Shown: positions 1 through 64,000 of the stretch, piece by piece
Numbering within the stretch: position 1 is the stretch's first letter
How the letters are laid out: every line of letters starts with the position of its first letter
From: Thiomargarita sp.
Lineage (GTDB): Bacteria > Pseudomonadota > Gammaproteobacteria > Beggiatoales > Beggiatoaceae
Length of the DNA: 64,000 bases
Direction: 5' to 3'
Assembly: GCA_020718845.1 (NCBI GenBank)
Contig: DYRG01000005.1
Location: forward strand, 1 to 64,000
Program-made: the position numbers and the translations under genes
The notes under the pieces: generated by a model
Seen by the model: only the letters and a program-made list of their open reading frames with translations
Database searches by the model: none
What the model was told of the DNA's origin: nothing

Positions 1-1
1 A

Positions 2-454
2 AATGCGTTACTAGATCAACAAAAACGCATTGAAAATAGCATTCATGAAATGAAAGATGCGGTTGTTAATACATTAGTAGAACAGAATCAATTATTGGGC
101 AAAATTGTAGAAGGACAACAAGAGCTAGTTAAAGGACAGCAAGATTTAAAAATGATGTTTAAACAACATCATAATATAATCGAAGAACGTTTAAAACAAC
201 TTAATCAAATTAAAATTGATTTGAGTGGTTTAAATTTTAACATTAGTAATGATACTTTAAATTTCAAACACTCAAATCCCCAAACGAGTGAATTATCATC
301 AACTAAAACGGCTTTACAAAATAACGATTTATTATCGACTATTGTAAGCACTGTATTTGATGTTGCAACAAATTTTATTCCAGGTAGTTTCGTAATTAAA
401 AAATTAATTCGATATACACCTCAAATCTATCGTTTTGCTAAACGTTTTATATAG
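2..454 (+). CDS. Hypothetical coiled-coil protein, 5'-partial
   Basis: The reading frame is open from the first bases of the window to a stop at 452-454, so the true start is probably outside. An internal ATG at 50 has no clear ribosome-binding site. The visible ~150 residues are rich in Gln, Glu and Lys and contain a repeated GQQ-type heptad pattern, which suggests a coiled coil. A more hydrophobic C-terminal stretch follows (around TIVSTVFDVATNFIPG). I recognise no family and see no catalytic motif. It is 18 bp upstream of the secreted protein at 473 on the same strand, so the two may be co-transcribed. Confidence 0.55.
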   Translation, partial: NALLDQQKRIENSIHEMKDAVVNTLVEQNQLLGKIVEGQQELVKGQQDLKMMFKQHHNIIEERLKQLNQIKIDLSGLNFNISNDTLNFKHSNPQTSELSSTKTALQNNDLLSTIVSTVFDVATNFIPGSFVIKKLIRYTPQIYRFAKRFI

Positions 455-472
455 AAAATAAGGAGAAACACA

Positions 473-2062
473 ATGAAATTTATTTTTGTAATTTTTGCAT
501 TACTTTTACAACCAGTTTATGCTGAAGAAACTGGCGCGGTTTTATTAGAAAACTTGCCATCTGATATTGAGATATTCTCAAATAATGAATTGAAATCTCA
601 AAAAGGTGATGCCCATGTAGTAATTAAATTACCTGTAGGTTCTCATCAATTAGAACTTCGTAGAAATGGACAAGCCTTTCAAACGGTCGATGTTGAAATC
701 ATAAAAGATAAATTGATCCCTAAAGAAATTAGACCAGTTTCTACACAAATTTTGGAAAAACTCTATGTAACTCAAAAGAACACAGAGACTGATAAAGAAT
801 TTATTGAGAGAAGACAAATACTATTAGATCAATATAATCAAGAAATTCAAAAAAGAACAGTTAATTATCGGGCGGGAGTTGTTGAAATTAAAGAAGATAA
901 TTTTAACATTAAAACAAATACTCTCTATTTGTCAATTAATTGGGGTGATTGGGTTGAGAAACATCATTCTGTAAAAAAAAACTTATTGCCTGAAATAGTT
1001 AATGGTTTGTTCACAAAAACTTCAATACCTCGAACTGCAACGATTATGATTTCTCGTGAACAGTTAAAAGAAATGTTAAAAGAAGGATCGCATAAACAAG
1101 TGTTTATTTATTTTAAACTAGATGAACAACCAGCATTGAAAAAAACGACCATAGTCGATAAAGTTGTATTAATGGGTTTAAATCAAGAATGGTTAATTAA
1201 ACCTTTGTCTGGGCAATTAACTATTGCTATTTCACCTGAGTTTCAAACTTTGGTAGAAAAATGGCGAGATCATTTTAATAAAAATACTTCAAATAATGTT
1301 CGTATAAATATAGTAACAACATCTTTGAATGAAAGTATTGAACAACTTACAGATGAACTTGCAAATTTTGTTCTAATCTTCCGTCAACAAAATAAAGAAT
1401 ATCCATCTTTTGAAATTTTTGAAAAAAAATATAATCATCCGCCAGCCGTTTTTGATATAGGAAAAGGGGCGATTGTGATTTATGTTCATAAAGCAAATCC
1501 CTTATTTAACTTGACACGAAAAGACACAGATAGCATTTTCTCAAAAAATGAAAAAAAACAATGTGGCGGAACTCAAGACATTTCATTCTGGTCTTCAAAG
1601 TGGGAATCTGTTATGAAAATCCAACCTACATTAGAAGAAACACCCATTCAATTAATTGGTTCACCTTTAAAAGATAGTTTTGAAATATTGGCTAAACAAT
1701 CGTTGTTGTGTGGAGGTGATTTTAAATCTAACTTGGAAACCAAAGAAACTTCTGAACAAGTGTTATCTACTATTAGTGAGAATGTTGAAATGCTAGGGTA
1801 TGCAAACTGGTTTGATAAGATTGCATCAACTAAACAAGGTGTGAAAAAAATTGCGATTTCTGGTCTTGAAGCTACGAAAGCAAATATTTTAACAGACAGA
1901 TACCCATACGGTTATTATATAAGTTTTTTAGCAAATAAACCAAAAGATAAGAAATTAGCACCATTAAAAGAGGAATTTCTAAAATTTGTTCTATCAAAAG
2001 AAGGGCGAACCATTTTAGAAGAAACTGGTTTTATTGCTTTGCCACTATCTAAAAATAATTAA
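473..2062 (+). CDS. Secreted protein: DUF2057-like N-terminus fused to a PstS-like solute-binding domain
   Basis: A 529-residue protein with a short signal peptide (basic Lys2, hydrophobic core, cleavage near VYA-EE). The segment right after it (GAVLLENLPSDIEIFSNN, then a LPVGSHQLELR motif) resembles the start of DUF2057/YccT-type periplasmic proteins. From about residue 230 it resembles phosphate-type periplasmic binding proteins: a GAIVIYVHKANPL segment, a following IFS element, a GYANWF segment and a C-terminal FLKFVLSKEGRTILEETGF motif like that near the end of PstS-family proteins. The start at 473 has an AGGAG sequence 8 bp upstream. No ABC permease or ATPase is nearby, so a role in transport is not supported. 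Both domain calls rest on motif likeness; the fusion is inference. Confidence 0.6.
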   Translation: MKFIFVIFALLLQPVYAEETGAVLLENLPSDIEIFSNNELKSQKGDAHVVIKLPVGSHQLELRRNGQAFQTVDVEIIKDKLIPKEIRPVSTQILEKLYVTQKNTETDKEFIERRQILLDQYNQEIQKRTVNYRAGVVEIKEDNFNIKTNTLYLSINWGDWVEKHHSVKKNLLPEIVNGLFTKTSIPRTATIMISREQLKEMLKEGSHKQVFIYFKLDEQPALKKTTIVDKVVLMGLNQEWLIKPLSGQLTIAISPEFQTLVEKWRDHFNKNTSNNVRINIVTTSLNESIEQLTDELANFVLIFRQQNKEYPSFEIFEKKYNHPPAVFDIGKGAIVIYVHKANPLFNLTRKDTDSIFSKNEKKQCGGTQDISFWSSKWESVMKIQPTLEETPIQLIGSPLKDSFEILAKQSLLCGGDFKSNLETKETSEQVLSTISENVEMLGYANWFDKIASTKQGVKKIAISGLEATKANILTDRYPYGYYISFLANKPKDKKLAPLKEEFLKFVLSKEGRTILEETGFIALPLSKNN

Positions 2063-2201
2063 GAGGAAAAAGAGAGAAAAAATAAAAAACAATGCTCAAA
2101 TTAGATTATAGAAGATCGGATTTCTGTGGACAGCCTGTTAAGTTTCAATTAAGCAATTTTTGTTAAAGTTAAACAAGATAATATATTTATGGAATTAGAT
2201 A

Positions 2202-5200
2202 ATGCTTAATAAATTGATTCAATTTGCGTTAGAGCAACGGTTGTTTGTATTGTTATTAACAGTGATATTAGCAGGAGCGGGTATATTGGCATTTCAACAA
2301 TTGCCAATTGATGCCTTTCCAGATGTTTCTTCGCCTCAAGTAAAAATTATTATTAAAGCGGCGGGTATGACTCCAGAAGAAGTTGAATCAAGAATCACCG
2401 CGCCCGTTGAAGTAGAAATGTTAGGAATTCCTCGACAAGTGATGTTACGTTCAATTGCAAAATATGGTTTGACAGACATTACCGTTGATTTTGAGGAAGG
2501 CACAGATGTGTATTGGGCACGACAACAAGTTGCAGAACGTTTAAATGCGATTTGGAATGATTTGCCAACAGACATTTCTGGCGGATTAGCACCTTTAACC
2601 ACGCCATTGGGTGAAATGTTTATGTTCACCATTAATGGAGATTTGAGTTTAGAAGAGAAACGGGAACTTTTAGATTGGGTAATTCGACCCGCTTTAAGAA
2701 CGGTTTCTGGCGTGGCAGATGTGAATGCGTTAGGGGGATTTGTCCGTGCATTTGAAGTTGTTCCAAATAATGCTCAAATGGCGGCGCGTGGTGTTACCTT
2801 AAATTTATTACAAACTGCATTACAACACAATAACAAAAACGATGGGGCTGGACGATTACAAGAAGGGGAAGAATCTCTTTTAGTTCGAGCTGAAGGAAGT
2901 ATTAGAAAATTAGAAGATGTGCAAGCCATTGTTATTCAAATAAATAATGGTGTGCCCGTGCGAGTTAGCGATGTCGCACAAGTCCGATTAGGCTCAATTA
3001 CTCGTTACGGCGCAGTCACCCAAAACGGAAAATCTGAGGCAGTTGAAGGACTTGTCTTAGGTTTAAAAGGCGCAAATGCACGCGAAGTCGTCGCAGGGGT
3101 TTCTGCAAAATTAGCCGAACTTGCCCCTACTTTACCAAAGGGTATCGCCACGCAAGTCTTTTATAATAGAGGAGATTTAGTCGAACGCGCAATTTACACC
3201 GTTTCGAAAGCCCTCGTTGAAGCCATTGTTTTGGTTATTATTTTATTGGTTTTATTTCTCGGCAACGGACGTGCAGCTTTAACCGTTGCTCTAATTTTAC
3301 CTCTCGCTGCATTAACAACTTTTATTTTAATGCGTCATTTCGGATTATCTGCCAATCTAATGAGTTTAGGCGGGTTAGCAATTGCAATCGGAATGTTAGT
3401 CGATGCAGCAGTGGTTGTAGTTGAAAATATTGTCGATCATCTTGCTCATCAATCTAACTCTCATCAAACAAAATTACAGCTTATTTATCAATCAGTTAGC
3501 GAAGTTTCAATGCCCGTAACAACAGGAATTATTATTATCATTTTAGTATTTCTTCCTCTCTTAACATTACAAGGTTTAGAAGGTAAGTTGTTTATCCCTG
3601 TTGCTTTAACAATTGTTTTCGCCTTAGCGGGATCGTTGCTCTTATCTTTAACGGTTATTCCAGTGTTAGCTTCTTATGTTTTAGGAAAGGTCACGCATGA
3701 AGAACCGTTTTTAATGCGGATGTTTCATAAAGGTTATGCACATTTGTTAAATTGGGCATTACAATCGAGCAAAATAGTAGTAACTTTGGCAATAATTGCT
3801 TTAATTGGAGCGATTGGATTATATCCTTTTATTGGGAAAACATTTATGCCAACTTTAGATGAAGGAAATTTAATTATCCAAGTTGAAAAAATTCCTTCAA
3901 TTAATTTAGAAAGTTCTTTAAATATAGATTTAAAAATTCAGCAAACTTTGTTAAAAGAAGTTCAAGAAATTGAGGGAATTGTTGCACGTTCTGGGTCAGA
4001 TGAATTAGGACTTGATCCAATGGGTGTGAATCAAACCGATACTTTCTTAGTTTTGAAACCTCGTGAACAATGGGAAGTTCCGAACAAAGAAGCATTACAA
4101 GATAAGTTGAGAAAAACATTAGAACAGTTTGCAGGTTTAAATGTAGGATTTACGCAACCCATTGAAATGCGGGTTTCTGAAATGCTCACTGGAACACGAG
4201 GAGATGTTGCGATTAAATTGTTTGGAAGTGATTTAGAAATCTTAAATCAAAAAGCATTACAAATTGTTGAATTATTGAAAGGAATTCAAGGAAGTGAAGA
4301 TGTATTATATGCTGCTAATGATGGCGTGCAATATTTTAGTGTGCAACTTAATCGACAAAACATTGGAAGATTGGGTTTGAATATCGATGAAATTGAGGAT
4401 TTGTTGCGAATGCAATTGGAAGGAAAACGGGTTGGAACTATTTATGAAGGTGGGCGACGTATCCCATTGATTATGAAAGGTTCTTCCGCATTGAGAAATG
4501 ATGTCAGCAGTTTTGAAAGTTTGCTTTTAACTTTACCGAACGGACAACTTATCCCATTGACAAACCTAGCAAAATTAGAACGCACCGAAGGACCCGTTCA
4601 AATCAACCGCGAACGCGCCGCCCGTTTAGCCGTCATCACCGTTAATGTTCGAGATCGAGATTTGGTGGGTTACGTCGAAGAAGCAAAACGCTTGGTTTCT
4701 CAAAAAATTCCTTTAGAAACAGGCTATTCCGTGCAATGGGGCGGACAATTCGAAAACCAACAACGCGCCGCCGCTCGTTTGGCGTTAGTTGTGCCGATTT
4801 CTATCATCTTGATTTTTATACTTTTATTTTCATCGTTTCAATCTGTCCGCCACGCATTATTGGTTTTATTAAATATTCCCTTTGCGTTGATTGGTGGAAT
4901 CATGGCGTTGTGGTTGGCGAACGAATATTTATCCGTACCCGCATCGGTGGGATTCATTGCGTTATTGGGGATTGCAGTGTTAAACGGCGTGATGTTAGTG
5001 AGTTATTTCAATCAGTTACGCGCACTCGGCAAAGATATTTCAGAAGTCGTCGTGGAAGGTTCGCAACGCCGATTGCGCCCCGTTTTAATGACCGCTGGAA
5101 TTACCGCATTTGGATTAGTGCCGCTTTTATTCGCAACGGGACCCGGCGCAGAAATCCAAAAACCTTTAGCCATTGTTGTGATCGGCGGCTTAGCAACTTC

Positions 5201-5252
5201 TACTCTTTTAACATTAGTTTTGTTACCCATTTTATATCGCCGATTTGGTTAG
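2202..5252 (+). CDS. Heavy-metal efflux RND transporter, CzcA/CusA family
   Basis: A 1016-residue inner-membrane proton/metal antiporter of the HME-RND family. It shows the N-terminal LPIDAFPDVSSPQV element, the second-domain DPMGVNQTDTFLVLKPREQW signature and the TM4 segment GMLVDAAVVVVEN. The conserved Asp and Glu of the TM4 relay are present, but the extra upstream Asp typical of CzcA (Co/Zn/Cd) is Ala, so the substrate cannot be assigned. The length is normal. CzcA/CusA proteins work as a trimer with a periplasmic adaptor (CzcB/CusB) and an outer-membrane channel. Neither is next to it: upstream are two unknown genes and downstream is a convergent hisE. The Shine-Dalgarno sequence for ATG 2202 is weak. 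Confidence 0.9.
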   Translation: MLNKLIQFALEQRLFVLLLTVILAGAGILAFQQLPIDAFPDVSSPQVKIIIKAAGMTPEEVESRITAPVEVEMLGIPRQVMLRSIAKYGLTDITVDFEEGTDVYWARQQVAERLNAIWNDLPTDISGGLAPLTTPLGEMFMFTINGDLSLEEKRELLDWVIRPALRTVSGVADVNALGGFVRAFEVVPNNAQMAARGVTLNLLQTALQHNNKNDGAGRLQEGEESLLVRAEGSIRKLEDVQAIVIQINNGVPVRVSDVAQVRLGSITRYGAVTQNGKSEAVEGLVLGLKGANAREVVAGVSAKLAELAPTLPKGIATQVFYNRGDLVERAIYTVSKALVEAIVLVIILLVLFLGNGRAALTVALILPLAALTTFILMRHFGLSANLMSLGGLAIAIGMLVDAAVVVVENIVDHLAHQSNSHQTKLQLIYQSVSEVSMPVTTGIIIIILVFLPLLTLQGLEGKLFIPVALTIVFALAGSLLLSLTVIPVLASYVLGKVTHEEPFLMRMFHKGYAHLLNWALQSSKIVVTLAIIALIGAIGLYPFIGKTFMPTLDEGNLIIQVEKIPSINLESSLNIDLKIQQTLLKEVQEIEGIVARSGSDELGLDPMGVNQTDTFLVLKPREQWEVPNKEALQDKLRKTLEQFAGLNVGFTQPIEMRVSEMLTGTRGDVAIKLFGSDLEILNQKALQIVELLKGIQGSEDVLYAANDGVQYFSVQLNRQNIGRLGLNIDEIEDLLRMQLEGKRVGTIYEGGRRIPLIMKGSSALRNDVSSFESLLLTLPNGQLIPLTNLAKLERTEGPVQINRERAARLAVITVNVRDRDLVGYVEEAKRLVSQKIPLETGYSVQWGGQFENQQRAAARLALVVPISIILIFILLFSSFQSVRHALLVLLNIPFALIGGIMALWLANEYLSVPASVGFIALLGIAVLNGVMLVSYFNQLRALGKDISEVVVEGSQRRLRPVLMTAGITAFGLVPLLFATGPGAEIQKPLAIVVIGGLATSTLLTLVLLPILYRRFG

Positions 5253-5261
5253 TTTTTAATT

Positions 5262-5292
5262 CATTTCTCTCTGTGCGATGAAGAGAGAAATG
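5262..5292. terminator. Bidirectional hairpin between the RND pump gene and hisE
   Basis: A perfect 10-bp inverted repeat (5262-5271 and 5283-5292) with an 11-nt loop lies in the gap between two convergent genes. It is flanked by T-rich sequence on the right and A/T-rich sequence on the left, so it could stop transcription from both sides. Confidence 0.6.
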
Positions 5293-5299
5293 TTTATTT

Positions 5300-5617
5300 C
5301 TAACGATTAGCTTTTTCTTCCAAACCAGACAAACCAAAACGGCGTTTTAATTCATCTAAAACGGCATGATAATCTAATCCTAAATGCGAAAGCATCACTA
5401 ATGAATGAAACCACAAATCAGCGGTTTCATAAATGATTTTATCGGGATCACCGTTCTTTGCAGCAATAATGGTTTCTGCGGCTTCTTCACCAACCTTTTT
5501 TAAAATAGAATCCAATCCTTTTGCATATAAGTTTGCAACATAAGAATTAGTGGGATCAGCTTGTTTGCGTTCTTCTAAAACGTTGGTTAATTGCGTTAAA
5601 ATCTCTTGATGTGACAT
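5300..5617 (-). CDS. hisE: Phosphoribosyl-ATP pyrophosphatase
   Basis: A 105-residue HisE, which hydrolyses phosphoribosyl-ATP to phosphoribosyl-AMP in step two of histidine biosynthesis. The MazG-like metal-binding core is clear: [10 protein letters not shown], followed by a downstream [14 protein letters not shown] helix carrying the acidic residues. The length is typical for a stand-alone HisE. No hisI or other his gene is adjacent, so the pathway is dispersed or the rest of the operon is elsewhere. It is convergent with the RND pump gene and divergent from rpsO. Confidence 0.95.
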
Positions 5618-5834
5618 TTCAAATACCTATTTACTAAATAAAAAAAGTGATTTATTTTTCCCCGCTATTGTAAGCGTAAATAGTAGAGAGTGTAACTAAT
5701 TTTCTTGTTAAACAACAACTCTGATAATTTTATCATAAAAACCAAATCAAGGAATTTGAAATAATTAAAGAAAAACAAGGGATCAAGATTGCTTGAATGG
5801 GAGGTCAAGTCGATATTTGAATTAAAATAAAGGC

Positions 5835-5864
5835 TTGTCGAAATAAAGATGTCAGTGCTATAAT
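5835..5864 (+). promoter_or_regulatory. Probable sigma-70 promoter of rpsO-pnp
   Basis: TTGTCG at 5835-5840 is followed after 18 bp by TATAAT at 5859-5864, preceded by an extended -10 TGC. It lies about 70 bp upstream of the rpsO start. The 5618-5933 gap (316 bp) otherwise contains only A/T-rich sequence; I see no further gene there. Confidence 0.6.
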
Positions 5865-5933
5865 GATCATTTTATTTCAGGGGTGTTTATCCCTGTTAGA
5901 TTTAAGTTATGTTTAGCCGGAGAATTATTCCCT

Positions 5934-6200
5934 ATGTTGACAGCCGCACAAAAAGCGCAAGCCGTTCAAGAGTTTCAACGCAGCCCGAATGATACGGGTT
6001 CTTCTGAAGTTCAAATCGCCTTATTAACTCGTAATATCAATGCGTTATCTGATCATTTCAAAGCGCACAAACATGACAATCATTCGCGTCGTGGGTTGTT
6101 GAAAATGGTCAATAGCCGTCGTAAGTTATTGGATTATCTCAAATCGACAGAACATGGTCGGTATCGTGAAATTCTCGACCGTTTAGGCTTACGTCGTTAA
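5934..6200 (+). CDS. rpsO: 30S ribosomal protein S15
   Basis: An 88-residue S15, a primary 16S rRNA-binding protein of the small-subunit platform. The family sequence is recognisable throughout ([22 protein letters not shown], then [20 protein letters not shown], ending GLRR). The frame extends upstream to 5883, but the start at 5934 gives the normal length and has a GGAGA sequence about 9 bp upstream. It is followed by pnp 44 bp later, the conserved rpsO-pnp arrangement of proteobacteria. In E. coli, S15 represses its own translation through an mRNA pseudoknot; I did not identify that structure here. Confidence 0.97.
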
Positions 6201-6244
6201 TTTTGTTGGTTATTTAATGTGGGTTTGTGCTTTTAGGATGCCCG

Positions 6245-8335
6245 ATGAGCGTACATAAAAAACAGTTTCAATACGGTCAATATCAAGTGAGCTTGGAAAC
6301 CGGCGAAATCGCCCGTCAAGCCACTGCTGCCGTGATGGTTAGCATGGCGGATACCGTTGTTTTAGTCACGGTGGTCGCCACCAAAGAAACCCGTCAGGGA
6401 ACGGATTTTTTCCCTTTGACGGTTGATTATCAAGAGCGTACCTACGCCGCCGGTCGCATTCCAGGCAGCTTCATGAAACGTGAAGGCAAACCCAGCGATA
6501 AAGAAACCCTCACTTCTCGCTTGATCGACCGTCCGTTGCGTCCTTTGTTTCCCAAGGGATTCACCAACGAAGTCCAAATCATTGCGACCGTTCTTTCTTT
6601 AAATCCCGACGTTGATCCCGATGTCCCCACTATTTTAGGCGCATCTGCGGCTTTAGCGATTTCTGGCTTACCTTTCCAAGGACCTGTCGGGGCGGCGCGA
6701 GTCGGTTATCGTGATGGCGAATTTATTTTAAGTCCTACCGCCGCTGACATGGCGCACTCGACACTTGATTTGGTCGTCGCGGGCACGGAAGGCGCGGTGT
6801 TAATGGTTGAGTCGGAGGCAAAAGAACTTCCCGAACAAGTCATGCTCGACGCGGTTCTCTTTGGACATCAGCAATTTCAATCTGCCATTCAAGCGATTAA
6901 AGAATTTGCCGCAGAAGTTGCAACGCCCGCATGGAATTGGCAACCCGCCCCAACTGACGAAACTTTACACGCGAAAGTTGCTGAATTAGCTGGAAAAGAT
7001 GTCGCAGAAGCCTATCGTATTCGGGATAAATTAGCGCGTTATGGTCGTTTGGATGAATTGCGCAGCAACGTCGTTGAAAATTTAACCAGCGGCGAAACGC
7101 CACAATACGATGAATTTACAGTTACGCAAGCATTTGAAAAACTTGAAAAAATTACAGTTCGCAGCAGCATTATTCGGGGTGAACCTCGAATCGACGGACG
7201 CGACACTTTAACAGTTCGTCCGATCACGATTCGCACGGGGGTTTTACCAAGAACACACGGTTCAGCTCTTTTTACACGCGGCGAAACCCAAGCCTTAGCG
7301 GTTGCCACTTTAGGCACTGAACGCGATTCTCAAATCATCGACGCGCTCGAAGGCGAACATCGCGACCCATTTATGTTCCATTATAATTTCCCTCCGTATT
7401 GCGTGGGTGAAATTGGACGGGTCGGCAGCCCTAAACGCCGTGAGATCGGTCATGGACGCTTGGCAAAACGTGGCGTATATGCAGTGATGCCCAATTTAGC
7501 GACCTTCCCTTACACCGTGCGCGTGGTTTCTGAAATCACCGAATCCAACGGTTCAAGCTCGATGGCTTCGGTGTGCGGCGCGTGTTTAGCGTTGATGGAT
7601 GCGGGCGTGCCTTTAAAAGCACCCGTCGCGGGCATTGCGATGGGTTTGATCAAAGAAAACGACCAATTCGTTGTTTTAACTGACATTATGGGCGACGAAG
7701 ACCATTTGGGCGATATGGATTTCAAAGTCGCTGGAACGCAAGACGGCATCACCGCGTTACAAATGGACATCAAAATCGACGGGATTACTCGTGAAATTAT
7801 GGCGACCGCGCTCGAACAAGCGAAAAACGGTCGGATGCACATTTTAAGCATTATGTATCAATCACTTCCGAAATCTCGCACGGAAATTTCGATGTACGCG
7901 CCGCGCATTTTAACGTTCCGCATTCGCCCCGAAAAAATCCGTGACGTAATCGGCAAAGGTGGCGCGGTGATTCGCAGCATTACCGAAGAAACAGGCGTTC
8001 AAGTGGATATTTCTGACGACGGAACGGTGAAAATCGCGTCCGCAGACATGGCAGCGAGCCAAGAAGCGCGTCGTCGCATTGAAATGATTACCACTGATAT
8101 CGAAGTCGGCACAATTTACGAAGGTCGTGTCACGAAATTAATGGATTTTGGTGCATTTGTGACGTTAATGCCTGGGCGCGATGGTTTGGTACATATTTCT
8201 CAAATTTCAGATGAAAGAGTCGAGAAAGTCACCGACAAACTCACCGAAGGCGATATGGTTCGCGTCAAAGTCTTAGAAATTGACAAACAAGGTCGCATTC
8301 GTTTAAGTATGAAAGCCGTCAACGCTGCTGAATAA
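6245..8335 (+). CDS. pnp: Polyribonucleotide nucleotidyltransferase (PNPase)
   Basis: A 696-residue 3'-5' phosphorolytic exoribonuclease of the RNA degradosome. Two RNase PH-like domains are visible. The first begins [16 protein letters not shown], and the second contains the [16 protein letters not shown] motif and the conserved [15 protein letters not shown] active-site region. A KH domain ([21 protein letters not shown]) and an S1 domain ([17 protein letters not shown]) follow at the C-terminus. The start at 6245 has AGGA upstream. G+C content is higher than in most neighbouring genes, as expected for a highly expressed gene. It is cotranscribed with rpsO and followed by two terminators. 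Confidence 0.98.
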
Positions 8336-8350
8336 CTTTGTTTGGTTAAA

Positions 8351-8388
8351 AAAACCGCTATCTTTATATTAAAAATAGCGGTTTTTTT
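8351..8388 (+). terminator. Rho-independent terminator after pnp
   Basis: An 11-bp stem (AAAACCGCTAT with its complement) and a short A/T loop are followed by a run of seven T. It starts 16 bp after the pnp stop. Confidence 0.85.
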
Positions 8389-8400
8389 GATAGAAATTAT

Positions 8401-8437
8401 ATGGAGTTCAAAACATGATTTTGAATTCCATTTTTTA
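8401..8437 (+). terminator. Second hairpin with T-tract
   Basis: A 13-bp inverted repeat with one mismatch (8401-8413 and 8419-8431) is followed by a T-rich run. It lies just after the pnp terminator and may act as a backup. Confidence 0.5.
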
Positions 8438-8570
8438 TGGTATTACAAATAGGATATTCGCCTAGTTTATTGATTTTAAAAATATAGTTTTGTCAATGCG
8501 AAACTCCTATAGTTTTATTACACCATTTATAGGTAAGTGCTCCAATAAAATATTGAATTTATAGCCCAAC

Positions 8571-8614
8571 CTATGAAATGTTTTATGTAATACTATGAAA
8601 TGTTTTATGTAATA
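8571..8614. repeat. 22-bp perfect tandem duplication
   Basis: Two identical, directly adjacent 22-bp copies (8571-8592 and 8593-8614) lie just downstream of the stop of the minus-strand gene at 8626. Replication slippage is the likely origin. Confidence 0.8.
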
Positions 8615-8625
8615 TCGCTTATCAA

Positions 8626-9039
8626 TTATTCAGGTTCACCTTGCCATAGCATACTGTAGCCGATTTCAAATGTATCTTCACACATTTGTAATAATGCAGA
8701 AAATTTGCTTTTAAATTTCTCATCGGCATGAGATTTCTCGTGTTGTTCAAATGACTGCCAATAAGTAATAATCACCAAATGTTCTTCGGTTAAAGCATTA
8801 GCTAATTTATCATGTTTTCCCGCTAATGCCCCGCCTAAAGAACCTTCATCACTTACAAATCCCGAATATTTGAATACTTGACCTGCGATGAAACCCCCTT
8901 CATCACGATAAGTATTCTTCACAACATTACACATTTCACCCATTGCTAATTCTGCATCTTCAATGGTGTATTGTGGTTTTAACTTTACAACATTAAACAA
9001 CATCTTTGCATCAAATGGAATTTTCAAATCATTAAACAT
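8626..9039 (-). CDS. Putative dimeric alpha-beta barrel (ABM-like) protein
   Basis: A 137-residue soluble protein without a signal peptide. The VIITYWQSFEQHEKSHADEK segment (an aromatic-rich beta strand, then a helix with a His) resembles the antibiotic biosynthesis monooxygenase / stress-responsive alpha-beta barrel fold, whose members oxidise small aromatics or bind haem. No substrate can be proposed. It stands alone between the rpsO-pnp terminators and htpX, with which it shares strand (gap 69 bp). Confidence 0.5.
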   Translation of the reverse strand: MFNDLKIPFDAKMLFNVVKLKPQYTIEDAELAMGEMCNVVKNTYRDEGGFIAGQVFKYSGFVSDEGSLGGALAGKHDKLANALTEEHLVIITYWQSFEQHEKSHADEKFKSKFSALLQMCEDTFEIGYSMLWQGEPE

Positions 9040-9108
9040 AACAATCTCCTAAATAATTCTCACTACTTTTTATTCAAGCAGTGAGAAAGAAATTAAAAAA
9101 AGAAAAAA

Positions 9109-9987
9109 TTAACGCATATTTTGCAATGCAGCGATGCGTTCTTCTAAAGGTGGGTGAGTCATAAACATTTTTTGGAAGAAACCAACGCCTTCACCTTGAG
9201 CAATGCCAAATGCACGCATTGAATCTGGCAAAGGAGCAATATGTGCTTGTTGCAAACGTTCCAATGCTTTGATCATTTTTTGAGGATTTTCTAATTGCGC
9301 AGCACCCGCATCTGCTCTAAATTCTCTTTGGCGCGAGAACCACATCACAATAATACTTGCAATCACCCCAAATATTAATTCTGCAACAAATGATGCAATG
9401 TAATATCCAATACCCGGTGCACTACTTTCATCATCACTGCTCCGCATTGCATTATCAACCACTGATCCAACAATTCGCGCTAAAATAATCACAAAGGTAT
9501 TTAAAATGCCTTGAATTAACGCCATTGTGACCATGTCACCATTTGATATGTGACTGATTTCATGGGCTAAAACGGCTTCTACTTCATCTTGATTCATACC
9601 TTGTAATAAACCAGTACTTACTGCAACTAACGAGGAGTTCTTTGTCATTCCCGTTGCAAAAGCATTCATTTCTGGCGCATCATAAATTGCAACTTCTGGC
9701 ATTCCAATTCCCGCTTTATTTGCTTGACGGCGAACGGTTTCAACTAACCATTTCTCAGTTGAATTGCTGGGATTCTCAATTACCTCTGCACCAACAGATT
9801 TTTTTGCTAACCATTTCGACATTGCAAGAGAAATAAATGATCCGCCCATTCCTACAATCAACGCCATCACCACAATTCCACCAATTGAATGCGCTTGTAA
9901 ACCCAGTATTTTCAATACTGTTCCAACCAACAACATAATGGCTAAGTTGGTAATTAAAAATAGCCCGATTCTCATAAACATACCCAT
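9109..9987 (-). CDS. htpX: Inner-membrane zinc metalloprotease HtpX
   Basis: A 292-residue M48-family heat-shock protease that cleaves misfolded membrane proteins alongside FtsH. The N-terminus (MRIGLFLITNLAIMLLVG) and the zinc motif HEISH inside LAHEISHISNGDMVTM match E. coli HtpX closely, as do the FVAELIFGVIASIIVMWFSR membrane helix and the MTHPPLEERI C-terminus. An AGGAG sequence 6-7 bp before the start at 9987 supports that start. The gene is 10 bp downstream of the FimV-like gene on the same strand. Confidence 0.97.
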   Translation of the reverse strand: MGMFMRIGLFLITNLAIMLLVGTVLKILGLQAHSIGGIVVMALIVGMGGSFISLAMSKWLAKKSVGAEVIENPSNSTEKWLVETVRRQANKAGIGMPEVAIYDAPEMNAFATGMTKNSSLVAVSTGLLQGMNQDEVEAVLAHEISHISNGDMVTMALIQGILNTFVIILARIVGSVVDNAMRSSDDESSAPGIGYYIASFVAELIFGVIASIIVMWFSRQREFRADAGAAQLENPQKMIKALERLQQAHIAPLPDSMRAFGIAQGEGVGFFQKMFMTHPPLEERIAALQNMR

Positions 9988-9997
9988 ATATAGCTCC

Positions 9998-11029
9998 TTA
10001 ATTTAATTGAAAAATCTTATCCAACATTTGACGATCAATAACGGGTTCATTGGTCGTCGATTGCGCTAACTCCTCTTTGCTCAATATTTCTTCTATGTTT
10101 GAAGGTGTAATTGAATTCATTGGCGTATTCAAATTTTGAAATGTTTCTTTCAGGATATTTTCAAAAGAAAAAGACGTAATTGCATAAAGAGGTTTTTCTT
10201 GAAGTTCTTCACTGTGTGTTTTAACAGTGTTGAACGCTGAAATTGAATTATCGGTATCCAGTGTTGCAATTTCAAGTACTTGCGGCGTTTTAGCATCAAA
10301 ATATTCTTTATTTTTAAGGAGTTGCGTGCGATTAACAAAAAGCAACCAAAGTCCCCATAAAAATCCAGATAAAGTAATTAAAATTTGCCACCACCGCCAA
10401 CTCGTTGTTGATAAAGGTAATTCTTCAAAAGGCGTGGTGTGAATTAATTCTAATGACGGTAAATCTTGTAAATTATCAATTAAATCAATAGAATAAAAAT
10501 CAGGTATTAAAGATTTAAATGGGACAGTTAAAATCGTCAATAATGACGGAGAAAGCGGTGTGGGAAAATTATCTTTTAATTCAATATCTTCCAAAAGTGG
10601 TAATAAATCTGCGCTGGGTTGAGTTTCTAATAAAAAAGGGATTTCTGGCGTATTTGAATCAGGAGGAAGTGAACAAATAATTTTATTAATTTTACCTTTT
10701 GCAGCTTTCCATTGTTGTTGTTGACGTTTGATTTCAAACTCGGCGTATTGGGGACTAACGGTAGAAATAAACTGATCTTGAGGAAGTTTTAACACTATTT
10801 TGGCTTTTAAAGCAAACAAATTGCAGGTTTGAAACGCCTGTGGATTATATTTATACAATGCAATCACAAGTTGTTGATTTGTAAAATCTTCATCTTCGCG
10901 TTGTTCTTGTAATTTAGCCGCAATTTTGAGAAGCGTATCGCCTTTTTTAGTTTGATAAATCTCAACATTTGCAACCACCATTTGGATACTCATGATCCAT
11001 AACAATAGTATTTGAGGAATATAACGCAT
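9998..11029 (-). CDS. FimV-like LysM-domain membrane protein
   Basis: A 343-residue protein. A signal-peptide-like N-terminus (cleavage near MVVA-NV) is followed by a motif typical of the FimV N-terminal region: KKGDTLLKIAAKL, then IALYKYNPQAFQTCNLFALKAKIVLKLP. A single membrane helix (WWQILITLSGFLWGLWLLF) lies near residues 213-231, with an acidic, low-complexity cytoplasmic tail behind it. FimV proteins bind peptidoglycan and help place polar machinery and type IV pili. This one is much shorter than classical FimV and has no visible TPR tail. Its start codon overlaps that of the divergent gene at 11028. Confidence 0.7.
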   Translation of the reverse strand: MRYIPQILLLWIMSIQMVVANVEIYQTKKGDTLLKIAAKLQEQREDEDFTNQQLVIALYKYNPQAFQTCNLFALKAKIVLKLPQDQFISTVSPQYAEFEIKRQQQQWKAAKGKINKIICSLPPDSNTPEIPFLLETQPSADLLPLLEDIELKDNFPTPLSPSLLTILTVPFKSLIPDFYSIDLIDNLQDLPSLELIHTTPFEELPLSTTSWRWWQILITLSGFLWGLWLLFVNRTQLLKNKEYFDAKTPQVLEIATLDTDNSISAFNTVKTHSEELQEKPLYAITSFSFENILKETFQNLNTPMNSITPSNIEEILSKEELAQSTTNEPVIDRQMLDKIFQLN

Positions 11030-11627
11030 GATTACGCTCTATGAATTAAAACCCGCCTTTCAAAATTTATTACGCCCGTTGAGCAACGCATTAGCTCATC
11101 GAGGAATAACACCTAATCAAATTACCTTAACAGCTTTATTTCTGTCAATTATAACAGGAATTATTTTATTCTTTTATTCGCACATTTCACAATTATGGTT
11201 TTTATTACCTTTTATCTTATTGATTCGTATGGGATTAAATGCAGTCGACGGCATGATTGCACGCGAGCATAATTTACAAAGCAAACTCGGCGCACTTTTA
11301 AACGAATTAGGCGACGTGATTTCTGACACCGCATTATTTTTTCCTCTTTTCATGCTGGTTGGCGTGCGAGTGGAATTTATCATATTAATCATAGCGTTAT
11401 CAATTATCAGTGAAATGACGGGAGTTTTAGGACAAGTTTTAAGCGGCACGCGCCATTATCAAGGTCCGATGGGGAAAAGTGATCGAGCACTTTTGTTAGG
11501 CTTTTTAGGCTTATTAATTGGATTGAATTTCTTTAATTCAATATTTTTTAATTCATTGTTTTTATTAACTATTTTTCTTTTAATTCTCACGGTTTTTAAC
11601 CGTTCAAAAGCAGCCATTCAGGAGTGA
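11028..11627 (+). CDS. CDP-alcohol phosphatidyltransferase family protein (YnbA-like)
   Basis: A 199-residue, multi-helix membrane enzyme of the class that condenses a CDP-lipid with an alcohol. The signature region reads NAVDGMIAR, eight residues, then GALLNELGDVISD. In the canonical D-x2-DG-x2-AR-x8-G-x3-D-x3-D motif, the first and third Asp are Asn here. From memory this NE-rich variant occurs in the YnbA-like subfamily, so it need not mean inactivity. The next gene, 7 bp on, is a CdsA homologue, as in E. coli ynbA-ynbB. A GAGGA sequence lies about 9 bp upstream of the ATG. The product lipid is unknown. Confidence 0.8.
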   Translation: MITLYELKPAFQNLLRPLSNALAHRGITPNQITLTALFLSIITGIILFFYSHISQLWFLLPFILLIRMGLNAVDGMIAREHNLQSKLGALLNELGDVISDTALFFPLFMLVGVRVEFIILIIALSIISEMTGVLGQVLSGTRHYQGPMGKSDRALLLGFLGLLIGLNFFNSIFFNSLFLLTIFLLILTVFNRSKAAIQE

Positions 11628-11633
11628 TTTAAA

Positions 11634-12533
11634 ATGCAAACAACCTTATATATTGCGAGTGGAATGATTGTTAGTTTATTAATCATTGCAGAAATCATTA
11701 TTCGTTTCTTTTTCAAATCGGTTGAATTACGCCAACGTTTGCATACTTGGTGGGGTTTGGCGGCGGTTTTATTGTCAGCAATTTTACTGCAAGGTCAATG
11801 GGTTGCGATTTTATGGGGAGCAATTAGTTTTCTGGCATTTAGAGAATATGTTTCTTTAATTCCTTTGCGTCAAGCCGACCGTCCAGCGTTGTGGGCGTGT
11901 TTTCTAAGTATTCCTTTGCAATATTATTGGGTTGCAACGCATTGGTACGGGATGTTTATTATTTTTATCCCTGTGTATATGTTATTGATTTTACCGCTAT
12001 TATTGATGAGTGGCGGTCAAACGCAAGGTTTTTTACACGCTGCTGGACGTTTGCATTGGGGATTGATGATTACGATTTTTAGCGTTAGTCACGCGGCTTT
12101 TTTGCAAGGTTTGCCCGCCGATCCGAATATGGGGGCGGCGTTGTTGTTATGTTTATTATTTCTCACGGCATTCAATGACATAGCGCAATATATTTGGGGA
12201 AAGAGTTTTGGTCGTCACAAAATCACGCCGTCGATCAGCCCGAATAAAACGTGGGAAGGTTTTTTAGGCGGCGTTTTTAGCACCACCGCGTTAATGATGC
12301 TGTTTGCCCCATATTTGACCCCTTTAACGCACATAGAAGCCTTTGCAGCGGGTTTAATCATCAGCGTTGGGGGTTTTTTTGGGGATTTAAGCATCTCCGC
12401 CATCAAGCGCGACGTAGGCATCAAAGACAGCGGCAACGCTTTGCCCGGGCACGGCGGCATTTTAGATCGTTTGGACAGCCTCATGTTCACCGCGCCGTTA
12501 TTTTTCCACTTTGTTCGTTATTTTCATTTTTAA
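11634..12533 (+). CDS. Phosphatidate cytidylyltransferase (CdsA family, YnbB-like)
   Basis: A 299-residue integral membrane protein that should make CDP-diacylglycerol from CTP and phosphatidic acid. The CdsA signature is intact near the C-terminus: SAIKRDVGIKDSGNALPGHGG, then ILDRLDS. Upstream are GKSFGRHKITPSISPNKTWEG and about seven hydrophobic helices. Pairing with the CDP-alcohol phosphotransferase at 11028 suggests a dedicated two-enzyme lipid branch (a CDP-donor synthase and its user) rather than the housekeeping cdsA, which normally lies near dxr, uppS and bamA. It is followed by the DnaA-box cluster. Confidence 0.88.
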   Translation: MQTTLYIASGMIVSLLIIAEIIIRFFFKSVELRQRLHTWWGLAAVLLSAILLQGQWVAILWGAISFLAFREYVSLIPLRQADRPALWACFLSIPLQYYWVATHWYGMFIIFIPVYMLLILPLLLMSGGQTQGFLHAAGRLHWGLMITIFSVSHAAFLQGLPADPNMGAALLLCLLFLTAFNDIAQYIWGKSFGRHKITPSISPNKTWEGFLGGVFSTTALMMLFAPYLTPLTHIEAFAAGLIISVGGFFGDLSISAIKRDVGIKDSGNALPGHGGILDRLDSLMFTAPLFFHFVRYFHF

Positions 12534-12559
12534 ATAATTAAAAATAATGTTAATGAGGC

Positions 12560-12721
12560 TGTGAATAACGTGGATAAGTCCTTTTTTATGAATTAAATCA
12601 ATACATTAAAGTGTGCATAACTTGTGAAAAAAAGTGCATAAATGGGGAAAACTCTGTGAATTTTTACCTTGATGTCAAGTTATCCACAAGTTATGCACAA
12701 CTTATCCACACTTTATTCACA
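12560..12721. other. Cluster of DnaA boxes (candidate DnaA-binding locus)
   Basis: Six perfect matches to TTATNCACA lie within 162 bp. Two are on the minus strand (12560-12568, 12612-12620) and four on the plus strand (12680-12688, 12691-12699, 12702-12710, 12713-12721). Two further minus-strand sites (12569-12577, 12633-12641) have one mismatch in the last base. The four plus-strand boxes are spaced exactly 11 bp apart, about one helical turn. The minus-facing group lies left and the plus-facing group right, with an A/T-rich stretch (12581-12610) between the two left pairs. There is no dnaA, dnaN, rpmH or gidA nearby. The boxes are seen directly; a role as replication origin, DnaA-titration site or regulatory site is inference. 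Confidence 0.75.
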
Positions 12722-12819
12722 GCACCCGCTGAGGTTTGACTGACAACCAATCGAACAACATTAACATCGGGTATAATTTTCAACACAGATAGATCAAATA
12801 ACTAAAGGAGGTTTTTCTT

Positions 12820-14304
12820 ATGCAACAAATGGCTTGGACATCTGAATTAAACACATTAAGCAATTATTTGACTGTTTTTAATCAACCGCAATTTGATTTG
12901 TTAATTAAAGAGCTTAATGATTTGGTTGATCCACACAATACTTTACCTAAAAATATTCTCACAGGTGTGAGAAGAACTTTAGAATGTATTATTTCTGATC
13001 TAAACAAAAACAACTTAACTCAAACCTTGGAAGGAAAATCTTTATCAAAAGCCATTAATAAATTGAGAGAACAAGGTGTTATTTCTGAACATATCATATC
13101 TTCTTGTTACAATGTCAAAAACTTAGGAGATTTAGGAGCGCATTATTTCACTGAAATTGATGAACAACATCAGCCTAAAGAAGCCTTAATGTCCTTAATT
13201 ACAATATTGCATTGGTATGCAAAACTACATGGTTTGCAATTACCAAACAATAAATCATTAAAACTTTTGGAACAAGAAACGGTTTCTTATGAATTAGAAA
13301 TGGTGGGCGGAGCGATTCCATTAGATTCTAAGTTTTATATTGAAAGACCCGTCGATGAAGAGTTTTTTAAATTTGTGAAACGCCGTGATAGCATCGTGTT
13401 ACTAAAAGGTGCACGACAAGTAGGAAAAACTTCATTATTAGCGAGAGGAATCCAACAAACACGCGAGGCGGGTTATTTAGTTTTAATTACCGATTTTCAA
13501 CGCTTAATTGACGTGCAATTACAAAGTTTAGAAACGCTATTTATTGCATTAGCGGATATGATTGCCGATCAATTGAATTTGGAGGTTTATATTGAGGATA
13601 AATGGCGAAACAAAAGTCCTCCCAATGTTAATTTTGACAGTTATTTTCGACGTGAAGTGTTAGGTAAAACTGACAAACCTATTTTATGGGCAATTGATGA
13701 AGCGGATCGGTTGTTCACTTGTGCTTTTAGTGGAGAGTTTTTTGCGTTGTTTAGAACTTGGCATAATGATCGAGCTTTAAATCCGAGTTCTCCTTGCTCA
13801 CGTTTGACCTTAGCAATTGCGTATGCAACAGAAACCTATTTGTTTATCAAAGACCCCAATCAATCGCCTTTTAATGTAGGAACAAAATTGGTATTGGAAG
13901 ATTTCACCATTGCTCAAATAAAGGAATTAAATCAACGTTATGGAAATCCTTTGAAAACAGATCAAGAATTGGAATCTTTTCATCAGTTTTTAGGAGGACA
14001 ACCGTTTTTAACCCGCAGTGGATTCAATGAAATGGTTGCTCGACATTTAACTTTAGAACAGTTTAAAAATCAAGCAATTCAAGAAGATGGCGCATTAGGC
14101 GATCATTTGCGACGTTTATTATTGTTATTGCGTGATCCAGAATTAGCAGAAACTATCCGTGATGTTTTAAATGGAGAAACTTGCCATAATGATGAAAGAT
14201 TTTCTTTATTACGACGGGTCGGTTTATTGAGAGGAAATTGTCGACAAGAAGCCCGTTTACGTTGTGAAATCTACGATGTTTATTTACGCAATCATTTGTT
14301 ATAA
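12820..14304 (+). CDS. AAA-like P-loop ATPase with a DUF4145/HEPN-like N-terminal domain
   Basis: A 494-residue cytosolic protein. Residues ~50-110 (VRRTLECIISDL, LSKAINKLREQGVISE, NLGDLGAHYF) resemble DUF4145-type, HEPN-superfamily domains, which occur in abortive-infection proteins. The ATPase part has Walker A GARQVGKTS (197-205) and Walker B ILWAIDEADRLF (~288-299), the arrangement of the AAA-like (AAA_35) family common in cyanobacteria and Beggiatoa-type bacteria. AAGGAGG precedes the ATG closely, and a TATAAT lies at 12772-12777. It is followed by a MntA-HepT pair and a second AAA-like protein with a similar Walker A. Function is unknown; defence is a hypothesis from neighbours. Confidence 0.7.
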   Translation: MQQMAWTSELNTLSNYLTVFNQPQFDLLIKELNDLVDPHNTLPKNILTGVRRTLECIISDLNKNNLTQTLEGKSLSKAINKLREQGVISEHIISSCYNVKNLGDLGAHYFTEIDEQHQPKEALMSLITILHWYAKLHGLQLPNNKSLKLLEQETVSYELEMVGGAIPLDSKFYIERPVDEEFFKFVKRRDSIVLLKGARQVGKTSLLARGIQQTREAGYLVLITDFQRLIDVQLQSLETLFIALADMIADQLNLEVYIEDKWRNKSPPNVNFDSYFRREVLGKTDKPILWAIDEADRLFTCAFSGEFFALFRTWHNDRALNPSSPCSRLTLAIAYATETYLFIKDPNQSPFNVGTKLVLEDFTIAQIKELNQRYGNPLKTDQELESFHQFLGGQPFLTRSGFNEMVARHLTLEQFKNQAIQEDGALGDHLRRLLLLLRDPELAETIRDVLNGETCHNDERFSLLRRVGLLRGNCRQEARLRCEIYDVYLRNHLL

Positions 14305-14314
14305 TGCACATTCT

Positions 14315-14343
14315 CTCATTACCAAATGCCACTTGGTAATGAG
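14315..14343. repeat. 11-bp perfect inverted repeat ahead of mntA-hepT
   Basis: CTCATTACCAA (14315-14325) and its exact complement (14333-14343) are separated by 7 nt, between the AAA gene stop and the mntA ribosome-binding site. There is no T-tract, so an operator for autoregulation of the toxin-antitoxin pair, or a leader hairpin, is more likely than a terminator. Confidence 0.6.
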
Positions 14344-14362
14344 GAAATTGGAGAAAGTTATT

Positions 14363-14656
14363 ATGCTAACACAACAAAAAGTATTACAAGGATTAAGATT
14401 ACATCGTGATGAACTGCAACATAAATTTATGATTAAATCATTAGCGATTTTTGGTTCAGTTGCGCGTAATGAAATTAGAGAAAATAGTGATATAGATGTT
14501 TTAGTTGAGTTTAAACAACCTATTGGGTTATTTGAATTTTTAACGTTACAAAATTATTTAGAATCATTATTTAATGCTAAAGTTGATTTAGTAACACCAG
14601 CAGCATTAAAACCTCAATTACGCGATAAAATTTTGAACGATGTGATTTATGTCTAG
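14363..14656 (+). CDS. mntA: MntA-type minimal nucleotidyltransferase antitoxin
   Basis: A 97-residue protein with the exact GSX10DXD nucleotidyltransferase motif (FGSVARNEIRENSDIDVLVEF) and a downstream third acidic residue in KVDLVTP. MNT proteins of this type act as antitoxins that transfer AMP to a tyrosine of the partner HEPN RNase. The ATG at 14363 has GGAGA upstream; the frame opens earlier but those codons overlap the AAA gene. The hepT start at 14649 overlaps its end by 8 bp, the usual antitoxin-toxin coupling of type VII systems. Confidence 0.9.
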   Translation: MLTQQKVLQGLRLHRDELQHKFMIKSLAIFGSVARNEIRENSDIDVLVEFKQPIGLFEFLTLQNYLESLFNAKVDLVTPAALKPQLRDKILNDVIYV

Positions 14657-14987
14657 GGAGTGGCGTTTAAGAATTGAGGATATATTGGAAGCAATTTCTA
14701 ATATTAGGGAAGATATTGCTGATTTGAATTTTGATGCTTTTCTTAAAGATCGAAAAACACGAAATTCAGTGGTAAGAGAATTACAAATTATTGGAGAAGC
14801 CGCGAGATATATTCCTTTAGATATAGAGTTACGTTATTCCGCAATTCCTTGGAAGTTAATGCGTGGAATGAGAAATGTGGTAGTTCATGAATATTTTGGA
14901 GTAGATTGGTCAATTATTTGGCAAACAGCGCAATTAAATTTGCCACCGTTGGTTTCAAAACTACAGCAAATTTTAGAAGAAAGTTAA
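14649..14987 (+). CDS. hepT: HepT-type HEPN RNase toxin (DUF86)
   Basis: A 112-residue helical protein with the HEPN catalytic motif RX4HXY intact (R75-N-V-V-V-H80-E-Y82). In characterised HepT proteins this cleaves RNA, and the Tyr is the residue adenylylated by MntA. The IIGEAARYIP segment and the IPWKLMRGMRN segment are also typical of DUF86. It overlaps mntA by 8 bp. Its stop is 14 bp before the next AAA-like gene, so mntA-hepT and that ATPase are likely cotranscribed. Confidence 0.92.
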   Translation: MSREWRLRIEDILEAISNIREDIADLNFDAFLKDRKTRNSVVRELQIIGEAARYIPLDIELRYSAIPWKLMRGMRNVVVHEYFGVDWSIIWQTAQLNLPPLVSKLQQILEES

Positions 14988-15001
14988 AGGAGAAACAAGC
15001 A

Positions 15002-17071
15002 ATGTCAGAGTTTTATGCAGCGAGTGGTGGAACATTAGAAATTAATGCGCCGTCTTATATTACCAGACAAGCCGATGAAGATTTGTATCAGCATTTGTCG
15101 AAGGGTAATTATTGTTATGTTTTGAACAGTCGGCAAACGGGCAAAAGTTCTTTATTGGCACGGGTTGCCCAGCGATTGCGCAATGAAAGAATAAAAGTGG
15201 TTATTTTTGAAATGACCGCGTTAGGAAATAATCTTTCAGCAGAGCAATGGTACGATGGTTTGATTACAAAGGTTGCCGAGCAGTTGAATTTGTATGATGA
15301 GATGTATGAATATTGGGATAACAATGAACGGTTAGGATTTTTGCAACGATGGTCTAATGTTTTAAAAGAAGTGGTTTTAAAGCACGTTGAAACGCCGATG
15401 GTGATTATTTTAGATGAAGTGGATTTGGTGAGAAGTTTGCCGTTTTCAACCGATGAGTTCTTTGCAGGAATTCGGACGTGTTTTAATGAACGGACGCAAT
15501 ATCCAGAAATGGCGCGTTTAACCTTTTGTTTAGCGGGAGTTGCAACGCCGTCAGAATTGATTCAAGATGCGAGAATTACGCCGTTTAATATTGGGCAACG
15601 CATTGATTTAAGTGATTTTTCACAACAAGAAGCGGAACTTTTCTTACAAGGATTGAAACGCGAACAAACCCCATCAAAAGCGTTATTAAAACGGATTTTA
15701 TATTGGACAAATGGACACCCGTATTTAACGCAAAAGTTATGTCAAGCGGTGGCGGATGATCAAAGCGTTCAGAAACCTAAAGGCGTGGATCGGATTTGTG
15801 AGGAATTGTTTTTCAGCAGTCGTTCAAAAGAAACCGAAAACAATTTGCAGCACGTTCGCACTCAAATGCTAAGAAACGATATTGATCATGCGGCAATTTT
15901 GGATTTGTATCGACAAATACGGCGGCAGAAGAAAATCAAAGATGATGATACGAATCCGATCATTAATTTGTTGCGTTTGTCGGGATTGGTTAAAGTATTG
16001 GAAAATTATTTGTGGGTGCGCAATCGGATTTATTTCAAAGTCTTTGATGACGCATGGATTGCAGCGAATTTACCCGATGCCGAGAAACAGCGTCAAAAAC
16101 AAGCCCAACGACGTGGTTTCATTCAAGCAGCAATGTTGTCATCGGGAGTGATTGCAATCATGGCAGGATTGGCGATTTGGGCGTGGTTTGCGCAACAACG
16201 CGCCGAACATCAAGAAAACATTGCAACTCAACAAAAAGATATTGCAAATCAGCAACGAGATTTAGCGTTGAAAGCAGTGAATACCTTGACGTATGGAAAT
16301 ATAGAAAAACTCTTAAACATCGCGGGAACACGTCAATATATTTTGCCGATCTTTGAAAAGAATATTCAAACCTTAGACGCTATTTATGCCCTTGAACCCG
16401 ATCAAAACAAAGCGCAACGCGAGAAAGGTTCAAATCTTGAAAGAATAGGTAATATGTGGATGATGTTAGGAGATACTCCGAAAGCCTTACAAGCCTATCA
16501 AAAGAAATTAGAGATAGATCAAAAACTTACTACTGCCGATCCGCTCAATAGTGAATCACAACGCGATTTGTCGGTGAGTTTTAATAAGTTAGGAGATGTG
16601 CAATTAAGGTTAGGACAAACCGAGCAAGCCTTACAAGCCTATCAAAAGAAATTAGAGATAGATCAAAAACTAACTACTGCCGATCCGCTCAATAGTCAAT
16701 CACAACGCGATTTGTCCGTGAGTTTTAATAATTTAGGAAATGTGCAATTAAGGTTAGGACAAACCGAGCAAGCCTTACAAGCCTATCAACAGATGAATGA
16801 AATATTTGAGAAACTCGCCGCCGCCGATCCGCTCAATAGTGAATCACAACGCGATTTGTCGGTGAGTTATTCAAAGATTGCAGATGTTTATTTGAAAATG
16901 AAGCAACTAAACGAAGCCTTAGAATTGAATCAAAAATCTTTAACAATCGTTGAGAAACTGCTTGAACAAGACCCGCAAAATCAAACGTTGAAAGATGATA
17001 TAAAAATAAAACAACGAAGAACAGCTCGTATCAAACAACAAATGGAGGAAAGCGCGCAAGAAAAAGAGTGA
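15002..17071 (+). CDS. AAA-like ATPase with a transmembrane helix and TPR repeats
   Basis: A 689-residue protein. Its N-terminal AAA-like domain has Walker A NSRQTGKSS (42-50) and Walker B PMVIILDEVDLV (~132-143). One membrane helix (GVIAIMAGLAIWAWF, ~380-395) follows, then a short coiled coil, then at least three 48-residue TPR-like units. The start at 15002 has GGAGA upstream and gives the family-type N-terminus; earlier in-frame codons overlap hepT. The Walker A spacing resembles that of the 12820 protein, so the two are probably distant paralogues. The predicted layout is an N-terminal ATPase joined by one helix to a repeat domain on the other side of the membrane. Partners and function are unknown. 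Confidence 0.75.
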   Translation: MSEFYAASGGTLEINAPSYITRQADEDLYQHLSKGNYCYVLNSRQTGKSSLLARVAQRLRNERIKVVIFEMTALGNNLSAEQWYDGLITKVAEQLNLYDEMYEYWDNNERLGFLQRWSNVLKEVVLKHVETPMVIILDEVDLVRSLPFSTDEFFAGIRTCFNERTQYPEMARLTFCLAGVATPSELIQDARITPFNIGQRIDLSDFSQQEAELFLQGLKREQTPSKALLKRILYWTNGHPYLTQKLCQAVADDQSVQKPKGVDRICEELFFSSRSKETENNLQHVRTQMLRNDIDHAAILDLYRQIRRQKKIKDDDTNPIINLLRLSGLVKVLENYLWVRNRIYFKVFDDAWIAANLPDAEKQRQKQAQRRGFIQAAMLSSGVIAIMAGLAIWAWFAQQRAEHQENIATQQKDIANQQRDLALKAVNTLTYGNIEKLLNIAGTRQYILPIFEKNIQTLDAIYALEPDQNKAQREKGSNLERIGNMWMMLGDTPKALQAYQKKLEIDQKLTTADPLNSESQRDLSVSFNKLGDVQLRLGQTEQALQAYQKKLEIDQKLTTADPLNSQSQRDLSVSFNNLGNVQLRLGQTEQALQAYQQMNEIFEKLAAADPLNSESQRDLSVSYSKIADVYLKMKQLNEALELNQKSLTIVEKLLEQDPQNQTLKDDIKIKQRRTARIKQQMEESAQEKE
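16494..16925 (+). repeat. Three tandem 144-bp TPR-coding repeats
   Basis: Units begin at 16494, 16638 and 16782, exactly 144 bp (48 codons) apart. The first two are nearly identical at DNA level and the third diverges in its first third. The near-identity suggests recent duplication or conversion, and copy number may vary between strains. Confidence 0.85.
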
Positions 17072-17135
17072 AGATAATGCTATTTTTTGTTTTATCGATG
17101 CTTATCTTGCCACTTTTGAAATAAACACCACTATT

Positions 17136-17306
17136 CTATAGTGCATCACTACTCTTAGTTGTTTCGTGTTCAATGATTTGTTTCTCAACTTCTTCTTCTA
17201 ATATTTTAAGCTGACGTTCTAAACAAAGTTGCTCAAATTCTAAACGTTTGATTTTGGCTTGTAAGGCTTTTTGATCGACATTGTTAGCCGTTGTTTTAGA
17301 AGACAT
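17136..17306 (-). CDS. Small coiled-coil protein, unknown function
   Basis: A 56-residue protein starting MSSKTTANN at 17306, chosen because GGAGG lies 5-6 bp upstream; an earlier in-frame ATG at 17324 overlaps the moeB-like stop. Nearly all of residues 10-50 is a charged Leu/Glu/Lys heptad pattern (KIKRLEFEQLCLERQLKILEEEVE), so a short dimeric coiled coil is likely. It lies 17 bp downstream of the MoeB/ThiF-family gene on the same strand and is probably cotranscribed with it. I recognise no family. Confidence 0.55.
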   Translation of the reverse strand: MSSKTTANNVDQKALQAKIKRLEFEQLCLERQLKILEEEVEKQIIEHETTKSSDAL

Positions 17307-17323
17307 TTTTCCTCCACATATCA

Positions 17324-18064
17324 TTAACTACACGTTGGACAAACGGTATCTTTGGGCACTTTGAGCGTGCGGATTTCCATTGTTAATGCGTCCATAATTA
17401 ACAATTTACCGCACAAGGTTTCGCCAATGTTTAATAAAAGTTTAAGGGTTTCAGCGGCTTGCAAACTTCCGATCACACCCGTTAAAGGCGCAAAAATCCC
17501 TAATCTCGAACAAGTGTCGCCTTCGCCACCAATATCCTTATAAATACATTCATAACAAGGACTTAGCGATTGCCGAGGATCAAATACCGCAATTTGAGCT
17601 TCAAAACGAATTGCTGCGCCAGAAACTAAAGGTTTTTTCGCTTTCACGCACGCCCGATTGATCGCAAAACGGGTTGGAAAATTATCACTGCAATCTAAAA
17701 CAACATCCGCTAAAGAAACTTGTTTTTCCAGCATTTCATCATCTAATAAATAGTCTAATGCAGTGATTTGAATATCAGGGTTTTGCGCGGTTAAACGATG
17801 TAATGCCGACGACGCTTTAGTTTCTCCAATCTGATCAGTGGTGTGCAAAATTTGTCGTTGTAAATTAGAGAGTTCCACGCGATCATAATCACAAATCACC
17901 AAATGACCGACTCCTGCTGCCGCTAAATAAAGTGCCGCGGGCGATCCTAATCCGCCTAATCCAATGATAAGAACGCTTGATTTCAAAAGTGTGTTTTGAC
18001 CCATTTCTCCAACTTGAGGAAGCTGGATTTGACGGCTGTAACGTTGCATTTCTAAATTGTTCAT
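17324..18064 (-). CDS. moeB: HesA/MoeB/ThiF-family adenylyltransferase
   Basis: A 246-residue E1-like enzyme that adenylates the C-terminal Gly of a small sulfur-carrier protein (MoaD or ThiS). It has the nucleotide-binding loop VLIIGLGGLGSPAALYLAAAGVG, the DVVLDCSDNFPTRFAIN region and two Cys pairs (CYEC and CPTC) for structural zinc. Length fits MoeB/ThiF rather than the longer rhodanese-fused MoeZ. No moa or thi genes lie nearby, so moeB and thiF cannot be separated from sequence alone. It is divergent from dnaQ. Confidence 0.85.
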   Translation of the reverse strand: MNNLEMQRYSRQIQLPQVGEMGQNTLLKSSVLIIGLGGLGSPAALYLAAAGVGHLVICDYDRVELSNLQRQILHTTDQIGETKASSALHRLTAQNPDIQITALDYLLDDEMLEKQVSLADVVLDCSDNFPTRFAINRACVKAKKPLVSGAAIRFEAQIAVFDPRQSLSPCYECIYKDIGGEGDTCSRLGIFAPLTGVIGSLQAAETLKLLLNIGETLCGKLLIMDALTMEIRTLKVPKDTVCPTCS

Positions 18065-18115
18065 AAGTGTGCTTTCTGTGTTATGATTTTGGGCATTTTA
18101 ACCAAGGAAAAAACC

Positions 18116-18838
18116 ATGCGGCAAGTGGTGTTGGACACGGAAACGACCGGACTTGACCCTAAAAGTGGTCATCGTATCATTGAAATCGGTTGCGTTGAAC
18201 TTTTTAATCGTCAAATTACGGGGCAAACTTTTCACGTTTATTTGCAACCCGACCGTCAAGTCGATCCTGAAGCAATGAAAGTGCATGGAATTACCGATGA
18301 ATTTTTATTAGATAAACCGCGTTTTGTTGAAATCGTTGATGGATTTCTAAAATTTATAGGAACTGCCGAATTAATTATTCATAATGCACCTTTTGATGTG
18401 GGGTTTCTAAATAGTGAATTAAAATTATGGAAAACCGATCAAAATCCAATTGATAAAACTTGTTCAATTTTAGATACCTTAGTGCTTGCTAGAAAATGGT
18501 ATCCGGGGCAAAGAAATAGTTTAGATGCGTTGTGCAAACGTTTTAACATCGATAATACCCAACGTCAATTACACGGTGCATTGCTCGATGCTCAAATTTT
18601 AGCGGAAGTTTATTTAGCAATGACTGGCGGGCAAGTGGTTTTATTAGCCCAAAGTGAAAACGCGCAACTTATTAAAAATACTGAAATTCGTCGTATCGAT
18701 AAAAACCGTTCACGTTTGCCAATCATTATGCCAACTTTAGAAGAACTCGCCGCGCACGAACAACGTTTAACGGTGATTAATAAAAAGAGCAACGGTCAAT
18801 GTGTGTGGTTACAATCTTCAGAACAAAAGATACATTAA
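18116..18838 (+). CDS. dnaQ: DNA polymerase III epsilon subunit (proofreading exonuclease)
   Basis: A 240-residue DEDDh 3'-5' exonuclease. ExoI is VLDTETTGLDP near the N-terminus, ExoII contains IIHNAPFDVGFLNSEL and ExoIIIe is HGALLDAQILAEVY. The C-terminal tail after residue ~190 matches the polymerase-binding extension, and E. coli DnaQ has 243 residues. Start 18116 has AAGGA upstream and begins directly with the exonuclease fold; the frame opens 33 bp earlier without a better site. In E. coli dnaQ is divergent from rnhA; here rnhB lies two genes on. Confidence 0.96.
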   Translation: MRQVVLDTETTGLDPKSGHRIIEIGCVELFNRQITGQTFHVYLQPDRQVDPEAMKVHGITDEFLLDKPRFVEIVDGFLKFIGTAELIIHNAPFDVGFLNSELKLWKTDQNPIDKTCSILDTLVLARKWYPGQRNSLDALCKRFNIDNTQRQLHGALLDAQILAEVYLAMTGGQVVLLAQSENAQLIKNTEIRRIDKNRSRLPIIMPTLEELAAHEQRLTVINKKSNGQCVWLQSSEQKIH

Positions 18839-18844
18839 TTATCT

Positions 18845-20080
18845 ATGAAAAAATACCTTTTTGGATCATTCATTTTTATGTATTGCATAACAGTGCAAGC
18901 AGCACAAATTTATCAATGGAAAGATGCGAAAGGAACGTGGCAATTTACCGAGCATCCACCTTTAGCGGGAGTGCCTTTTCAATTAAAGCAATTACCTGAT
19001 AGCATTATTTTAAATAAACCCGAAGAAAATAAAACAACTCAACCAGAGAAAGTCGATAAAAATGAGAAACCTTTTATTTTAATAGAAAAACTTGAGAAAA
19101 CTGAAAAACCAGTGGTCATTCCCGATGCTCGAACCGAAAAAATGTCGCCCGATTCAAATAATAAAAAACTTAATGAAATCAAAATGATACCTGAAGAACC
19201 AAAAGCCACAGTTAAAAAACCAACTTTAATTAAAGCACAACGACAAAGCCGTTATGTTTCTGATTATGCGCAATTATTGTTATTAGAAGATCGTCAAAAA
19301 TTACAGGAAATTTTAGAGCAATTTGAACGTCAACATCATGTTGAAACGGTAATTTTTACTTGTTATACATTGGGAGATTATGAAGGCGGTTCGGATGGCG
19401 TAGAATCTTTTAGTCAAAAACTCTTTCAAGATTGGCAATTAAAACAAGGGATTTTAATTGTCATTTCCTTATTAGACAAACAGTTATATATTCAAACCTC
19501 TCCAGAATTTGACGAAAAAAATCGATCAAAAATTCAAAACATTCGTGAAGAAATTTTAATTCCAGTTTTTAAAGAAGGGCGTTTCAGTGAGGGTTTATTG
19601 CAAGCGATTCAAGCTATTATAAACATCTTAAAACCTCAAAAGAAAAGTGAATTGGTTGAAATTAAAGAATCACCCAAAGAAACTCCCAAAATTATTGCAA
19701 AAGTCGAAAAAAAAGATTATTGGTTAGAAATGGTTTTGATTTTAAGTTTGGCGTTGTGGTGGGCGTTAATTCGATTGTGGCGAAATCGTAAAGGTCGATG
19801 TCCGCAATGTTCGGGAAAATTAATTAAATATCAATTAAATCAACAATTTATTGGAATGCGTTGTTCAAATTGTGGAACGCAATTAATTTTAGCACCCGCG
19901 CATTCGAGTCGATATTGGAAACATTGTCCTTCATGTGTAAATACGGGTTTTCGTGTAAAATCATGGGCTTGGAAAGAAAATCATGTAGAAATTTTACATG
20001 ATTGTCGAGTGTGTGGATTTAATCGTCTTGATAAAATAAGGCTTTCACCGGCGCAAAACTCCGTCGATGGTGCGGTGTAA
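18845..20080 (+). CDS. Membrane-anchored DUF4124 / TPM-domain protein with C-terminal zinc ribbons
   Basis: A 411-residue protein. A signal peptide (cleavage near TVQA-AQ) leads into a DUF4124-like domain (IYQWKDAKGTWQFTEHPP), then a Pro/Lys/Glu-rich linker. A TPM domain follows (~residues 135-255: YVSDYAQLLL to LYIQTSPEF), of the YgcG/Psb32 family. After one membrane helix (MVLILSLALWWALIRLW) come two Cys-rich ribbons (CPQC...CSNC and CPSC...CRVC). The combination is unusual but each part is recognisable. The last 62 bp overlap the 3' end of convergent rnhB. Confidence 0.7.
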   Translation: MKKYLFGSFIFMYCITVQAAQIYQWKDAKGTWQFTEHPPLAGVPFQLKQLPDSIILNKPEENKTTQPEKVDKNEKPFILIEKLEKTEKPVVIPDARTEKMSPDSNNKKLNEIKMIPEEPKATVKKPTLIKAQRQSRYVSDYAQLLLLEDRQKLQEILEQFERQHHVETVIFTCYTLGDYEGGSDGVESFSQKLFQDWQLKQGILIVISLLDKQLYIQTSPEFDEKNRSKIQNIREEILIPVFKEGRFSEGLLQAIQAIINILKPQKKSELVEIKESPKETPKIIAKVEKKDYWLEMVLILSLALWWALIRLWRNRKGRCPQCSGKLIKYQLNQQFIGMRCSNCGTQLILAPAHSSRYWKHCPSCVNTGFRVKSWAWKENHVEILHDCRVCGFNRLDKIRLSPAQNSVDGAV

Positions 20081-20654
20081 CTCCTTGTTTTTGAATGGCT
20101 TTTTGATGTTCTGCCGTGCCATAACCTGCGTTACGTTCCCAACCATAATTTTGATAAGTCTTTGATAAAGTTCGCATTAATCGATCTCTAACCACTTTTG
20201 CGAGAATTGACGCGCAAGCAATACTGTAGCAATGTTGATCGCCGCTAATAATCGAGGTGATGTTGTTTCCAAAAGGATGATTTTTAATGAGTTTTCCATC
20301 CATAAGAATGTAATCAACTTGTTTCAACCGTTTCAAAGCCCGTTGCATCGCCAAATAAGTGGCTTGTAAAATATTCAACCGATCAATTTCAGCCACCGAT
20401 GCAATTCCAATCGCACAATCAATGACTTGCGATTTAATGAGAGGAAAAAGTTGTTCACGTTGTTTTAAAGAAAGTTTTTTAGAATCAGTCACTTGTAAAA
20501 TAGGTGTGCAATCGACGGGTAAAATAGCCGCCGCCGCGATGACAGGTCCACTCAGGCAGCCTCGCCCGACTTCATCAACCCCCGCGAGATAAAATAAACC
20601 GTTTTTCCAAAGATTTTGTTCGTAATTAAGCGTTGGTGGGCTGCTTTTTAACAT
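20019..20654 (-). CDS. rnhB: Ribonuclease HII
   Basis: An RNase HII of about 211 residues, which removes ribonucleotides and RNA from RNA-DNA hybrids. The first active-site motif AGVDEVGRGCLSGPV carries the catalytic Asp-Glu. ILMDGK and a SIACASILAKVVRDRLM segment carry the other acidic residues, and the C-terminus HRRSFAPVK is typical. I take the ATG at 20654; a GTG four codons upstream is possible. The gene is divergent from the unknown gene at 20698, and its 3' end overlaps the TPM gene. Confidence 0.95.
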   Translation of the reverse strand: MLKSSPPTLNYEQNLWKNGLFYLAGVDEVGRGCLSGPVIAAAAILPVDCTPILQVTDSKKLSLKQREQLFPLIKSQVIDCAIGIASVAEIDRLNILQATYLAMQRALKRLKQVDYILMDGKLIKNHPFGNNITSIISGDQHCYSIACASILAKVVRDRLMRTLSKTYQNYGWERNAGYGTAEHQKAIQKQGVTPHHRRSFAPVKALFYQDD

Positions 20655-20697
20655 GATTTCTGGCACACTATTGATTTTGAGGAGCGTTGCGCATCTA

Positions 20698-21201
20698 ATG
20701 TCTAGTATTCATCAAATGCAAATGAGTTTTGTCGCACAGCAAGATCGGATGTTACTTCGTTTGAACACCACTGACCATGCGGAGTTTCGTTTCTGGTTGA
20801 CGCGACGTTATGTAAAGTTGCTCTGGACAGCATTATTGCAACAATTAGAAGCTGCACAACCTTATCAAAATCCCGATATTAGAGCAACTGTCGCGGCTTT
20901 TCAACACCAACAAATCGTTGAAACCAGTGATTTCAAAACCGAATATCGTGATGAAGAAACTAAGCATTTTCCTTTAGGTGAAGAACCGATTTTAGTTTCA
21001 CGGCTACAGTTTAAACGAACTGAACAAAAGACGCAAATTTTATGTATGCACCCTGATAAAGGACAAGGATTAGAAATCGGGGTTGATAATCGTTTGATGC
21101 ACTCGTTATGTAATTTGTTGTCGCGGTGTTTGAAAAGTACCGATTGGGATTTGCCTTTTGAATTAGGAACACCATCAAACAAACCCTTTTCTACCCATTA
21201 A
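20698..21201 (+). CDS. Hypothetical protein, first of a four-gene unknown cluster
   Basis: A 167-residue soluble protein starting MSSIHQMQMSFVAQQDRML. The N-terminal half has a basic/aromatic helix pattern (HAEFRFWLTRRYVKLLWTAL); no motif or signal is recognised. I prefer 20698 to the earlier in-frame ATG at 20653 because the latter overlaps the rnhB start region and 20698 has GAGGAG upstream. It heads a same-strand run (20698, 21224, 21601, 22422) that leads directly into lptF. Confidence 0.55.
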   Translation: MSSIHQMQMSFVAQQDRMLLRLNTTDHAEFRFWLTRRYVKLLWTALLQQLEAAQPYQNPDIRATVAAFQHQQIVETSDFKTEYRDEETKHFPLGEEPILVSRLQFKRTEQKTQILCMHPDKGQGLEIGVDNRLMHSLCNLLSRCLKSTDWDLPFELGTPSNKPFSTH

Positions 21202-21223
21202 TTTATTTTTAGAGGAACTCAAC

Positions 21224-21595
21224 ATGGGCATCAGTGTAGAAGACATTAAAAATGCAATGAATAATTTAGTCAATTTGGATATTCGCACTATCGTTGGTGA
21301 AGTTAATCTTGATGATAAAGGAAAAATGCAACCTGTTGTGGGTTCAAAACAAATCGTCAGTCGAATGAATTTATTAGAAGGTGATATTACAACTGCTTTT
21401 TCTGAAGAGTTTCTCCAAGCCCCTTTAGATAGTGTAAGAAGTTTTCATGCGTTGCGTGAACGTCAAGCAATGGAAATTGTGCAAGGAAATATTAAAGCCT
21501 TACAACATTTTATTGGTTTAATTGATACCTTAGAACGCCAAGAAAAACTAGATAAAACAACAGCTTCCGATACCCCACCTGTTCACCCAGTTTGA
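21224..21595 (+). CDS. Hypothetical protein, distant paralogue of the next gene
   Basis: A 123-residue protein with a good ribosome-binding site (AGAGGAA) ahead of ATG 21224. The pattern NLDIRTIVGEVNL early on, then RSFHALRERQAMEIVQGNIKAL, recurs in weaker form in the following gene (TLEINTIVKANM, then AFFELRSRAIQGARVINQL). This suggests an old tandem duplication. No known domain is recognised. The stop is a few bases before the next start. Confidence 0.55.
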   Translation: MGISVEDIKNAMNNLVNLDIRTIVGEVNLDDKGKMQPVVGSKQIVSRMNLLEGDITTAFSEEFLQAPLDSVRSFHALRERQAMEIVQGNIKALQHFIGLIDTLERQEKLDKTTASDTPPVHPV

Positions 21596-21600
21596 TTATT

Positions 21601-22419
21601 ATGGCTGAATTTTCTTTTAAAACACTTGCAGAAGATTTATTAACTTTAGAAATCAACACGATTGTGAAAGCTAATATGACTGCAACAAAAATTCCTGCTA
21701 ATCGTCGAGAAGCGTTATTAGACATTTCTCGTGATTATCATTACGCTTTAGTTGAATTGGATTGTCGAGAACCCATTATTTGGACTTCTGCGGGTGCAAT
21801 GGCGTTTTTTGAATTGCGTAGTCGAGCAATTCAAGGAGCGAGAGTTATTAATCAGTTAAAAGATTTATTAAGCAAAGAAGAACGCCAAAAATACGTTGAG
21901 AAACAAGTTATTTTAAATCGTATTCAAACGCAATCTGAACAAATTATTTCAATGTTTGTAACTTTAGCGAAAGTTGTTAATAAAGATTTTGATTTACAGA
22001 ATCATTGCGATCAAATGCAACAGAAATTAGAAACGCTTGCTAAAGAACATAATACATCTATTGATGAACTCCAAAAATTTTGTGAAGTTCATGATGAAGA
22101 AAGTCAAGCGTGGAATAACGATTTACCGCGTTCAAAAATGCAAGATATTCCAGATTTAGAATTAACGCCTTCTCAAATGACTTTAATTCGTAAAATTTGG
22201 GAAATTGGCACAGAGCAAGTTGTTCTACAAACGGTTATTCATGCGGATGGAGATATTACGAGTCGGATTTCTGAACGTTTATTATTAAAACCTGATCCGG
22301 TTTTATTTCAAATTCATCATGAATCAGTGCAAGGGGCAGTGGGTTTCTGGACAAATATGGTAGAAACCATTGGTAAAATGGCGGCAAATTTCTTTCAAAG
22401 CAAAGTGCTTAAAAAATAA
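21601..22419 (+). CDS. Hypothetical helical protein
   Basis: A 272-residue, mostly helical soluble protein with a long Glu/Gln-rich middle (INQLKDLLSKEERQKYVEKQ). Its N-terminal third resembles the preceding gene. The start is uncertain: ATG 21601, or TTG 21592 overlapping the previous stop; neither has a strong Shine-Dalgarno. The 3' end is 2 bp before the next start, so translational coupling is likely. No function can be given. Confidence 0.55.
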   Translation: MAEFSFKTLAEDLLTLEINTIVKANMTATKIPANRREALLDISRDYHYALVELDCREPIIWTSAGAMAFFELRSRAIQGARVINQLKDLLSKEERQKYVEKQVILNRIQTQSEQIISMFVTLAKVVNKDFDLQNHCDQMQQKLETLAKEHNTSIDELQKFCEVHDEESQAWNNDLPRSKMQDIPDLELTPSQMTLIRKIWEIGTEQVVLQTVIHADGDITSRISERLLLKPDPVLFQIHHESVQGAVGFWTNMVETIGKMAANFFQSKVLKK

Positions 22420-22421
22420 TC

Positions 22422-22934
22422 GTGGCGATCAATTCTGAATTACAAGCAATTCGTACTTTACGTCAATTCATTAAAGAAGGTGGGTTGACTGTCATAACAA
22501 GTTTTGTTTTTAATAAAACAACTATGGGTTTTAAAACCAGCATTCAATTAGATGGTTCAGTTATCAATTTTGTTCCAAATCCTCGTTATTTTTCAACGCC
22601 CAATGCACAGCAACTTTTACAAACTTATTTAAAACAACATTTAGAGAAAATTAAAGAATTATTAAATCAAATCAATGGGTTAAATTCATTTTTGCAACGA
22701 GTTTTTTATCTTCTTGCATCAGGTAATGCAACTATTGGTGCGTTATTAATTGATGTTCACGATAGTTTAGGACAGTTTCATCCATTTCTTGCGTATTTAT
22801 ATGAAATACATCCTTATTTGGTAAGCCTGTTTTGGTTTATAATTAGTGGTGCAATGGGTGGGTTGATATTTTATTATGTGGTAATACCTATTATTTGGTA
22901 TTTCATTGCTAAAAAAGTGAGAGAAAAATTTTGA
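22422..22934 (+). CDS. Hypothetical protein with C-terminal membrane helices
   Basis: A 170-residue protein with a GTG start 2 bp after the previous stop. The soluble N-terminal part has a short beta-rich segment (GGLTVITSFVFNKTTMGFKTSIQL). The C-terminus has a hydrophobic hairpin (YLVSLFWFIISGAMGGLIFYY, continuing to IIWYFIAKKVREKF), so it is likely anchored in the inner membrane. The TGA stop overlaps the TTG start of lptF. The tight chain of four unknown genes running into lptF suggests an envelope-related role, by context only. Confidence 0.55.
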   Translation: MAINSELQAIRTLRQFIKEGGLTVITSFVFNKTTMGFKTSIQLDGSVINFVPNPRYFSTPNAQQLLQTYLKQHLEKIKELLNQINGLNSFLQRVFYLLASGNATIGALLIDVHDSLGQFHPFLAYLYEIHPYLVSLFWFIISGAMGGLIFYYVVIPIIWYFIAKKVREKF

Positions 22935-23986
22935 TTTTTAGTCGTTATTTATATCGAGAAATTATTACCACTGCATTAGCTTTGTTGTTGATTATTGTTT
23001 TGATTTATTTAAGTCAACGTTTTATTCAATTTCTCGCCGAAGCTGGCACGGGTCAATTACCTTTAGAATTTGTTTTCAAATTACTTGCACTAAAGTTGTT
23101 ATGGGTGTTTGTGATTTTAATTCCTCTCACGTTCTTTCTCGCAATTCTAATGTCGTTAGGGCGTTTGTATAGTGAAAATGAAATCATTGCAATGTTTGCG
23201 TGTGGATTAGGAACGCCGTTTTTAGTTCAAAAGATTCAACATTTAGCGATTGCAATTGCAATCATTGTTGGGGTTTTAAGTTTTATATTAGCCCCTTGGT
23301 CAGAAGCAAAACAAGAACAATTACGTCAAGAAATCAAACAACAATCTGATATTTCTTTATTGACAGCGGGTCGTTTTCAAAGTTTTAATCAAGGTCGTGG
23401 CGTGTTTTATATTGAGCATTTTGATAAAACAAATGCTTCAATGAAAAATGTTTTTGTATCATTAGAACGTGATGGAAAAAATATTGTTATTTCAGCCGAT
23501 CGAGCCTATTTGAAAACCGAAGAACAAACTAATGCAAAATATATTGTATTATTTGATGGTTTTCGTTATGATGTGAAACATGGAAGTGTTGAAATGACTG
23601 AAACAAAATTTTCGCAACACGCGGTATTAATTTACATAGAACCTCAACCGCTTCCGAATGCTTTTAAATCTCAAAATAATGTTGATTTGTGGAATTCAAA
23701 TCAAAAAGGTGCAATGGCGGAATTACAAATGCGTTTTTCCGCGCCTTTGTCGATTTTATTACTTGCACCGTTGGCAGTGCTAATGTCACATACCACGCCG
23801 CGTCAAGGACGTTATAGCAAAATATTGATTGCATTGTTAATTTATTTTATATATGTCAATGTGTTAGAAATATCTCAAAAATGGTTGGAACGTGATATAT
23901 TGCCGGTTTGGTTAGGTGTTTGGTGGGTGCATGGTGTGTTAGGAATTGGGGTTTTAACAACATTTCTAAAACGTGAAAAATGTTAA
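22931..23986 (+). CDS. lptF: LPS export permease LptF
   Basis: A 351-residue inner-membrane permease of the LptB2FG lipopolysaccharide extractor. The N-terminus (IFSRYLYREIITTALALLLIIVLIYLSQRF), the LLALKLLWVFVILIPLTFFLAILMSLGRLYSENE segment, a ~140-residue periplasmic beta-jellyroll region and three C-terminal helices match LptF. The TTG start overlaps the previous gene's TGA. lptG, usually the next gene, is absent; nadD follows, 47 bp away. YjgP/YjgQ proteins resemble each other, but the SLGRLYSENEI wording favours LptF. Confidence 0.9.
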   Translation: MIFSRYLYREIITTALALLLIIVLIYLSQRFIQFLAEAGTGQLPLEFVFKLLALKLLWVFVILIPLTFFLAILMSLGRLYSENEIIAMFACGLGTPFLVQKIQHLAIAIAIIVGVLSFILAPWSEAKQEQLRQEIKQQSDISLLTAGRFQSFNQGRGVFYIEHFDKTNASMKNVFVSLERDGKNIVISADRAYLKTEEQTNAKYIVLFDGFRYDVKHGSVEMTETKFSQHAVLIYIEPQPLPNAFKSQNNVDLWNSNQKGAMAELQMRFSAPLSILLLAPLAVLMSHTTPRQGRYSKILIALLIYFIYVNVLEISQKWLERDILPVWLGVWWVHGVLGIGVLTTFLKREKC

Positions 23987-24032
23987 AATAGAGACTTGTA
24001 ATTTTCATCCGAATCCTTATATTAAGAAACTT

Positions 24033-24668
24033 ATGATAGGAATTTTAGGCGGAACATTTGATCCGATTCATCATGGGCATTTGCGTTTAGCATTAGAAAT
24101 GTCAGAACGATTGGGATTAGAAAAGGTGCATTTAATTGTTTCTGCAAATCCTCCGCATCGTCAAATGCCTCAAACACCCGCAGAAATGCGTTTTGAAATG
24201 GTAAAATTGGCAATTAAAAATGAAAAAACCTTAATTGCAGATGATCGAGAAATTAAAAGAAATCGCCCTTCTTATACAGTAGAAACTTTATTAGAAATGC
24301 GTGAAGAATTTGGAAAAGAATTACCAATATGTTTAATTTTAGGAATGGATGCGTTTTTTGGTTTGCCAACATGGTTTGAATGGGAGAAATTGCTTGATTT
24401 AACACATTTGATAATTACTCAACGTCCAGAAATCAATCAAACCTTTTCGAAACCATTACAAAAATTATTAGAAAAACATCAAACATATAATATGGATAAA
24501 ATAAAAGAAAAATCAATGGGTTATATTTTATTTGAAGCAATGCCGATGCTAGCTATTTCTGCCACTCAAATTCGGCAATGTTTTTTGGAAAAGAAAAATC
24601 CGCATTATTTGTTACCCGAATCCGTTTTAAAATTTATTTCTCAACAAGGTTTATACAACGTATGTTAA
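24033..24668 (+). CDS. nadD: Nicotinate-nucleotide adenylyltransferase
   Basis: A 211-residue NadD, forming deamido-NAD from nicotinate mononucleotide and ATP. The nucleotidyltransferase motif GGTFDPIHHGHLRLALE is at the very N-terminus, and SATQIRQCF near the C-terminus is the ISST(D/E)IR-type motif. The start at 24033 is chosen because the family begins just before GILGGTFDP; upstream in-frame codons add no known domain. It overlaps rsfS by 7 bp, the conserved nadD-rsfS pairing. Confidence 0.95.
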   Translation: MIGILGGTFDPIHHGHLRLALEMSERLGLEKVHLIVSANPPHRQMPQTPAEMRFEMVKLAIKNEKTLIADDREIKRNRPSYTVETLLEMREEFGKELPICLILGMDAFFGLPTWFEWEKLLDLTHLIITQRPEINQTFSKPLQKLLEKHQTYNMDKIKEKSMGYILFEAMPMLAISATQIRQCFLEKKNPHYLLPESVLKFISQQGLYNVC

Positions 24669-25012
24669 ATTCAGAGCAATTATCAAAAGTCGTCGTTCAC
24701 GCAATGGAAGAACTCAAAGCACAAAACATCAAAATTTTAGATGTAAAAAACATTTCTGGCGTGACCGATTATTTGGTAATTTCAAGTGGAACAAGTAATC
24801 GCCAAGTGTCTGCAATTGCTGATAAAGTCGCTGACGATGCTAAAAAAAATGGTCAGAGGATTTTAGGTATTGAAGGAAAGAATCCCAGTGAATGGGTTTT
24901 GGTGGATTTAGGTGATGTGGTTGCTCACATTATGCAACCCCATATTCGGGATTTCTACCAATTAGAAAAACTCTGGGGTGATTTAGAAAAAACTCCCCGT
25001 TTGGAACATTAA
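24662..25012 (+). CDS. rsfS: Ribosomal silencing factor RsfS
   Basis: A 116-residue protein that binds ribosomal protein L14 and blocks subunit joining in starvation. The Iojap-family core is clear: NIKILDVKNISGVTDYLVISSG, then SDWxLVDLGDxVxHIM in the form SEWVLVDLGDVVAHIMQPHIRDFYQLEKLWGD. The start at 24662 lies inside the last codons of nadD. The next gene follows 3 bp after its stop. Confidence 0.95.
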   Translation: MLNSEQLSKVVVHAMEELKAQNIKILDVKNISGVTDYLVISSGTSNRQVSAIADKVADDAKKNGQRILGIEGKNPSEWVLVDLGDVVAHIMQPHIRDFYQLEKLWGDLEKTPRLEH

Positions 25013-25015
25013 AAA

Positions 25016-25369
25016 ATGGCTTCTGATAATTTAGAAAATCTAACTAAGCAACTCGCTGAATTTGCTCAAGCACGCGATTGGGAGCAATTTCATAATCCTA
25101 AAAACTTAGCAATGGCTTTAATCGGTGAAGCGGGTGAATTAGTTGAGCATTTTCAATGGTTGACTTTTGAGCAAAGTGCGCATTTATCACCCGAGAAAAA
25201 GCAAGCCGTTAGTTATGAAATGGCGGATATTTTAATTTATTTGTTGCGGATTGCAGAACGATTGGATATTGATGTTTTAAAAGCCACGCAAGATAAAATA
25301 GCTATTAATGAGCAACGTTATCCCGCCGACAAAGTAAAAGGCGATGCTCGACGCGCTAATGAATATTGA
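25016..25369 (+). CDS. MazG-like nucleotide pyrophosphohydrolase
   Basis: A 117-residue all-alpha NTP pyrophosphatase of the RS21-C6/dCTPase type. It has the ExxE-type metal site in IGEAGELVEHFQWL and a second acidic helix EMADILIYLLRIAERLDID, followed by the usual KxxxNxxRYP-like segment (KIAINEQRYPADKVKG). It probably removes non-canonical deoxynucleotides, which would fit the neighbouring mutY in nucleotide sanitation. The 3' end overlaps the mutY start by about 11 bp. Confidence 0.88.
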   Translation: MASDNLENLTKQLAEFAQARDWEQFHNPKNLAMALIGEAGELVEHFQWLTFEQSAHLSPEKKQAVSYEMADILIYLLRIAERLDIDVLKATQDKIAINEQRYPADKVKGDARRANEY

Positions 25370-26399
25370 AAACAACTTTAGTGCAAATTTGTTAGCATGG
25401 TTTGAGAAACATGGGCGCAAAGATTTACCTTGGCAACATCCTCGAACAGCTTATCGAGTGTGGATTTCTGAAATCATGTTGCAACAAACGCAAGTTGTAA
25501 CCGTTATTCCTTATTTTGAACGTTTTATAAAAACCTTTCCAAACATAGAAACTTTAGCAAATGCGCATTTAGATCAAGTATTACAACTCTGGACTGGTTT
25601 AGGTTATTATGCGAGAGCAAGAAACTTACATCAAACTGCTCAAATAATTGTGAATGAATTTAATGGGATATTTCCCGATAAATTAGAAGAATTAATTAAT
25701 TTAAAAGGAATTGGAAAATCAACGGCTGGGGCAATTTTGGCATTGGCTTTTAATCAATCCCAAACGATCTTAGATGGAAATGTAAAGCGGGTTTTAAGTC
25801 GTTGTTATATAATAGAAAATTCAAATGAAAATGAGTTGTGGGAATTAGCAAAACAATTAACGCCGATCCAAAGAACCGCAGAGTATACGCAAGCAATTAT
25901 GGATTTGGGCGCAACGATTTGTACGAGAACTAAACCGCGTTGTTTAGAATGTCCGCAACAACTGATTTGTCAAGCGCATCAACAAGGGGTAGAAACGTGT
26001 TTTCCAATTCCCAAGCAACGCAAAGCATTGCCGATAAAACAAACGCAAATGTTGATGATTCAAAATGCGCAACAAGAGATTTTATTACAACGTCGTCCAT
26101 TAAAAGGTTTATGGGGAGGTTTGTGGATTTTCCCAATGTGTGAAGAGTCTGTGGAAGAATGGTTTAAAGAACATAGTGAGGAAAAGATTGCAAAAAAATA
26201 TATTTTTCCAATGTTTCGTCATACTTTTACCCATTTTTATTTAGATATAACACCGATCCATATTTTAATGGCAAAAAAATCGCAATTTGATTTACCAAAT
26301 AGTCAATGGTTTTCAACTGAGAAAATCGAGGTAGGATTAGCAGCCCCCGTTGTGAAACTTTTACAGCAATTAACGTCATTTCAATTGATAGGAGCATGA
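25359..26399 (+). CDS. mutY: A/G-specific adenine glycosylase MutY
   Basis: A 346-residue base-excision enzyme that removes A opposite 8-oxoG. The catalytic region WISEIMLQQTQV, the helix-hairpin-helix GIGKSTAGAILALAF, the catalytic Asp region LDGNVKRVL and the 4Fe-4S Cys spacing C-x6-C-x2-C-x5-C (CTRTKPRCLECPQQLIC) are present, with the Nudix-like C-terminal 8-oxoG domain. I choose ATG 25359, which aligns with E. coli MutY; ATG 25344 is an alternative. yggX follows 3 bp later, the conserved gammaproteobacterial order. Confidence 0.96.
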   Translation: MNIENNFSANLLAWFEKHGRKDLPWQHPRTAYRVWISEIMLQQTQVVTVIPYFERFIKTFPNIETLANAHLDQVLQLWTGLGYYARARNLHQTAQIIVNEFNGIFPDKLEELINLKGIGKSTAGAILALAFNQSQTILDGNVKRVLSRCYIIENSNENELWELAKQLTPIQRTAEYTQAIMDLGATICTRTKPRCLECPQQLICQAHQQGVETCFPIPKQRKALPIKQTQMLMIQNAQQEILLQRRPLKGLWGGLWIFPMCEESVEEWFKEHSEEKIAKKYIFPMFRHTFTHFYLDITPIHILMAKKSQFDLPNSQWFSTEKIEVGLAAPVVKLLQQLTSFQLIGA

Positions 26400-26402
26400 A
26401 TT

Positions 26403-26672
26403 ATGAGTCGCATGGTGCAATGTGTAAAATTAGGTAAAGAAGCAGAAGGTTTGGATAAAGCACCTTATATGGGTGAGTTAGGTAAGAAAATTTTTGAGAA
26501 TATTTCTAAAGAAGCGTGGCAATTATGGTTACGTCAACAAACCATGATCATCAATGAATATCGGCTTTCTCCGATTGATCCGCGTGCGAGAAAAATGATT
26601 GAAGCTGAAATGGAGAAATTCTTTTTTGGTGAAGGGTCAGAACTCCCGCAAGGATTTAAGCCTCAAAGTTAA
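26403..26672 (+). CDS. yggX: Probable Fe(2+)-trafficking protein YggX
   Basis: An 89-residue YggX, linked to protection of Fe-S clusters under oxidative stress. [21 protein letters not shown] with the single conserved Cys, [25 protein letters not shown] and [10 protein letters not shown] match the family end to end. The translation signal GGAGCATGA overlaps the mutY stop. It is the last gene of the run that starts at 20698. Confidence 0.96.
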
Positions 26673-26680
26673 AAATAATC

Positions 26681-26720
26681 AATTAAATCAATTGGATATA
26701 AATGTTTAATTGATTTAATT
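26681..26720. terminator. 13-bp perfect inverted repeat downstream of yggX
   Basis: AATTAAATCAATT (26681-26693) and its exact complement (26708-26720) with a 14-nt loop, starting 9 bp after the yggX stop. The stem is wholly A/T-rich and followed by only a short T run. It is a possible weak terminator or mRNA 3'-end structure. Confidence 0.45.
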
Positions 26721-26816
26721 TTAGAACAAACAGTAGTTGATTTCTTCGAATTCATTCGGGGGATTTTTCAAACAATAGTTGATTTTGTTTTTCTCAATAA
26801 ACCGTCATTTTAAATT

Positions 26817-26858
26817 AAAAAAAGCCTCGATCTTGAAATAAAAGGTTGAGGCTTTTTT
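26817..26858 (+). terminator. Rho-independent terminator in the yggX-27018 gap
   Basis: AAAAAAAGCCTC (26817-26828) pairs with GAGGCTTTTTT (26848-26858), with a T run on one side and an A run on the other, so it may work in both directions. The 26673-27017 gap (345 bp) otherwise holds the A/T inverted repeat at 26681 and presumably the promoter of the next pair; no gene is seen. Confidence 0.75.
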
Positions 26859-27017
26859 GCAATGCACCAAAAACAATCATGACTCATTAAAATGTGCAAA
26901 GATAGCGCATGATTTAAATCAAAAATAAAGTATCTTATTGATTTTGCTAATAAAAAATATGGCATAACGGTTGCTCATTGCTCAAACTAAATCCATAACT
27001 ATAAATGTCGATGAGCC

Positions 27018-28442
27018 ATGAGCAATTTTTATAATGAAATGTATCAACACGATGGGGCGGTGCGTCCACATTATCGTGAATACGCTAACTGGTTGAAAAA
27101 TATACCAAATCATCACTTAGAAAGTCGCCGCGCCGAAGCCGATACGTTGTTTCGACGGCTCGGAATCACCTTTGCAGTGTACGGCGAAGAAGAGGGCACG
27201 GAACGTTTAATTCCGTTCGATATTGTGCCGCGCATTTTGCCCGCGAAAGAATGGGCAGATTTAGCAGCAGGTTTGCGGCAGCGCGTCAAAGCATTAAATG
27301 CTTTCTTAACAGACATTTACCACGATCAAAACATTCTCAAAGCGGGGATTATTCCGCCCGAATACGTTTTGACAAACAATCAATATCGACCTGAAATGCA
27401 AGGCATTGATGTGCCTAACAATATTTACACGCACATTGCGGGGATTGATATTGTTCGAGCGGGCGAAGGCGAATTTTACGTTTTAGAAGACAATGCGCGT
27501 GTGCCGTCGGGCGTATCATATATGCTTGAAGATCGCAAGGTCATGATGCGTTTATTTCCTGAATTGTTCAATCGTTACGCGGTCGCGCCAGTCGAACATT
27601 ATCCTGATTTGTTATTAGATACTTTACGCAGCGTCGCGCCTCAAGGGGTGAATTCGCCGACGGTGGTTCTTTTAACCCCTGGTGCTCACAACAGCGCGTA
27701 TTTTGAGCACGCTTTTTTAGCGCAACAAATGGGCATCGAGTTGGTTGAAGGACGCGATTTGGTGGTGCGGGATGGGTTTGTGTTTATGCGCACGACGCAG
27801 GGCTTGCGGCGCGTCGACGTGATTTATCGACGCTTAGATGATGATTTTCTTGATCCGTTGGTGTTTCGACCCGATTCGATGTTGGGCGTGCCGGGGCTTT
27901 TATCGGCGTATCGAGCGGGCAAAGTCACCTTGACAAACGCGGTCGGAACGGGCGTGGCGGACGATAAATCGATTTACCCGTTTGTGCCAGACATGATTCA
28001 GTTTTATTTAGGCGAGAAACCGCTTTTAAACAATGTTCCCACCTATCAATTACGCAAACCTGATGATTTAGCGTATGTTTTAGCGCATTTAGAAGAGTTG
28101 GTCGTTAAAGAAGTTCACGGATCGGGCGGATATGGAATGTTAATTGGTCCCGCGTCGACTAAAGAACAACTTGAAATGTTTCGCAAAAAAATCTTAGCAA
28201 ATCCAAGTAATTACATCGCACAGCCCACTTTAGCCTTATCGAATTGCCCCACGTTAGTCGACAGCGGAATCGCGCCTCGACATCTCGATTTAAGACCGTT
28301 CGTGTTGACGGGCAGCGAAATCCGCTTTGTTCCTGGGGGATTGACGCGGGTGGCATTACAAAAAGACTCGTTGGTGGTGAATTCCTCGCAAGGCGGCGGG
28401 ACGAAAGATACTTGGATTTTAGAAGGAGAATCAGTATGTTAA
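27018..28442 (+). CDS. Circularly permuted ATP-grasp type 2 protein (DUF404/DUF407)
   Basis: A 474-residue cytosolic protein. Conserved blocks include FRRLGITFAVY, the IPFDIVPRILPAKEW segment, YVLEDNARVPSGVSYMLEDR and KEVHGSGGYGML. This family is predicted to ligate amino acids or peptides using ATP and is almost always linked to an alpha-E protein and often to a transglutaminase-like peptidase. Here it overlaps the alpha-E gene by 7 bp but no transglutaminase follows. The gene is more G+C-rich than its surroundings. The substrate is unknown. Confidence 0.92.
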   Translation: MSNFYNEMYQHDGAVRPHYREYANWLKNIPNHHLESRRAEADTLFRRLGITFAVYGEEEGTERLIPFDIVPRILPAKEWADLAAGLRQRVKALNAFLTDIYHDQNILKAGIIPPEYVLTNNQYRPEMQGIDVPNNIYTHIAGIDIVRAGEGEFYVLEDNARVPSGVSYMLEDRKVMMRLFPELFNRYAVAPVEHYPDLLLDTLRSVAPQGVNSPTVVLLTPGAHNSAYFEHAFLAQQMGIELVEGRDLVVRDGFVFMRTTQGLRRVDVIYRRLDDDFLDPLVFRPDSMLGVPGLLSAYRAGKVTLTNAVGTGVADDKSIYPFVPDMIQFYLGEKPLLNNVPTYQLRKPDDLAYVLAHLEELVVKEVHGSGGYGMLIGPASTKEQLEMFRKKILANPSNYIAQPTLALSNCPTLVDSGIAPRHLDLRPFVLTGSEIRFVPGGLTRVALQKDSLVVNSSQGGGTKDTWILEGESVC

Positions 28443-29395
28443 GTCGGACGGCGGATCATTTATACTGGATGGCGCGATTCATCGAACGGGCTGAAAATAC
28501 CGCGCGGATGCTCGATGTGAATTATCGGATGACTTTATTGCCGCAAAATGATCAACAAATTCAACAGATTTGGCGATCTACCTTATTAATCAACGGGTTA
28601 CACGATACGTTTTCGCAACGTTATGATCGAGTTACGCCCGAAAATGTCTTAAAATTCATGGTCTTCGATAAAAACAATTCAGCCTCGGTTTATGATTGTT
28701 GGCGATTGGCGCGAGAAAATGCCCATGCGGTTCGTGGATCAATTACTTCTGAAATGTGGGAAACCATCAATACCATTTGGCTCGAATTGCGCGAACAATC
28801 TTTTGGAAAACAAGATATTAGCGAATATCTTGAATGGGTAAAATATCGTTCACATTTGGTGCGCGGTGTAACATTGGGCACAATGCCACAAGACGAGGGT
28901 TTTCGGTTTGTGCGATTGGGCGGATTTTTAGAACGTGCCGATAATACCGCACGGATTTTGGACGTGAAATATCACATTTTGCTTCCTGACGCGAAAGATG
29001 TCGGCGGTGCGGCAGATTATTATCAATGGGGCGCGTTGTTGCGGTCGTTGTCGGGATTTGAGGCGTATCGTCATGTTTATCGGGATTTAATTACCCCGAT
29101 TCGGGTTGCGGAATTATTGATGTTAAAAGCTGATATGCCGCGTTCATTGCATTATTGCATGGATCAAGTTTATGAAGGAATTCAACAACTTGGATCACAT
29201 CATACTTGGGAAACCGAACGTCGAGCAGGCGAATTACACGCGCAATTACATTTTGGCAGCATCGACGATATTTTCCAAAGCATTGGTTTGCATGAATATT
29301 TAACTTTATTCTTAAAGAAAATTAACGCTTTAGCAAGTCGTATTTCTAATGATTTTCTTTTACCCTCAACCACCAGTTCTTTTGTTTTAGAATAA
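28436..29395 (+). CDS. Alpha-E domain-containing protein
   Basis: A 319-residue helical protein starting MLSRTADHLYWMARFIERAENTAR, the exact start pattern of the alpha-E family; the same ERADNTARILDVKYH pattern recurs near residue 170. AAGGAGAA lies just upstream of ATG 28436, inside the last codons of the ATP-grasp gene, so translation is coupled. Alpha-E proteins are the constant partner of this ATP-grasp type in a predicted peptide-synthesis system whose product is unknown. Confidence 0.93.
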   Translation: MLSRTADHLYWMARFIERAENTARMLDVNYRMTLLPQNDQQIQQIWRSTLLINGLHDTFSQRYDRVTPENVLKFMVFDKNNSASVYDCWRLARENAHAVRGSITSEMWETINTIWLELREQSFGKQDISEYLEWVKYRSHLVRGVTLGTMPQDEGFRFVRLGGFLERADNTARILDVKYHILLPDAKDVGGAADYYQWGALLRSLSGFEAYRHVYRDLITPIRVAELLMLKADMPRSLHYCMDQVYEGIQQLGSHHTWETERRAGELHAQLHFGSIDDIFQSIGLHEYLTLFLKKINALASRISNDFLLPSTTSSFVLE

Positions 29396-29409
29396 AGAAA
29401 ACCCAACAA

Positions 29410-29444
29410 AAAACCTAGCAAGTTTTTAACATTTGCTAGGTTTT
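29410..29444 (+). terminator. Terminator after the alpha-E gene
   Basis: A perfect 12-bp stem (29410-29421 and 29433-29444) with an 11-nt loop ends in four T. It starts 15 bp after the alpha-E stop. Confidence 0.8.
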
Positions 29445-29451
29445 ATCATTT

Positions 29452-29577
29452 GTAGGGTGCAATGCAATTGCACCAGAAATTTCCGAGAAATGAACCAATA
29501 AAAAACTGCAAGATTTTTAAGACGTTGCCGTTTTTAAATTTTGCATCATTTGTTGGTGTAATTTCATTGCACCTTAC
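29452..29577. mobile_element. MITE-like 126-bp element with 23-bp terminal inverted repeats
   Basis: The terminal segments 29452-29474 and 29555-29577 are inverted copies matching at 20 of 23 positions. Each repeat is itself nearly palindromic around GGTGCAAT...ATTGCACC. The inside is A/T-rich with no open frame. It lies between the alpha-E terminator and an accessory gene, with its right end 3 bp from the stop of that gene. I see no transposase, so it would be non-autonomous. A structured REP-type repeat is the alternative. Confidence 0.5.
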
Positions 29578-29580
29578 GGA

Positions 29581-29970
29581 TTAAAAGCGATAGCCACGCC
29601 CCACAAAATAATGCCAGTCAGCGATCGCTTGTTGCATGGCTTCATCCACGTCGTCTAGCGGCATCAGCTGTGACAGCGGTACAACCACCTTGTTTCCTTC
29701 CAGCGCGACTTTCACCAATATAGTATTAGCCGCATGGCACTTTTCGAGCGAAGCCAGATTAACGATTTTCACCTCATCGCCTTCTTTCAATGGCGAATTC
29801 TGACTTACCGCGTGACAGCGAGTTTTAAGCGGAGACTCACAAGCCTCCATCTCATCCTCAATATACAAGTGCCATCCCTTTGCACGCTCCTTTCTGCTAT
29901 GCGCATCAATGAGGATTTCCTTCTCAATGCGCTCTTCACGTGCTTCATCTCTTTCCACTTCATTTGCCAT
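29581..29970 (-). CDS. CcbP-like calcium-binding protein
   Basis: A 129-residue acidic cytosolic protein. The blocks REERIEKEILIDAHSRKERAKGWH, SPLKEGDEVKIVNLAS, VVPLSQLMPLD and the C-terminus DWHYFVGRGYRF match, from memory, the small calcium-binding protein family described in Anabaena (CcbP), which buffers calcium during heterocyst development. Base composition is clearly more balanced than in flanking genes, pointing to transfer. GGAGA precedes the ATG at 29970. It is divergent from the EF-Tu-like gene across the palindrome at 30021. Confidence 0.75.
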   Translation of the reverse strand: MANEVERDEAREERIEKEILIDAHSRKERAKGWHLYIEDEMEACESPLKTRCHAVSQNSPLKEGDEVKIVNLASLEKCHAANTILVKVALEGNKVVVPLSQLMPLDDVDEAMQQAIADWHYFVGRGYRF

Positions 29971-30020
29971 AGTATTGTCTCCTTTTTTTGCCTGTTAACT
30001 GTTCAAAGAATGCACTAATT

Positions 30021-30058
30021 TATAGTATAATACCTAAAAACATAGGTATTATACTATA
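30021..30058. promoter_or_regulatory. 16-bp perfect palindrome containing divergent -10 elements
   Basis: Sixteen bases (30021-30036) are repeated in exact inverse at 30043-30058 with a 6-nt A-rich spacer. Each arm includes TATAAT: on the plus strand at 30026-30031 and on the minus strand at 30053-30048. It lies between two divergent accessory genes, so it could be a shared promoter/operator or a cruciform; no clear -35 is seen. The leaders would be about 70 nt (CcbP side) and about 175 nt (EF-Tu side). Confidence 0.6.
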
Positions 30059-30214
30059 TGATGCCGCGTTCAACTTTAAAAAATTTGTAACCATTTTTAA
30101 GTTGCTGACAGGCTTAAGCTGTAGCTGTTTCTTTCGAAGGTTTAAAGAGCAGTCGATTTTTAAAATACGCGTTCAACTCACTCCACCAACAACACAATAA
30201 TACCGAGGTACACA

Positions 30215-30850
30215 ATGTCTAAAGAAACCCAACGCAATTTCACCATCGGCACGATAGGTGCTTCCAACCACGGCAAAACCACATTGCTAGCCGCAATCTT
30301 AAAGCTGCTATCGGATAAGGAGCAAGCGGATTTCCGTTTATATAGAGACCTTTTTGATAACGACAGTAGTAAGCGTAACGAAATCGACCAACTCCGCGAG
30401 GTCATCGTGGCAGAGTACGAGACCAACAGCTACTACTACACACACATCGACTGTCCTGGAGGTGACGCATACACCGAGAACCTGGTGGCAGCCATATCTA
30501 GGATGGATTGCGCGATTTTGGTGGTATCGGCACCTGATAGCGTGACATCGCAGACCACGGAGCATCTGCGAATTGCTCGTGAGGCTGGCATACGAGCCAT
30601 CGTCGTCTGCATGAACCAGATTGACAGGGGCGACGGTTACGAGTTGCTTGACTGCACCAAAGAAGACATACGCCAATTGCTGAGTGAGCATGGCTTCGAC
30701 GGCGACAGCATACCCATTATCGGTTGTTCAGCCCAAAGCGCACTGGACGACGGGAATCCAGACCGTGAGTGGGGATGGCGCATTGTAAATCTGCTTGATG
30801 CCATCGACGATAATTGCAGCAAATTAACCTTCAAGGGCGGGCTGCTATAG
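30215..30850 (+). CDS. Stand-alone EF-Tu-like G domain with degenerate catalytic and switch motifs
   Basis: A 211-residue protein aligning with only domain 1 of EF-Tu. The P-loop is GASNHGKT (15-22; GHVDHGKT in EF-Tu). DCPGGDAY at 79-86 replaces DCPGHADY, so the GTPase-activating His is Gly. The base-recognition motif is NQID (134-137) instead of NKCD. The switch I RGITIN segment is missing. No tRNA-binding domains 2-3 follow, so it cannot be a normal elongation factor. G+C is higher than in the neighbours. It may be a nucleotide-binding decoy, a regulator or a decaying paralogue. A GAGG site precedes the ATG. Confidence 0.8.
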   Translation: MSKETQRNFTIGTIGASNHGKTTLLAAILKLLSDKEQADFRLYRDLFDNDSSKRNEIDQLREVIVAEYETNSYYYTHIDCPGGDAYTENLVAAISRMDCAILVVSAPDSVTSQTTEHLRIAREAGIRAIVVCMNQIDRGDGYELLDCTKEDIRQLLSEHGFDGDSIPIIGCSAQSALDDGNPDREWGWRIVNLLDAIDDNCSKLTFKGGLL

Positions 30851-30859
30851 CTGGTCAGG

Positions 30860-30881
30860 TGGGCATGTACACTCATGCCCA
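30860..30881 (+). terminator. Hairpin after the EF-Tu-like gene
   Basis: An 8-bp perfect stem (TGGGCATG and its complement) with a 6-nt loop lies 9 bp after the stop at 30850. It lacks a T-tract; the stronger hairpin at 30892-30978 follows. Confidence 0.4.
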
Positions 30882-30891
30882 TAGGTATCAA

Positions 30892-30978
30892 CTTTAAAAA
30901 ATTATACAATACAAAAGAAAAAGCCCACAAACTCAAATTTGCGGGCTTTACTTTTAAATAAAATCAAAGCGTTATTTA
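30892..30978. repeat. Direct repeat copy A containing a terminator hairpin
   Basis: About 85 bp that recur, with few differences, at 31842-31925; a 30-bp core (from AAAAGAAAAAGCCCAC onwards) is identical. The core forms a hairpin (AAGCCCACAAA with TTTGCGGGCTT) and could stop transcription from either side. It separates the EF-Tu-like gene from the antitoxin gene. Confidence 0.8.
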
Positions 30979-30992
30979 ACATTTTAAAACAA

Positions 30993-31217
30993 TCAATGAT
31001 GTAATGCTAAACGTTCGGCTAACCAGATTTTAATAATGGATTGTTTTGAAACACCAATACGCTTAGCTTCTTTATCCAAAGATTCAACCATCCAGATTGG
31101 AAAATCTATCTTTATCGAGGTTTGTTCTTGCATAACTCGTTTTGCTTGGGAAAGATCAAGCATTTCTAATACGCTTTCTCCCTCATCGAATTGTTGATTA
31201 AACTCACTTGCTTTCAT
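30993..31217 (-). CDS. BrnA/CopG-like antitoxin, apparently solitary
   Basis: A 74-residue protein with a C-terminal ribbon-helix-helix-like region (TSIKIDFPIWMVESLDKEAKRIGVSKQSIIKIWLAERL), the DNA-binding part of BrnA/CopG-type antitoxins. The N-terminal half would contact a toxin. Directly upstream on the same strand is a decayed BrnT-like reading frame (31232-31400), so the antitoxin survives without a working cognate toxin. It could still repress its own promoter or counter a BrnT encoded elsewhere. Confidence 0.75.
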   Translation of the reverse strand: MKASEFNQQFDEGESVLEMLDLSQAKRVMQEQTSIKIDFPIWMVESLDKEAKRIGVSKQSIIKIWLAERLALHH

Positions 31218-31231
31218 ATAAAATCACTTTT

Positions 31232-31400
31232 TTAAATTTTTCCAATCCCGATATAACGTTTTTCATCTTCGAGCATTTTAGCTGGAATTTCAAGCAAGTC
31301 TGGATCATTCCACAACTGTTGCGCACTAATAAAATCAATTCCATGTTTTATTAGATTGCTTTGGCTTTTTCGTTACGTTTTAATTTCAATCAACAACATC
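31232..31400 (-). pseudogene. Remnant of a BrnT-like toxin gene
   Basis: Translating the minus strand gives two pieces that together read as a BrnT N-terminus: LKLKRNEKAKA, then in another frame NLIKHGIDFISAQQLWNDPD and LLEIPAKMLEDEKRYIGIGKI, ending at the TAA at 31232-31234. A frameshift lies between them and stops interrupt the first piece. The C-terminal strand and helix carrying the conserved Arg residues of BrnT RNase are missing. Its position just upstream of a BrnA-like antitoxin fits the brnT-brnA order. Confidence 0.65.
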
Positions 31401-31441
31401 ATAAAAAATAAAATGATACGGTTTTCACCGTATCTTATGAG

Positions 31442-31777
31442 TTACTTTGATAAATTCTGGTTACAAAAGATGTCTAAGAATTGTCTATCTTTGTAACCAG
31501 TAAGCTGGTGTTTCACTGCGCCGTCAACAATCAAGAAGATAGTAGGAACGCTCGTAACACCGTATTCTAAAGCGAGTTCTTCATCTCGATCGACATCCAC
31601 ATTACCAAAAACTATTTGGTCTGCGTATTTATCCGCCAAAGAATTAATGATAGGTGTCAGTTGTTTGCACGGTTCAGCCCATGTCGCATAAAAGTGAAGC
31701 ATAACAGGCAAAGGGGAATTTAGAACGTCACTCGTAAAATTTGCCTTTGTAAAACTTCTTACATTACCACTTGTCAT
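31442..31777 (-). CDS. Thioredoxin-fold protein with an AxxC active site
   Basis: A 111-residue single-domain thioredoxin. The fold markers are present (VMLHFYATWAEPCKQLTPII, the VDVDRDEELALEYGV segment and the cis-Pro in TSVPTIFLI). The redox motif is W33-A-E-P-C37: the first, attacking Cys of CGPC is Ala while the resolving Cys stays. It therefore cannot do normal dithiol exchange, but could bind partners or act by a one-Cys mechanism. There is no signal peptide. It lies within the accessory island between the two direct repeats. Confidence 0.9.
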   Translation of the reverse strand: MTSGNVRSFTKANFTSDVLNSPLPVMLHFYATWAEPCKQLTPIINSLADKYADQIVFGNVDVDRDEELALEYGVTSVPTIFLIVDGAVKHQLTGYKDRQFLDIFCNQNLSK

Positions 31778-31841
31778 CGTTTTTCCTCTCGTTCACGTTG
31801 CTCGGTTTAAAATTATAAGATGCAGCACAATCGCATCATTT

Positions 31842-31918
31842 CTTTAAAAAATTAGTATAAAAGAAAAAGCCCACAAACTCAAATTTGCAGGCTTTTTCTT
31901 TTGAATAAAATCAAAGCA

Positions 31919-31925
<7 letters not shown>
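31842..31925. repeat. Direct repeat copy B containing a terminator hairpin
   Basis: The second copy of the repeat at 30892-30978, about 950 bp away. The hairpin is followed by a longer T run here. Its end includes the stop codon of the minus-strand secreted-protein gene, so the copies may have spread as gene 3' ends with attached terminators. Confidence 0.8.
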
Positions 31926-32603
<678 letters not shown>

Positions 32604-32696
32604 GGTATTGCCTCCAAATGGTGTGAAAAAAAAAGCGCATTTTAGATCACAATTAAACCAAACACCATGAAAATTTTATTATTATTTTTCAAAGAG

Positions 32697-34130
32697 TTAT
32701 AAAATAGGAGAAATGAGGCGGGCAAATCCTTCGCGTAAAGAAATTCCAAACGAATGAAATGTATCAGCTAATTCAACTTGTTTTGCATCGACTAACATCG
32801 ATTGGAAATTGTCTTCAAGTTGTTTTGCAAGTTCTTGATTATAAAGAAAAACGCTTGTTTCAAAATTTAAACGAAAACTCCGTACATCCATATTCGCCGA
32901 TCCCACCATTCCCCACGCATCGTCAACAATCACCACTTTCGAGTGCATCATCCCCGCTTGATATTCGTAAATGTCCACGCCCGATAACAACAAATCCCGA
33001 TAATAACTCCGTCCCGCCCACAAAGTTAATGGCATATCCAATTCTGAAGGCACTAAAATCACCACTTCAACCCCTCGATACGCCGCCGCTTCTAACGCCA
33101 ATAACATCGTGTTGTCCGGCACAAAATACGGCGTGGCAATGTGTACGCTCCGTCGCGCCGCCGAAATCACCGCAAACAACAAATGATGCAAAATTTTAGT
33201 ATTTGTATCTGGTCCCGACGGAACAATATGCACCACTTGAGTGCCTTGTGTGGTAAGTTGCGGATAATACACGCTTTTTCTTAATAAACGTTTGGTCGCG
33301 TATAACCAATCATTTATAAAGGTTTCTTGCAAATCCGCCACCGCTGGTCCGATGATTTTTAAATGCGTGTCGTGCCAAATGCTAAATTCTTTGGATAATC
33401 CCACATATTCATCGCCGATATTTTGGCTGCCCGTAAAACCAATCGAGCCGTCGATCACCGCGATTTTGCGATGATTGCGAAAATTCATCCGCACGCGCCC
33501 TTTCCAAGGCACAACTGGCAAAAAATATCCGATTTCGACTCCCGCCTTGCGTAATTTTTCTAAAAAAATCCAACGCTTACGTCCCCAACATCCAATAAAA
33601 TCTACCAATAATCGACATTCAATGCCTTGTTTTGCTTTATAAATCAAGACATTACCTAATTGATGACCCGTTTCATCTGCATGAAAAATGTAATATTCCA
33701 AATGAACGTGCGATTTTGCTTGTGACACCGCATCGAGCAGCGCGAGAAATGAATCTTTGCCCGTGTGGTAAATCGTGACTTGATTGCCATCGGTGGCGCG
33801 TCGAAGGCTTAATCGCGTCGCCATTTGAATAAATCCATATAAAAAATCTGGGATTTCAAAAGAAGGTTCGGGATCGGGTTGAGAAACGTTCGGCGCGGCA
33901 TTGTTGGCTGGCGTGTTTCGACGCAAACGTCGGCGCAGTCTTAAACGTCGGAGCTTTTCTTCGCCCATCATAAAAAACAAAATCGGTCCCAAAACAGGAA
34001 GAAAAATAAATACCAACGACCACGAAATCATCGATTGCGGTTCGCGGGGATGCTTTAAAAGGTAAATGATCGATGTGGTGGTGAGGACAAAATTAATGCC
34101 CGCAATTACATAAACTGACGTATCTGCCAA
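32697..34130 (-). CDS. cls: Cardiolipin synthase
   Basis: A 477-residue ClsA-type phospholipase D-family enzyme. Two N-terminal membrane helices (YVIAGINFVLTTTSIIYLL and a second near residues 35-55, LVFIFLPVLGPILFFMMG) precede two HKD motifs, HRKIAVIDG with FTGSQNIGDEY, and HSKVVIVDD with VGSANMDVRSF. It condenses two phosphatidylglycerols. Length and both catalytic motifs are normal. It is on the same strand as rplM-rpsI but separated by about 100 bp, and is probably transcribed separately. Confidence 0.95.
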   Translation of the reverse strand: MADTSVYVIAGINFVLTTTSIIYLLKHPREPQSMISWSLVFIFLPVLGPILFFMMGEEKLRRLRLRRRLRRNTPANNAAPNVSQPDPEPSFEIPDFLYGFIQMATRLSLRRATDGNQVTIYHTGKDSFLALLDAVSQAKSHVHLEYYIFHADETGHQLGNVLIYKAKQGIECRLLVDFIGCWGRKRWIFLEKLRKAGVEIGYFLPVVPWKGRVRMNFRNHRKIAVIDGSIGFTGSQNIGDEYVGLSKEFSIWHDTHLKIIGPAVADLQETFINDWLYATKRLLRKSVYYPQLTTQGTQVVHIVPSGPDTNTKILHHLLFAVISAARRSVHIATPYFVPDNTMLLALEAAAYRGVEVVILVPSELDMPLTLWAGRSYYRDLLLSGVDIYEYQAGMMHSKVVIVDDAWGMVGSANMDVRSFRLNFETSVFLYNQELAKQLEDNFQSMLVDAKQVELADTFHSFGISLREGFARLISPIL

Positions 34131-34237
34131 GCTATCACCCGCCTTGCGTGTTATTTATTTTTAAATCGGAGTGATATTGTAGGAGGGGAATTTTAGAAAA
34201 AACAGGGGAGCATAAGAAATATACTCCCGATCCAAAC

Positions 34238-34672
34238 TTAACGTTTGCTGTACTGCGTGCCCTTACGAGCTTTATGAAGACCGATTTTCTTACGTTCAAC
34301 TTCGCGTGCGTCACGAGTGACAAAACCCGCTTTGCGTAAAGGAGAGCGTAAATTTTCATCGTATTCAATTAATGCACGGGTAATTGCATGACGAATCGCA
34401 CCAGCTTGTCCAGTGTTTCCGCCACCTTTTACGGTAACATTAATTTCAAATTTGTTATGTAAATCAGTCACATCGAGCGGTTGTTTGACGACCATTCGAG
34501 CGGTTTCACGACCGAAGTATTGTTCTAATGGACGACCATTAACAACGATACTTCCCGCACCACTTTTAAGAAAAGCCCGTGCGACTGCCGTTTTACGACG
34601 ACCAGTGCTGTAGAACTTTTCACCAGTGCCGTAGAATTGTTTAGCTTTAGGTGCTGCTGCTACTGTTTCCAT
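34238..34672 (-). CDS. rpsI: 30S ribosomal protein S9
   Basis: A 144-residue S9 with the conserved [21 protein letters not shown] block near the N-terminus and the basic C-terminus ending YSKR, whose last Arg reaches the P-site tRNA. ATG 34672 follows AAGGAA; a TTG two codons earlier is less likely. The family usually has about 130 residues, so this one has ~14 extra N-terminal residues ([17 protein letters not shown]). It lies 11 bp downstream of rplM, as nearly always in bacteria. Confidence 0.97.
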
Positions 34673-34683
34673 CGACAAATTCC

Positions 34684-35115
34684 TTAGGCGAGTGTAAGCG
34701 GAATGGGTTGTTGCGCGCTGTGATTGTGAGTAGTACCTGCGTACACTTTCAATTTGCGAAACATGGCGCGACCCAGAGGTCCTTTAGGTAACATTCCTTT
34801 GACAGCTTTTTCAATCGCTCTGCCGGGGAATCTTTCCTGCATTTTCTCGAAAGTAGTGGTTTTAATGCTACCCGGATAACCCGTATGATTGTGATACAAT
34901 TTATCTTGGGTTTTGCGACCCGTGACGCGCACTTTTTCGGCATTGATCACAATAATGCAATCGCCCGTGTCAACGTGGGGGGTGTATTCTGGTTTATGTT
35001 TACCGCGCAAACGGCGAGCAACCTCAACCGCGAGGCGACCCAATACCAAATTCTCAGCATCCACGACAAACCAGTCGCGTTTAATATCTTCAACTTTTGC
35101 GTTAAAGGTTTTCAT
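34684..35115 (-). CDS. rplM: 50S ribosomal protein L13
   Basis: A 143-residue L13, an early assembly protein of the large subunit. [38 protein letters not shown] and the [11 protein letters not shown] segment are diagnostic, and the length matches E. coli (142). It is the first gene of the rplM-rpsI operon. The upstream gap to the divergent GH5 gene (177 bp) should hold its promoter. Confidence 0.98.
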
Positions 35116-35291
35116 GAGCGTTTGCTCCGAAACTTAATCATTAAATAAAACCGCAAAGTGTAGTTATTCGATGACCTTTTGTCAAGCGTGGAGAACGGTT
35201 TATCTGAAATTTTGGCATCTTTTGGTTGCATTTTGGCGCGATTAGACTTATTTTTGAACAATATATTTTATATTTTTTAGGGATGATTTTT

Positions 35292-37427
35292 ATGATTTCA
35301 CGTTTTTGGCTGGCAATAATGTTGTGCGCGACGTTTTCGGCTTCATCTCAAGCGCAACTGCTTAAAAATCCAAGTTTTGAAGAAAAAATCGCTTCAGATC
35401 AATGGTTTGCATTCGCTGGAAAAGGCAAAATTCTCCCCGAAACTAACGAAAAACAAGACGGCAATTCGAGTATTTTAATCACTGATCGCCCCGAAACCTA
35501 CGCAGGACCCGCCCAAGAACTCAAAAATGTCATCAAAAACGACGTAAATTACCGCTTTTCCGCACACATAAAACTCAAAAAACCTTCTTCTGAAACCTTT
35601 TATTTATCCGCCAAACAACAAGATAATAACGGCATTCAATACCTCGATATTGATCGATTATCAGTGAACAAAACAGGCTGGGTGAAATTAGCAGGTTCTC
35701 TAAAACCAAAAATCTCTGGACAATTAAAATCCTTTATTTTTTATATACATGGCGCAAATGAAGGCGTTGATTTTTACGTCGATAATGTTTCAATAACGCC
35801 TCCTTTAAATTACACGATTACGCCTTCTCAATCCTCTGATTTTATTCGAGCAAAAGATTCGCAATTAGTAAAAGGTTCAAATGAACAACCCATTTCATTA
35901 ATGGGAACAAATTTTATCGCTTATGAAGATGATGATGAGGAAGCTGAAAGAGTTTTCAATTCAAAAAACTTTGATGAACAAGATTACAAACGTGTTTCAG
36001 AAATGGGTATGAATGTGGTTCGTTTAAATATGTGGTACAAAGTATTTGAAGACGATGCAAAACCTAAAATCTACAAACCTGAAGGCTGGGAATGGTTAGA
36101 GAAAAATTTGATTTGGGCGCGTAAATATGGGGTGTATTTGATTTTAGATATGCACGCCCCACAAGGTGGTTATCAAAGCGCGGGTTATTCTGGGGATTTC
36201 TGGGATGAAAATAATAAAAAATATCGGGAGCGTTTGAAATCTTTATGGAAAGCCATTGCAACTCGTTGTAAAGATGAAACCATTATTGCAGCTTATGATT
36301 TATTAAATGAACCTAATTCACCTACCAATCAAGAATGGATTTCTTATGCACAAACCTTAGTTGATGAAATACGTTCTGTTGATAAAAATCACTTAATTAT
36401 TGTTGAGCAATCTTTCGCAAAAGATAATAAACCTTTTATATTAAAAGCGTCCAATATAATGTATGAATTTCATTTTTATGAACCCTTTGAATATGCAAAT
36501 CAATTGCTTTACACAATGGGGCGCGGTGATGGCGGTTCATATCCCAATTCAACTCAACGAGTTTTACCTTGGGATATGATTGATGGAGAAATAAAGAAAA
36601 ATGCGGCTTTACCTTTGGGAACAACTGATTGGAAATTTTATGAAGGAACTTTTCATAAAGTTGATAATAATCAAATAGTTGCTGCAACACCAGCCTTGAT
36701 TTCTGAAAACAATAACGGAAAAATTTTCTTTGATGATTTTGTCATTAAAGAATACGATCCACAAGGAAAACTTGTTCGACAAATCATTTCTGTAGATTTA
36801 GAGAAAAAACCTGAAGATTGGTATTTTTTAGAAGGTTCAAATCCCTTTATTTCTTATGCGGAAGATTGGAAAGGTAAATCTTCAACTAATGAAACGGGAA
36901 AAGAAAAAGTTGAAACTATAGGTCATCGTGGTCAGCATTCTGTTTCAATTTCAAATACAAAATCATTGTACACAGTGCAAAATTCTAAATTCACTTTTGG
37001 CGTTAAAAAAGATTACAGTTATCAAATTAACGGTTGGATGAAAGGTGAAAACATTACGGGTTCTGCGATGTTAGGATTTCAATTTCAAAAACCTCAATAT
37101 AATGAAACAATGCACAGCGTTGATAAAAAATATTTAGAATCTATTTTATTGGAGTTAGGTGTTGATTTCTATCGTCAAAAGAAAGTGCCTGTTAATATTG
37201 GAGAATATGGGATTTCTCTTGCCACCTTTGAAAATAACAAAGGTGGTTTAATTTGGGTTAATGATGTGCTTGATTTATTCAAAAAATATAACATTAATGC
37301 ACAGTATTTCAATTATCATGGAAATGCCTATGGAATTTATCGTAATGTGATTGGTTTTCCTGATCCAGATGCTGCAAATAAAGAACTCATTGATTTATTC
37401 ACCAAGAAATTTCCTTTAATTAAATAA
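35292..37427 (+). CDS. Secreted glycoside hydrolase family 5 with CBM-like domains
   Basis: A 711-residue protein. A signal peptide (MISRFWLAIMLCATFSASSQA) and a CBM4/9-like domain (LLKNPSFEE to YVDNVSITPP, to ~175) precede a GH5 barrel. The acid/base Glu lies in YDLLNEPNS near residue 341 and the nucleophile in VNIGEYGIS near 637. About 295 residues separate them, more than usual for GH5, because an insertion with a second jelly-roll-like pattern (KIFFDDFVIKEYD) sits in between. The likely substrate is a beta-glucan or other exopolysaccharide. The next gene, 6 bp on, is a glycosyltransferase. I choose ATG 35292 (AGGGA upstream); 35283 is possible. Confidence 0.85.
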   Translation: MISRFWLAIMLCATFSASSQAQLLKNPSFEEKIASDQWFAFAGKGKILPETNEKQDGNSSILITDRPETYAGPAQELKNVIKNDVNYRFSAHIKLKKPSSETFYLSAKQQDNNGIQYLDIDRLSVNKTGWVKLAGSLKPKISGQLKSFIFYIHGANEGVDFYVDNVSITPPLNYTITPSQSSDFIRAKDSQLVKGSNEQPISLMGTNFIAYEDDDEEAERVFNSKNFDEQDYKRVSEMGMNVVRLNMWYKVFEDDAKPKIYKPEGWEWLEKNLIWARKYGVYLILDMHAPQGGYQSAGYSGDFWDENNKKYRERLKSLWKAIATRCKDETIIAAYDLLNEPNSPTNQEWISYAQTLVDEIRSVDKNHLIIVEQSFAKDNKPFILKASNIMYEFHFYEPFEYANQLLYTMGRGDGGSYPNSTQRVLPWDMIDGEIKKNAALPLGTTDWKFYEGTFHKVDNNQIVAATPALISENNNGKIFFDDFVIKEYDPQGKLVRQIISVDLEKKPEDWYFLEGSNPFISYAEDWKGKSSTNETGKEKVETIGHRGQHSVSISNTKSLYTVQNSKFTFGVKKDYSYQINGWMKGENITGSAMLGFQFQKPQYNETMHSVDKKYLESILLELGVDFYRQKKVPVNIGEYGISLATFENNKGGLIWVNDVLDLFKKYNINAQYFNYHGNAYGIYRNVIGFPDPDAANKELIDLFTKKFPLIK

Positions 37428-37433
37428 AGAACT

Positions 37434-39461
37434 ATGCCATTACCAACTTATCAATTAGAGTCGGCGGGGGTTGCATTTCATAATGCGCCCGTTGATATTA
37501 TTGTGTGCGTTCACAATGCCTTAAATGATGTAAATATTTGTTTAAATTCAATAATTCGCCACAGTTTGCTGCCGTATCATTTAATGATTGTTGATGATGG
37601 AAGTGGTAAAGAAACGCAACTTTTTTTAGAGCAATTTGCTCAGGAAAATCAAGCAACTTTATTGAGAAACGATCAAGCAAAAGGTTATACATTTGCTGCT
37701 AATCAAGGATTAAGAAAGTCGAAAAATAATTTTGTTATTTTATTGAATAGTGACACAATTGTAACACCTTTTTGGTTAGATCGTTTAATTGCGTGTGCTA
37801 ATTCTAATGAGAAAATAGGCATTGTCGGACCTTTGAGCAACACTGCATCTTGGCAATCAATTCCAGAAATAGAACAAAATGGTGATTGGGCGACAAATCC
37901 TTTGCCATTAGATTTGACGGTTGAGGAAATGGGTAATCGAGTTGGGGCTTTAGCGACACGTTTGTATCCGCGTTTGCCGTTCTTAAATGGTTTCTGTTTG
38001 TTAATTAAAAGAAAATTGATCGAAAAAATTGGTTATTTTGATGAAGAAAATTTCGGCGCAGGTTATGGTGAAGAAAACGATTATTCTTTGAGAGCAGGTA
38101 AAGCGGGATGGGAATTAGCAGTTGCTGATGATGTGTATATTTTCCATGCACAATCAAAAAGTTATTCACATGAACGTCGCAAGCAATTAGCCGATCGAGC
38201 CTATCAAATCCTTGTTTCAAAACATGGTCAAGATTTAATAGAAGAAGGTGTAAAAATTTGTCGAGAAAGTGCACAAATGAATTGCATTCGTTCACGGGCG
38301 AAATTTTTATTAGAACGTTGGCATTTCATTGCGCAAGGACAATACCGTTGGAAAGGTAAGAAACTCGCGTTTGTGTTGCCAATTACCGACGCGGGCGGCG
38401 GTGGAAACATCGTCATTGCCGAAGCGTCCGCGATGCAACGCATGGGATTAGAAGTTTATTTAATTAATTTGGCGGCATTTAGAAATATATTTGAATTAAA
38501 TCATCCGCATTTAAATTTGCCCGTTTTATACATAGAAAATACAGAACAATTGATTAAAATAACTCAAAATTTTGATGCAATAATTGCAACAGCAAATCAT
38601 TCGGTGGCATGGTTAGAATCTTTACCAAAAAATATTGCAAAAGGGTATTATATTCAGGATTTTGAACCATATTTCTTTGTTGAGAAACCGCTATCTTTTC
38701 CAAAAATCTGGCAATCTTTGTGGTGGCGACGACGGTTGGCTTCGTATTATTTCCGTAAAAATCAAGGATTTAGGGATGCGTGGTTGTCTTATTATTTTGA
38801 TCGGATTCGTTTTACAAAAACGCAATGGAATCAACAAGAAATAAAATACCAAACAAATCAACATTGTACGATGGTCGGCGCGTCTTTAGATATTGATCGT
38901 TTTATGCCTTTGTGTAATCGTTTGAATTTAAAAGAAAAATTGCATATCACTGCAATGGTGCGTCCGTCGAGCATTCGGCGAAGCCCTAAACATACGATGT
39001 TGATTTTAAAAGAAATTCAACAAAAATACGCCGATAAAATTGAGATTACTATTTTTGGTTCTAAAAACGATGATCCGCATTTTTTAGTATTACCAAGAGA
39101 TTTCAACTTTATAAATTTGGAATTATTAAATTCTGAGCAAATTTCAAATTTATTGGGAGCAACTGATATTTTTGTTGATTTCTCAAACTTTCAAGCGATG
39201 GGTTTGACCGCGATGGAAGCAATGGCGTGTGGATCGGCGGTGATTGTGCCACAATTTGGGGGTGCAAATAGTTTCGCCGTGCACCAAAAAAATGCTTTAA
39301 TTATCGATACAACTGACTTTGAACAATGTTTTAATGCTCTTGAGCAACTCATTACTAATGCTGATTTGAGAAAACGTTTAATGCACCAAGCAATGCGCGA
39401 TATTAGTGGGTTTCATCCAGAACATTCAGCTTATCGAATTTTAGAGCAACTGTGGGCATAA
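37434..39461 (+). CDS. Bifunctional GT2-GT4 glycosyltransferase
   Basis: A 675-residue cytosolic protein. Residues ~15-270 form a GT2 (GT-A) domain: IIVCVHNALNDVNICLNSI, MIVDDGSG, the metal-binding LLNSDTIVTP and a GYGEENDYSLRAGKAGW acceptor-site motif. From ~300 a GT4-like (GT-B) domain follows, with the DAGGGGNIVIAEA start and the donor motif AMGLTAMEAMACGSAVIV near 585. Fusions of this type build surface polysaccharide. It is likely cotranscribed with the GH5 gene, consistent with a synthesis/trimming pair for an exopolysaccharide. The GT2 part resembles the truncated protein at 62945. Confidence 0.9.
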   Translation: MPLPTYQLESAGVAFHNAPVDIIVCVHNALNDVNICLNSIIRHSLLPYHLMIVDDGSGKETQLFLEQFAQENQATLLRNDQAKGYTFAANQGLRKSKNNFVILLNSDTIVTPFWLDRLIACANSNEKIGIVGPLSNTASWQSIPEIEQNGDWATNPLPLDLTVEEMGNRVGALATRLYPRLPFLNGFCLLIKRKLIEKIGYFDEENFGAGYGEENDYSLRAGKAGWELAVADDVYIFHAQSKSYSHERRKQLADRAYQILVSKHGQDLIEEGVKICRESAQMNCIRSRAKFLLERWHFIAQGQYRWKGKKLAFVLPITDAGGGGNIVIAEASAMQRMGLEVYLINLAAFRNIFELNHPHLNLPVLYIENTEQLIKITQNFDAIIATANHSVAWLESLPKNIAKGYYIQDFEPYFFVEKPLSFPKIWQSLWWRRRLASYYFRKNQGFRDAWLSYYFDRIRFTKTQWNQQEIKYQTNQHCTMVGASLDIDRFMPLCNRLNLKEKLHITAMVRPSSIRRSPKHTMLILKEIQQKYADKIEITIFGSKNDDPHFLVLPRDFNFINLELLNSEQISNLLGATDIFVDFSNFQAMGLTAMEAMACGSAVIVPQFGGANSFAVHQKNALIIDTTDFEQCFNALEQLITNADLRKRLMHQAMRDISGFHPEHSAYRILEQLWA

Positions 39462-39463
39462 AA

Positions 39464-40372
39464 ATGCACAAAATCCATGATCGTGGCTATAAGAAACTCT
39501 TTTCAAATAAGCATTTCTTTCGCCAATTATTAGAGTGTTTTGTCGCTCAAGCATGGATCAAAGACATTGATTTTAACCAATGTGAGAAACTTGATAAAAG
39601 TTATATCAACCCACATTATAAAGAAACCGAAAGTGATATTCTCTATAAAGTTAAATTTAAACAACAAGATGCGTATGTTTATATTTTAATTGAATTTCAA
39701 TCTTCAAATAATCTTTTTATGGCGTTGAGAGTATTGCATTACATGAGCAGTATTTGGTTGGATTATGCAGAAAACCATCCAAGCAACGCAAAACTTCCAC
39801 CCATTTTTCCAATTGTGTTATATTCAGGCAATGAACGTTGGACGGCGACAACTGATTTTAAAGAACTCTTAGAAAAACCTGATTTATTTGAACAATACGC
39901 ACCTCGATTTAAGTATTTTAAAATTGCCACAAATGAATACACTCAAACGCAACTTTTAAAATTAAGCAACGTTGTTTCAATGCTATTTTTAGCAGAAACG
40001 CATCAAGACATTGAATTACTAAAAGAAGAATTGCTGAGTTTATTCGATAAAAAAGAAGACAAACACGCTATTTCATTATTGCTCAATTGGTTTAAACAAT
40101 TAATGGTGCATGGACACCGAAAACCTATTGATTATCAAGCCTTAGAAACCATTTATCATAGCAAAGAGGAGGCAAGAACCATGTTAGAAAGTGCAATCGC
40201 TAAAGAACGCCAAACCTTTTATAACAAAGGTAAATTTGAAGGAAAACTCGAAGGAAAACTCGAAGGAAAATTAGAAACAGCGAAAGCAATGCTTGCTGAG
40301 GGATTAGAGGTTTCATTTATTGTGAAGGTGACTAAACTCTCGATTGAGGATATTGAGAAGCTGATGCACTAG
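39464..40372 (+). CDS. Rpn-family recombination-promoting nuclease / putative transposase
   Basis: A 302-residue protein of the YhgA-like PD-(D/E)XK family. HDRGYKKLFSNKHFFRQLLECF opens the protein. The nuclease core has the acidic ESDILY and IEFQS elements, followed by MALRVLHYMSSIW and LPPIFPIVLYSGNERWTA. The C-terminus has a repeated GKLE tract and a helical LSIEDIEKL end. Start 39464 follows the GT stop closely; an upstream in-frame ATG at 39452 lies inside that gene. Rpn proteins are DNA endonucleases that promote RecA-independent recombination and are usually multicopy; a fragment of another copy is at 44148. Confidence 0.9.
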   Translation: MHKIHDRGYKKLFSNKHFFRQLLECFVAQAWIKDIDFNQCEKLDKSYINPHYKETESDILYKVKFKQQDAYVYILIEFQSSNNLFMALRVLHYMSSIWLDYAENHPSNAKLPPIFPIVLYSGNERWTATTDFKELLEKPDLFEQYAPRFKYFKIATNEYTQTQLLKLSNVVSMLFLAETHQDIELLKEELLSLFDKKEDKHAISLLLNWFKQLMVHGHRKPIDYQALETIYHSKEEARTMLESAIAKERQTFYNKGKFEGKLEGKLEGKLETAKAMLAEGLEVSFIVKVTKLSIEDIEKLMH

Positions 40373-40453
40373 GCATGATATTTGCTCTATTTAAAATTAA
40401 TTGCATTTGTGGCGCATCCGCAACAATTTTTCAAAAAATGTGGCTTTTTTGTG

Positions 40454-40483
40454 TTGCACTCCATTTAGGAATTGTGCTAGACT
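40454..40483 (+). promoter_or_regulatory. Putative extended -10 promoter of the surface-protein gene
   Basis: TTGCAC (40454-40459) is followed after 18 bp by TAGACT (40478-40483), preceded by TGC. It lies about 180 bp ahead of the strong AAGGAG and ATG at 40664. The 40373-40663 stretch (291 bp) has a short open frame but no coding signal I trust. Confidence 0.4.
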
Positions 40484-40663
40484 TTATGCCAGTAAAGAGT
40501 TACGTACAGTTAGCAAAGAAAATGCAGCTTTTGTGCTCTTATACGAAATGCAAATGTAAATGGGCACATACAGGGCTTGTACTTACCCCGTCAATTCTGT
40601 ATGCTTATGCGCTGTGAACTTATGAATTTCGGTATTCATTCTTTTTTTTAAGGAGTAATTGCG

Positions 40664-42190
40664 ATGAGTTTTGTTTTTAAGAAGAAAGTACTCTCTTCGA
40701 TTATGGCAGTGGCGTTAGCCTCCGGTATCGGCATGAGCCAAACAGCTTCTGCTGTACATTTAGCAGAAGATGGTGTTGGTCAAGTTTTATTAGCACCTTA
40801 CTATAACGTATTAAACGGTTGGAGAACTAAAGTTGCCATCGTCAATACTCGTAATGACGTTGCTGTTAAAGCTAAAATTGTTTTACGTTCTAAAGCGCAC
40901 TCAACAGAAGTCCTCGACTTTATCTGTTACTTGACTCCTGCTGACGTATGTCGTTTCGACATCGTGAACAAAAATGGTCAAGCATACATGGAATCAAATG
41001 ATGATTCTATCCGTACGAGTTTCAATCCAGCAGTTTTCGCTTCTCAAACGGCAGTAAGTCAACAATTATTTGACCCTCGTATGTTAAGCATCGACGCAGG
41101 TGATATCAACGAAGAAGGTCACATTGAAGTAATCGGTGTGTACGGTGTACCTGCTGGAACTGTTGCAACCCCAACTGGTGTTGTTACTGTTAAACAAGGT
41201 ATGTCTAAAGTTGACTTAATCAAAATTTTTGACGAATCACGCACCACGATTCAAGGCATGAACGTTGTCGCTGGCACTGTTGGCGGCGCAGAGGTGATGT
41301 CAACCGGTCGTTTAGATAGCTCCCGTCAATGCCAAACAACACCCTTTATGAATGTTACTGCGGCAAATGGTGCTCCTTGCCCTACTCCAGTTGGTGTAAT
41401 TCGTTCAGCTGATCCAAACATTGTGCGCTTAACTGGTTCTATTGAATTAGTTAAAGAAGACAACAGCGATCGCATGGGCTACCGTATTCCTGCGTTAGCT
41501 GGCGAAATTTGGGACAATAAATCTAATATCGTTGATCCACGCACACTTGCTACTTTTGATGGTCGTGTAATTGCCAGCGATCGTTTTGATGTTAGTTTAG
41601 CAGTTGAAACCTCTATTGGTCGTGGTTTTGGTGGATTCGGCTCTGATAATATTTTTGAATTAGAGCATGCCTTAGCTACTAGTAATTTAATGGGTTCGTA
41701 TGAACAACCTAAAGCTGGTCCTAACAAAACTAATTTACAAATCACTTTCCCAACCAAATATCGTCACCGCATTAACCATGTTTGCGATGGTTTAGCTCCT
41801 ACTGTGGCTGAATTAACGGGTGCTTTATATACACCTCCATTTAAAACCAATGGTACAGTTGAATATAGTTTGACCTCTTATGACAACCAAGAAAATTCAG
41901 TCGTAACTGGTGACATTTTCTCAGGTGGTACAACTGTTGCCAAATTGTTATATTCAGAAGTGAACTATTTGATCCCAGATTGGTCTTATGAAAGTGGTTG
42001 GTACAACTTATCATTAATTCCCGTTGCTGGTTGTAACTATGCAGGTCTTCCTACTTTAGCAATGTCTCATAAATACTTTGCTACTACAGCAGGCACTAGC
42101 AACTCTATTTTAGAAAAAGCTACAAGCGCTCCTGAATTGACTAACCGTCAATGGGATGCAACCCCAGCAGGAAATGACATGGGTTTATAA
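40664..42190 (+). CDS. Secreted surface protein of unknown function
   Basis: A 508-residue exported protein: a clear Sec signal (KKKVLSSIMAVALASGIGMSQTASA) followed by VHLAEDGVGQVLLAPYYNVLNGWRTKVAIVN. The mature part is rich in beta-strand patterns and small polar residues, with few Cys. AAGGAG lies 8 bp before the ATG, and the codon choice looks regular, fitting strong expression. It heads a run of three exported proteins, separated from the next two by a terminator. I do not recognise a characterised family; an outer-surface or sheath/envelope component is a guess. Confidence 0.65.
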   Translation: MSFVFKKKVLSSIMAVALASGIGMSQTASAVHLAEDGVGQVLLAPYYNVLNGWRTKVAIVNTRNDVAVKAKIVLRSKAHSTEVLDFICYLTPADVCRFDIVNKNGQAYMESNDDSIRTSFNPAVFASQTAVSQQLFDPRMLSIDAGDINEEGHIEVIGVYGVPAGTVATPTGVVTVKQGMSKVDLIKIFDESRTTIQGMNVVAGTVGGAEVMSTGRLDSSRQCQTTPFMNVTAANGAPCPTPVGVIRSADPNIVRLTGSIELVKEDNSDRMGYRIPALAGEIWDNKSNIVDPRTLATFDGRVIASDRFDVSLAVETSIGRGFGGFGSDNIFELEHALATSNLMGSYEQPKAGPNKTNLQITFPTKYRHRINHVCDGLAPTVAELTGALYTPPFKTNGTVEYSLTSYDNQENSVVTGDIFSGGTTVAKLLYSEVNYLIPDWSYESGWYNLSLIPVAGCNYAGLPTLAMSHKYFATTAGTSNSILEKATSAPELTNRQWDATPAGNDMGL

Positions 42191-42219
42191 TCCTTTTTAA
42201 CGAGGAATTATAATTCTTG

Positions 42220-42256
42220 AAAGCGCTTAACGTAATTTTTGCGTTGGGCGCTTTTT
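42220..42256 (+). terminator. Terminator after the surface-protein gene
   Basis: A 13-bp stem with two G-U pairs (AAAGCGCTTAACG with CGTTGGGCGCTTT) is followed by T residues. It starts 30 bp after the stop and lies just before the ribosome-binding site of the next gene, so that gene depends on read-through or its own promoter. Confidence 0.7.
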
Positions 42257-42276
42257 ACTTTTAGGAGCTTTTTAAC

Positions 42277-43146
42277 ATGACTAAATTGTCTTTTATTGTT
42301 TTAGCAGTAATAGGATTTATTGTTGGAAGTGTCGGTCAAGCTTTTGCTGCATTTAGCGTTGACATGACTTTACCTTCATTAAGCAGCACCTATTACAAAG
42401 CAATCGCATCGGGTACAACTCAATATGTAATTAATGCTGATTATGCTCAAAATAGTGCTCCGCCTAACAATATGGTGGTATCACAATTATCCCCCAATAG
42501 TTCCATGCGTTTAAAAGTATTATTACCTCCTGGTACTAAATATGCGAATATTCGTGGTGAATCTAATGATTGGATTGGCGCAACAGGTAAAGCGCCTGTT
42601 GTTGGTGTTTTAAATCAAGATGTTACAGGATCATGTCCTTCTTCTAGTGATGGCGTAAGTTATTCTTGTGATGGTGTTTCTTTATCTCCTCCAGCGGGTG
42701 GTTTGTCTATGCCTTTATATGCTGGCACAGAGCTTACCCAACCAAAATATGTACATTTTGTATTGCATAATCCTTCCTCCAGCACTTTCACTTTCAGTAC
42801 CCTAAGCATTAGTATCCAAATTACCAATGCGACAGCTTATAACGCTTGGTTAAATGTTCGTCCTTGGGCTGGTACTGGTGGTACTGGTAGCACTGATGGG
42901 ATTGGTGATACTGTTTCTGTTGTACCAGTCAACCCTCCTCAATGTGATTTAACTGATGCTAATTTATTATCGACGTTAGATGGAGCTTTAAGTCTTACAT
43001 TACCTCGAGTTAAATATTTAGGGGGTGGTTTTGCTGATATGCGGATTAACTTAAAACAAGTATTTGATCCAAAAAGCCCCAATCGGTATTTGTTTAAGCC
43101 AACAAATATTCAGCTCTTGACTTGCGATCAAACCTTGTCTAAATAA
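42277..43146 (+). CDS. Secreted protein, paralogue of the following gene
   Basis: A 289-residue exported protein with a signal peptide (cleavage near QAFA-AF). The mature N-terminus and several blocks recur almost unchanged in the next gene, notably LRIKVLLPPGTKYANIRGES (LKVLL here), GGLSMPLY and KYVxFVLHNPS. The C-terminus has a Cys pair and the LTLPRVKYLGGGFADM motif shared with the paralogue. No enzyme motif is visible; a beta-sandwich surface protein is likely. The stop is 15 bp before the paralogue's start. Confidence 0.65.
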   Translation: MTKLSFIVLAVIGFIVGSVGQAFAAFSVDMTLPSLSSTYYKAIASGTTQYVINADYAQNSAPPNNMVVSQLSPNSSMRLKVLLPPGTKYANIRGESNDWIGATGKAPVVGVLNQDVTGSCPSSSDGVSYSCDGVSLSPPAGGLSMPLYAGTELTQPKYVHFVLHNPSSSTFTFSTLSISIQITNATAYNAWLNVRPWAGTGGTGSTDGIGDTVSVVPVNPPQCDLTDANLLSTLDGALSLTLPRVKYLGGGFADMRINLKQVFDPKSPNRYLFKPTNIQLLTCDQTLSK

Positions 43147-43161
43147 CCTGAGGATTTTGCT

Positions 43162-44085
43162 ATGAAAAAGGCTTTTTCAATTTTAACCAGCTCTGTATTG
43201 GGAATGGTTTTAACGACTTCTAGTGCGTTTGCAGCGTTTGCGGTGGATTTAACAGCACCATCTTTAAGCACTACTTTTTACAGCGCTCCTACAAGTGATG
43301 CGCAGCATGTTATCAACGCCGATTATAGCAAGAACAGTGCACCGCCTTATGATATGATCGTACCTAGTTTAACAGGTGGAAATACTTTAAGAATCAAAGT
43401 ATTATTACCTCCTGGTACTAAATACGCAAATATTCGTGGGGAATCAAATGATTGGATTGGTGCTTCTGGTCAACAACCCGTTGTCGGAGCAATTCCCCAA
43501 GACATTACTTCTAGTTGTCCTGTAACAACAGATAATATCCTCTATTCATGCATGGGTGTAACATTACAACCACCTGCAGGTGGATTGTCTATGCCTTTGT
43601 ATTCTGGGAGCGCCTTAACAGCACCAAAATATGTTAATTTTGTACTGCACAATCCTAGTGGCAATTTTTCCTTCAGCACTTTAAGTCTCGCTATTCAAAT
43701 CACTGACGTAGCGGCTTATAAAACTTGGAGAAACGCACGTCCTTGGTCGGGTGGTGCAAGTACCAATAGCGTCGATGGCTTAACAGGAACAGACTCAGCC
43801 GGCGGTACGACCACAGGTGGAACAACGACTGGAGGAACTACTACAGGCGGCACAACAACAGGTGGAACGACAACGACTCCAACAGGTTGTCCTTCTGGAT
43901 CAGCGTTAATGCCAACGATTTCAACTGATTTAACGTTAACAATTCCACGCTTGAAATTTTTACCCGGTGGATTGGGAGATATGAAGGTTATTTTAAAACC
44001 TGTTCGTGATCCTAATGATTCTTCACAAATAGTTTTTGAACTCATGTCATTAGATTCACCAGACTTTTTCTTCTTGCCGTGTTAA
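43162..44085 (+). CDS. Secreted protein with Gly-Thr repeat linker, paralogue of the preceding gene
   Basis: A 307-residue exported protein (signal peptide ending SAFA) sharing most of its length with the 42277 gene, so the pair is a tandem duplication. It differs by a linker of five GGTTT-type repeats around residues 214-239, placed between the N-terminal domain and the short C-terminal LTIPRLKFLPGGLGDMKV block. Thr-rich linkers of this kind are flexible and may be glycosylated. A strong terminator follows. The function is unknown. Confidence 0.65.
   Translation: MKKAFSILTSSVLGMVLTTSSAFAAFAVDLTAPSLSTTFYSAPTSDAQHVINADYSKNSAPPYDMIVPSLTGGNTLRIKVLLPPGTKYANIRGESNDWIGASGQQPVVGAIPQDITSSCPVTTDNILYSCMGVTLQPPAGGLSMPLYSGSALTAPKYVNFVLHNPSGNFSFSTLSLAIQITDVAAYKTWRNARPWSGGASTNSVDGLTGTDSAGGTTTGGTTTGGTTTGGTTTGGTTTTPTGCPSGSALMPTISTDLTLTIPRLKFLPGGLGDMKVILKPVRDPNDSSQIVFELMSLDSPDFFFLPC
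43801..43875 (+). repeat. 15-bp coding repeats (Gly-Gly-Thr-Thr-Thr)x5
   Basis: Five tandem 15-bp units encode the same peptide but differ at many third codon positions. The peptide has therefore been kept while the DNA diverged, or has been selected against slippage. Confidence 0.8.
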
Positions 44086-44104
44086 TATAAGTTTTTGTTA
44101 AACT

Positions 44105-44143
44105 AAAAAAGGTTGATAATGTAAAAAATTATCGACCTTTTTT
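44105..44143 (+). terminator. Strong terminator after the surface-protein pair
   Basis: A 16-bp stem with one G-U pair (44105-44120 and 44128-44143) and a 7-nt loop, with A run and T run on opposite sides, suggesting bidirectional action. Confidence 0.85.
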
Positions 44144-44147
44144 GTAC

Positions 44148-44261
44148 AATGTCGATACCGCCAGAAACGAAGGCAAAGTAGAAGGTTTAATTGAAGGTGA
44201 AGCAAAAGGGATTGCAAAAGTAACAGGATTAACTGTGAAAGAAGTTAAACAACTGCAATAA
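44148..44261 (+). pseudogene. C-terminal fragment of an Rpn/YhgA-like protein
   Basis: An open stretch without a start ends at TAA 44259-44261. It reads NEGKVEGLIEGEAKGIAKVT, then GLTVKEVKQLQ. This is the Lys/Glu/Gly repeat tail and helical end typical of Rpn-family proteins, like the intact gene at 39464. Only the last ~37 codons survive. It lies between a terminator and the 3' end of the convergent gspE. Confidence 0.6.
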
Positions 44262-44262
44262 A

Positions 44263-45948
44263 TTACTCTAGCAAAGCACCTGAATTTTCAGTGACGCGCA
44301 TGACTTCTTCTAAACTTGTAATGCCAGAATATGTTTTGATCCAACCATCTTGTCTTAATGTTCTAAAACCTAATTGATTGGCAATTTTTCTCATTTCATT
44401 CGCGTGAGAACGGTTTAAAATAAGGGTTTGTAATTCAGGTGTAATGTACACCAATTCATAAATCCCAATTCGCCCTTTGTAACCCGTGTATTGACATTCA
44501 AAACAACCCACTGATTTCTTCCAATTTGGGGTTTCAACTTTGATTTCTTTGGGTAATAATTGCAAAGTTTGTTCTAAAATATCTTTAGGTGGATCAAAGG
44601 GTTGCGCACAATGCGGACACAAACGACGCACCAAACGTTGAGCTTGCACCGCTCGCACCGAAGTCGCCACTAAAAACGGCTCAACACCCATATCAATCAA
44701 GCGTGTAAAAGCACTTACCGCGTCATTGGTGTGCAAAGTGGATAATACCATGTGTCCAGTCAACGAAGCCTGTACAGCGATTTCAGCGGTTTCCACGTCA
44801 CGAATTTCCCCAATCATAATAATATCAGGGTCTTGGCGAAGAATTGCCCGCAAGGCGTGCGCAAAAGTATAGCCAATTTCACTGTGCGCTTGCACCTGCG
44901 TAACGTGGGGTAATTGATATTCGACGGGGTCTTCAACCGTAATAATTTTACGGGTATGATCGTTAATGTCGTCCAAAGTTGCATATAAAGTAGTGGATTT
45001 ACCCGACCCCGTCGGACCCGTCACTAAAACAATTCCATGCGGTTCATTCACCCATTTTTGAAATAATTTCAAATGATCGGAGAGAAATCCGAGTTGATTT
45101 AATCGACTGGTTTGTCGTTCTTTAGGCAACAAACGCATCACAATCGATTCGCCGTGCACGCCTGGTAAAGTAGAAACCCGAATATCTAATTCTTGCCCGC
45201 TTACTCGGATGTTGAGCCGCCCATCTTGCGGCAGTCGACGTTCTGAGATGTCTAATCCAGAAATCAATTTTACCCGAGATGCAATGGCTGGAAAACGCTC
45301 TTTTGGTAAATTCAAATGTTCTCTTAAAACCCCATCGACTCGATAACGCACATAGAAATGTCTTTCTTCAGGTTCGACGTGAACATCAGAAGCCCGTTGA
45401 TCCATTGCTTGAGAAAGCATATTGTTCACAAATTCAACGACTGGCGCACCTTCGGCTAATTCTTTTAAATGTCCGACATCATCTTGATCGCCAAACCACG
45501 AATTTTGTTGAAATTTTGTGAATAAATCCAATAGTTTATCTAAATCTTGATTTCTCGACAAATACCAATTAATTTGATGATTTGAAAAGGCTTGACTAAT
45601 GATTTCTTGCAACGTGGGATCAAGCGGATCACGAGATGTACAACTAATTGAATTATCTTGATTTTTCCAAGCCAAACATTGTTGATCAATCCACCAATCT
45701 TTTGAAATATTGCTCGTTTCAACCGCCGCTTGAATGGATTCGAGTTCGGGCAAATCTTTAAGCAATGGAAGGCTAAGTTGTTGACTTAAATGGAATAAAA
45801 CCACATCTTCCGACACCGCTCCCATTCGAATCAACACCGCCCCAAACCGTCCACCAAATCGTTGTTGAAATTCTAAAGCGCGTTGAATATCTTGTTCTGT
45901 AATTAGATTGGCTTGTTGCAATAATTCGCCGATGCGCGTTGTAAGCAT
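44263..45948 (-). CDS. gspE: Type II secretion / type IV pilus-type assembly ATPase (GspE-like)
   Basis: A 561-residue hexameric ATPase. The N-terminal T2SSE_N region (LITEQDIQRALEFQQRFGGRFGAVLIRMG) precedes QRASDVHVEPEERHFYVRYRVDGVL. Walker A is GPTGSGKSTTLYATL, with the Asp box and His box following (DPDIIMIGEIRDVETAEIAVQASLTGHMVLSTLHTND). A tetracysteine zinc site (CPHC...CFEC) is present. The TGHMVLSTLHTNDA and LPKER wording favours GspE over PilB. No other gsp or pil gene is near it, so the system is encoded elsewhere. Confidence 0.88.
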   Translation of the reverse strand: MLTTRIGELLQQANLITEQDIQRALEFQQRFGGRFGAVLIRMGAVSEDVVLFHLSQQLSLPLLKDLPELESIQAAVETSNISKDWWIDQQCLAWKNQDNSISCTSRDPLDPTLQEIISQAFSNHQINWYLSRNQDLDKLLDLFTKFQQNSWFGDQDDVGHLKELAEGAPVVEFVNNMLSQAMDQRASDVHVEPEERHFYVRYRVDGVLREHLNLPKERFPAIASRVKLISGLDISERRLPQDGRLNIRVSGQELDIRVSTLPGVHGESIVMRLLPKERQTSRLNQLGFLSDHLKLFQKWVNEPHGIVLVTGPTGSGKSTTLYATLDDINDHTRKIITVEDPVEYQLPHVTQVQAHSEIGYTFAHALRAILRQDPDIIMIGEIRDVETAEIAVQASLTGHMVLSTLHTNDAVSAFTRLIDMGVEPFLVATSVRAVQAQRLVRRLCPHCAQPFDPPKDILEQTLQLLPKEIKVETPNWKKSVGCFECQYTGYKGRIGIYELVYITPELQTLILNRSHANEMRKIANQLGFRTLRQDGWIKTYSGITSLEEVMRVTENSGALLE

Positions 45949-46100
45949 TGTTTTTTATGAGAAAGGAAAGTTGATTTGGAAAATTATATAATAAGTTTTA
46001 ACAACTATCTAGGCAATAGAATGTTTTTTGATATAATTCACAAAAATAAATAAACGATACCAATTTTAAACAAAATAATGAAGAGATGCTTTAATTTTCT

Positions 46101-46598
46101 ATGCAAGAAACTGAACACGAGAAATGGATATTTCACGCGCTGAAATTAGCGGATCGGGCAGCGAAAATGGGTGAAATACCAGTTGGAGCGGTGGCAATTT
46201 GGCAAGGTAAAATCGTTGGTGAAGGCTGGAATCAGCCTATTTTTCAACAAGATGCGACAGCTCACGCTGAAATCCTTGCATTGCGGGCGGCGGGTCAAAT
46301 TTTAAAAAATTACCGTTTGCCAGAAGTGGATTTGTATGTCACGCTTGAACCGTGCGCGATGTGTGCGGGAGCGATGATTCATGCACGCATTAAACATTTG
46401 ATTTTTGGCGCATTTGATCTCAAAACAGGGGCGGCGGGCAGTGTGTTTGATGTTTTAATCGATCCCCGCCATAATCATAGACTTAGCGTGACGGGTGGGG
46501 TGTTAGCCGATATTTGTGGACAACGTTTGAGCGATTTCTTCAAATCCCGTCGTCTTCAAAAAAAATATAGAGCAAAATTAGACGAACAAGATAGCTAA
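46101..46598 (+). CDS. tadA: tRNA-specific adenosine deaminase TadA
   Basis: A 165-residue enzyme that makes inosine at the wobble position of tRNA-Arg(ACG). The zinc/catalytic motifs are HAEIL (in ATAHAEILALRAAG) and PCAMCAGAMIHARI, and the family start EKWIFHALKLADRAAKMGEIPVGAV is present. Length matches E. coli TadA (167). It stands alone with a TATAAT at 46032-46037 upstream, and mutS follows after 160 bp in which I see no gene. Confidence 0.96.
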   Translation: MQETEHEKWIFHALKLADRAAKMGEIPVGAVAIWQGKIVGEGWNQPIFQQDATAHAEILALRAAGQILKNYRLPEVDLYVTLEPCAMCAGAMIHARIKHLIFGAFDLKTGAAGSVFDVLIDPRHNHRLSVTGGVLADICGQRLSDFFKSRRLQKKYRAKLDEQDS

Positions 46599-46760
46599 AT
46601 CTTGAAGAACTTTTAGTTCAAAAACATTAGTTGAATAATGTATAAAAATACATAACAACTCTATTGTGATTTTATATTTTAAAAATAAACAAAATTGCAT
46701 TCAATGCTAAAAAAAGCCGATAATTTAGCGTTTTCAAAATGGTTTAGAGATTAAAATAAA

Positions 46761-49328
46761 ATGGCTGATTTTCAAGAACATACCCCGATGATGCAGCAAT
46801 ATTTGCGCATTAAGGCTGAATATTCCGACGTGCTGTTGTTTTATCGAATGGGCGATTTTTATGAGTTATTTTATGAAGATGCGCAAACCGCGTCGAAATT
46901 GCTCGATATTACGCTCACTGCACGCGGAAAAAGTGGCGGCGATCCGATTCCGATGGCGGGCGTGCCGTATCATGCGGTCGATGGCTATTTGGCGAAATTG
47001 GTGCGGTTGGGCGTATCGGTGGCGATTTGCGAGCAAGTCTCTGAACCAGATGGAAAAAATCCCGTCGAACGTCGCGTCGTGCGCATTGTCACCGCTGGCA
47101 CTTTGACCGAAGAAACCCTGCTCGACGAACGCCGCGATAATTTATTGGTTGCAGCCCACACTGAGGATGGGGTTTTAATCGGCATCGCCGCGCTCGATCT
47201 CAGCAGCGGACGCTTTATAATTCAAGAGGTTAGAGGTCAATCCGCACTCGATACCGAACTCGCCCGTTTAAATCCCGCCGAATTATTAGTCAGCGAACAA
47301 ACTTCTTTAACTTTTTCAACTAATTACAAACCAAGTCGTCGACCTGTGTGGTATTTTGGTCAAGACACCGCAAAACGTCTGTTAAATCAACAATTTGGCA
47401 CGCAAGAATTGCGAGGTTTTGGGGCGGAAGACATGACAGTTGCGATTGCGGCGGCGGGTTGTTTGTTGCAATATGCAAACGACACCCAAAAAGCCGCCTT
47501 GCCGCATTTGCAAAGCCTGCGCGTCGAACGCCACGACGAAGCGATTGTTTTAGATGTCGCGGCACGACGAAATTTAGAATTAGATAACCCATTGATTGGA
47601 AACATAAATAGCAGTTTATCGGGATTAATGGATCGTTGCGCAACCCCAATGGGAAGCCGATTATTGCGGCGTTGGCTGCAAAGACCCTTGCGAGATCGTT
47701 GGATTTTAGAACAACGTTTAGACGCGGTCGATGAATTATTAAAAAGCATTTATAATCAACAAGTTATTTCATTGCTGCGAGGCATCGGCGACATCGAACG
47801 GATTTTAGCACGAGTGGCATTGCGCAGTGCTCGACCGCGTGATTTGGTGCATTTGCGCACTGCATTTGAACGGTTGCCGCTGTTGCAAATCGAATTAAAA
47901 CAACTTTCCTCTCCAAAATTAAAAGAACTTGCTCTCAATATTCAAACCTTTCCGCATTTGTACGAGTTATTACAAAAAGGACTTTTAGAAAACCCCGCAC
48001 AAATCATTCGTGAAGGTGGCGTGATTGCAAATGGATTTGATCCAGAATTAGATGAATTACGTCAATTAAGTGAAAATGTTGATGGTTTCTTGATCAATTT
48101 AGAGCAACGTGAGAAAGAACGCACGGGTTTGGCGAATTTAAAAGTCGGTTTCAATCGTGTGCATGGTTATTACATTGAATTAAATCGTTCACAAGCCGAT
48201 AAAATCCCCGCAGATTATCATCGTCGACAAACCTTAAAAGGCACAGAACGTTATATTACACCAGAATTAAAATCTTTTGAAGATAAAGCATTAAGTGCGA
48301 GAGAACGGGCATTAGCTCGGGAGAAATATCTTTACGAAAGAATTTTAGATGAACTCATTGATAATATTCCCGAATTACAACAGAGTGCAATTGCGCTCGC
48401 AGAATTAGATGTATTGCATAATTTAGCCGAACGTGCAGAAACTTTGCGTTTTAATCGTCCAACCTTTCAAAATAGCATTGGAATTAACATAGAAAATGGT
48501 CGTCATCCTGTGGTTGAATCGTTATTGGAAAATGCTTTTACACCTAATGATGTTTTTTTAAATCCACAACGTCGACTTCTTTTAATTACAGGTGCAAACA
48601 TGGCGGGTAAATCAGTCTTTATGCGGCAAACCGCTTTGATTGTTATTTTGGCGCATATTGGAAGTTTTGTTCCCGCTGATCAAGCGATTATAGGAAAAGT
48701 CGATCGAATCTTTACAAGAATTGGAGCAAGTGATGATGTGGCGGGTGGAAGATCGACCTTTATGGTTGAAATGACAGAAACCGCTAATATTCTTCATAAT
48801 GCAACTGAGCAAAGTTTGGTTTTAATGGATGAAATTGGGAGAGGAACAAGCACTTTTGATGGGCTTTCTTTAGCGTGGGCGTGTGCAGAACATCTTGCAA
48901 AGAAAGTGAAAGCACTTTGTTTATTTGCAACCCATTATTTTGAATTAACGCAACTTCCTAATTTACATAGTAATATTTCAAACGTTCATTTAGATGCCGT
49001 TGAGCAAGCGGATAAACTTATTTTCTTACATCAAGTGAAAGAAGGCGCAGCAAATAAAAGCTATGGACTACAAGTGGCAGCATTAGCGGGCGTGCCAAGA
49101 GAAGTCATTCAACAAGCAAAGAAACGTTTGAAACAATTAGAGAAACAACAAAGCCATTTAATTCAACCTGAGCAGCCGCTGATCTTTGAAACAAAAGAAG
49201 AAGTGATTCCTCAAAATGTTCAATTACTTTTAAATGAACTTTCTTTATTAAAACCCGATGAAATGAGTCCAAAACAAGCCTTAACCGCGCTTTATCGATT
49301 TAAAGAACTTTCTAACATGATTGGTTGA
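46761..49328 (+). CDS. mutS: DNA mismatch repair protein MutS
   Basis: An 855-residue MutS. The mismatch-reading Phe-X-Glu motif is intact ([13 protein letters not shown]), as are connector, lever and clamp regions ([12 protein letters not shown]). The ATPase has Walker [14 protein letters not shown] (~611), the STFMVEMTE signature, Walker [17 protein letters not shown] and a TSxxDG-type helix. It is full length. The C-terminal 37 bp overlap the convergent rseC 3' end. Activity of MutS would influence the stability of the (GATT)9 tract elsewhere in the window. Confidence 0.98.
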
Positions 49329-49753
49329 TAATTAGGGTTTCTATTTGTTTTTTGACTCATCAAATAAGCAATCAAAAAACCGATGGCAAAACCACTTAAA
49401 CTTGCAATGCCAATCCACAAATCGTTTAAAGGTGCAAAAAGCATTTGTGCAATAAAACCAAAGATAAATAACAATAAAATGGGAAACAAATAGATCAAAA
49501 AAGCCGATTTCAAAAAAGTCGTTTCTAATAAACCAACCGTGATATAATCACCTTGTTTCGCATTGAGGGTATTGGGTAGTTTCAAACGATGTTGAGCGCG
49601 GTGAGCAAAAAAATCCGCTAATAGATTTGTAGAACAGCTTCCTTCGGCTTGACAAGTTCCGCACATTCCACGTCGATGAATTTCTACAAATGCCCATTGA
49701 GAACCGTCGGTTTCAACAAAGGTTTCAATAATTTGTGCAGTTTCTTTTAACAT
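49292..49753 (-). CDS. rseC: RseC/MucC-family (SoxR-reducing) membrane protein
   Basis: A 153-residue inner-membrane protein. The Cys-rich N-terminal domain has the family motif [12 protein letters not shown], followed by two membrane helices ([19 protein letters not shown] and [18 protein letters not shown]). RseC proteins reduce SoxR or modulate sigma-E in gammaproteobacteria, usually in rpoE-rseABC; here it is separate. It overlaps mutS tail to tail and is divergent from the yejA-like gene 35 bp away. Confidence 0.85.
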
Positions 49754-49787
49754 TCTTTCAATCCTTACGTTTAAAAAAGAGGAAATT

Positions 49788-51569
49788 ATGAGAGTTTTAT
49801 TATTTCTAAGTTGTTTAATGCTTCAACAAATAGTCCTTGCAGATCATGCAATTACATGGGGAACAACCCCTAAATATTCCGCTGGTTTTTCTCATTTTGA
49901 TTATGTTAATCCCAATGCACCTGTGGGAGGAACGTTGGTTTTAGCGGCGACTGGAAGTTTTGATTCTCTCAATCCTTATTTGCTCAAAGGAATCGCCGCC
50001 GAAGGATTAGGTTTGTTATTTGATACTTTAATGGCAAGTAGTATGGATGAGCATTTAACTTCTTATGGTTTATTGGCGGAAGATGCAACCCTTTCTGAAG
50101 ACAAATTATCAATTACATTTCGTTTGAACAAAAAGGCAATTTTTTCTAATGGAAAACCCGTTACGGCAGCAGATGTCAAGTTTTCATTTGAAACCTTAAT
50201 GAGTGACATTGCAAATCCACATTACAAGGTATATTGGGCTGATATAAAAAATTGTCAAGTGATTGATGAAAAAACAGTACGTTTTAATTTCAAACGTGAA
50301 AATCGAGAACTTCATGTGATTATTGGACAAATGCCAGTCTTTTCAAAAGATTGGTTAGAAGGTGAGGATTTTATTAAAACAACGTTGAAGAAACCCGTTG
50401 CAAGTGGACGTTATTTAATTGAGAGTTATGATTTAGGAAAAAATATCACTTTTAAACGCAATCCAGATTATTGGGGAAAAGATTTAAATGTCAACAAAGG
50501 AATGTATAATTTTGAGCATATCAAATATAAATACTATCAAGATATGACCGTTCAATTAGAAGCCTTAAAAGCGGGTGATTTTGATTTTATGGATATTTCT
50601 AGCTCAAAACAATGGGTGACTGAAATGAAAGGTGCAAAATTTGAAAGTGGTGAATTACAAAAAACCATGCTCAAACATCAAAATAACGCGGGAATGCAGG
50701 CGTTTGTTTTTAATTTAAGAAAGCCTTTTTTTCAAGATATTAAAGTGAGAAAAGCGGTTAATTTAGCATACGATTTTGAATGGGCAAATGACAATCTTTT
50801 CTATAAACAATACACACGTTGTCACAGTTATTTTAGTAATTCAGAATTAGCTGCGCCACCTTTGCCAACTAAAGAAGAATTAATTTTATTAGAACCTTTT
50901 CGTTCACAATTGCCAGAAAATGTTTTTTCTAAAGAGTGGAATCCTGTTAATACAAATCCGCCTAATAGTTTGAGAAACAATTTACTTCAAGCAAAGCAAC
51001 TTTTAGAAGAAGCGGGTTGGAAAGTGCCCGAAGGTCAGCAATTTCTAAAAAACAAACAAGGTGAAGAACTACGTTTCACCATTTTGTTAGTTGAGAAAGC
51101 ATTTGAACGTATTGTTGCTCCGTTTGTGAAGAACTTAATGAAATTAGGTATTCAAGTTGAGTATCGAATTGTTGATCCCGCTCTTTATAAACAACGGGTA
51201 GAAACTTTTAATTACGATATGATTGTTGCGAGCTTTCCACAATCACAAATGCCGGGTAATGAACAACTTGGTTTCTGGCATTCATCTTCTGCAAAACAAA
51301 ATGGTTCTCGCAATTACATTGGTTTAGAGAATCCAGCGATTGATAATTTAGTGGATAAAGTTATTCAAGCGAGTAATCATTCGGATATGAAAACTGCCAT
51401 TCATGCGTTAGATCGAGTGTTATTGCACGGAGAATATATTGTTCCAAATTGGTTTATTGATGCGCATCGAGTGGTATATAGAAACAAATTTGGGCAACCA
51501 GAGAAACTTCCTTTGTATTATCCTAATGGAGAAAGCGTTTTATTAGCCACTTGGTGGATGAAAAACTAA
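49788..51569 (+). CDS. ABC transporter peptide-binding protein (YejA-like, family 5)
   Basis: A 593-residue periplasmic binding protein with a signal peptide (cleavage near VLA-DH). [29 protein letters not shown], then [12 protein letters not shown] and a GLLFDTLM segment match YejA, and the family-5 signature [19 protein letters not shown] is present. YejA delivers peptides (and microcin C in enterics) to YejBEF. No yejB/E/F is adjacent; the gene is followed tail to tail by uvrB with a 4-bp overlap. AGAGGAAA precedes the ATG. Confidence 0.9.
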
Positions 51570-53560
51570 TAAAATAATAACTGGTTTCTCAATTGTTTGA
51601 TTAAATCACGAGTTTTCGCGGCTTTTTCAAATTCTAAGTTGCTCGCAAGTTTTAACATTTCTTTTTCTAATTTCTTGATTTTTTTAGCTAATTCATCTGG
51701 TGAGAGCATTTCAAAATTTTTAGGTAACACAAACTTAGGTTGTTCAACGGTTTCTTGATGGGTTTCTAAAATATCATTGACTGCTTTGTGAATACCAATG
51801 GGTGTGATATTGTTTTGTTGATTAAAAAGAATTTGTTTTGCACGTCGACGATCGGTTTCTGCAATGGCGCGTTGCATTGAATTAGTGATTTTATCCGCGT
51901 AAAGAATGGCTTTACCATTGAGGTTTCTCGCTGCCCGCCCAATAGTTTGAATTAACGACCTTTCTGAACGTAAGAAACCTTCTTTATCTGCATCTAAAAT
52001 TGCCACCAAAGAAACTTCCGGCATATCTAAGCCTTCTCGCAATAAATTAATGCCTACCAATACATCAAAAATACCTAATCGCAAATCTCTAATAATTTCA
52101 ACCCGTTCGACGGTATCAATATCCGAATGCAAATAACGCACTTTGGTATTATGTTCTCGCAAATAATCTGTTAAATCTTCGGACATTCTTTTCGTTAAAG
52201 TGGTGACTAAAACGCGCTCGTTTTTAGAAACCCGTAAATGGATTTCTGAGAGTAAATCATCGACCTGTGTTAAAACAGGACGAACTTCGATTTCTGGATC
52301 AATTAAACCGGTTGGACGAACCACTTGTTCAACGATTTGTTGGGCGTGTTCTGATTCATAGACGCTTGGTGTTGCAGAAACAAAAATCATTTGAGGTGCA
52401 AGTCTTTCAAATTCCTCAAATTTTAGCGGTCGATTATCTAATGCGGACGGTAATCTAAAGCCATAAAGTGTTAAAGTTTCTTTGCGAGAACGGTCGCCTT
52501 TGAACATTGCACCGATTTGAGGAATGGTAACGTGCGATTCATCGATAATTAACAAAGCATTCGATGGTAAATAATCAAATAAAGTTGGCGGTGGTTCTCC
52601 TGCATTTCTACCCGATAAATAACGTGAATAATTTTCTATTCCCGAACAATAACCGACTTGATTAATCATTTCTATATCGTAAAGGGTGCGTTCTTCTAAA
52701 CGTTGGGCTTCGACTAATTTATTTGAATTTCTTAATTCTTCTAAGCGTTGTTTTAATTCAACTTTGATGTGTTCGACGGCTTTTAATAAAACATCACGAG
52801 GCGTAACATAATGCGTTTTTGGATAAATAGTCACGCGAGGAATTTTATTTCCCAAATGCCCCGTAATGGGATCAAAATAACGGATAGAATCGATTTCATC
52901 ATCAAATAATTCAATGCGAATGGCTTCCTTTTCAGATTCGGCAGGAAAAATATCAATAATTTCTCCGCGCACGCGATACATTCCACGATCTAATGCAATG
53001 TCATTTCTAGTGTATTGCAACTCGGCTAAACGTCTTAAAACAACTCGTTGATCAATTTTCTCTCCGCGCACCAAATGCAAAATCATTTTCATGTACCAAT
53101 CGGGATCGCCTAAACCGTAAATCGCTGAAACGGTTGCAATAATTATCGCATCGGGACGTTCCAACATTGCTTTGGTCGCAGAAAGCCGCATTTGTTCAAT
53201 ATGTGCGTTAATAGACGCATCTTTTTCGATGTAAGTGTTTGAACTTGGTAGATATGCTTCGGGTTGATAATAATCGTAATACGAAACGAAATATTCCACC
53301 GAATTATGGGGAAAAAATTCCTTCATTTCGCCATATAATTGTGCAGCTAAGGTCTTGTTTGGAGCGAGAATTAAGCTCGGACGTTGGACTTTTTCAATCA
53401 CGTTCGCAATCGTAAAAGTTTTTCCAGAACCCGTCACGCCCAATAAAGTTTGATGAGAAAAGCCTTGTTCTAACCCATTGATTAATTGAATAATTGCCGT
53501 AGGTTGATCGCCCGCTGGTTTGTAAGGTGATTGTAAAGTGAAAGCTGTAAAATCTGACAT
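51566..53560 (-). CDS. uvrB: UvrABC excinuclease subunit B
   Basis: A 664-residue damage-verifying helicase of nucleotide excision repair. Walker A is [16 protein letters not shown]. The beta-hairpin region [22 protein letters not shown] and the helicase motifs ([51 protein letters not shown]) are intact, and the C-terminal UVR domain ([16 protein letters not shown]) is present. I see no LexA-type box in the upstream gap. The gene is full length. Confidence 0.98.
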
Positions 53561-53632
53561 AGCAATTTTTTTTAGTCAAGAAATGAAAATGATAGTAAAA
53601 TAAGCTAATTATAACTCACAGAGGAATTCTCC

Positions 53633-53851
53633 ATGCCTTATTTTATTTATAAAGTTTTTGCCGATAAAAAATTAGAGAAAATCACCAGCTTTCCTAAATT
53701 TATTGAAGCAAAACAAGAAGCTAAAACATTACGCGCTGCTTTAACGAGTGAAGATCGGTATCAAGTTAAAATCATTTTTGCTCAAAATGAAACCGCCGCT
53801 GAAATGTTATTAAAAGAAGAACGAGAGTATCAACCCGATGGCGACGATTAA
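53633..53851 (+). CDS. Small conserved hypothetical protein
   Basis: A 72-residue soluble protein with GAGGAA before the ATG. It begins MPYFIYKVFADKKLEKITSF, a beta-strand start, and continues with an amphipathic helix (FIEAKQEAKTLRAAL). It has a very acidic end. It lies 24 bp upstream of the hybrid kinase and is on the same strand, so they may be cotranscribed. I recognise no named family. Confidence 0.6.
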   Translation: MPYFIYKVFADKKLEKITSFPKFIEAKQEAKTLRAALTSEDRYQVKIIFAQNETAAEMLLKEEREYQPDGDD

Positions 53852-53875
53852 AGGATTACAACAAAAGGAAAATTC

Positions 53876-56281
53876 GTGAAAATTTTGAAGAAACTGAACT
53901 CACAATGGTTAGTTGCTGGGGGCGTAATTACAGTTCTAACTTTGTTAGTTGTACTTACTGTAATGGCGCTTTCTCGTTTGGACATTATTCATAATCAAAT
54001 GCGTAATGTGGTCACTAAAACTTATGTTAAAAGTGAATTATTAAATGCTCTACATCGCATTTCAATGCAGCGCTTATTTAATTTGCAAGGAATGCTAATT
54101 GTTGATGATCCTTTTAATCGAGAAAAGTTATATCAAGATTTTATTTTCTTAGCAAGTGAATTTTTAACAGTACGTCAAGATTTATTTAAACTTAATTTAA
54201 GTGAGAGAGAACGAGAATACCTCGATCAAACCCGTGAAGCGAGTCAAGAAAGTTCTAAAATACGTCAAGAAATTGCTCAATTAATTGTCGCTGAACAACT
54301 TGAAGATGCGCGCTCTTTAATTCATGACAAAATTATGCCTTACTATATGAAATCGTTTGGAGGATTACAAGAATTATTGCTCTTTCAAAAAGAATCAAAA
54401 CGCATTTCTGAAGGACAAGCAAATGATGCGTATCTTGATACACAACTGCTCCTAGCTTCATCGGGAGGAATTGCATTATTTATTGGTATTATTGTAAGTA
54501 TTGTAGTATTAAGAGAAAATCGTCGAACTTACACTGCAAAAAATCAAGCTGAAGCCTTAGCAGAATACCGCGAAGAAGTGCTCGATGCAATGAATGAAGA
54601 ATTAGCCGCTCGAAATGAAGAACTTTCTATTTTAAATAAAAACCTCAAAACCACTATTCGTGATTTGAAATCTGCTAAATATAATGCCGAAATTGCAACG
54701 CGAACAAAAGGTGAATTTCTTGCTAATATGAGCCATGAAATTCGCACGCCCTTAAATGGAATTATTGGGATTACTTCATTATTAGAAGAAACCTCTTTAA
54801 GTTCAGTGCAAAAAGATTATGTTCAAACAATTAAAGGAAGTGGCGATATTCTTTTATCTTTGATTAATGATATTTTAGATTTTTCAAAGATGGAAGCGGG
54901 TAAATTACAGTTAGAAAATAATCCATTTAGTATTTATGAATGTGTTGAATCTGGATTAGATTTAATTGCAGCTCGAGCAGCGAGTAAAAACTTAGAATTA
55001 TTAACAAGTTTCTCTCCAGACTTACCCGAAAAAGTAAGCGGTGATGTTACTAGAATTCGACAAATTTTAGTTAATTTGTTAAGTAATGCAGTAAAATTCA
55101 CTGAAACAGGTGAAATTCATGTTAAGGTTTCTGCTGAAATCATTAGCGATGAGAAAATTGCTATTACAATTTCAGTAAAAGATACGGGAATGGGAATTCC
55201 AAAAAGTCGTATTCAAATGCTATTTGAAGCCTTTAATCAACTTGACTCATCAACTACGAGAAAGTTTGGGGGAACAGGTTTAGGATTAAGCATTAGTAAG
55301 GAATTAAGTCAATTAATGGGCGGGGCTTTGTGGGTAGAAAGCGAAGAAGGAAAAGGTTCAACTTTTTCATATAAAATAGTGGTAGGAAAAATCCTTTCAG
55401 AAACCTCCATTTATTTACAATCAAATCTTTTTAATCAGAAACGAGTTTTAATTGCAGATGATAATTCAAATACTTGTGATATACTGCATCAATATTTTAA
55501 TCTCTGGGGAATGGAAACCTGTATTAGTCATAGTGCAAATAATGTAAGAATTATGTTAGAGAAAAACAATTATCAATTTGATTTAATTGTGATCGATATG
55601 GAAATGGGTGGAATGAATGGTATTTTATTATGTCAACAATTACATAGTCTTCCAGAAACCCAACACATTCCTATTTTGTTAATGGTTTCCTTTGGTTCAA
55701 TTGCATGGCAAGATGAGGAAAATAGAGTACTATTTAAAACATATATTCATAAACCTATTAAAATAAAAAATCTCTATGAATGTATTTGTGAATGCTTTGA
55801 TCATTCTATAGAAAAAGTAAAGAATATTCATCCACAAAGTATTGAATCAATACAAACAACAGGTGCAACGCCAACTAAGGAGCAAAAACCATTGCGTATT
55901 TTATTAGCTGAAGATAATCTTGTAAATCAAAAGGTTGCATTACTTCTTTTGCAAAAAATCGGTTATCGTGCTGACATTGCAAATAACGGCGCAGAAGCCG
56001 TCAATATATTTGTAAATCAACAATATGATGTTATCCTAATGGATATGCAAATGCCAAAAATGGATGGCATTGAAGCAACTCAAAAAATTCGTCAAGAATA
56101 TCAAAACCTTCCGCGACCCTATATCATTGCAATGACCGCTCATGCAATGGCTGGATATAGAGAAACTTGCATTGAAGCTGGCATGGATGATTATGTAACA
56201 AAACCTGTTAATCGAGATGCGTTAGCCGAAGCATTACAACGTGCAGCAACTGCCATTGAAGAACGGAATGCAAAATCATGA
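53876..56281 (+). CDS. Hybrid sensor histidine kinase with two receiver domains
   Basis: An 801-residue inner-membrane kinase from a GTG start (AAGGAAAA upstream). TM1 (~12-34) and TM2 (~199-220) bracket a helical periplasmic sensor. A coiled coil leads to HisKA with the phospho-accepting His287 in [13 protein letters not shown]. The HATPase shows the N box ([14 protein letters not shown]), the DTGMGIP motif and [16 protein letters not shown]1 has Asp574 with a Lys in HKPI, and REC2 has Asp723 in [11 protein letters not shown]. There is no HPt domain, so a separate phosphotransfer protein is needed. The signal is unknown. The stop overlaps the glmM start. Confidence 0.93.
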
Positions 56282-57624
56282 GCAACCGCAAATATTTTGG
56301 AACGGATGGCATTCGAGGAAAAGTAGGCACTTATCCCATTACACCAGACTTTGTTTTAAAATTAGGTTGGGCGGCAGGTCGAGTGTTAGGAAATACGGGT
56401 TTAAATCGTATTTTAATTGGTAAAGATACTCGCATTTCTGGCTATATGTTTGAATCCGCATTAGAAGCGGGTTTGTCGGCGGCGGGAATGAATATTCGTT
56501 TGTTAGGTCCAATGCCAACGCCCGCGATTGCGTATTTGACCAGAACATTTCATGCGCAGGCTGGAATTGTGGTAAGTGCGTCGCATAATCCGTTTGATGA
56601 TAATGGAATAAAATTCTTTTCTTCTGATGGGAAGAAACTCCCCGATGCAATAGAGGAACTCATAGAAAAAGAATTAGATCAACCAATGACAACTGTTTCT
56701 TCTGCACAATTAGGAAAAGCTGAAAGAATTGAAGACGCTGCGGGAAGATATATTGAATTTTGTAAAAGCACGTTTCCATTGCAAGCGCATTTGAATGGGT
56801 TGAAAATAGTGGTTGATTGTGCGCATGGAGCAACTTATCATATTGCGCCCAATGTTTTCACTGAATTAGGGGCGCAAGTCATTAGTATTGGCGTTAATCC
56901 TAATGGTTTAAATATCAATGAAAAATGTGGAGCAACGCATACAAAAACTTTGCAAGCAGCAGTTATAGAATATCAAGCTGATGTGGGCATTGCATTAGAT
57001 GGAGATGGCGACCGTTTAATGATGGTTGATCACAAAGGAAAATTATTAGACGGCGATGATATTTTATATATTTTAGCCAATGCACGGAGAAATGAAAATT
57101 TAGGTACAATTGTCGGTACGCAAATGAGTAATTTTGCATTGGAACAAGCGATTACAAAGATGGGTTTAAATTTTGTTCGTGCGGCAGTTGGTGATCGTTA
57201 TGTCATGGAAGCATTACAACTGCATAATGGCGTTTTAGGTGGCGAAGCATCAGGACATATCATTTGCTTAGATAAAACAACCACTGGTGATGGAATTGTT
57301 ACCGCATTGCAAGTTTTGGCGGTAATGTTACAAACAGGATTATCGCTGTATGATTTGTCGAATGATTTGAAAAAATACCCTCAAACTTTACATAATGTGC
57401 GATTACAAAATAATGAAAATCCTCGTGACATTTTGAATACATCAATAGTGAAACAAGCAATTTCTTCTGCTGAGCAACAATTAATTAATAAAGGGCGCGT
57501 TTTGTTACGACCTTCTGGCACTGAACCTTTATTAAGAATTATGGTAGAAGCACAAGAAAAAAATCTTGTAAAACAATTGATTGATGAATTAACTCATGCG
57601 GTACGTTTGTCGATTAAATCTTAA
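56278..57624 (+). CDS. glmM: Phosphoglucosamine mutase
   Basis: A 448-residue enzyme converting glucosamine-6-P to glucosamine-1-P for peptidoglycan and LPS. The start [14 protein letters not shown], the phosphoserine loop [19 protein letters not shown], the metal loop DGDGDR, the sugar loop GGEASGH and the phosphate loop [15 protein letters not shown] are all intact. Its ATG overlaps the kinase TGA (ATGA). folP/ftsH, the usual E. coli neighbours, are absent. Confidence 0.97.
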
Positions 57625-57640
57625 TTTAGGAGAATTAATT

Positions 57641-59591
<1,951 letters not shown>

Positions 59592-59617
59592 AAACTTTAT
59601 TGAAAAGGAGAGCAACT

Positions 59618-59914
59618 ATGCACGTTACATTGGTACATATTCGGGTTAAACCAGCATTTGTCGATGATTTCATGGCGGCGACCCAAATTAATGTAAAAGC
59701 CTCGCGTCAAGAGAAAGGATGCGTCCATTTTGATCTTTTGCAAGAGATTGATAAACCTACACAATTCATTCTGTATGAAATGTTTAAAGATGAGCAAGCG
59801 GCTAATTCTCACAAATCAACGCCGCATTATGTAACGTGGCGACATGACGTTGCACCGATGATGGCTTCTCCGCGTGAAGGCGTGCGTTATCACAACATGA
59901 GCGAAACATTATGA
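59618..59914 (+). CDS. Antibiotic biosynthesis monooxygenase-domain protein
   Basis: A 98-residue ABM-fold protein (MHVTLVHIRVKPAFVDDFMAA, then ASRQEKGCVHFDLLQEIDKP and FILYEMFKDEQAANSHKSTPHY). The His in SHKSTPHY is conserved in cofactor-free quinol monooxygenases such as YgiN and in LsrG. The ATG at 59618 has AGGAGAG upstream. It overlaps the alcohol dehydrogenase start by 4 bp (ATGA), so the two probably act together on a small carbonyl or aromatic compound. Confidence 0.85.
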   Translation: MHVTLVHIRVKPAFVDDFMAATQINVKASRQEKGCVHFDLLQEIDKPTQFILYEMFKDEQAANSHKSTPHYVTWRHDVAPMMASPREGVRYHNMSETL

Positions 59915-61065
59915 ACGATTTCCAAATTGCCCGTTTGCCACGCATTATTTTTGGGGCGGGTTCGCTGCAAAAACTTTGTGCGGAAATTCTTAATTTTGGA
60001 GATCGCGTGTTGTTGATAACGGGCGCGAAATCTTTTCACAACAGCCCATATTGGGCGGAATTACGCCACGATCTGCATAAATTTGGCATTGATTGGGTCG
60101 AGGCAAAAATTACCAGCGAACCCTCTCCATCGCAAATTGATGAAATTGTTAATGATTTCAAAAATGAAAGTATCAAAATCGTGGTTGGAATTGGCGGCGG
60201 AAGCGTGCTCGATGCGGCAAAAGCGGTCGCGGGATTGTTGCCGAGCGGCGATTCCGTCGTCGATTATTTGGAAGGCGTGGGCGATAAAACCTTTAATAAC
60301 AAGACTTTACCATTCATCGCCGTTCCGACAACCGCTGGAACGGGCAGCGAAGCCACTAAAAATGCGGTTTTAACGCTTTCGGGTCAATTCAAAAAATCCT
60401 TTCGCCACGAGAACTTAGTCGCGCAAGTCGCCATCGTCGATCCAGACTTATTACAAAGTTGTCCGCGCAACCTCTTGATTTTAAACGGAATGGACGCTTT
60501 CACGCAATTATTGGAATCTTTTGTGTCAACCAACGCCAATCCAATGACCGACGCGCTCGTTTGGTCGGGTTTGCAAGGCTTTCAAAGTGGCTTTTTTGGC
60601 GCGTTAGAAGGCGATTCAGAGTGCCGCTGTCGATTGTCGTATGCGGCACTAATGTCGGGAATTGGCTTGGCTCAAACGGGTTTAGGCGCGGTGCACGGAT
60701 TAGCTGCCCCAATTGGAGCATTTTTCGATTGTCCGCACGGGGTTGCGTGTGGAACATTGGTCGCTGAAACAACTGCCATAAATATCAAAGCCTTACAAGA
60801 TCGTGCACCAAATCATTCCGCACTCGACAAATATGCAGCGGTGGGGCAACTTTTAGCAAAAGAAGATGAACACCCTTTAGAAGCCTTAATTTCAACCCTC
60901 CGTGATTGGACAGCGCAGTTGAATATTCCTCTTTTAAATGCTTACAACATCAAAGCAACTGATTTAGATCGAATCATAGAAAATAGTCGAGGAAATAGCA
61001 TGAAAACTAACCCAATTCTCCTTGAAGATCAAGAAATTAAAAAAATCTTGCAGCAACGTTTATAA
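59911..61065 (+). CDS. Iron-containing alcohol dehydrogenase
   Basis: A 384-residue group III (iron-type) dehydrogenase. It has the GIGGGSVLDAAKAVAG dinucleotide loop, the VPTTAGTGSEATKNAVL signature and metal-binding residues in NGMDAFTQLLES and VHGLAAPIGAFFDCPHGVACG, with both His present. The substrate (a primary alcohol or diol) cannot be read from sequence. The frame starts in the stop of the ABM gene. Its G+C content is higher than average here. The following 61066-61267 gap holds only the tRNA promoter. Confidence 0.92.
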   Translation: MNDFQIARLPRIIFGAGSLQKLCAEILNFGDRVLLITGAKSFHNSPYWAELRHDLHKFGIDWVEAKITSEPSPSQIDEIVNDFKNESIKIVVGIGGGSVLDAAKAVAGLLPSGDSVVDYLEGVGDKTFNNKTLPFIAVPTTAGTGSEATKNAVLTLSGQFKKSFRHENLVAQVAIVDPDLLQSCPRNLLILNGMDAFTQLLESFVSTNANPMTDALVWSGLQGFQSGFFGALEGDSECRCRLSYAALMSGIGLAQTGLGAVHGLAAPIGAFFDCPHGVACGTLVAETTAINIKALQDRAPNHSALDKYAAVGQLLAKEDEHPLEALISTLRDWTAQLNIPLLNAYNIKATDLDRIIENSRGNSMKTNPILLEDQEIKKILQQRL

Positions 61066-61224
61066 ATATATTTGTATCAATATTTTTTACCATGCAACCG
61101 TTGAAATTTATAAAATATTTGAAATGATTACAATATGACGAGAAAATGATTGGAAGTTTGCAAAAAAATAAACCCTAATTTATATTTGGAGAAATATATG
61201 AAGGTGTCTTTTTTAAAAAAAGGC

Positions 61225-61253
61225 TTGACGGCTGACGTTGGGATCACTATAAT
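61225..61253 (+). promoter_or_regulatory. Strong sigma-70 promoter of the tRNA cluster
   Basis: TTGACG (61225-61230), a 17-bp spacer and TATAAT (61248-61253) are followed by a G/C-containing discriminator (GCTCGCT), 15 bp ahead of tRNA-Pro. The G/C discriminator is typical of stringently controlled stable-RNA promoters. Confidence 0.85.
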
Positions 61254-61267
61254 GCTCGCTTTCGTGA

Positions 61268-61344
<77 letters not shown>

Positions 61345-61353
61345 GATTTTTTA

Positions 61354-61696
61354 GTGCCCGTAGCTCATCTGGATAGAGCATCGGCCTTCTAAGCCCAAAT
61401 TGGACGCTTGGCGGGAAAATAACTGTCAAGATGACGAGTGCTATATCGGTGAAACCTGTTAAATGGCAATGCCGAGGAAACCTATCTAAATCAAGATGTT
61501 ATCGCAAAGGGATTTCAAAAATCGGTAGCGATAATGATTTAAAAAATCGGGATTCCGTAGAGACCACACGCACTCTGCCTGCAACGGTAAAGACATGGTC
61601 CAGACCACAAACATCTTTCTTATCAACAAGATGGCAGTGAAAACTGTAGTGGTACGAAGCCGAGGGTAACAGGTTCGAGTCCTGTCGGGCGCGCCA
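61354..61696 (+). tRNA. tRNA-Arg(TCT) interrupted by an intron
   Basis: Two exons, 61354-61390 (37 nt) and 61657-61696 (40 nt), join to a normal 77-nt tRNA. The acceptor GTGCCCG pairs with CGGGCGC (one G-U), the anticodon stem is CGGCC/GCCGA-side, and the loop TTCTAAG carries TCT. The T-arm is ACAGGTTCGAGTCCTGT and CCA is encoded. The exons are separated after the last anticodon base by a 266-nt group I intron. If no other tRNA reads AGA, splicing would be essential. Confidence 0.93.
61391..61656 (+). ncRNA. Group I self-splicing intron in tRNA-Arg(TCT)
   Basis: 266 nt between the anticodon T and the next base of the loop. The 5' exon ends in T and the intron ends in G (omega-G), both group I hallmarks. 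A GGAA at 61424-61427 can pair with TTCT of the 5' exon, putting a U-G at the splice site (tentative P1). P4-P6-like blocks CGGTGAAACC (61447-61456) and GGCAATGCCGAGG (61465 region) and a P7 helix, GACCA (61562-61566) with TGGTC (61596-61600), match the small subgroup IC3 introns of bacterial tRNAs. No homing endonuclease frame is present. Confidence 0.88.
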
Positions 61697-61716
61697 TTTT
61701 GTAACGGCTTTTCTGT

Positions 61717-61793
61717 GGTGAATGTAGCTCAGTCGGTAGAGCTCTGGATTGTGATTCCAGCGGTCGTGGGTTCGAGCCCCATCGTTCACCCCA
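61717..61793 (+). tRNA. tRNA-His(GTG)
   Basis: A 77-nt cloverleaf including the extra G-1 that pairs with C73 (histidine identity). The anticodon loop TTGTGAT has GTG, the T-loop is TTCGAGC and CCA is encoded. It lies 20 bp after tRNA-Arg, probably in one transcript with it. Confidence 0.95.
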
Positions 61794-61807
61794 TTCTTCT
61801 TATCTCC

Positions 61808-62860
61808 ATGAATAAATTAAAAATTCTCATTATTTCCACCGCCAAAACAGGTAATGTTTGGTTGCGTGCTTTGTTGTCTCATCTTTACAATCTTCCCATC
61901 ATCGAAGGCGATCAAGCGGATTTTGAATTTAACGCACAACTCTTTGATAAATATGGAGATCGGTGGATTACTCACAAACATTATCCTTTCTCTGAAGAAA
62001 TCCTCAATTATATTCAAAAAAATAATATCATTTTACTCACTACTTTTCGTCACCCTGCGGATATTTTGGTTTCTTATTTTCATTTCGTACAATGGATTTC
62101 TCACAGCACTGACGATGAAATCGCTTTATTAAGAAAAGATGGCGACAAAATGGGAGAAAATACTAAATATTTTATTGAAAGCGAAATGTTCATCCATCAT
62201 TTAGTAATTTCTTATCATTGGAAACCGTATTCTTCAGATTGTATTTTTTACGAAGATTTATTACAAAACCCAATTCAAGTTTTAACGGATTTAACCAATA
62301 AAATTCAACCTGTAAAACTTGAACAAATTCAAAGAGCTACTATTGCTTCACAAATGAAGTATTTAAAAATTGATCGGGAAGGAAATCATTTCAGAAAAGG
62401 TGGAAATTTACAATGGCAAACGGAAATTCCAGAAAACATTATTGAATTATTTAAAACCATCGAATCTTATAGAATTCTTTGCTGGGAAATGAACTATTGG
62501 TTTGGAGATCACAAAAATCCCAAAATTCGCCCAAATACTAAAATAAATAAATTTAATTATTCTTCTATCAATCCATTTTATCAGAAAACCCATTTTGATA
62601 ATGGCGTTAAAATAAATATTGAAATCATTCGTTGTTATCTTTCAATTCCAAATGCTTTAACCCGCTGGCAATTCCCAACTCAAACAACTCTTGAAAATAG
62701 TTTCTTTCATTGGTTAAATCAACCTTCTCAAACTTGCAATAATCCACCTTCCCCGATTATAATTACAAACTATGCTAATTATCTTTATCAAATTCGTGAA
62801 GATGTACAGCAAGCATTTCCTAATTTATTACAGAGCAAATACCGTTTGAATTTTATTTAA
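61808..62860 (+). CDS. Sulfotransferase-domain protein
   Basis: A 350-residue cytosolic protein. IISTAKTGNVWLRALLSHLYNL near the N-terminus corresponds to the PAPS 5'-phosphosulfate loop (PKSGxxWL in other members), and TTFRHPADILVSYFHFV to the 3'-phosphate site with its Arg and Ser. Residues after ~225 form an extension without recognised motifs. It would transfer sulfate to a carbohydrate or other acceptor. The start at 61808 is chosen because the frame upstream runs through tRNA-His. A glycosyltransferase follows, hinting at a sulfated surface glycan. Confidence 0.8.
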   Translation: MNKLKILIISTAKTGNVWLRALLSHLYNLPIIEGDQADFEFNAQLFDKYGDRWITHKHYPFSEEILNYIQKNNIILLTTFRHPADILVSYFHFVQWISHSTDDEIALLRKDGDKMGENTKYFIESEMFIHHLVISYHWKPYSSDCIFYEDLLQNPIQVLTDLTNKIQPVKLEQIQRATIASQMKYLKIDREGNHFRKGGNLQWQTEIPENIIELFKTIESYRILCWEMNYWFGDHKNPKIRPNTKINKFNYSSINPFYQKTHFDNGVKINIEIIRCYLSIPNALTRWQFPTQTTLENSFFHWLNQPSQTCNNPPSPIIITNYANYLYQIREDVQQAFPNLLQSKYRLNFI

Positions 62861-62944
62861 TGGTTTGTAACACAAGCCCCTTTAGAATATGAGATAGATG
62901 CTCTTTTTCTTCAACCCATTTTAAACACACTCGGACAGTTTTTT

Positions 62945-64000
62945 ATGAATATAATTGATGTAATTATTCCTGTTTATAAAGGCTTAGAAGAAACCCAAGC
63001 CTGTATTGAAAGTGTTTTTAATTCAAATCCTTCAAGAAAGTATGAACTGGTTGTTATTAATGATTGTAGCCCAGAACCTGAATTAGTTGATTATTTGAAC
63101 CAACTTTCCAACGAAAACAAAATTACCTTATTACATAATGAAGAAAACCTCGGTTTTGTCGGAACAGTTAATCGAGGAATGGTATTACATTCTGATCGTG
63201 ATGTTCTTTTATTAAATAGTGATGCGGAAGTGTTTAATGATTGGTTAGATCGGATTTCTGGCTGTGCTTATCAAGAAACCAAAATTGCAAGCGTTACGCC
63301 TTTCTCAAATAATGCAACCATTTGTAGTTATCCGCGTTTCTGTGAAGATAATGAATTATTAGAAGATATTAAAGTTAATGAGTTAGATTTAGTGTTTGCC
63401 AAAACAAATGCTAATAAATATGTAGAAATCCCAACTGCGGTTGGTTTTTGTATGTATATTAAAAGAACTTGTTTAGAAGACGTTGGTTTATTTGATGTTG
63501 AGCATTTTGGCAAAGGATATGGTGAAGAAAATGATTTCTGTATGCGCGCTCAAAAGAAAGGATGGTCAAATGTTTTGTGTGCGGATACCTTTGTTTATCA
63601 TAAAGGTGCAGTGAGTTTTGGAAAAGATAATTCTGCAAAAATAGATAAAGCAATGCAAGTTTTAAACAAATTGCATCCAACTTATCATTTGTTAGTGCAT
63701 AATTTTATTCATAAAGACCCGATTGCAAAATTTCGCCGACAAATTGATATTGCTCTATTGCAAAATTCTAAAAAAATCAGTATCTTATGTATTGATCATG
63801 GCATGACAGGCGGTACAATTAAACATATCTACGAATTAGCCCATTTATTAAATGAACAAGCGAATTTTCTCCGTTTAAGACCTGCTCCAAATGGTTTAAC
63901 AAAATTAAGCTGGATAAATACCCAACATTCTTTTGGATACACTGAAGAACAGCGTAAAGAACTCGCAGAATTTTATTTTGAACTACCTCAAGAATTTGAA
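62945..64000 (+). CDS. Family 2 glycosyltransferase, cut by the window end
   Basis: Starts at ATG 62945 and is open to the last base (352 codons visible). The GT-A core is clear: VIIPVYKGLEETQACIESVF, VVINDCSP, the metal-binding DVLLLNSDAEVF and GFGKGYGEENDFCMRAQKKGW-type acceptor motif (HFGKGYGEENDF here). From ~275 a second segment begins (ISILCIDHGMTGGTIKHIYELAHLL) that looks like the start of a GT-B domain, as in the GT2-GT4 protein at 37434. The gene is probably a similar long fusion. It is cotranscribed with the sulfotransferase gene (84-bp gap). Confidence 0.9.
   Translation, partial: MNIIDVIIPVYKGLEETQACIESVFNSNPSRKYELVVINDCSPEPELVDYLNQLSNENKITLLHNEENLGFVGTVNRGMVLHSDRDVLLLNSDAEVFNDWLDRISGCAYQETKIASVTPFSNNATICSYPRFCEDNELLEDIKVNELDLVFAKTNANKYVEIPTAVGFCMYIKRTCLEDVGLFDVEHFGKGYGEENDFCMRAQKKGWSNVLCADTFVYHKGAVSFGKDNSAKIDKAMQVLNKLHPTYHLLVHNFIHKDPIAKFRRQIDIALLQNSKKISILCIDHGMTGGTIKHIYELAHLLNEQANFLRLRPAPNGLTKLSWINTQHSFGYTEEQRKELAEFYFELPQEFE

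Follow-up and report, generated by a model that had tools for sequence, protein, structure and literature searches.

In Escherichia coli, the replication origin oriC comprises an unwinding element (DUE) and opposed left and right groups of DnaA boxes, with the IHF site IBS1 in the left group (PMC10380432). The trio motif of origin unwinding regions is described in PMC10721633. Two other E. coli loci, datA and DARS2, each combine DnaA boxes with an IHF site and lie away from dnaA (PMC10380432). Putative double oriC loci recorded in DoriC are candidates located beside dnaA, hemE or parB (Gao 2015, PMC4403523). Multiple oriC regions have been predicted for Achromatium, where their count was set against the copies of dnaN and of dnaA, genes that are said to lie by oriC (PMC5587575). 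For polyploid cyanobacteria, loss of DnaA, multi-origin replication and DnaA-independent replication have been described (PMC7198777).

The window analyzed here is a 64,000-nucleotide stretch on contig C64 of a 2.98-Mb draft genome in 123 contigs (G000). A sequence-only reading of this DNA had singled out a dense DnaA-box array, proposed either an origin or a DnaA titration or reactivation site, and leaned away from the origin. Comparison with the family and with E. coli indicates that the array is probably (a likelihood of roughly 80%) an oriC-type replication origin that has become detached from dnaA and has been duplicated.

An oriC-like element in the window

The features of the locus, in window coordinates, are as follows.

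5883-6200, pointing right: rpsO
6227-8335, pointing right: pnp
12518-12722, plus strand: the whole oriC-like element; its paralogue is at 11087-11300 of contig C17 (minus strand)
12518-12559, plus strand: AT-rich unwinding-element-like (DUE) stretch of 86% A+T that contains trio-like repeats AATAATGTTAATG and runs up to the first box
12560-12568, minus strand: perfect DnaA box, TTATTCACA on that strand
12569-12577, minus strand: R1-equivalent DnaA box with one mismatch, TTATCCACG, which lines up with R1 in every family element
12596-12608, plus strand: perfect match to the IHF-site consensus AATCAATACATTA (WATCAANNNNTTR), at offset 27 from R1 and preceded by an A/T tract
12612-12620, minus strand: left-group DnaA box, perfect
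12623-12631 and 12633-12641, minus strand: left-group DnaA boxes, one mismatch each
12643 and 12655, minus strand: weaker left-group sites, two mismatches each
12680, 12691, 12702 and 12713, plus strand: four right-group DnaA boxes, all perfect, at exact 11-bp spacing (group 12680-12721)
about 34.6-35.1 kb, minus strand, pointing left: rpsI/rplM, by motif match

The array spans 162 bp (12560-12721). Of its nine TTATNCACA DnaA boxes, arranged in two groups that face opposite ways, six are perfect and three have one mismatch. The six perfect boxes had been counted correctly by the sequence-only reading, which listed two rather than three single-mismatch sites. The coordinates bear out its description of two groups of opposite orientation, on the minus strand to the left and the plus strand to the right, and of four consecutive boxes with an exact 11-bp period (12680, 12691, 12702 and 12713). 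Because the genome is AT-rich and single one-mismatch boxes are as frequent as chance predicts, a chance or low-complexity cluster of words resembling DnaA boxes was considered. This explanation has a negligible probability: it is refuted by the density of perfect boxes, six per 170 bp versus a maximum of two in 60 Markov-simulated windows, and the layout is conserved across genera. For boxes with at most one mismatch, nine per 170 bp were observed versus a maximum of five in the same simulations.

The array forms part of a longer element (12518-12722), composed in order of an AT-rich unwinding region with trio-like repeats, an R1-type box, an IHF site, left boxes and opposed right boxes. Ten family elements from seven genomes align over their full length in this order. 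In the alignment, TAG/TTA-type triplets occupy the AT-rich stretch, an A/T tract precedes the IHF core, and the left boxes, spaced by 11 bp in the orientation of R1, are separated by a variable spacer from right boxes of the same spacing and opposite orientation. Between R1 and the boxes that follow, 18 of 23 family elements have the IHF consensus with at most one mismatch (1.9 expected, maximum 7) and eight of the 23 have it without mismatch (0.11 expected); the offset of its core from R1 is 27-28 in most. Trio-type hexamers are present in the 50 bp to the left of R1 in 21 of the 23 elements, with 86 in all versus 26 expected and a maximum of 56 in 1000 simulations.

Three layout features of a gammaproteobacterial oriC are found together in the window: opposed groups of head-to-tail-spaced boxes, an IHF site lying between R1 and the left box that follows, and an AT-rich DUE beside R1 whose trio-like repeats are imperfect in this copy. 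The trio stretch is less regular than in the elements G001 or G015b, which counts against the oriC reading. GATC sites, which are frequent in E. coli oriC, do not occur in the window element, and this also counts against it. In G001, about 20 perfect DnaA boxes lie within 620 bp (contig C92; L037:8113-8735), the oriC-like element being flanked by additional boxes at alternating 20-21-bp spacing.

Comparison with E. coli oriC, datA and the DARS loci

A sequence model was built from the ten aligned elements. Selection by box pattern makes the scores of these ten circular, a problem that does not affect the later hits, the IHF register or the match to E. coli oriC (MG1655 3925744-3925975). The model matches E. 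coli oriC over nearly its full length (model positions 18-225 of 228), with a modest score of 14.7 bits (E = 5e-4), and the match has R1, the IHF site and R4 in register. A partial match on the other strand scores slightly higher, at 15.7 bits, owing to the inverted arrangement of the two box groups. The offset of the IHF site from R1 is 27 in E. coli oriC, identical to that in the window element; the E. coli sequence at this offset is the IHF site IBS1. datA, DARS1 and DARS2 match the model in short fragments only, each below 10 bits. Whereas datA and DARS sites are defined by a core of few boxes with IHF (and Fis) sites and no unwinding element, the window has the full DUE-R1-IHF plan.

The two possibilities offered by the sequence-only reading can thus be weighed. 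The origin is clearly the stronger of the two, given the order and register shared with E. coli oriC and the fragmentary matches of datA and the DARS loci, so that the reading is borne out in part. Because the unwinding region, R1, the IHF site and the opposed boxes keep the orientation and register of E. coli oriC and are tied to dnaA, oriC is by far the best label for the element; a titration or reactivation label is disfavored because such sites need no unwinding parts.

Co-occurrence with dnaA across the family

The family sample comprises 42 genomes, in which DnaA was scored by its DNA-binding domain. Sixteen genomes have this domain and 26 lack it, the latter including G039, which is a single contig and 100% complete. 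The same 16 genomes encode another DnaA-like protein, of about 240 residues, whose copy in G000 scores just above the Hda cut-off, and an Hda-like protein is lacking in all 26 genomes without dnaA. Since a model of IHF alpha matches 41 of the 42 genomes, G000 included, the absence of dnaA and hda is not simply a matter of poor assembly. From gene content, these gammaproteobacteria appear to replicate without DnaA: the 26 genomes encode neither DnaA nor an Hda-like protein but retain IHF.

The element (E <= 1e-4) follows the same division, occurring in 15 of the 16 genomes with dnaA versus one of the 26 without, and the lone match in the latter is a partial repeat that has no DUE or IHF parts. 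When only genomes outside the model are counted, the figures are 8 of 9 versus 1 of 26 (p = 3e-6, a value that is too small, as are those of all such co-occurrence tests, because genomes with shared ancestry are counted rather than independent events).

The element and dnaA occur in the same genomes at separate loci. At all 16 dnaA loci of the family, no perfect box was found within about 1.5 kb where the contig allows, and an origin of the rpmH-dnaA-dnaN type is thus not seen at any of them. In G000, dnaA lies on contig C81 with mnmE, yidC, rnpA and rpmH (genes named by sight), and the rpmH-dnaA gap contains no box cluster. The array on C64 is therefore far from dnaA, as the sequence-only reading had recognized. 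The lack of dnaA, dnaN or gidA neighbors, which it had held against an origin, is no objection, because no dnaA gene in this family has a perfect box nearby.

Genomic setting of the window copy

The element is immediately flanked by a CTP_transf_1 (cdsA-like) gene that ends at 12533 and an AAA_35 gene that starts at 12820. rpsO-pnp on the left and rplM-rpsI on the right point toward the array, as had been described, with rplM-rpsI more than 20 kb away and not an immediate neighbor. Relatives matched via a neighboring protein include Candidatus Halobeggiatoa, Marithrix, Parabeggiatoa and Thiomargarita, which places the family within Beggiatoaceae or near it. An ancestral cdsA-linked feature was considered and rejected, as no box cluster was found at the cdsA loci of 80 named relatives. 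Downstream of the element, two AAA_35 proteins are encoded at 12820-14304 and 14906-17071, one with DUF4145 and the other with TPR repeats. Adjacent genes for a nucleotidyltransferase (PF01909) and a HepT-like protein (PF01934) at 14264-14987 likely form a HEPN/MNT toxin-antitoxin pair.

DnaA is a known transcription regulator, and the element ends approximately 100 bp upstream of the AAA_35 gene start, an arrangement that would suit a DnaA-controlled promoter region of that gene or a regulatory repeat rich in boxes, neither of them involved in initiation. Such a function is very improbable, as the element adjoins unrelated genes in other genera and on C17, has parts that are superfluous to a promoter, and is lost along with dnaA.

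A second copy of the element

Many equally dense clusters elsewhere in the genome, which the sequence-only reading had named as grounds for abandoning its interpretation, do not occur. The only other comparable box cluster in the whole of G000 is on contig C17 and is a homologous copy of the array. C17:11087-11300 (minus strand) is 77% identical to the window element (12518-12722) over 206 bp, non-box sequence included, and the flanks are unrelated. The C17 copy has a short ORF on one side and, on the other, a gene for 2-oxoacid:ferredoxin oxidoreductase with feoA and feoB after it. The two copies agree at 88 of 105 family-conserved columns versus 58 of 93 other columns (p = 5e-4).

Duplication of the element is not confined to G000. 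Two elements each are found in G000, G002, G003, G015, G022 and G035, at least 6 of the 16 genomes with dnaA, and the second element is partial in G018 and G020. In G000, G002, G003 and G035 each copy is most similar to the other one, which is not clearly the case in G015 and G022. Within-genome identity is 77% in G000, 75% in G035, 69% in G002 and 87% in G003, with homology stopping at the element ends. A lineage-specific DnaA box is common to both copies in G035 (TTTTCAACA), G002 (TTATCCAACA) and G003 (TTATCCCACA). Two DnaA-binding units under selection and recent origin-only duplications would look equally like this copy pattern. The neighbors of the elements differ between genera, with scattered similarities only, except for a secretin gene common to the congeners G005 and G006.

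Lineage-specific box spellings were also noted across the elements of G035, G002, G003 and G004 (L316, L317, L318, L319, L321, L322 and L320). Residues of DnaA domain IV were considered as their explanation and set aside; they vary, with no simple match to box type.

How many of the copies act as origins bears on the reading of the window. A single working origin, possibly that on C17, is a serious candidate, though somewhat short of an even chance; the other copy, perhaps that of the window, would then be a disused or reserve origin retained for DnaA-binding control, like datA or DARS. The complete relatives G005 and G006 manage with one element each, copies adjoin unrelated genes in different genera, which implies that origins have moved, and a DnaA-binding decoy would be expected to adopt the box spelling of its lineage too. 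However, both copies retain the DUE, trio and R1-IHF parts, which are needless for a titration site, and the model finds no more than fragments in datA, DARS1 and DARS2. Alternatively, the copies could belong to two replicons, a main chromosome and a second DnaA-dependent chromosome or chromid, with one copy each. All of the two-copy genomes are drafts, and in the 123 contigs of G000 the copies cannot be placed on one molecule. This arrangement is nevertheless distinctly unlikely: C17 has ordinary housekeeping-type genes (2-oxoacid oxidoreductase, FeoA/FeoB, Mrp-like, aminotransferase), no replicon gene was recognized on it by eye, and in G006, a single contig, the one element is on the only chromosome. 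If both copies are active origins on one chromosome, several genera of large sulfur bacteria would have a naturally two-origin, DnaA-dependent chromosome, a tentative proposal that we consider rather unlikely.

GC skew

The sequence-only reading had proposed a whole-chromosome skew analysis, which was carried out on the complete relative G006 (88 sampling windows of 20 kb, coding-strand bias removed). The skew is too weak for a decision, with a non-significant p = 0.08 for the whole-genome contrast; at the half-genome scale the element falls in the top 2% of candidate origin positions and dnaA ranks in the middle. Contrasts at smaller scales rank the element lower, which, like the weakness of the skew, counts against the oriC reading. 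Over the stretches examined around C64, C17 and the two G022 copies, local skew shows no clear switch, and it does not favor C64 over C17 or the reverse. KOPS polarity in G006 was dropped as a marker, as the scan found minus-strand sites inside an apparently pure zone. Irregular skew accompanies multi-origin replication in cyanobacteria (PMC7198777), and the weak skew here is in keeping with origins that moved or multiplied, although only suggestive of them.

Proposed mechanism and implications

As an oriC-type origin, the element may be expected to work as follows. DnaA-ATP would bind the R1-type box and the 11-bp-spaced left boxes, with IHF bending the DNA between them, and the resulting DnaA filament would melt the AT-rich stretch with the trio repeats (12518-12559). 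A second, opposed DnaA filament on the boxes to the right would aid helicase loading. Binding of DnaA and IHF, melting, and firing of either copy are predictions; the sequences themselves show the layout and register, the C17 copy and the co-occurrence with dnaA in the family. In this lineage the origin would have separated from dnaA, and the C64 and C17 copies, at unrelated places, would both have stayed in step with the DnaA of the cell.

What appears to be new is the setting: an origin away from dnaA throughout the family, whose neighbors differ in nearly every genus and of which several genera have two bare copies. A literature search found no description of dnaA loss or origin duplication in Beggiatoaceae; most subscription journals were outside its scope, which makes this weak evidence of novelty. 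Two matching origin units, spelled with the DnaA box of the lineage, occur in several related genera, and dnaA and hda are missing from sister genera. Within this family of large bacteria, displaced origins, duplicated origins and DnaA-free replication may thus form a series, which read-depth profiling could test directly. If the two-origin reading is true, duplicated and relocated origins would mark a stage on the way to the loss of dnaA and hda in sister genera, which would begin replication by other means.

Comparison with known systems

E. coli oriC resembles the window element in its DUE, R1 box, IHF site at offset 27, and oppositely oriented left and right boxes. The differences are that the window element has perfect right boxes at 11-bp spacing, where those of E. 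coli are mostly weak, and that it has no GATC, has neighbors other than mnmG and mioC, and is present in two copies. datA and DARS1/DARS2 of E. coli have DnaA boxes in common with the element, as well as IHF sites in datA and DARS2, but they have few boxes, no DUE or trio, and no full-length match to the model.

The double oriC loci of DoriC (PMC4403523) and the origins of Achromatium (PMC5587575), which is a giant sulfur bacterium too, are similar in that more than one oriC-like region is predicted per genome. In contrast to those cases, the Beggiatoaceae copies are origin-only units at unrelated loci, are homologous to each other, and occur in several genera. As in the cyanobacteria (PMC7198777), related species with and without dnaA are found and GC skew is irregular. 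The cyanobacterial cells are polyploid, and those of the family considered here are large. The cyanobacteria became DnaA-independent; the Beggiatoaceae that have dnaA keep a DnaA-type origin and duplicate it.

What the first reader, a model, noticed from the sequence alone, without database searches (positions are those of the whole stretch)
30215..30850. Lone EF-Tu-like G domain with altered catalytic motifs
Only domain 1 of EF-Tu is present. The catalytic His of DCPGH is Gly (position 83), the switch I RGITIN segment is gone, the P-loop Asp is Asn and NKCD is NQID. The fold motifs are kept, so the gene does not look like random decay. EF-Tu is a frequent target or co-factor of toxins and phage-exclusion proteases, so a decoy or sensor is conceivable. 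Base composition and flanking repeats suggest it was acquired.
Basis: partly seen in the sequence, partly recalled or inferred. Interest (0 to 1): 0.7.

Follow-up and report, generated by a model that had tools for sequence, protein, structure and literature searches.

The report
Acquired lone EF-Tu-derived pseudoGTPase
A bacterial genome carries, beside its two normal EF-Tu genes, one acquired gene for only the GTP-binding third of EF-Tu, rebuilt so that it probably binds nucleotide but can neither switch nor take part in translation; what it does is unknown and no close relative was found.

Summary
Window 30215-30850 (+) is an intact 211-aa gene, with a plausible ribosome-binding site, for EF-Tu domain 1 only. 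Pfam GTP_EFTU matches at 7e-34; an AlphaFold model (pLDDT 88) aligns to EF-Tu with Z 28.6. All 12 nucleotide-pocket residues checked are kept. Four motifs are altered: catalytic His84 to Gly, the switch-I RGITI stretch with Thr61 replaced, NKCD to NQID, P-loop Asp to Asn. The genome also has two full-length EF-Tu genes at 38-40% identity, so this is not a broken host gene. Simulated neutral decay to this divergence gave 3 of 3000 stop-free copies, none keeping the pocket. The gene is the strongest codon-usage outlier of 57, the divergent CcbP gene beside it the second, and an exact 16-bp repeat, unique in the genome, flanks it: acquisition is well supported. No close relative appeared in the genome samples (1900 searched), a motif scan of 84,980 species genomes, plasmids, phages or viral contigs; the nearest analogue is a lone domain with a ricin lectin in Streptomyces eurocidicus. 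I read it as a nucleotide-binding, non-catalytic pseudoGTPase acting as a binding module. The decoy idea is possible but has no positive evidence.

The parts
30215..30850 (+). Lone EF-Tu-type G domain, 211 aa: P-loop GASNHGKTT (res 15-23), DCPGG (79-83), NQID (134-137), SAQ (172-174)
   Evidence: AlphaFold model pLDDT 87.9, pTM 0.86; VIA-align to EF-Tu 2c78 Z 28.6, rmsd 2.6 over 202 residues
30205..30208 (+). GAGG, plausible Shine-Dalgarno, 6 nt before the ATG
   Evidence: read from sequence
29581..29970 (-). Divergent neighbour, 129 aa, CcbP-type calcium-binding protein; the second-worst codon outlier of the window
   Evidence: Pfam PF11535 E 5.3e-23; codon score -0.150 against 0.0 to 0.36 for the other genes
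30021..30058 (.). Perfect inverted repeat, 16-nt arms, 6-nt loop, in the 244-nt gap between the two divergent genes; a -10-like TATAAT overlaps it. Possible shared operator/promoter region (inferred)
30070..30085 (+). Left copy of exact 16-bp direct repeat TCAACTTTAAAAAATT
30888..30903 (+). Right copy of the same 16-bp repeat
30859..30882 (+). Stem-loop just after the stop codon (GUGGGCAUG/CAUGCCCAU), no T run
   Evidence: fold z -3.1
30910..30949 (.). Terminator-like hairpin in a 40-nt element repeated at 31856-31895 (95% identical)

Best explanation
An acquired, long-diverged derivative of EF-Tu domain 1 that has become a stand-alone pseudoGTPase. Shown: intact gene, EF-Tu domain-1 match with a confident predicted fold, kept nucleotide pocket, loss of the catalytic His and of the switch-I Thr that contacts the gamma-phosphate, foreign codon usage, host EF-Tus present separately. 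Inferred: it binds guanine nucleotide, probably weakened by NKxD to NQxD; it does not hydrolyse GTP in the EF-Tu way and has no switch-I-coupled conformational change; without domains 2 and 3 it cannot carry aminoacyl-tRNA; so it works as a nucleotide-stabilised binding or scaffold module for a partner not yet known (class ii pseudoGTPase, like the Rnd proteins). A link with the divergent calcium-binding CcbP protein (same foreign island, shared intergenic palindrome) is a weaker inference.
For: Fold and family. Separate intact EF-Tu genes at 40 and 38% identity in the same genome. All 12 pocket residues kept; His84, Thr61 and Lys136 changed. Neutral decay rejected: 3 of 3000 simulated copies stop-free, 0 keep all 12 pocket residues, mean 4.9 kept. 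Foreign origin. EF-Tu His84 is essential for GTP hydrolysis while ternary-complex formation is unhindered in H84A (PMC6594751); Thr61 is the only direct switch-I contact to GTP (PMC6950810). PseudoGTPase classes: PMC5593906. A second lone EF-Tu G domain lacking His84 and switch I exists in S. eurocidicus.
Against: No relative close enough for dN/dS, so selection is argued only from the simulation and motif retention; a gene long under selection could be decaying now. Nucleotide binding and activity are untested. Some GTPases hydrolyse without a catalytic His, so 'dead' is inferred. The protein scores just above the generic small GTP-binding domain cut-off (TIGR00231, 43.2 against 42.5), which allows a working GTPase of another mechanism. 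No partner, operon or conserved neighbour is known.
Confidence: 0.5

Rival explanations
1. EF-Tu decoy, sensor or antidote in conflict with phages or toxins: the domain imitates EF-Tu domain 1 so that an EF-Tu-directed toxin, protease or phage factor is titrated or detected.
For: Acquired gene beside a CcbP gene of a family also found on plasmids, near toxin-antitoxin, integrase, nuclease and DUF499 genes; EF-Tu is cleaved in phage exclusion in E. coli (PMC6822514); an orphan CopG-antitoxin-like ORF lies next door; EF-Tu is fused to a CHAT protease domain in one Streptomyces.
Against: A decoy should keep the surface it imitates; here half of the near-invariant EF-Tu columns are changed, including switch I, helix B, H19, L121, L148 and E152. 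No significant PADLOC match; no recurrence in defence islands, no close viral relative.
Confidence: 0.13
2. Translation regulator: competes with EF-Tu for EF-Ts, ribosomal L7/L12 or the ribosome.
For: Helix C keeps QTxEH (Gln114, Glu117, His118) and helix D keeps parts of its pattern.
Against: Only 3 of 6 EF-Ts contacts (positions recalled from memory) are identical; H84, L121, L148 and E152 are changed; helix B keeps 2 of 13 residues. No domain 2/3 for tRNA.
Confidence: 0.12
3. Active small GTPase with a new catalytic arrangement, e.g. potassium-dependent through the P-loop Asn, regulating an unknown process.
For: P-loop Asn in GxxNxGKT contacts potassium in MnmE and FeoB (PMC3466195); Mg-site Thr22 and Asp79 kept; passes the generic small_GTP domain cut-off.
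Against: The switch-I Thr is lost and the switch-I part of the model has low confidence (pLDDT 64-69); no second Asn at the K-loop position five residues after the P-loop Lys (residue 26 is Ala; read from the sequence).
Confidence: 0.13
4. Recent or ongoing pseudogene of an acquired EF-Tu fragment, without function.
For: Singleton; catalytic motifs altered; repeats and a partial toxin-antitoxin locus around it show a fluid region.
Against: Stop-free 211-codon frame at 40% identity, all pocket residues kept, in-frame codon-position GC pattern (0.54/0.40/0.60), ribosome-binding site.
Confidence: 0.12

Closest known systems
EF-Tu (TIGR00485), domain 1
   Same: Fold, order of motifs, pocket residues; 38-46% identity to full-length EF-Tus
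   Different: No domains 2 and 3; His84, Thr61, Lys136 and Asp21 changed; score 160 against a family cut-off of 522
S. eurocidicus lone EF-Tu G domain with C-terminal ricin-B lectin segment (L038:7962-8702)
   Same: Single EF-Tu G domain, switch I and His84 gone, P-loop Asp replaced
   Different: NKCD kept, switch I really deleted, lectin segment fused. The tree joins the two at 87/54, both on very long branches (about 5 changes per site), so common origin is not shown
Class ii pseudoGTPases (Rnd proteins; PMC5593906)
   Same: G domain with some G motifs lost while the pocket looks kept
   Different: Rnd proteins are Ras superfamily and eukaryotic; this one is derived from EF-Tu; nucleotide binding untested
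Prokaryotic Ras-superfamily small GTPases (PMC4316618)
   Same: Single-domain P-loop GTPase fold in a bacterium
   Different: Sequence is EF-Tu-derived by a wide margin (PF00009 7e-34; MMR_HSR1 6e-6)

Membership tests
EF-Tu (TIGR00485) | Curated score cut-off 522.4 | tested here: not met
   160.3 bits
EF-Tu (TIGR00485) | Domains 2 and 3 present | tested here: not met
   Only GTP_EFTU found; no domain 2/3 coding remnant downstream
EF-Tu (TIGR00485) | Catalytic His84 and switch-I Thr61 | tested here: not met
   Gly83; Ile at the Thr61 column of the alignment, in a region whose alignment is uncertain, but no RGIT-like motif anywhere in it
EF-Tu (TIGR00485) | Domain-1 fold | tested here: met
   Predicted model, Z 28.6 to 2c78
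[quoted passage not shown]
   G2/switch I lost, G4 altered, catalytic His lost
PseudoGTPase, class ii | Binds nucleotide without hydrolysis | not testable with these tools
   Kept pocket residues make binding plausible only
Prokaryotic Ras-superfamily small GTPase | Best relationship to the Ras superfamily rather than to translation factors | tested here: not met
   Best matches are EF-Tu throughout
Known anti-phage defence protein | Significant match to a PADLOC model | tested here: inconclusive
   Only AriA and LeoA at E about 0.001
Shared family with the S. eurocidicus lone domain | One clade with support | tested here: inconclusive
   87/54 with long branches

The most novel reading that the evidence does not exclude
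A mobile two-gene module in which an EF-Tu-derived, non-catalytic G domain and a calcium-binding CcbP protein act together, as a sensor or decoy in conflict with phages or toxins; the lone or dead EF-Tu G domains seen elsewhere would be further cases of EF-Tu being recruited for signalling or defence.
Probability: 0.1. Interest if true: 0.75.

Novelty: new variant of a known kind. Interest (0 to 1): 0.42.

Why it matters
EF-Tu is among the most conserved proteins and its G domain is normally tied to domains 2 and 3 and to the ribosome. A horizontally acquired, stand-alone and apparently non-catalytic EF-Tu G domain shows that it can be recruited for something else. Together with the other odd EF-Tus met here (lone domain with ricin lectin segment, EF-Tu fused to CHAT, full-length copies without the catalytic His) it makes bacterial EF-Tu-derived pseudoGTPases a testable idea.

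Tried and rejected
Truncated or decayed host tuf: rejected. Degenerated phage EF-Tu: no viral relative closer than ordinary EF-Tu and no grouping in the tree. Possible second lone domain in a genome of another phylum (L114, 202-aa frame): it runs to the contig end and looks like an ordinary EF-Tu cut by the assembly. Relatives by search: 57 relatives, 369 class, 398 phylum, 377 and 396 genomes of two other phyla: only full-length EF-Tus among matches above the cut-offs (apart from fragments at contig ends); the samples overlap in part, and only candidates from a loose first look were scored. The scan of 84,980 species genomes used two narrow peptide patterns taken from an alignment with artificially varied rows that served only to steer the choice of patterns; relatives lacking both motifs would be missed. 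CcbP relatives in the family have no GTPase beside them in the roughly 3.3-kb loci held. The first Foldseek job failed; the VIA-align look gave the answer. Literature searches in the open library found no report of a lone EF-Tu G domain of this kind.

Full report
What is there. The ORF at 30215-30850 (+) is intact, 211 aa, starts with ATG and has GAGG 6 nt upstream. Pfam finds only the EF-Tu GTP-binding domain (7.1e-34, residues 9-200); NCBIfam's EF-Tu models match residues 5-201 at 160-166 bits, far below their cut-offs of 449-522. Host EF-Tu compared with the whole window gives one meaningful match, ending at 30808, so no domain 2 or 3 remnant follows.

Not a broken tuf. The genome (2.98 Mb, 123 contigs, 99.97% complete) has two ordinary full-length EF-Tu genes (394 aa each) at 40 and 38% identity to this protein. 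Mutating the host tuf G domain at random until 40% amino-acid identity is left gave 6.3 stops on average, 3 stop-free copies in 3000, a mean of 4.9 of 12 pocket residues kept and none with all 12; the real gene is stop-free and keeps all 12. The model is simple (uniform substitutions, no indels) but the gap is large.

Motifs. In E. coli numbering: Asp21 to Asn, His84 to Gly, Lys136 to Gln, the RGITINTSH stretch replaced without much change in length, Thr61 gone. Kept: Gly18, His22, Gly23, Lys24, Thr25, Asp80, Pro82, Gly83, Asn135, Asp138, Ser173, Ala174. Of 72 columns that are at least 90% one letter among 19 EF-Tu rows of the alignment, 37 are kept and 35 changed. His84 is essential for GTP hydrolysis but not for ternary complex formation (PMC6594751); Thr61 is the only direct switch-I contact to GTP (PMC6950810); monovalent-ion binding in translational GTPases uses the P-loop Asp and a switch-I Gly, both changed here (PMC4342817). 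Asn in the P-loop occurs in translational GTPases of the same alignment that look otherwise normal and contacts potassium in MnmE and FeoB (PMC3466195), so this change alone says little. From memory: Lys136 mutants of EF-Tu bind nucleotide more weakly.

Structure. An AlphaFold model from an alignment of 24 sequences has mean pLDDT 87.9 and pTM 0.86; the switch-I region (residues 41-60) is the weak part (64-69). VIA-align puts EF-Tu structures first, Z 28.6, rmsd 2.6 over 202 residues for 2c78.

Acquisition. GC 51% and GC3 0.60 are the highest of 57 window genes and the codon score is the lowest (-0.336); the CcbP gene is second lowest (-0.150), all others are at or above zero. An exact 16-bp direct repeat, with no other exact copy in the genome, brackets the GTPase gene (30070-30085, 30888-30903); 1 of 500 shuffles had a repeat that long. 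Between the two divergent genes lies a perfect palindrome with 16-nt arms (30021-30058). CcbP-type genes occur on plasmids, e.g. in Polaromonas near an integrase, a VapC/antitoxin pair and IS21, and in Leptolyngbya near a PD-(D/E)XK nuclease and a DUF499 gene. Among relatives, CcbP is rare (4 of 95 genomes including this one). A foreign origin of both genes is likely; that they came together or work together is only suggested, since the 16-bp repeats bracket the GTPase alone.

Relatives. Searches of samples from the family, class, phylum and two other phyla found only full-length EF-Tus above the cut-offs. Plasmid and phage collections gave EF-Tu and other translation factors at about 29-44% identity. 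A motif scan of 84,980 species genomes gave one comparable protein: S. eurocidicus, 246 aa, one EF-Tu G domain without switch I and His84, followed by a ricin-B lectin segment. The same species has a full-length EF-Tu relative that has also lost His84 (L054). In a tree both lone domains sit on branches of about 5 changes per site and join at 87/54, which does not show common descent. A search of 199 Streptomyces genomes found no second copy of the S. eurocidicus lone domain among the listed matches.

How it probably works. Shown: a foreign, intact, EF-Tu-derived G domain with a kept pocket and lost catalytic and switch residues. Inferred: nucleotide binding without EF-Tu-type hydrolysis or switching, i.e. 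a class ii pseudoGTPase as defined in PMC5593906, acting by binding a partner. The decoy/sensor reading is not excluded but its expected mark, preservation of EF-Tu's outward surfaces, is missing. The partner is unknown.

Verdict. A real and unusual gene, well above chance; a new variant of a known kind (pseudoGTPase) from an unusual source (EF-Tu). Interest is moderate because it is a singleton so far and the function is open.

Noticed in passing
L037:7956-11153 (Streptomyces coeruleorubidus): A full-length EF-Tu (P-loop Asn, His84 kept) fused to a long C-terminal part ending in a CHAT protease domain (1065 aa).
   Followed up: partly
L038:7962-8702 and L054:1501-2652 (S. eurocidicus): Two odd EF-Tu relatives in one species: a lone G domain with a ricin-B lectin segment, and a full-length copy without His84 and with a shortened switch I.
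   Followed up: partly
L081, L083, L084, L086, L088, L090, L092, L094 (viral contigs, up to 532 kb): One clade of viral-contig EF-Tus (100/100) lacks the RGI of RGITI in switch I (KTVTI, KVVTI and the like) but keeps His84. From memory, the Gly59-Ile60 bond there is the cut site of phage-exclusion proteases, so resistance of phage-borne EF-Tu is a testable idea.
   Followed up: partly
L095:2836-4566 (viral contig): 577-aa EF-Tu with P-loop Gly, altered switch I, NMCD, His84 kept, and an acidic C-terminal extension without a convincing Pfam match.
   Followed up: partly
window 30993-31217 (-) and 31204-31344 (-): Orphan CopG-antitoxin-like ORF (just below Pfam's cut-off) with no intact toxin partner found beside it.
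   Followed up: partly
window 30910-30949 and 31856-31895: 40-nt terminator-like element repeated directly (95%), bracketing the CopG ORF and a thioredoxin-like gene.
   Followed up: no
window 29443-29586: REP-like inverted repeat with GGTGCAATGCAATTGCACC next to the island.
   Followed up: no
window 31442-31777 (-): Thioredoxin-like protein whose active-site motif reads WAEPC, with the first Cys replaced, and the third-lowest codon score of the window.
   Followed up: no

What the first reader, a model, noticed from the sequence alone, without database searches (positions are those of the whole stretch)
61354..61696. Group I intron in the anticodon loop of tRNA-Arg(UCU)
The tRNA reads as a perfect 77-nt molecule only if 266 nt (61391-61656) are removed between anticodon base 36 and base 37. 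The insert has a 5' exon ending in U, a terminal G, a complete P7 pairing (61562-61566 with 61596-61600) and P4/P6-like blocks. Group I introns in bacterial tRNAs are known for tRNA-Leu(UAA) in cyanobacteria, tRNA-Ile(CAU) in Azoarcus and tRNA-Arg(CCU) in Agrobacterium. A tRNA-Arg(UCU) host in a gammaproteobacterium would be an additional case. Decoding of AGA would depend on splicing if this is the only such tRNA.
Basis: partly seen in the sequence, partly recalled or inferred. Interest (0 to 1): 0.85.

Follow-up and report, generated by a model that had tools for sequence, protein, structure and literature searches.

The report
Self-splicing intron in arginine tRNA gene
The only gene found for the tRNA that reads the arginine codon AGA in this sulfur bacterium (family Beggiatoaceae) is interrupted by a 266-base RNA that almost certainly cuts itself out; the same kind of intron was already reported from two relatives and proves to be widespread, so this is a sound but not surprising case.

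Summary
With introns allowed, ARAGORN reads window 61354-61696 as one tRNA-Arg(UCU) with a 266-nt intron (61391-61656) after anticodon base U36. The insert has a full group I core, P1-P9 with the P3/P7 pseudoknot. Across 19 orthologues 97.6% of cells pair and 23 pairs change on both sides (shuffles 9.6). A covariance model trained without the window scores it 100.9 bits, E 1e-28. No other tRNA-Arg(UCU) was found in this genome. In the family 22 genomes carry the intron and 15 have the uninterrupted gene in the same Pro-Arg-His cluster.

It is not new as a kind. [quoted passage not shown] Added here: the structure with covariation; probable subgroup IC3; spread in the family; and related introns in other gammaproteobacteria two bases away, after U34, with a different guide sequence. 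The two kinds form one clade against Leu introns (100/100), their order unresolved. Self-splicing is inferred, not shown.

The parts
61225..61253 (+). sigma-70-like promoter TTGACG-17-TATAAT (11 of 12) ahead of the tRNA cluster
   Evidence: consensus match only
61268..61344 (+). tRNA-Pro(UGG), first gene of the cluster
61354..61390 (+). tRNA-Arg(UCU) 5' exon (37 nt), ends at anticodon base U36
61391..61656 (+). group I intron (probable IC3), 266 nt, no long ORF
61388..61404 (+). P1: anticodon UCU (61388-61390) with guide GGA (61402-61404), U.G pair 61390/61402 at the 5' splice site; extended by AA/UU
   Evidence: UCU/GGA invariant in 19; the extension pairs in only part of the set
61407..61430 (+). 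P2, 8 bp
   Evidence: 7 of 8 pairs change on both sides among orthologues
61436..61441 (+). P3 5' strand (GAGUGC), pairs with 61570-61575
   Evidence: the window's own two changes against all 18 others (U-A to G-C, G-C to A-U) are compensated
61446..61475 (+). P4 (61446-61451/61470-61475) and P5 (61455-61456/61465-61466)
   Evidence: 99-100% paired, mostly invariant
61476..61556 (+). P6 (61476-61477/61555-61556), P6a (61481-61482/61550-61551) and variable peripheral region
61562..61566 (+). P7 5' strand GACCA
   Evidence: 100% paired, one compensatory change (L053)
61570..61575 (+). P3 3' strand GCACUC
61577..61588 (+). P8, 3 bp
   Evidence: two of three pairs change on both sides
61596..61600 (+). 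P7 3' strand UGGUC
61604..61653 (+). P9 (61604-61608/61649-61653), P9a (61612-61617/61628-61633), P9b (61635-61638/61643-61646) with invariant GAAA loop
61656..61656 (+). terminal G of the intron
   Evidence: G in all 19 orthologues
61657..61696 (+). tRNA-Arg(UCU) 3' exon (40 nt) with encoded CCA
61718..61793 (+). tRNA-His(GUG), third gene of the cluster

Best explanation
[quoted passage not shown] Inferred steps: the Pro-Arg-His cluster is transcribed as one RNA; the intron folds; its guide GGA pairs with the anticodon UCU to form P1 with a U.G pair; an external guanosine held in P7 attacks after U36; the freed U36 then attacks after the terminal G; exons join and the intron leaves. The mature tRNA reads AGA, so AGA decoding depends on splicing. 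Shown here: anatomy, conservation with covariation, single copy, empty sites in relatives. Inferred: catalysis, cofactor, timing.
For: Intron-aware tRNA call. Pairs counted on 19 orthologues: 97.6% paired, 23 pairs with changes on both sides against 9.6 +/- 1.8 in shuffles, 0/500 as high; sliding the partner drops pairing to 25-41%. Left-out covariance model: 100.9 bits, only significant hit in 64 kb. Rfam Intron_gpI E 0.0043 at the place; the Arg(CCU) relative L134, which model R1 scores at 92.8 bits, passes Rfam's own cut-off with 69.9 bits. Guide triplet follows the anticodon: GGA for UCU in all 19, GGG for CCU in the Arg(CCU) introns listed. Fifteen relatives have the same cluster with an uninterrupted gene. 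Joined-exon search finds no second tRNA-Arg(UCU); AGA is 106 of 15,087 codons in 31 window ORFs.
Against: No splicing data. Rfam's own model scores below its cut-off. P1 is short (three firm pairs) and its extension is not kept in all orthologues. Subgroup IC3 rests on kinship to Leu(UAA) and Arg(CCU) introns and on recalled features. The genome is a draft (123 contigs), so a second tRNA-Arg(UCU) cannot be wholly excluded.
Confidence: 0.93

Rival explanations
1. A group I intron that has lost autonomous activity and needs a host protein to splice, or splices poorly.
For: Peripheral regions vary a lot and P1 is short. Long branch of the window copy in one tree (0.43).
Against: Core bases are intact and the window's own changes in P3 are compensated, which speaks for continued selection.
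Confidence: 0.2
2. A dead tRNA-Arg(UCU) pseudogene, with AGA read by an intact tRNA elsewhere or from an unassembled piece.
For: Draft assembly of 123 contigs; the tRNA family search scored only 150 of 321 candidates.
Against: Exons form a perfect cloverleaf; the genome search with joined exons finds only these two halves and other Arg or Asp tRNAs; AGA is used 7 per 1000 codons; 21 relatives keep the same arrangement.
Confidence: 0.03
3. A non-group-I insert: archaeal-type bulge-helix-bulge intron, or a chance insertion of a mobile element.
For: Sits next to the anticodon, near the canonical 37/38 site of enzymatically spliced introns (site described in PMC4033280).
Against: Full group I core with covariation and length of 266 nt; no transposase or long ORF inside.
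Confidence: 0.01

Closest known systems
Putative group I introns of tRNA-Arg-TCT in Ca. Maribeggiatoa (BOGUAY) and Ca. Thiomargarita nelsonii Bud S10 (MacGregor et al. 2013a as cited in PMC4853749)
   Same: Same host gene, same bacterial family; an orthologous intron is present in a T. nelsonii Hydrate Ridge contig (L081/L044, contig length 118,048)
   Different: Another genome; those authors state that structure and subgroup were not determined
Arg(UCU) group I introns after U34 in other gammaproteobacteria and two MAGs labelled Chloroflexi and Lactobacillales (L139-L146, L148, L149, L077, L079)
   Same: Same host tRNA and one clade with the window's introns (100/100)
   Different: Inserted two bases upstream, guide GAG in place of GGA
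Leu(UAA) group I introns after U34 (cyanobacteria and plastids; here also Beggiatoaceae)
   Same: Same fold and detected by the same covariance model
   Different: Other host, site and guide; separate clade
Arg(CCU) introns after U36 (Agrobacterium type) and Ile(CAU) intron of Azoarcus
   Same: Arg(CCU) introns sit after U36, with guide GGG matching CCU; Azoarcus named from the literature and memory only
   Different: Other host anticodon; fall among the Leu-side introns in the tree, not with Arg(UCU)

Membership tests
Group I intron | Conserved core P3-P8 and P4-P6 with P7 and the P3/P7 pseudoknot | tested here: met
   P3, P4, P6, P7, P8 95-100% paired in 19 sequences, with compensatory changes in P3, P7, P8
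Group I intron | 5' exon ends in U paired to G of the internal guide | tested here: met
   U.G 61390/61402 invariant in 19
Group I intron | Intron ends in G | tested here: met
   G in all 19
Group I intron | Covariance-model match | tested here: met
   Leave-one-out family model 100.9 bits; Rfam RF00028 E 0.0043 but under its gathering score
Group I intron | Guanosine-dependent two-step self-splicing | not testable with these tools
   needs in-vitro transcription with GTP
Subgroup IC3 | Core most like bacterial tRNA introns assigned to IC3 (cyanobacterial Leu, Azoarcus Ile) | tested here: inconclusive
   Leu(UAA) 34-site and Arg(CCU) introns are found by the same model; no direct comparison with the Azoarcus or cyanobacterial reference sequences
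Beggiatoaceae tRNA-Arg-TCT intron (PMC4853749) | Group I-like insert in tRNA-Arg(UCU) of this family | tested here: met
   orthologue in T. nelsonii and others, same cluster Pro-Arg-His

The most novel reading that the evidence does not exclude
An intron moved by two bases inside one tRNA anticodon loop: Arg(UCU) introns after U34 (guide GAG) and after U36 (guide GGA) descend from one Arg(UCU) intron, the site having changed together with the guide sequence. This would be a traceable case of group I intron retargeting within a host gene.
Probability: 0.45. Interest if true: 0.55.

Novelty: new member of a known kind. Interest (0 to 1): 0.35.

Why it matters
AGA decoding in this genome appears to hang on a ribozyme. 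Such tRNA genes were missed by default ARAGORN here, the intron fell below the Rfam cut-off, and tRNAscan-SE is stated not to be designed for them (PMC8450103), so missing-tRNA reports in Beggiatoaceae are annotation gaps. The family, with introns in at least five tRNA genes at three positions and with empty sites in close relatives, is a good natural set for asking how small introns without an endonuclease spread between tRNA genes.

Tried and rejected
Rfam over 6 kb and Rfam's Intron_gpI on the whole genome do not find the window's intron; only a short stretch or a family model does. Minimum-energy folding (z -2.72) recovers P2, P3 and parts of P9 but not the pseudoknot, so covariation was used instead. 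Whether the 34-site or the 36-site is ancestral could not be resolved: AU tests reject neither group as one clade (p 0.24 and 0.34). A scripted tally of guide triplets by host failed (regular expressions picked up wrong stretches) and is not used; the guide statements rest on the printed junctions. The 2013 source papers are not held.

Full report
What is there. The window carries tRNA-Pro(UGG) at 61268-61344 and tRNA-His(GUG) at 61718-61793. Between them ARAGORN, when introns are allowed, reads tRNA-Arg(UCU) at 61354-61696 with a 266-nt intron between the loop halves cttct and aagcc. The exons join to a 77-nt cloverleaf. The 5' exon ends in U36, the intron in G. AAGCC occurs at both junctions, so sequence alone leaves five choices; only the cut after U36 gives the U.G pair and terminal G kept in all 19 orthologues. 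A sigma-70-like promoter (TTGACG-17-TATAAT, 61225-61253) lies ahead of the cluster. The longest stop-free run inside the intron is 82 codons with no sign of an endonuclease gene.

Structure. P1 to P9 can be written on the sequence. On 19 orthologous introns (A1) the 54 named pairs form in 97.6% of cells; 23 pairs have changes on both sides against 9.6 +/- 1.8 in shuffles (0 of 500 as high), and sliding the partners by one to three columns cuts pairing to 25-41%. Compensatory changes fall in P2, P3, P7, P8, P9, P9a and P9b. The two window-specific changes in P3 are both compensated, so the window copy itself has been under selection. P4, P5, P6 and most of P7 are invariant and so neither support nor oppose by covariation. 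A slid control cannot fully remove the bias that the structure was derived on the window sequence.

Statistical test. Rfam's general group I model gives 20.3 bits (E 0.0043 on 351 nt), under its cut-off of 50. A core model built from 15 relatives without the window scores it 100.9 bits, E 1.2e-28, with nothing else significant in 64 kb. The related Arg(CCU) intron L134, found by the sister model R1 at 92.8 bits, reaches 69.9 bits with Rfam, above cut-off, which ties the group to recognised group I introns.

Copy number and need. The genome's tRNA search, the ARAGORN calls on those places and the joined-exon search show Arg(ACG), Arg(CCG), Arg(CCU) and no second Arg(UCU). AGA makes up 106 of 15,087 codons in 31 window ORFs, AGG 5. 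If the draft (123 contigs, 99.97% complete by the tool) is not missing a copy, AGA decoding needs splicing; this is inference.

Relatives. The family is identified as Beggiatoaceae by record titles of matching contigs: Thiomargarita, Thioploca, Parabeggiatoa, Halobeggiatoa, Venteria (contig lengths agree with those). Of 43 genomes, 22 have the Arg(UCU) intron after U36 (19, three more) and 15 have an uninterrupted tRNA-Arg(UCU) in the same Pro-Arg-His cluster; six were not settled. Other hosts in the family: Leu(UAA) after U34, Ile(CAU) and fMet(CAU), whose junctions read as after U33, and Arg(CCU) after U36 (assignment of Ile and fMet is by reading the exons, as ARAGORN misnames some). In this genome tRNA-Leu(UAA) is not interrupted.

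Beyond the family. In 369 genomes of the class, 56 match the core model; among the best 26 loci, ten carry Arg(UCU) introns after U34, others sit in Leu(UAA), Arg(CCU), Tyr and Ser tRNA genes. A phylum sample adds more, among them one ARAGORN call of Arg(UCU) after U36 outside the family (L184). The guide triplet matches the exon: GGA with UCU, GGG with CCU, GAG with the C-U-U before the 34-site. On trees of the core, Arg(UCU) introns of both sites form one clade against Leu introns (100/100), while the order of the two sites is open (AU p 0.24 and 0.34). Trees rest on about 150 columns; bootstraps had not settled, and branches are weak inside the clade.

What is known. PMC4853749 reports, for T. 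nelsonii and citing MacGregor et al. [quoted passage not shown] A 2014 review lists group I tRNA introns for cyanobacteria, alpha- and betaproteobacteria only (PMC4033280). tRNAscan-SE 2.0 states that it is not designed to detect them and that it found them in Ile2 tRNAs of Acidovorax and Burkholderia (PMC8450103). The finding is therefore a new member of a reported kind.

Mechanism. By established group I chemistry: guanosine attack after U36, then U36 attack after the terminal G. Folding, catalysis and dependence on proteins were not tested here. IC3 is the likely subgroup from kinship with the Leu(UAA)-type introns; similarity of the P4-P7 region to the Azoarcus intron was noticed from memory and counts as a lead only.

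Noticed in passing
L123, L124, L125, L129; L131; L134: Other Beggiatoaceae carry related introns in tRNA-Ile(CAU), tRNA-fMet and tRNA-Arg(CCU), besides Leu(UAA): at least five tRNA hosts in one family.
   Followed up: partly
L077 1774-2070 (-), L079 197-501 (+): Two MAG contigs labelled Chloroflexi and Lactobacillales carry tRNA-Arg(UCU) with a closely similar intron after U34: horizontal transfer or wrong binning.
   Followed up: partly
L067 297-373 (G000:C49): tRNA-like gene of the same genome that ARAGORN cannot assign, with a four-base anticodon ggac and an enlarged anticodon loop.
   Followed up: no
L138 (G022:C7:23000-23900): 16S rRNA gene of a relative with an intron-like insert holding an open frame.
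   Followed up: no
   Followed up: no
L178 (G017:C404): Tandem duplicated Pro-Arg-His cluster in which one Arg copy has anticodon CCG in place of TCT.
   Followed up: no
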